Assembly: GCA_030613045.1 (NCBI GenBank)
Contig: JAUWMS010000016.1
Location: 1-13,132 of the forward strand
DNA from: Candidatus Latescibacterota bacterium
Lineage (GTDB): Bacteria > Latescibacterota > 4484-107
DNA: 13,132 nucleotides
Direction of reading: 5' to 3'
Of this stretch, positions 1 to 13,132 are shown in pieces. How positions within the stretch are numbered: the first letter of the stretch is position 1; the number at the start of each line of letters is the position of its first letter. The notes beneath the pieces are model-generated. The model ran no database searches and had not been told where the DNA came from. It saw nothing but the letters and a program-made list of their open reading frames with translations. A program made the translations under genes and the position numbers.

Positions 1-2
1 GG

Positions 3-398
3 ATGGGGCTTCAAAACGTTTTCGATGCCCTCTCAGCGGGGCAGTCTTTGGAAGAAGCTGCAGCCTTGAATGCTCTCGAAGTCAAAGAATCCACCGCCTT
101 CTCCCAGAGCGGATACGTATCCGGTGTTGGATCCCGCAATGCCTTCATCGGAGCCGCGTTCCGACTCCGGATGTCCGGAGAGACGTCCGCGATTGTCACC
201 ACAGACCGGGGGGCCTACATCCTTCAACTGATCGAACGGACGCCCATAGACGAAGCAGCCTTCGAGCAGGAGAAAGAAATGCTGAAACAACAACTCCTCC
301 GGAAAGAACAAAACCGCATCTACACGGCCTGGTTCGCCGATCTCGAGGAACGCGCCGAGATCGTGGACAACCGGTATCTGTTTAATTACGATTATTAA
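3..398 (+). CDS. C-terminal part of a SurA/PpiD-type peptidyl-prolyl isomerase (5' end outside window)
   Basis: This is the last ~130 codons of a protein that begins before the window; the methionine at position 3 need not be a start. The visible part has the look of the tail of a parvulin-type periplasmic chaperone: the end of a PpiC-like unit (SLEEAAALNALEVKES, then a GYVSGVGSRNAF stretch and a strand reading GAYILQLIER), followed by a charged helix (AFEQEKEMLKQQLLRKEQNRIY) and the short AWFADLEERAEIVDNR ending usual in PpiD/SurA family proteins. Such proteins fold or chaperone secreted proteins in the periplasm and are usually membrane-anchored or exported through an N-terminal segment, which is not visible here. 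The gene ends with TAA and is followed by 152 nt of repeats before rimO. The family assignment rests on the C-terminal pattern only, so the choice between PpiD-like and SurA-like is open. Confidence 0.7.
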   Translation: MGLQNVFDALSAGQSLEEAAALNALEVKESTAFSQSGYVSGVGSRNAFIGAAFRLRMSGETSAIVTTDRGAYILQLIERTPIDEAAFEQEKEMLKQQLLRKEQNRIYTAWFADLEERAEIVDNRYLFNYDY

Positions 399-418
399 GA
401 GGAGACTGTTCCTTCGTG

Positions 419-546
419 AAGCGTAAAACGTAAAGCGTAAAGCGTGAAATGCGATCTCATTTTGGATTTCGGATTGAACACCCGAAATCCAAAATTGAAC
501 AATCCGCAATCCGCAATCCAAAATCCAAAATCCAAAATCCGCAATC
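419..546. repeat. Heptamer and CGTAAAG repeat cluster filling the rimO leader
   Basis: The stretch starts with tandem CGTAAAACG/CGTAAAG units (419-449). An inverted pair follows, TTTTGGATTTCGG (about 460-472) against CCGAAATCCAAAA (482-494), and then a run of 7-base units of the types ATCCGCA and ATCCAAA (about 499-546). The same ATCCGCA-type unit recurs in reverse orientation at 13051-13067, and the CGTAAAACG unit recurs near 4516 and 9572. Irregular spacing and no unique spacers rule out a CRISPR. It lies directly against the rimO start codon. Confidence 0.85.
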
Positions 547-550
547 GTCC

Positions 551-2026
551 ATGGAAACCATCCATCTCATTAGTCTGGGCTGTCCGAAGAACCTGGTGGA
601 CAGCGAGCGCATGTTGGGCTTATTGGAGCGGAGTGGGTATGCCTTGACGGAGGAACCCGAAGAAGCCGACGTGGTGATCGTGAATACGTGCGGCTTTATC
701 GCCCCGGCCAAGGAGGAATCTCTATCGGTCATTTTTGAGGCGGCCCGTCTGAAGGAGGAGGGACGTTGCAGGGCGTTGATCGTGGCGGGATGTCTTTCGC
801 AGCGGTACGGAGATACGTTGAGACGGGAGCTTCCGGAGGCGGATGCGATTCTCGGTCTGAAGGACGTGGAGCGGATCGTGGCGCATTGCGACCGGCGCCT
901 CGGGCATCGTCGTTCGCAAGATCTTACCGCGGAGGACGCTGAGTGCGCAGAGAGAAGACAGGTTGAGGTTGAGAAAGGCGGAATGGGGTCGTCTCAGCCT
1001 TTGTCTTTCTCAGCGACCTCCGCGGTCTCTGCGGTGAAAACGAAGGGATTTTCGTCCCTCCCAAGTGAAGCGATCTGTTCCAATGGTGCACGGCATCTGC
1101 TGACGCCGAAGCATTCCGCGTATCTGCGCATTGCGGACGGGTGCGACAATCGGTGTTCGTACTGTGCGATTCCGATGATTCGGGGTGTGTATCGCAGTCG
1201 TCCGGAAGATGCGCTTATCGCCGAAGCCCGGGTCTTGTGCGAACAGGACGTGCGGGAACTCAATCTGATCGCGCAGGATATTACCCGCTATGGAGAAGAC
1301 CTTTACGGCGAACCGCGATTGAGCGGTCTGATAGATGCCCTTTCGGAACTGGACGATCTTCGCTGGATTCGACTGCTCTACACGCATCCGGCGCACTTTT
1401 CTCAAGACATGATCGGCTGCATCGCCCGGAACGAAAAAGTATGCCGGTACGTGGATCTTCCCATCCAGCACATCTCCGACCCGCTCCTTCGTGCGATGAA
1501 TCGGAAAGTGACCGGGGACGATATTCGAAAACTGATGCAGCGTTTGCGATCCGAGGTTCCGGGGATCGCGCTTCGCACCTCGCTGATCGTGGGATTTCCG
1601 GGCGAGACGGAGGCGCACTTCGAGGAATTGCTGGACTTCGTCGCCGAAGCCCGCTTCGAGCGGTTGGGCGCGTTTATTTATTCGCGGGAGGAGGACACGC
1701 CGGCCGCCGCGTTCGACGATCAGATTCCAGAGGAAATCAAGCGGGAGCGGCTGGACCGCTTGATGATGCAGCAGCAGGAGATCACGTCGGAGCGGAACGA
1801 GTCTTTGATCGGAACGCGCGTGCAGGTGCTCGTAGATCGTCCCGGCGATCAGGCCCCGATCCGGTGGGTGGGACGCACGGCGTGGGATGCGCCCGACGTG
1901 GATGGCACGGTGCTCATTACCGAGGGCGATGCGCTCCCCGGCGATTTCGTCTCGGTCGCGATCACGGATGCCGATGCGTACGACCTGTGGGGGGCTATCG
2001 TTGGCGGAGAGAGCGATAGAAAGTGA
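551..2026 (+). CDS. rimO: Ribosomal protein S12 methylthiotransferase RimO (with an in-frame insertion)
   Basis: A radical-SAM iron-sulfur enzyme that methylthiolates a conserved aspartate of ribosomal protein S12 in the cytoplasm. The 491-residue product has the MTTase N-terminal domain (LGCPKN with Cys11, NTCGF with Cys47, AGCLSQRY with Cys81, binding the auxiliary cluster). It then has the radical-SAM domain with DGCDNRCSYCAIP (Cys198, Cys202, Cys205) and a C-terminal TRAM-like region from about residue 425. TPKHSAYLRIADGC and LPIQHISDPLLRAMNR favour RimO over MiaB. The ATG at 551 (METIHLISLG) is chosen because family similarity begins there; upstream in-frame codons lie in repeat DNA. No Shine-Dalgarno is visible before it. 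The protein is about 45-50 residues longer than usual because residues ~122-170, between the two domains, are encoded by a palindromic repeat. The TGA stop lies inside another repeat. All catalytic cysteines are intact, so it may still be active. Confidence 0.95.
   Translation: METIHLISLGCPKNLVDSERMLGLLERSGYALTEEPEEADVVIVNTCGFIAPAKEESLSVIFEAARLKEEGRCRALIVAGCLSQRYGDTLRRELPEADAILGLKDVERIVAHCDRRLGHRRSQDLTAEDAECAERRQVEVEKGGMGSSQPLSFSATSAVSAVKTKGFSSLPSEAICSNGARHLLTPKHSAYLRIADGCDNRCSYCAIPMIRGVYRSRPEDALIAEARVLCEQDVRELNLIAQDITRYGEDLYGEPRLSGLIDALSELDDLRWIRLLYTHPAHFSQDMIGCIARNEKVCRYVDLPIQHISDPLLRAMNRKVTGDDIRKLMQRLRSEVPGIALRTSLIVGFPGETEAHFEELLDFVAEARFERLGAFIYSREEDTPAAAFDDQIPEEIKRERLDRLMMQQQEITSERNESLIGTRVQVLVDRPGDQAPIRWVGRTAWDAPDVDGTVLITEGDALPGDFVSVAITDADAYDLWGAIVGGESDRK
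920..1040. repeat. Palindromic repeat inserted in frame within rimO
   Basis: The left arm (about 924-960) starts TTACCGCGGAGGACGCTGAG and ends in GCGCAGAGAGAAGAC. The right arm (about 1003-1038) reads GTCTTTCTCAGCGACCTCCGCGG and ends CTCTGCGGTGAA; its reverse complement closely matches the left arm. Related single copies are intergenic at 5334-5364 and 8367-8405; the latter shares the exact 14-mer GATCTTACCGCGGA with position 920. A GGTTGAGGTTGAG module, also seen at 4439, lies in the loop. The reading frame of rimO stays open throughout, giving TAEDAECAERR and SFSATSAVSAVKTK as translated repeat. Confidence 0.88.
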
Positions 2027-2200
2027 GAAAGTGGGAAGGTGAGAAAGTGAGAAAATTCTCTCGTTCCCACGTTCTGCGTGGGAACGCAAGCGTGACGCTC
2101 CGCGTCTCCAAGAGATTTCCACCTTAGTCATCGAGTGGATTACCCCGGAACTCCGCGAACATGTCGGAAGAACCATTTTTTTCTCACTTTCTGACTTTCC
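2018..2200. repeat. GTGAGAAA repeat pair flanking the end of rimO
   Basis: GAAAGTGAGAAAGTGGGAAG and further units occupy 2018-2055. An inverted, degenerate partner (CTCACTTTCTGACTTTCC) lies at 2183-2200. The rimO stop codon (TGA, 2024-2026) lies inside the first unit. The pair brackets a separate double-hairpin repeat at 2063-2106. Cognates occur at 5371-5430 and 10659-10713. Confidence 0.75.
2063..2106. repeat. REP-like double hairpin (GTTCCCACG family)
   Basis: A perfect 9-bp stem GTTCCCACG/CGTGGGAAC with loop TTCTG (2063-2085) is followed by a second stem GACGC/GCGTC with loop TCC (2094-2106). From general knowledge, a GTTCCCACGCTCTGCGTGGGAAC motif is a widespread intergenic repeat in many bacterial genomes. 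No other copy is visible in this window. Confidence 0.75.
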
Positions 2201-2214
2201 TATCAGACCATAAA

Positions 2215-2261
2215 GAAAAAAGCCGCTTTTGCTGGTTGGCAAAGGCGGCTTTTGTTTTTTT
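2215..2261 (+). terminator. Rho-independent terminator downstream of rimO
   Basis: AGCCGCTTTTGC (2221-2232) pairs with GCAAAGGCGGCT (2239-2250) around a six-base loop, with one G-T wobble. It is followed by TTTGTTTTTTT (2251-2261) and preceded by A-rich sequence, so it could also work on the other strand. It sits in the gap between convergent genes, about 190 nt after the rimO stop. Confidence 0.9.
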
Positions 2262-2345
2262 GGACAGGGGCGATCAGCGGCGAGATGCGCATCCGACCAT
2301 CGTGGTTCGGGCGGTCAATGTGCAACCCGAAGGCGGGCCCCGATG
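2262..2345. other. GC-rich stretch with potential base pairing, no gene recognised
   Basis: Between the terminator and the next repeat lies GC-rich DNA with a possible outer pairing GGGGC (2267-2271)/GCCCC (2337-2341), an inner TTCGGG (2306-2311)/CCCGAA (2326-2331) and a perfect palindrome GATGCGCATC (2284-2293). It matches no RNA family that I recognise and encodes no convincing protein. It could be another repeat or a small structured RNA; this is only a pairing observation. Confidence 0.25.
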
Positions 2346-2348
2346 AAC

Positions 2349-2409
2349 TACCCCGCCGCAAGCAGCGGGGTATCTATAAAAGCATTGAACGCCCCAAGGG
2401 GCGGGGTAT
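2349..2409. repeat. CCCCGC hairpin repeat with two alternative pairing arms
   Basis: TACCCCGC (2349-2356) pairs perfectly with GCGGGGTA (2365-2372). The same GCGGGGTA occurs again at 2402-2409, just after a separate CGCCCC/GGGGCG hairpin (2390-2403). No coding sequence covers this stretch. It resembles intergenic hairpin repeats seen in other genomes. Confidence 0.7.
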
Positions 2410-2424
2410 TAAACCCAGGCTGCG

Positions 2425-2471
2425 CAAATAAAAATAGAAGGGCCGTCGGATGGGCTTCCGATGCCCCTTTT
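2425..2471 (-). terminator. Rho-independent terminator for the 2490-3338 gene
   Basis: Read on the - strand, AGGGGCATCGGA and TCCGACGGCCCT form a stem with a short loop, interrupted by one mismatch and one wobble pair. It is followed by CTATTTTTATTTG, a U-rich tail. It begins about 20 nt past the stop codon of the - strand gene that ends at 2490, which is the usual position. Confidence 0.75.
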
Positions 2472-2489
2472 GCTGTCTAACGGGTTGGA

Positions 2490-3338
2490 TCAGTGGCGCG
2501 AGTTACGAGCGTCCACGGTATGCATGGGTTCGCTGTGCTGAACTATTTCATCGAATCCCGGGCGGACAAATGCTCTCGCCGCTGGGAAACTTTTTTCGAT
2601 TTTCCTGCGCAGCCGATCGAGGTGCACAAGAAAATCGAGGATGTCATCCCCTCGTTCGGGGAAATGGTTACGCATTTCTCGCCACGCAGCGATCGAACGC
2701 TCAGTCGCAATCAATGCGACTTTGGCTGATCCATCTGAGTCCTTGGGGAATTCATCCAGAATCTCTGACTTTTCTATCAGCTCACCTCGGATTGTCCTCA
2801 TAAGTTTGACGTAGATCTGATGCTGATACCAGCGGATGATTTCCACTACATCTTTGAGATTGGCGGCTTCCCCAACCGGGTTGACATTCGGGATATCTAA
2901 CTCTGCTTTCAAGCGCAGCTCATCCGCCTTTTCCTCAAATAGTCCCGTTGCCGAATCGAACCAGATATTCACCATTTCCCCATAGACCTTCGCCGCACGC
3001 GAACACTCGTGGTTTTTGGCAGTTTCCTCGTTGAGGCGCTCTTCCTCCGCTGCTGTCTCAAGCTCGAGAGAATCGAGATCAATGCCTTGTTCCTCTGCTG
3101 TCTTTTTCAACATATCAAGGGTCATTTGAAACGTTTCGGCCAGGTTTTGCCAGAAAAGTTCATTATCTATGTCACGGGCTTCCGGATCAGAAAACTGTTC
3201 TTCGCCAAGCGCGAAATTCATGCAGCGCGAGGTAAACGGGCAACGTTCACACCAGCGATCACAGTAATTGTACACGCCTGGAATGAACTTCGGATTGCCA
3301 GCAAGTTTCTTAAGGCGTTCTTTGTCCATACGATCCAT
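2490..3338 (-). CDS. Conserved-looking protein of unknown function with an N-terminal four-cysteine cluster
   Basis: A 282-residue soluble, largely helical and acidic protein with no signal peptide or membrane segment. Its distinctive feature is near the N-terminus: YNYCDRWCERCPFTSRC places Cys26, Cys30, Cys33 and Cys39 in a C-x3-C-x2-C-x5-C pattern, suited to binding a metal or iron-sulfur cluster. The rest has a charged middle helix (KKTAEEQGIDLDSLELETAAEEERLNEE, roughly 97-125), a tryptophan- and tyrosine-bearing segment (VVEIIRWYQHQIYVKLMRTI) and a C-terminal helix with HLDRLRRKIEK. I recall similar KFIPG-YNYCDRWCERC proteins annotated as hypothetical, but assign no function. AAGGA stands only 3 nt before the ATG at 3338; an alternative ATG at 3329 has 12 nt spacing, so the start is uncertain by three codons. 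It stands alone, with its own terminator downstream and 323 nt without a gene upstream. Confidence 0.85.
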   Translation of the reverse strand: MDRMDKERLKKLAGNPKFIPGVYNYCDRWCERCPFTSRCMNFALGEEQFSDPEARDIDNELFWQNLAETFQMTLDMLKKTAEEQGIDLDSLELETAAEEERLNEETAKNHECSRAAKVYGEMVNIWFDSATGLFEEKADELRLKAELDIPNVNPVGEAANLKDVVEIIRWYQHQIYVKLMRTIRGELIEKSEILDEFPKDSDGSAKVALIATERSIAAWREMRNHFPERGDDILDFLVHLDRLRRKIEKSFPAARAFVRPGFDEIVQHSEPMHTVDARNSRH

Positions 3339-3661
3339 TCGTCCTTTGGCTATGGAACTTCATTTCTTCGGCTAATGATCTAGGGTTTAAGCTGCCAAAA
3401 GGGATAAAAATGCACCAACCTGGCAAATTTGATACCTAAAAATGGCAGATACTAAATCGGATTTTTCCGGTGACCGAGTAACGACAAGGGATTGTCACCA
3501 TACTAAGTTCCCAAATATCTCACCCAACAGCTGATTCAACTTTTCAGGGAAAACGAGCGAAACTACCTGAAAGTCAGAAAATTATGAATACTCTTCTGAG
3601 TTCGTTTGCCATTTTTAGGTTTCATACTTTTCGGCCGCCGTTACCCTACCTGTCGTTTCGG
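3339..3661. other. Gene-free AT-rich region with a 14-bp inverted repeat
   Basis: No credible coding sequence is seen. It is more AT-rich than its surroundings. ACCTAAAAATGGCA (3434-3447) is matched exactly in reverse complement by TGCCATTTTTAGGT (3607-3620), 159 nt away. Smaller pairs lie inside: GGTGAC/GTCACC (about 3470-3500) and TTCAGG/CCTGAA (about 3543-3573). The region must hold the promoter of the 2490-3338 gene, but no convincing -35/-10 pair was found by eye. Confidence 0.55.
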
Positions 3662-4414
3662 CTAACTCTGTCCTGCGTTCCCCGAGGCGGGTTCTTCAGT
3701 TCCGCCCAGAAACGCCCGGATCATCTGTTCCTCCAGATCCTTCTTCGCTTCGGAGAGGTCTTTGGACGTATCTATGGCACGCCAGTATTCCCGGCACTGG
3801 AACGCATTCAGGCGTCCTTCCCCGGCCAGTTTTGGAAAGGTCGTGTCCTCGTGATCCCCCTTGTCGGGCAGGAGGTCATAGATACCTTTTGAAAAAATAT
3901 ACACACCTCCGTTGATCCAATAGGGCAGTTCCGGTTTTTCCCGAAATCCCTGAATGTTCCCGCTTTCGTCCAGATCCACAACGCCATACGGGCTGATGAG
4001 CGGGACGAGCACGATCGTGGCCATCGCTCCCGAAGCGTTATGGCTCTCTATGGTTTTCTGAAGATCGAAGCGGGTGATAATATCTCCATTGGTCACCGCG
4101 ACGAGACCCGACTTATCCCGAAGCCGCACTTTCGCCAACGCCTGTTTGATCCCGCCGCCCCGCCCCAGCGGTTCGTTTTCGACGGCGTAGCTGATGTCGA
4201 GTCCCCATTTCTCTCCTTTTCCAAAATACTCCTCGATCACCTCGTGGCGATACCCGCACGATATGACCACCCCGTTTACACCGGACAATTTCAGCCAGCG
4301 GATCTGGTATTCGAGGACCGGCATGCCCAGCACTTCCACCATCGGTTTGGGCCGATCCTCGGTCAGCGGTCGCAGCCGTTCTCCTTTGCCGCCTGCCAAG
4401 ATGATTGCATACAT
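3662..4414 (-). CDS. Sugar-1-phosphate nucleotidyltransferase (NTP_transferase family)
   Basis: A cytoplasmic enzyme expected to couple a sugar-1-phosphate to a nucleoside triphosphate, giving an NDP-sugar for glycan or sugar-nucleotide synthesis. The 250-residue protein opens with the nucleotide-binding signature LAGGKGERLRPLTEDRPKPM (6-25, with Lys23 in RPKP). It has the metal-binding VTNGD (Asp111), the GFREKP motif (156-161), WINGG (166-170) and a closing WRAIDTSKDL (211-220). It matches the short form of the GDP-mannose/GlcNAc-1-P pyrophosphorylase type, without a C-terminal left-handed beta-helix domain. The exact sugar and nucleotide cannot be told from sequence; HddC- or mannose-1-phosphate guanylyltransferase-like activities are both possible. 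GGAGGG lies 6 nt before the ATG at 4414, which supports the start. It is co-directional with the isomerase upstream, across a 106-nt repeat-filled gap. Confidence 0.9.
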   Translation of the reverse strand: MYAIILAGGKGERLRPLTEDRPKPMVEVLGMPVLEYQIRWLKLSGVNGVVISCGYRHEVIEEYFGKGEKWGLDISYAVENEPLGRGGGIKQALAKVRLRDKSGLVAVTNGDIITRFDLQKTIESHNASGAMATIVLVPLISPYGVVDLDESGNIQGFREKPELPYWINGGVYIFSKGIYDLLPDKGDHEDTTFPKLAGEGRLNAFQCREYWRAIDTSKDLSEAKKDLEEQMIRAFLGGTEEPASGNAGQS

Positions 4415-4438
4415 GCGTTTCCCTCCATGTAACAGCAG

Positions 4439-4526
4439 GTTAAGGTTGAGGTTAAGATTAAGACCACCCCGCTCCGCTCTATCTCGACCTCAACCTCAAC
4501 CTTGTCTTTACCTTCGCGTTTTACGA
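4439..4526. repeat. GGTTGAG/GGTTAAG heptamer inverted repeat with a CGTTTTACG module
   Basis: Tandem heptamers GGTTAAGGTTGAGGTTAAG (from 4439, to about 4465) face their inverted counterpart CGACCTCAACCTCAACCTTG (from 4485, to about 4512) across a 19-nt loop. GCGTTTTACGA (4516-4526) follows, the reverse of the CGTAAAACG module at 421. The stop codon of the upstream isomerase (4521-4523) lies in that module. A GGTTGAGGTTGAG copy also lies inside rimO (961-973). Confidence 0.85.
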
Positions 4527-5309
4527 CAATTCCAGCTCGTACCGTTTAAGGGTGTCCAGTTCGTGCGGCAGGTGGATCGCGTAGGATTCCCAGTTGATCC
4601 ACTCACCGCTGAGGTATCCGGCAAAGTTTATGGTCATCAAAAGCTCGATGGTGCGCCGGTGGTCCACAATGCCCTCGCCTATGGGCAGGAGGCCGGAGCC
4701 GTCGCCGTCGTGCAGGTGAAGGTGGCGGATCCACGGTTTGAGCATCTCGAAGGACTCGTCTATGGTGGCGTTGTTGGTGCGCACTGGGTGCATAATATCC
4801 CAATTCACGGCGATGGAGGGACGGTTCACCTTCCTGATGACGGCGGCGACGTGGGCGGGATTGCACCAGTCGTCGTGCGTTTCAAGGCATAGCGTGACGC
4901 CGCGCTGGGCCGCGTGATCCGCGACGGCGCTTAGCGACTCGGCCAAGAGGTCAATCGCCTGCTCGCGGCTGACGCCTTCCGGGATTTGTCCGCCGAAAAC
5001 CCGCATCGTCGGAGCGCCCACGTCACCGGCCAGATCAATCCGTTCGTGCGTCTGCCGGAGCATCGTTTCGGTCTGGGTCGGGTCGGCGGATTTCAGGGAG
5101 GTGGCCAGACAGGCCAGGGCGATGCCGAAATCGGCGGCCTGCTGTTTGATCGCGGCGCGCTGTTCGGGCGTGGTTTCGACCTCGATCCCGTGGGCGTGCT
5201 TCGCGTCGAGACGCGGCTCGATGCCGTCGTATCCATAACGCTCGGCGACTTCGAGTACGTCGGCCAGACTCAGGTCCGGCGTGGAAAAGGTCATAAACGA
5301 GTAGTTCAT
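4521..5309 (-). CDS. Sugar phosphate isomerase/epimerase, xylose-isomerase-like TIM barrel
   Basis: A 262-residue AP-endonuclease-2/xylose-isomerase-like TIM-barrel protein, a cytoplasmic metal-dependent enzyme that would isomerise or epimerise a keto-sugar or related compound. Family residues are visible: YGYDGIEPRL (26-34 region), the metal ligands in CLETHDDW (Glu143), NWDIMHP (Asp171), HLHLHDGDG (His198/His200) and SGEW (Glu236). The ATG at 5309 (MNYSFMTFSTPD) is chosen because the family pattern begins there and AAGGA lies about 9 nt upstream. An upstream in-frame start at 5408 would translate only repeat DNA. The nearest upstream gene on the same strand is a Gfo/Idh/MocA oxidoreductase, a frequent partner in inositol or sugar catabolism, and downstream is a nucleotidyltransferase. 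The substrate is not predictable. The TAA stop lies within a repeat module shared with other gaps. Confidence 0.9.
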   Translation of the reverse strand: MNYSFMTFSTPDLSLADVLEVAERYGYDGIEPRLDAKHAHGIEVETTPEQRAAIKQQAADFGIALACLATSLKSADPTQTETMLRQTHERIDLAGDVGAPTMRVFGGQIPEGVSREQAIDLLAESLSAVADHAAQRGVTLCLETHDDWCNPAHVAAVIRKVNRPSIAVNWDIMHPVRTNNATIDESFEMLKPWIRHLHLHDGDGSGLLPIGEGIVDHRRTIELLMTINFAGYLSGEWINWESYAIHLPHELDTLKRYELELS

Positions 5310-5333
5310 GGCGGGTGTCCTTTCTTTGAAAGT

Positions 5334-5364
5334 GCACCGCAGAGACGCGGAGCACGCTGAGAAA
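5334..5364. repeat. Single copy of the ACCGCAGAG/ACGCGGAG repeat
   Basis: GCACCGCAGAGACGCGGAGC and the following ACGCTGAGAAA belong to the family inserted into rimO at 924-1038 and found at 8367-8405. This copy lies about 25 nt upstream of the isomerase start codon, so it would be in that gene's leader. Confidence 0.8.
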
Positions 5365-5370
5365 TTATCC

Positions 5371-5430
5371 GTGAAAGTGAGAAAGTGAGAAAGTGGGAGG
5401 GGGCTCACCGTCTCACTTTCTCACTTTCAC
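5371..5430. repeat. Perfect 20-bp inverted repeat of the GTGAGAAA family
   Basis: GTGAAAGTGAGAAAGTGAGA (5371-5390) is repeated exactly as its reverse complement at 5411-5430, with a 20-nt loop (5391-5410). A transcript from the oxidoreductase into the isomerase gene would carry this long hairpin. There is no U-tract, so it is not a canonical terminator. Confidence 0.9.
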
Positions 5431-5460
5431 CCCGTCTATTTTCCGGGCAACGGGGGAAAC

Positions 5461-6495
5461 CTAAAGCCCGTCGGAAGTTAGATTCACTACACAATTTTCC
5501 ACGCTGGCGGTTCGGATGGCATCGAAGATACGCGAAAGTTCCAGCGCCTCGGCGGGTTGGATGGGGAAGGTCCGCTCGCCTCGGACGGTCTGAGCGATCT
5601 CCTCGTAGATTTGATGCTCGTCGCCGTAAAGTGCGCCCTCGATTTTCTCCTGGATGGTTTCCGCCTTCGCGGATTTCATGGTGCCGAATTGGGTGGGATC
5701 GTCCGGCCGGTCGGGAATATTTTTGTGGAGGGTCATATTCTGACCGCGCACCACGATCGTGCCGCAATCGCCCTGGATAAACCAGCTTGGCAGGTCTTCG
5801 ACGGCGATGGTGTACTCAGCCTGAACGATGGTGCCGTCCGTCAAGGTCATCACGGCGAGAAAGAGGTCCTCGGCGTCTCCGGGATTGATGGTCTGCTTCA
5901 TCCGTCCGTATACGCTCTGGACGGGACTGCCCATCAGCACAACGGGTGGATCCACGAGGTGCGCCCCCCAATTGAGCAGATACCCGCCGCCGTGACGCCG
6001 CTCGGTCTGCCAGTCGCACCGGGTCGCAAAGCTGCAGACGGCGTGGCGGACGAGAAAGATGTTGCCGATGGCCTTTTCGGCAATCAACTGCTGAAGGCGC
6101 TGCAAAACGCAGCCCCATCGAGCGGGAAGCCAGGGAAGCAACAATTTGCCGGACGCTTCCGAAGCAGAAACCATGCGGCGGGCCTCGTCGGCATTGACGG
6201 CCCAGGGTTTGGTGACCAGCACGTGGACGCCGGCAGCCAGGCAGTCGCAGGTCATCTCGCAGTGCTGATCGCTGCGGGTGATGATGCTGATCAGGTCGAG
6301 CTGCTCCTTTTCGAGCATCCGGTGATAATCGTCGTAGATTGCGCACCCGAATCGTTCGGCGGCCTGCTCTTGGCGCTCCGGATCCGTGTCGCAGACCGCG
6401 ACCATTTCAAACGCGTCGTTCTGTTCGATGGCTCCGGCGTGCATGGAGCTGCCGCTGCGGCCGTACCCTAAAATTGCTGTGCGGATTTTTTTCAT
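5461..6495 (-). CDS. Gfo/Idh/MocA family oxidoreductase
   Basis: A 344-residue NAD(P)-dependent dehydrogenase of the glucose-fructose oxidoreductase / inositol dehydrogenase family, cytoplasmic. The N-terminal Rossmann fold opens with AILGYGRSGSSMHAG (GxGxxG-like, residues 10-15), with Asp36 in VCDTDPER at the end of strand 2. The catalytic-lysine motif usually read EKP is TKPWAV here (Lys96). The C-terminal domain carries HGGGYLLNWGAHLVD (168-182), where His179 is at the active-site position and Asn175 stands where Asp is often found. The substrate cannot be told. AAGGAAT lies 6-7 nt before the ATG at 6495, supporting the start. Neighbours: downstream TIM-barrel isomerase across 151 nt of repeats; upstream a 249-nt repeat-rich gap to nth. 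No signal peptide is seen. Confidence 0.92.
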   Translation of the reverse strand: MKKIRTAILGYGRSGSSMHAGAIEQNDAFEMVAVCDTDPERQEQAAERFGCAIYDDYHRMLEKEQLDLISIITRSDQHCEMTCDCLAAGVHVLVTKPWAVNADEARRMVSASEASGKLLLPWLPARWGCVLQRLQQLIAEKAIGNIFLVRHAVCSFATRCDWQTERRHGGGYLLNWGAHLVDPPVVLMGSPVQSVYGRMKQTINPGDAEDLFLAVMTLTDGTIVQAEYTIAVEDLPSWFIQGDCGTIVVRGQNMTLHKNIPDRPDDPTQFGTMKSAKAETIQEKIEGALYGDEHQIYEEIAQTVRGERTFPIQPAEALELSRIFDAIRTASVENCVVNLTSDGL

Positions 6496-6500
6496 AGTGG

Positions 6501-6683
6501 ATTCCTTATTTTGAATCGTGGGTAATGAACAGCCGGAGTTTCCGCTTCAGCGGTTTATCATAAACATAAACGGGTAACTCCGGATGAGCATTCATTTTTT
6601 TGTTGCATCGGGATTTTGGTATCCCGATGCGCAGCCTTTTAGCATCTATGGTTCGGGAGAACAATTTCCAAATTCCTTATTTT
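6501..6683. repeat. Palindrome-rich segment bounded by a 12-bp direct repeat
   Basis: ATTCCTTATTTT occurs at 6501-6512 and again at 6672-6683. Between the copies are an inverted pair CCGGAGTT (6533-6540)/AACTCCGG (6576-6583) enclosing a CCGC-TTCA-GCGG hairpin, and a perfect 10-bp hairpin GCATCGGGAT/ATCCCGATGC (6605-6614/6621-6630). The copy at 6501 contains the ribosome binding site of the oxidoreductase gene. No coding sequence is visible. Confidence 0.7.
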
Positions 6684-6698
6684 AAGCGTAATCCGGGT

Positions 6699-6751
6699 TC
6701 GTAGTGCGGGCTTCAGCCCGTTATAGGAGGCGTTGAAACGCTCCCTACGAA
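6699..6751. repeat. Y-shaped palindromic repeat overlapping the nth stop codon
   Basis: TTCGTAG (6699-6705) pairs with CTACGAA (6745-6751) as an outer stem. Two hairpins lie within: CGGGC-TTCA-GCCCG (about 6708-6721) and GGAGGCGTT against AACGCTCC (about 6726-6743, imperfect). The nth stop codon (6745-6747, complement of CTA) lies in the outer stem. Confidence 0.85.
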
Positions 6752-7407
6752 TCCGAATTGTACACACATTCCTCCGTCAGGGGACATTGGTCGCATCGAG
6801 GATTCCGGGCGTGGCAGATCGTGCGTCCGAATTTTAGCAGATTCATGTGGAACGAGTAGGCTTTCCCCTTGGGCACGAGGTCCTGCATCCCCTCGTGGAC
6901 TTTCTCAGCGGAGACGTTTTCGGGGGCCAGTCCCAACCGTCTTGTGATCCGATGGATGTGTGTGTCCACCGGGAAAATCTCCGCGCCGCAGGCGAACATC
7001 AGCACCACGCTGATCGTCTTGATGCCGACTCCCTTGAGGGAACCGAGGATGCGGATCGCCTCGTCCGGCTTCCTATCCCGGATAAAATCGAGATCGAGCG
7101 CGCCGTGCGTTCTTTCAAGCCATGCCAGCACGCCCTTAATCCGCTCCGCCTTCAGGTTGGCCAGTCCGCCCACTCGAATGGCATCGGCGATTTTTTGGAC
7201 ATCGGCGGCGTTCGCCTCCTCCCAGGTTGGGAAACGTTGTCTGAGCTGTTCGTACGCGCGCCCGCTGTTGGTGTCGTTCGTATTCTGGGAGAGCATGGTC
7301 TGGATCAGGGCGTCTAAGGGATCGCTCGGCCCGGGCCACTTCGGGACGCCGAAGCGTTCTTCCAGAGCGGCTACGATTTTTTCTGTCTTCCTCTTCGGAT
7401 CGCGCAC
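6745..7407 (-). CDS. nth: Endonuclease III (DNA glycosylase/AP lyase)
   Basis: A cytoplasmic base-excision-repair enzyme that removes oxidised pyrimidines and cleaves the abasic site. The 220-residue form has the helix-hairpin-helix LKGVGIKTISV with the catalytic lysine (Lys130) and the catalytic aspartate in FPVDTHIHR (Asp148). The C-terminal 4Fe-4S loop has the expected C-x6-C-x2-C-x5-C spacing (Cys198, Cys205, Cys208, Cys214). I chose the GTG at 7407 because AGGAGG stands 4 nt before it and the length then fits the family (E. coli about 211). An alternative GTG at 7470 would add 21 residues and overlap the end of rnfB by 23 nt. It follows rnfB directly on the same strand, so the two are likely co-transcribed. 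The last codons (YNSDS) run into a repeat that provides the stop. Confidence 0.93.
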   Translation of the reverse strand: MRDPKRKTEKIVAALEERFGVPKWPGPSDPLDALIQTMLSQNTNDTNSGRAYEQLRQRFPTWEEANAADVQKIADAIRVGGLANLKAERIKGVLAWLERTHGALDLDFIRDRKPDEAIRILGSLKGVGIKTISVVLMFACGAEIFPVDTHIHRITRRLGLAPENVSAEKVHEGMQDLVPKGKAYSFHMNLLKFGRTICHARNPRCDQCPLTEECVYNSDS

Positions 7408-7447
7408 GCGCCCTCCTAGATGCACTTTCTTATCGGACTGTGCATCC

Positions 7448-8293
7448 TCATGGGTTGGACACCGATGCACACGTCGGAGTATCAGCAGGTCCTGTCGCCG
7501 TCGTATCCCGCACGACGAAGATTTTCGAGGGGCATTTCTCCACGGCGGGTGCGTAGGCGCTCCAGTCCGCAGGAAGGACCGGCAGATTGTCCTCCATCCG
7601 AACGACCCCGGAGGGGGTGATCTTCGGCCGGCTGCACAGCCCGCATCCGATACAGCCCACGTCGCAGACGCCTTTTACGGCCTTGGTTTTGTCGTGGGAT
7701 ACGCAGCCGAGATAGACCTTCTGCGTCCTCGGGATCAGCTCCATAATCCCTCTCGGGCAGGTCTGCACGCACACGCCGCATCCGGTGCATTTCTGCTCAT
7801 CCACCACGGGGAGGCCTTGGTCGCTCATCGTGATCGCATCGAAGGGGCACGCGGCCGCGCAGGAACCCAATCCGAGACAGCCATACGCGCACGCCTTTGC
7901 GCCGCCACCCGTCAGCAGGGCGGCCCGGCAATCCATCACGCCCTCGTATCGGAAGCGTTCCCGCGCGTTTTCTCGATCTCCCCGGCATCGAACCACGGCC
8001 ACGGTCGGAATTTTCTCCTCCGCTTCCACGCCCAGGATTTCGGCAACTCTGCGGGCTACGTCCGCTCCGCCCGGCACGCAGCCGTTGCAGGGGACTTTGC
8101 CCTGGACCACGGCTTCGGCAAACGCCGAACATCCGATGCATCCGCATGCGGCGCAATTTGCGCCCGGAAGCACCTCCTCCACTTCGGCGATTCTAGGGTC
8201 CACCTTCACCGCGAATCGGCGCGCGGCATACGCCAGTCCACCGCCGAAAATGAGTCCCAAAACACCTAAGCTGATGATCGAAGCAAGCAGCAT
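7448..8293 (-). CDS. rnfB: Electron transport complex subunit RnfB (ferredoxin-type iron-sulfur protein)
   Basis: RnfB is the membrane-anchored iron-sulfur subunit that receives electrons from ferredoxin in the Rnf ion-pumping complex. The 281-residue protein has one N-terminal membrane helix (about 2-24). A Fe-S domain follows with GANCAACGCIGC (Cys47, Cys50, Cys55, with Cys69/Cys72 further on). Then come ferredoxin-like clusters: Cys135-x3-Cys139-x5-Cys145-x3-Cys149, the canonical CTGCGVCVQTC (Cys169, 172, 175, 179), and a third group (Cys210, 214, 217, 220, with Cys254). The ATG at 8293 is preceded by GGAGGAAAAT. No rnfA, C, D, E or G is seen in the window; upstream are V-ATPase genes and downstream is nth. 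Either the complex is encoded elsewhere or this is an orphan RnfB serving another redox partner. The family is clear; the partner is inference. Confidence 0.94.
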   Translation of the reverse strand: MLLASIISLGVLGLIFGGGLAYAARRFAVKVDPRIAEVEEVLPGANCAACGCIGCSAFAEAVVQGKVPCNGCVPGGADVARRVAEILGVEAEEKIPTVAVVRCRGDRENARERFRYEGVMDCRAALLTGGGAKACAYGCLGLGSCAAACPFDAITMSDQGLPVVDEQKCTGCGVCVQTCPRGIMELIPRTQKVYLGCVSHDKTKAVKGVCDVGCIGCGLCSRPKITPSGVVRMEDNLPVLPADWSAYAPAVEKCPSKIFVVRDTTATGPADTPTCASVSNP

Positions 8294-8366
8294 ATTTTCC
8301 TCCCGGATTCAGAAATTTTTTGTGGATTTAGAGCAAAACTTGTCTCGTTAAGTTCGGAGGCGAACC

Positions 8367-8405
8367 GATCTTACCGCGGAGCACGCGGAGGGCGCAGAGA
8401 AAAAA
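8367..8405. repeat. Single copy of the TTACCGCGGAG repeat between atpC and rnfB
   Basis: GATCTTACCGCGGAGCACGC and GGAGGGCGCAGAGA belong to the same family as the insertion in rimO; the first 14 bases are identical to positions 920-933. It lies within the 118-nt gap after the V-ATPase subunit C stop. Confidence 0.85.
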
Positions 8406-8411
8406 CAAAAC

Positions 8412-9494
8412 CTAAGCACCCGAGATCAATTGCTTTGCGATCCTCTCCTCGGACAGCCCCAGATGCTTCCCTTCGAGGATCGCAATAATATCCTCGACCT
8501 CCGAGCGTTTGATAAAATAGTAGGCGACGAAAAGCCCGAGGTGGAAAGGGAAGGTTCTGAAGAGTTTTTGACAGTTTTCGAGCATGTGGCGCTTCAAAGC
8601 CAATTCGGCGGCTCGCAAAGAAAAAGGATCCAGGGTGAGGAGCGATTTATATTTCGGGAACAGGGCCTTCACCAAGTGTTCGTACGCCTCCTTTTCCGAA
8701 GAAGCCGAAAGCGCTTCGACAAACGGCGCTTCGTCGAAATCCCCGACGCGTGTCCTCGAACGAAGTGAAGGAAGCGCGATCAACGAGTGGAATATGCGCC
8801 GCGACTCGATCCCCCGGAGAAATTTTAGCCGGAGGAACCAGATGGTATTGTGGAGGTTCCGGTAATGCTTCAGAATCTCCCCGCAATGACGGCGATCCAT
8901 CCCGCTCAGCGCCTCGCCCTTTTCATAGAGGTGATGGAGATAGCACAGATCCAATGCGGACTCGAAGACAAAAATGTCTTCATCCGTTTTGTATTGCTCC
9001 AGAGCCGCCTGAAAAGAGTCGAAGAGAAAGGTGCCCCGCAAGGCTCGGGAAAGCGCGGCAAAGTTGGATAGGGCCGACCATGCGTCTTTTTTGGTCCATC
9101 CCCAGCGGCCCGTGTCGAAGAGCAGGGGAGACAGATCCTTCTCCATAAGCTCCGGCTGAACGCTGTGCAGCTTCCTCACCACGATCTTCGCATTCAACAG
9201 ATCGAAATATTGAAGCAGGAGTTGCACGAATTCCGCGGCGTCTCCCTTCAAAAACCGGAGCAGCTTTTCGCAGCACCGAATCGTGTGTTCTTCGAGACGG
9301 CGCTCCAGTTCGCCCAGCGAGGAAGGAGGATTCTGAGAGAGCGTCTCCGCGTAGTCCGTCTCCAGCAACAGCGCCTGGGCCGCCTGCGCATCCGGAGCGC
9401 TCAACAAACGAGTCCTCTGCGCACGGCTCAGCAGCTTGGCCTTCATCGCTTTGAGTCGGCAATACGGGGCGGAATACTGATAGACAGCACTCAT
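8412..9494 (-). CDS. atpC: V-type ATP synthase/ATPase subunit C (AC39/V0D family)
   Basis: Subunit C (the d/AC39 homologue) is the funnel-shaped socket joining the central stalk to the membrane ring of V-type ATPases. The 360-residue product is helical with the family's N-terminal pattern YCRLKAMKAKLLSR (11-24) and the C-terminal hallmark FVAYYFIKRSEVEDIIAILEGKHLG, split here as FVAYYFIKRSEVEDI and AILEGKHLGLSEERI. The length fits the family. I chose the ATG at 9494 (MSAVYQYS): the in-frame extension up to 9572 translates only GTGAGTGG repeat (THQSPLTTHQS). No clear Shine-Dalgarno is visible before it, perhaps because the leader is repeat. Upstream, across 131 nt of repeats, is the stalk-like H/G subunit; downstream is rnfB. 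Genes for I, K, E, F, A, B and D do not adjoin it, unlike typical ntp/atp operons. Confidence 0.88.
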   Translation of the reverse strand: MSAVYQYSAPYCRLKAMKAKLLSRAQRTRLLSAPDAQAAQALLLETDYAETLSQNPPSSLGELERRLEEHTIRCCEKLLRFLKGDAAEFVQLLLQYFDLLNAKIVVRKLHSVQPELMEKDLSPLLFDTGRWGWTKKDAWSALSNFAALSRALRGTFLFDSFQAALEQYKTDEDIFVFESALDLCYLHHLYEKGEALSGMDRRHCGEILKHYRNLHNTIWFLRLKFLRGIESRRIFHSLIALPSLRSRTRVGDFDEAPFVEALSASSEKEAYEHLVKALFPKYKSLLTLDPFSLRAAELALKRHMLENCQKLFRTFPFHLGLFVAYYFIKRSEVEDIIAILEGKHLGLSEERIAKQLISGA

Positions 9495-9504
9495 GGCTTG
9501 GACC

Positions 9505-9595
9505 GATTGGTGAGTGGTAAGCGGTGATTGGTGAGTGGTGAGTGGTTTCCACCCCCTGGCGTTACGTATCACGTTTTACGTCTTGCGTGTAAGGC
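9505..9595. repeat. GTGAGTGGT/GTGATTG tandem repeat plus CGTTTTACG module
   Basis: GATTGGTGAGTGGTAAGCGG and further units run from 9505 to 9545. ACGTTTTACGTCTTGCGTG (about 9571-9589) follows, reverse of the CGTAAAACG repeat at 421 and similar to 4516-4526. Together they fill the gap between the H-like subunit stop and the subunit C start, leaving no visible ribosome binding site for subunit C. Confidence 0.8.
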
Positions 9596-9625
9596 AGTCG
9601 CCAGTCATCAATTAGGGAGCGTTCT

Positions 9626-9946
9626 CTACCGAGATGAAGGACCGCTAATCGTCCGGAGAACCAGCTCGATGGCCCGTTCTTTGTTGGAGGCAAACTTCTC
9701 CTGAAGTTCGGTGGTTTCTTTTTTCAGCGTTTCCTCCGAGACGGTTTTTGCAAGCTCGATCTCCGTTTGAAATTCCTTCACCAGCGCGTCATTTTCGCTT
9801 TCGGCATCCGACTTCGCCTGTTTTACCAACTCATCGGAGCGCGCTTGGGCCTCCGTCCGGATCGCGTCCGCCTGTTTCTCCGCATCAGAGATCAGGCTCC
9901 GGGCTTGCTCCTCTACCTTTAGAATGGATTGCAACGAGGTCTTCAT
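9626..9946 (-). CDS. V-type ATPase peripheral-stalk subunit, H/G-like coiled coil
   Basis: A 106-residue highly charged protein that is almost entirely a predicted coiled coil (KVEEQARSLISDAEKQADAI near residues 10-29, then alternating Lys/Glu/Ala to about residue 90), ending ERAIELVLRTISG. This is the shape and length of the V-type ATP synthase H (archaeal AhaH, Thermus G) subunit, which pairs with subunit E in the peripheral stalk. The position just upstream of subunit C supports the call; sequence alone only shows a stalk-like coiled coil. The start ATG at 9946 overlaps the TGA stop of a small membrane-protein gene as ATGA, with AAGGA in the tail of that gene as ribosome binding site, so translation is likely coupled. 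Subunit E, the expected partner, is not in the window. Confidence 0.75.
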   Translation of the reverse strand: MKTSLQSILKVEEQARSLISDAEKQADAIRTEAQARSDELVKQAKSDAESENDALVKEFQTEIELAKTVSEETLKKETTELQEKFASNKERAIELVLRTISGPSSR

Positions 9947-10080
9947 GATTCATCCTTTGGCTGAGAGGAGTTCCCCTTGTACCGTCTGATTTCCACTATA
10001 ACGAAGTAAATGACCGCAACGACAAAAAGGATTCGTATGCCCGCCCAGACCCACAAAAGCAGCCAACCCATGGAATTCAT
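9943..10080 (-). CDS. Small single-pass membrane protein (45 residues) coupled to the V-ATPase H-like gene
   Basis: Reading on the - strand from ATG at 10080 gives 45 codons ending in TGA at 9943-9945. The product starts MNSMGWLLLWVWAG, has one strongly hydrophobic helix (about residues 5-30, rich in Leu, Val, Ile, Phe and Trp), then a basic stretch EIRRYK (about 31-36) and a polar tail ending SQPKDES. By the positive-inside rule the C-terminus would be cytoplasmic. AAGGGGG is placed 6 nt before the start, a good ribosome binding site, and the stop overlaps the next start as ATGA. These two signs argue for a real gene. I do not recognise the family. It is too short to be the proteolipid (K) or the I subunit of the V-ATPase; a role in assembly or anchoring of the stalk is only a guess from position. 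Confidence 0.65.
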   Translation of the reverse strand: MNSMGWLLLWVWAGIRILFVVAVIYFVIVEIRRYKGNSSQPKDES

Positions 10081-10132
10081 GATAACCCCCTTCGCCACTT
10101 CGGAGAATGTCCCATGTCAGAATATGGAGAGC

Positions 10133-10156
10133 AAAAAAGGGGCATTAGTTGCCTCT
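10133..10156 (-). terminator. Possible weak terminator after the 76-residue gene
   Basis: On the - strand AGAGGCA and TGCCCCT form a 7-bp stem with one mismatch and a 5-nt loop, followed by six T. It lies about 10 nt after the stop at 10165. The stem is short, so it may only attenuate reading into the downstream genes. Confidence 0.3.
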
Positions 10157-10164
10157 TGCACTCA

Positions 10165-10395
10165 TCACTGCACATATTGCCTCACTATATTGTATATTTC
10201 CTCTCTTGTAGCAGGGGAGTCATACTTTCGTAACTTTCGTTCAGTCCAGCCACGCACAGAGCCCCAAGACCATCGCTGTGTAAGAGCCTTTCTACTGACT
10301 CGTGCTTCTGCCTTAGGAGGCCGTGGCCCAACAAGGTCATTCACTGCACCCAAAACCCACTGGTACTCCTGTTGAGTTAAAGTAGTACGCGCCAT
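10165..10395 (-). CDS. Hypothetical small basic protein (76 residues)
   Basis: The ATG at 10395 (MARTTLTQQEYQWVLGAV) is preceded by GGGGGTGAAAGA, a plausible ribosome binding site. An upstream ATG at 10434 in the same frame lacks one. The product is basic and rich in Arg, Lys and Trp, with an N-terminal helix-like segment, a proline-rich turn GPRPPK (23-28), a central RWSWGSVRGWTERKLRKY and a C-terminal helix REEIYNIVRQYVQ. No membrane segment, signal peptide or cysteine pair is seen. I do not recognise a family; the arrangement could suit nucleic-acid binding, but this is unsupported. The codons are more AT-rich than the flanking genes. It precedes the small membrane protein gene by 84 nt, with a weak terminator-like hairpin between. 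Confidence 0.55.
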   Translation of the reverse strand: MARTTLTQQEYQWVLGAVNDLVGPRPPKAEARVSRKALTQRWSWGSVRGWTERKLRKYDSPATREEIYNIVRQYVQ

Positions 10396-10476
10396 TCTTT
10401 CACCCCCCTTGCGAGCATATTTTCGCTGGTTCAATACGACTACAGAACTGATCCATCTTGAAGGAGTGCCCTAACT

Positions 10477-10641
10477 TCATATTGTCGATGGGAACAATTC
10501 GGGAACCGGATCGGGCAGGTTGAATATTATGTTTGGCTGTTCATTGCTTTTCTCTTTGTATTTCCAGAGTCCCGTAGGCTTTTCATCCTTAAGAATGTTG
10601 AATGAGTAACACCGGAAGAATTCATTGTCTATCCACAAAGC
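10477..10641 (-). pseudogene. Possible remnant of a coding sequence
   Basis: On the - strand one frame reads, without an ATG, ALWIDNEFFRCYSFNILKDE then KPTGLWKYKEKSNEQPNIIF and NLPDPVPELFPSTI before a TGA at 10477-10479. A second frame overlapping it downstream continues as IVPIDNMKLGHSFKMDQFC and ends at 10400-10402. Both have balanced, protein-like composition and lack low-complexity repeat. This would fit a decayed or frameshifted gene, or a repeat that happens to be open. A TTG at 10638 could serve as a start for a 53-residue product, but no clear ribosome binding site is seen. Not recognised as any family. Confidence 0.3.
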
Positions 10642-10658
10642 GCGCAGAGCACCTCCCC

Positions 10659-10713
10659 GTGAAAGTGGGAGAGTGGAAAGGTGGGGGTCTCACTTTCTCA
10701 CTCTCTCACTTTC
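10659..10713. repeat. Imperfect inverted repeat of the GTGAGAAA family
   Basis: GTGAAAGTGGGAGAGTGGAA (from 10659) faces CTCACTTTCTCACTCTCTCA (from 10689, ending near 10713); the reverse complement of the second matches the first at most positions. It lies about 50 nt after the response-regulator stop and would form a long hairpin at the 3' end of that transcript. Cognates are at 2018-2055 and 5371-5430. Confidence 0.8.
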
Positions 10714-10761
10714 TTCCTTCCGCGGTGAAATGGGAGCGTTTGGTACGCTTCGAGTCTTATT

Positions 10762-11166
10762 TCATCCCGTCCCAAGGATTTTTTCCGCGGCCTGCAGAAG
10801 GGCGCCCGGATCAATGGGTTTTTCAATGTAGGCCTCTGGCTCCGCCCCCATATATTCTCCCATATCCTCCGCTGAGAACTTAAGCCCCATCCGAGCCGTT
10901 ACGCCGGTCAGCATAATGACCGGAATGTCCTTCGTCACCGGGTCCTGCTTCAGGTCGGAGAACATCGAGAAGCCGTCTTTCCTCGGCATCTGGACGTCCA
11001 AGACGATCAGATCCGGCCCCTCTGTCTTCGCCTTTTCCAGCCCCTCTACGCCGTCCGCCGCGGAGATCACCGAAACGCCTTTGAGATCGGAGAGAATCTC
11101 CGTCACGAATTCGACCGCATCGGGCTCATCATCTACTACCAGAATTTTCTTCGTCGTTTCAGCCAT
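10762..11166 (-). CDS. Single-domain response regulator (receiver only)
   Basis: A 134-residue cytoplasmic CheY-like receiver. All key residues are present: acidic pair Asp12-Asp13 (VVDDEPD), phospho-acceptor Asp57 (VLDVQMPRKDG), Thr87 (MLTG) and Lys116 (YIEKPID). The loop between Thr87 and Lys116 is longer than in CheY and reads ARMGLKFSAEDMGEYMGAEPE, an insertion I recall in a subset of environmental receivers. There is no output domain, so it would act by protein interaction or as a phosphorelay intermediate. AGGAGG lies 5 nt before the ATG at 11166. That start lies inside the end of the kinase gene, with an 8-nt overlap (ATGGCTGA), a strong sign of coupled translation and of a cognate pair. 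An in-frame extension up to 11463 translates kinase DNA out of frame and is not used. Confidence 0.93.
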   Translation of the reverse strand: MAETTKKILVVDDEPDAVEFVTEILSDLKGVSVISAADGVEGLEKAKTEGPDLIVLDVQMPRKDGFSMFSDLKQDPVTKDIPVIMLTGVTARMGLKFSAEDMGEYMGAEPEAYIEKPIDPGALLQAAEKILGTG

Positions 11167-13006
11167 CCGTTCCTCCTTCGTTTTGTCGGGTTGTTTGCGT
11201 CTGATCTGTCCGATCATCCGATTGAGGGGAAGGCACACCCCGGGTCGGCAGATTGATGATGAAGCGGCTGCCTGCTCCGGGCTCCGATTCCACCGTGAGG
11301 GTGCCCCCATGCTCCTGAATGATCTTATGAGTGACGGCCAGTCCCAGTCCCGTACCTTTCGACCCCTTTGTGCTGAAGAACATCTGAAACAACCGGGCCT
11401 GATTTTCCTTGCTGATACCAGAGCCGTTGTCTGAAACCACGACACGAAAGTGCCCAGGATCATCTTCCCTTTTGGTGCTTAGTTCTACACGACCCCCTTT
11501 CTCTCCACAGGCATCCACTGCATTGGATATTAGGTTCATCAGACATCTCCGTATCCCTTTCGGATCCACGATGACCTCGCCTAAGCCGGCGTCTAACGTG
11601 CAGACGATCTCCACATCGTTCATCCGGGCCTTCTCCGTCGTCAACTCACATACCGATTGGCACAGGGCATTCAGGTCCGTCGGAGTGGTTTCCGGCTGCC
11701 GATCTTTGGCATAGGTCAGCATATCCAGGACCAGCTCATGCATAAACGCGTTGTTCCGTTTCACCATCTCCCAACCCCTGGAAAGCCGGTCAAAATCGCC
11801 CTTATCAAGCCCTCGTTCCAGGATGTAGGACCCGCCATGAATGCCGTTCTGGATATTCTTGATGCAGTGCGCCAGCCCGGCTATCGTCTGTCCAATCGCA
11901 GCGAGGCGCTCCTTCCTCAGCGCCTCCTCTCTCAGTTGCGCGTTCTCCAGCGCGAGCGCTGCGTGGGATGCGATCCCGGACAAGAGAACCTCATCCTCAA
12001 CGGCAAATGGCCCCTCCCGTTTGTTGATCACCTGCACCACTCCGATGATCTCCCGCAATCGGGTGCGGATCGGCATACACAGGACCGATTTAGTACGAAA
12101 GCGATTTTGGATGTCCGTCTCTTTGTCGAAATAGGGGCACTCCCACGCGTCGGGAATATTCAAAGTCTCTCCAGTCTGTGCCACTCTTCCGGATATACCC
12201 ACCCCTATCGGAAGGGTGATCACGTTCCCAAGCCCCTGAGCCACCTTGGTCCAAAGTTCATTCCGTTCCTTATCCACCAGATAGAGGCTGCTACGTTCCG
12301 CTTTCAAGGCCTTCGTCGTTTCCTCCATAATGCGGTCGAGAAGCGTATCCAACTCCAGCACCGAGGTAATTTCCTGAGCGATCTCCAGCACGGTATCGAG
12401 CCTTTGCCTGGCCTCGCATTGCTTCTGGTAGAGCAGCACATTTTCCAGATGCACCATGACATTGAGGAATATCAGGGATAGAAGTTCCATATTATCGGTA
12501 TAGTACGGCTCCCCGGATGTCTTTCTCCCCAGGATCACAGCCCCCATCATGCCGTCGCCCAGCGTGAAGGGAATCCACAGTTGGGCGCCGAGCGCCACCA
12601 GCGTATCCGGGTTCATCGGAAAGTTCTGGCAATCCCACACCCCCAAGAGGTGAAAGGGCTTCTCTGTGTTCAACCCGTCGAAATACGAATGGATTCCGAC
12701 CGTTCGAAAAGCGGTGACATCCTTTTCACGAAATCCCGCGTTCGATGCGATCCGGACCCCCCGCGTGCCGGTCTCGTAAAACAACACCAGTCCGGCCTGT
12801 ATTTTAAACGTATCCAGTACAATGGCCAGCGTCGTATCCAGCATTTCCCCGGTGTCTCTCAGGGGGCTGAGCTTATACCCCACATCGTAGAGTACTCTGA
12901 GATGAAAATTGCGGCGATTGAACTCTTTACCGGCGCGTTCCCATTTATCCAAAGCAGTACTGATCTGAGAATGGTCTCCCGCGCTGGATAGAAGATCTGT
13001 ATTCAT
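11159..13006 (-). CDS. Soluble GAF-GAF sensor histidine kinase
   Basis: A 615-residue kinase with no membrane segment, hence probably a cytoplasmic sensor. A first GAF-like region spans about 40-190 and a second GAF domain about 205-360 (AERSSLYLVDKERNELWTKV, then SGRVAQTGETLNIPDAW and IGVVQVINKREGPF). The dimerisation/phospho-acceptor helix carries GLAHCIKNIQNGI with His380. The ATPase domain shows the N box NLISNAVDAC (Asn495), G1 box VSDNGSGI (Asp526), FFSTKGSKGTGLGLA (G2, 543-557) and ends near 590, followed by a polar tail. The residue after His380 is Cys, where most HisKA kinases have Glu or Asp. AGGGAGG stands 6 nt before the ATG at 13006. It is followed, with an 8-nt overlap, by its likely partner receiver. 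The ligand of the GAF domains cannot be told. Confidence 0.94.
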   Translation of the reverse strand: MNTDLLSSAGDHSQISTALDKWERAGKEFNRRNFHLRVLYDVGYKLSPLRDTGEMLDTTLAIVLDTFKIQAGLVLFYETGTRGVRIASNAGFREKDVTAFRTVGIHSYFDGLNTEKPFHLLGVWDCQNFPMNPDTLVALGAQLWIPFTLGDGMMGAVILGRKTSGEPYYTDNMELLSLIFLNVMVHLENVLLYQKQCEARQRLDTVLEIAQEITSVLELDTLLDRIMEETTKALKAERSSLYLVDKERNELWTKVAQGLGNVITLPIGVGISGRVAQTGETLNIPDAWECPYFDKETDIQNRFRTKSVLCMPIRTRLREIIGVVQVINKREGPFAVEDEVLLSGIASHAALALENAQLREEALRKERLAAIGQTIAGLAHCIKNIQNGIHGGSYILERGLDKGDFDRLSRGWEMVKRNNAFMHELVLDMLTYAKDRQPETTPTDLNALCQSVCELTTEKARMNDVEIVCTLDAGLGEVIVDPKGIRRCLMNLISNAVDACGEKGGRVELSTKREDDPGHFRVVVSDNGSGISKENQARLFQMFFSTKGSKGTGLGLAVTHKIIQEHGGTLTVESEPGAGSRFIINLPTRGVPSPQSDDRTDQTQTTRQNEGGTDG

Positions 13007-13050
13007 CGAAAGCCTCCCTACTCCGATCTACTCTTCCGAAGGGGGCAGAT

Positions 13051-13067
13051 GATTGCGGATTGCGGAT
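13051..13067. repeat. GATTGCG heptamer repeat, end of window
   Basis: GATTGCGGATTGCGGAT (13051-13067) is the reverse orientation of the ATCCGCA heptamers in the rimO leader. It is followed by a run of nine C (13068-13076). It lies upstream of the histidine kinase start. Confidence 0.7.
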
Positions 13068-13086
13068 CCCCCCCCCAACCGCCACT

Positions 13087-13100
13087 CTGACATCTGTCAG
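13087..13100. promoter_or_regulatory. Palindrome CTGACA-TC-TGTCAG upstream of the kinase gene
   Basis: A perfect 6-bp inverted repeat with a 2-nt centre lies about 80-95 nt upstream of the kinase ATG, a size and place suited to an operator. No other copy is seen in the window and no promoter elements could be assigned, so the role is speculative. Confidence 0.25.
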
Positions 13101-13132
13101 CGAGGATGCGGGACGCGTCAATCGGGAACGGC

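Follow-up and report, generated by a model that had tools for sequence, protein, structure and literature searches.

An in-frame palindromic insert in rimO of a Candidatus Latescibacterota bacterium, probably a copy of a dispersed genomic element

The rimO gene of a Candidatus Latescibacterota bacterium holds, between two domains of the enzyme that it encodes, a palindromic insert that is in frame and is probably a copy of a dispersed element of about 120 bp, which would have landed in the linker in an ancestor of the genus and would be translated within the enzyme. The window, meaning here the whole stretch of DNA analyzed, is 13,132 nucleotides long (positions 1 to 13,132 of contig JAUWMS010000016.1, assembly GCA_030613045.1) and corresponds to contig C232 of the host genome, G000 (3.14 Mb, 580 contigs, 78% complete). 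Positions given without a locus are those of the window (Table 1).

Table 1. Features of the window, with sites and units at other loci of the genome
Feature	Position	Strand	Remark
rimO (30S ribosomal protein S12 methylthiotransferase)	551..2026	+	TIGR01125, 492 bits, above the RimO equivalog cutoff of 357; UPF0004, Radical_SAM, and TRAM_2 domains
Insert, 53 codons	914..1072	+	Defined against homologues P0005 and P0006 (one residue there)
Palindromic hairpin element, about 119 bp	922..1040	+	T-rich/A-rich ends; predicted fold, -64.1 kcal/mol; boundary from flank conservation
Left arm, three 9-bp units	926..952	+	Read as TAE-DAE-CAE
GGTTGA hexamer module in loop (VEVE)	960..973	+	From sequence; VEVE-type and QPQP-type expansions here in P0003 and P0007
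Right arm, three 9-bp units, inverted form	1009..1035	-	Plus-strand reading SATSAVSAV
GGTTGA-type hexamer hairpin	4437..4502		Arms 4437-4458 and 4481-4502; upstream of gene 3665-4414 (-)
Single-arm copy	5336..5361	+	Probably just 5' of the true (inferred) start of a minus-strand TIM-barrel gene
Intergenic single-arm copy	8367..8407	+	88% identical to 920-960
Sites empty in G001	L147 1836; L165 5745; L176 2915; L179 1000; L199 5650; L199 6123		
MITE-like units	L147 1795-1935; L199 6081-6221; L181 2612-2791; L172 2091-2268; others		

The rimO insert and its hairpin

The rimO frame runs without an internal stop from ATG 551, probably the true start, to the stop codon ending at 2026. Heptamer repeats 5' of this ATG probably explain a longer start, at 449, as an artefact; repeats of ATCCGCA, ATCCAAA, and GTAAAGC types lie at 420-550 and 13048-13067, and those upstream of rimO probably give it a spurious N-terminal extension, of which the homologue P0005 apparently has a similar one. 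The preliminary description had placed 45 to 50 extra residues between the MTTase and radical-SAM domains; the location, at the junction of MTTase/UPF0004 and radical SAM, was correct, and the size proved to be 53 residues (159 nt). In solved RimO 4jc0, 24 residues separate the two aligned domains, versus 72 in the query protein. The claim that the frame stays open and the catalytic cysteines are kept held as well, all six cysteines that are invariant across a 111-sequence RimO alignment being present in the insert-bearing protein.

Most of the insert is a hairpin, with about 40 of the 159 nt lying outside it. Its arms are built from a 9-bp, three-codon unit, NNCGCNGAG, and flank the GGTTGA module that had been noted in the loop; the left arm reads ACCGCGGAG GACGCTGAG TGCGCAGAG. 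The inverted pair 926-943/1009-1026 is 94% complementary over 18 nt and extends to the full arms. The predicted RNA fold of 915-1045 (-64.1 kcal/mol, against -43.4 with a standard deviation of 3.6 for shuffles; z, -5.8) was not equalled by any of 200 shuffles; in the predicted stem, the paired triplets are GAG with CTC and CGC with GCG, and the N and NN positions are opposed as small symmetric loops. The boundary was read from 55 flank windows of those pairs in the genome that have no MITE-like termini: T occupies positions -1 to -4 in 40 to 47 of the 55, and from -5 outwards conservation is at most 0.32 bits. Because flank conservation ends so sharply after -4, the element was placed at about 922-1040, close to the 920..1040 first proposed. 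A palindromic repeat lying in frame inside rimO, as originally described, is borne out by the inverted pair, the hairpin fold, and the open frame.

So stable a fold, predicted as a hairpin for the copy in a second genome of the genus (G001) too, would suit a role as RNA, with the structure serving as a pause or a regulator between the folding of the domains, or being bypassed by the ribosome. We regard such a role as very unlikely, since the same hairpin is predicted for other pairs of the repeat, intergenic ones included, an Rfam scan of the window at the gathering threshold gave no match, and a synonymous excess within the insert (see below) suggests translation.

Distribution and evolution of the insert

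Of 41 genomes other than G000 and G001, 35 have the halves of RimO on one contig (G002, G023, G027, and G029 were unresolvable), and the insert was absent from all 35, which are the resolvable genomes of the phylum beyond the genus and where the gap between the halves was 0 to 42 bp (141 to 198 bp in the query; values read off the search table). For proteins, the query was aligned with 110 homologues taken from the best 120 of 8000 matches listed; of the seven closest, three have an organism name, in each case Candidatus Latescibacteria or Latescibacterota. At least 30 residues occupy the insert site in 6 of the 111 sequences (the query and five homologues; range, 37 to 54), the median over the alignment being 10, and P0005 and P0006, 80 to 81% identical to the query, have the single residue against which the insert was defined. 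An insert lies at the same place in G001 and in the database proteins P0002, P0003, P0004, and P0007, and its length and sequence vary among the bearing homologues: P0003 and P0007 have no right arm, the P0004 insert has little sequence in common with that of the query, and P0001 and P0002 retain the right-arm peptide SATSAVSAVK. The comparison of orthologues that had been proposed therefore found the insert absent or variable among relatives. An ancient insert common to distant RimO proteins is ruled out for the homologues examined (110 aligned, of the best 120 of 8000 matches listed).

That the insert arose in assembly or binning, or is a low-complexity stretch due to chance, might be suspected in a genome so fragmented and incomplete, but is scarcely credible given the insert at the same place in the second genome and in four database proteins, and the 122 genome-wide matches to the repeat against 1 for a control (see below).

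In the comparison of G000 with G001, dS is 0.28, dN is 0.10, and dN/dS is 0.37 for the insert; the remainder of rimO has values of 0.30, 0.038, and 0.125. The dS of the insert is close to that of the rest of the gene, and the insert therefore predates the split of the two genomes. Within the insert, synonymous changes are in excess (P = 0.03) and the nonsynonymous rate exceeds that of the rest of the gene (P = 0.006; both one-sided, on rounded counts), from which the insert appears to evolve faster as a protein with some constraint left, its dN/dS relaxed and still below 1. Two indels between G000 and G001 come from a protein-guided alignment, a method that admits only multiples of three. On its own, the open frame is weak evidence, because 23% of inserts in a neutral simulation would remain open at this divergence. 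In an AlphaFold prediction (111 sequences), pLDDT is at least 90 at 403 of 491 residues and below 50 at residues 130-177, and a predicted helix (123-141) reaches into the low-confidence stretch. The model suggests an intact enzyme fold with the insert as a disordered loop at the domain junction, the outcome that the proposed fold check had envisaged.

These data also bear on whether the repeat has been recruited as a linker that selection now keeps for RimO function, for example for domain spacing or partner binding. The dN/dS of less than 1, the nominally significant synonymous excess, and the SATSAVSAVK peptide of P0001 and P0002 would agree with such recruitment, which we nevertheless consider unlikely in view of the missing right arm in P0003 and P0007, the divergent P0004 insert, nonsynonymous change that outpaces the rest of rimO, and the predicted disorder. 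We favor entry of a dispersed element with little consequence for the enzyme. An element of about 120 bp would have entered the linker in the ancestor of the genus, by transposition for which a host or insertion sequence (IS) enzyme probably acted in trans. Its 9-bp unit would be read as three codons, with no stops in the frame used, and would encode a hydrophilic peptide, an Ala/Glu helix followed by a Ser/Ala tail. RimO would tolerate this peptide because it is hydrophilic and placed between two folded domains. Presumably translated as part of RimO and nearly neutral in effect, the insert would later have drifted under weak constraint, with changes of length by whole codons.

Copies of the repeat in the genome and in other phyla

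The 14-mer GATCTTACCGCGGAG is identical at 920 and 8367, as had been noted, and is part of a 41-nt repeat. As a string it is weak evidence, because two matches with up to three mismatches turn up in 17 of 200 shuffles as well. With up to two mismatches, ACCGCGGAGNNCGC occurs 7 times in the window (shuffle mean, 2.6; 2 of 200 shuffles reach 7), and the three-unit pattern CGCNGAGNNCGCNGAGNNCGCNGAG has 122 matches genome-wide versus 1 for the reversed control. A chance origin of the repeat is ruled out by the reversed-pattern control and the shuffles. Copies that had been reported at about 5334 and 8367 were found, each as a single arm and not as a pair. In 61 contigs (430 kb) selected for holding matches, 138 arms formed 103 clusters, with 35 convergent pairs, no divergent pairs, and 68 single arms; at least 17 base pairs close across the center of the predicted fold in 35/35 convergent pairs, a figure without a shuffled control.

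Other short-unit repeats occur in the window and at other loci of the genome. Inverted repeats of an 8-bp unit like GAAAGTGA at 5371-5430 and 10659-10713 form a separate short-unit palindrome family, units of which were also seen inside other elements. Composites with octamer and nonamer parts at L199 5466-5767 and L151 near 3668 have a common peptide-like reading, PKNCESG, and the L199 copy is absent in G001.

A search for translated repeats in other proteins, suggested at the outset, found similar arms inside other genes of the genome. After a Pfam run on 40 enclosing open reading frames (ORFs), 8 of the 103 clusters lie in genes with family support, a lower bound for the fetched loci, and most clusters examined are outside recognizable genes. 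Full pairs occur in five genes (rimO, a TIGR03960/TIGR03936 fusion, a GH57 enzyme, murD, and a GATase/GXGXG protein), and single arms were detected in three (an alpha-amylase/glucanotransferase-like C-terminal domain, flgA, and an LptC/OstA-like ORF). Five of the eight, namely rimO, murD, and the GH57, amylase-like, and LptC/OstA-like genes, have relatives that clearly do not carry the stretch. The murD element (44 to 57 residues in the query) is in the Mur ligase middle domain; 13 genomes were searched, G000 among them, and in 8/8 of those that have the two pieces on the same contig the site measures 6 to 48 bp; no murD orthologue was found in G001. The GH57 stretch is common to G001 and missing from L211 and L212. 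Matching flanks enclose 12 bases in G001 versus 93 in G000 for the amylase-like gene, where G007 and G008 also have no such stretch, and 16 versus 97 for the LptC/OstA-like gene, with open frames in both genomes; the latter stretch (L165 5621-5838) is in frame after what by eye is a signal-peptide-like segment and is absent in G001. The fusion gene has its element between the two domains, in common with G001. Its linker is shorter in G002 to G005 and G009, and absence of the element from these five genomes is likely rather than clear because the linker is variable anyway. In relatives of the GATase/GXGXG gene, the linker in question is occupied by unrelated sequence. Six of the 8 genes have the left arm in the xAE frame, murD and the LptC/OstA-like gene being different (P = 0.02 under equal frames, ignoring that one frame has stops).

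Long ORFs over elements at genes for glycine cleavage T, lipoate ligase, nrdR, UDP-glucose dehydrogenase, a glycosyl transferase family 3 protein, a purH-like protein, and a Gfo/Idh protein were judged by eye to be upstream regions, and those lying within a short-chain dehydrogenase, an ABC ATPase, or a TIM-barrel gene were set aside as probable chance matches. Nonamer copies were observed directly 5' of probable start codons (L162, L165, L175, L163, L195, and L194; the first four genes above are examples) and so may sit in leaders.

For empty sites, the 61 G000 contigs were compared with 80 G001 contigs. Matching flanks were found in G001 for 31 of the 103 clusters, 23 spanned by one alignment and 8 with split flanks; of the latter, 7 were aligned, and 6 look empty in G001 (Table 1), while one (L147 10398) keeps a partial element. 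Most copies are therefore common to both genomes, and a minority differ. At two of these sites, in the amylase-like and LptC/OstA-like genes, the copy that is present in G000 and absent from its congener lies inside a gene and in frame; an empty site could reflect either gain or loss, and in that search wider relatives were also without the stretch only for the amylase-like gene. The edges of the seven aligned flank pairs are too diverged for any target duplication to be read. Together, the distribution of copies and the empty sites suggest movement of the element.

A distinct MITE-like family in the genome, mostly of 132 to 199 bp, has AAGTNNNTGGACANAATT termini, often ending in TA, and cores that are made of short-unit repeats and can be swapped. 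The terminus has 133 matches in the genome versus 2 in controls. Of 28 units in the fetched loci (one doubtful, 377 bp), 19 have a nonamer-like core under a loose pattern, and two of the copies absent from G001 sit in a larger unit of this kind with AAGTNNNTGGACANAATT termini. A AAGTNNNTGGACANAATT-like terminus lies within 70 bp of 6 of the 35 pairs; the rimO pair has none.

Among 60 genomes, G000 (122 three-unit matches; control, 1) and G001 (74; control, 2) stand out. Three class-mates of G000 have 1, 1, and 0; counts are raised in G041 (45; control, 8), G056 (36; control, 2), and G028 (20; control, 2), and many others are not clearly above controls. A broader CRCNGAG scan covered 25 genomes, G000 and 24 hand-picked from 80 loci, and found arrays in 14, G000 included (controls, 0 in all 25), with 47 matches in a genome of KSB1, 23 in one of Omnitrophota, 18 in one of Thermodesulfobacteriota, and 16 in one of Brocadia. 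With arrays in several other phyla, the nonamer unit is not confined to the host lineage, and a lineage-specific repeat is ruled out. The repeat had been said to belong to a lineage unrelated to Rickettsia; the phylum does differ, but the nonamer itself is not restricted to the lineage of the host. Convergent pairs are also present in CRCNGAG-bearing genomes of other phyla, in which 35 clusters judged by eye gave no convincing in-gene copy. One locus from another phylum (L304 1340-1525) has arms of both orientations inside a 682-amino-acid open frame.

Known repeat families and implications

Rickettsia palindromic elements (RPEs) are described as dispersed long stem-loops of about 105 to 146 bp, found in frame in conserved protein genes and between genes (PMC2229807, PMC10969869). 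The element reported here is similar in being a hairpin of about 119 bp, within the 100 to 150 bp typical of RPEs, that enters conserved genes in frame and also has intergenic copies. It differs in phylum, in arms that form a degenerate 9-bp tandem ladder, and in that most examined clusters are outside recognizable genes. The parallel with RPEs drawn in the preliminary description is apt as to mechanism: the likeness is one of size, hairpin, and in-frame entry, with the three-codon ladder as a distinctive trait.

The bacterial MITEs ERIC, YPAL, and QMITE are small, nonautonomous, and palindromic and are sometimes fused in frame (PMC2229807, PMC5896051, PMC10969869). The element shares the small palindrome and the in-frame fusions, but is a bare hairpin whose arms are themselves inverted, apparently with no separate terminal repeat; it is the distinct MITE-like family of this genome that often holds a nonamer-like core. 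PARCEL, described as palindromic protein-coding DNA with a patchy distribution over clades and 25-residue motifs in tandem arrays in ORFs of no assigned function (PMC2996958), is alike in that palindromic DNA codes for protein; the rimO case is instead a single 53-residue insertion in a recognizable enzyme, with no 25-residue amphipathic tandem array by eye. The TAACTGA heptamers of Beggiatoaceae, reported as short-unit tandem repeats between genes, sporadic across phyla and nearly all direct (PMC4679880), resemble the nonamer in tandem structure and sporadic occurrence, whereas nonamer arrays form convergent, hairpin-forming pairs, some inside genes. REPs are palindromes of 20 to 40 bp (PMC3733652), against about 119 bp for this element. 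The open-license literature yielded, among the matches listed, no report of such elements in Latescibacterota and, by title, nothing on the nonamer.

Several bacteria are known to have small mobile repeats fused in frame to genes, with RPEs presented as the extreme case (PMC10969869). We raise tentatively, as less probable than the origin proposed for the rimO insert, that the nonamer hairpin family is mobile over several phyla; its three-codon ladder might make length changes frame-neutral, and in some lineages it might repeatedly write disordered linkers into essential enzymes, an RPE-like novelty outside Rickettsiales with a core held in common with MITEs by module exchange. Here, a hairpin repeat scattered through a genome has probably entered genes without breaking them, and the cells probably make enzymes with a floppy extra stretch that derives from selfish DNA. 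With an apparently unrelated family in a candidate phylum, and in-gene empty sites between congeners, selfish DNA as a general source of linkers becomes testable. Anyone who calls genes or aligns orthologues from metagenome assemblies will come across such segments.
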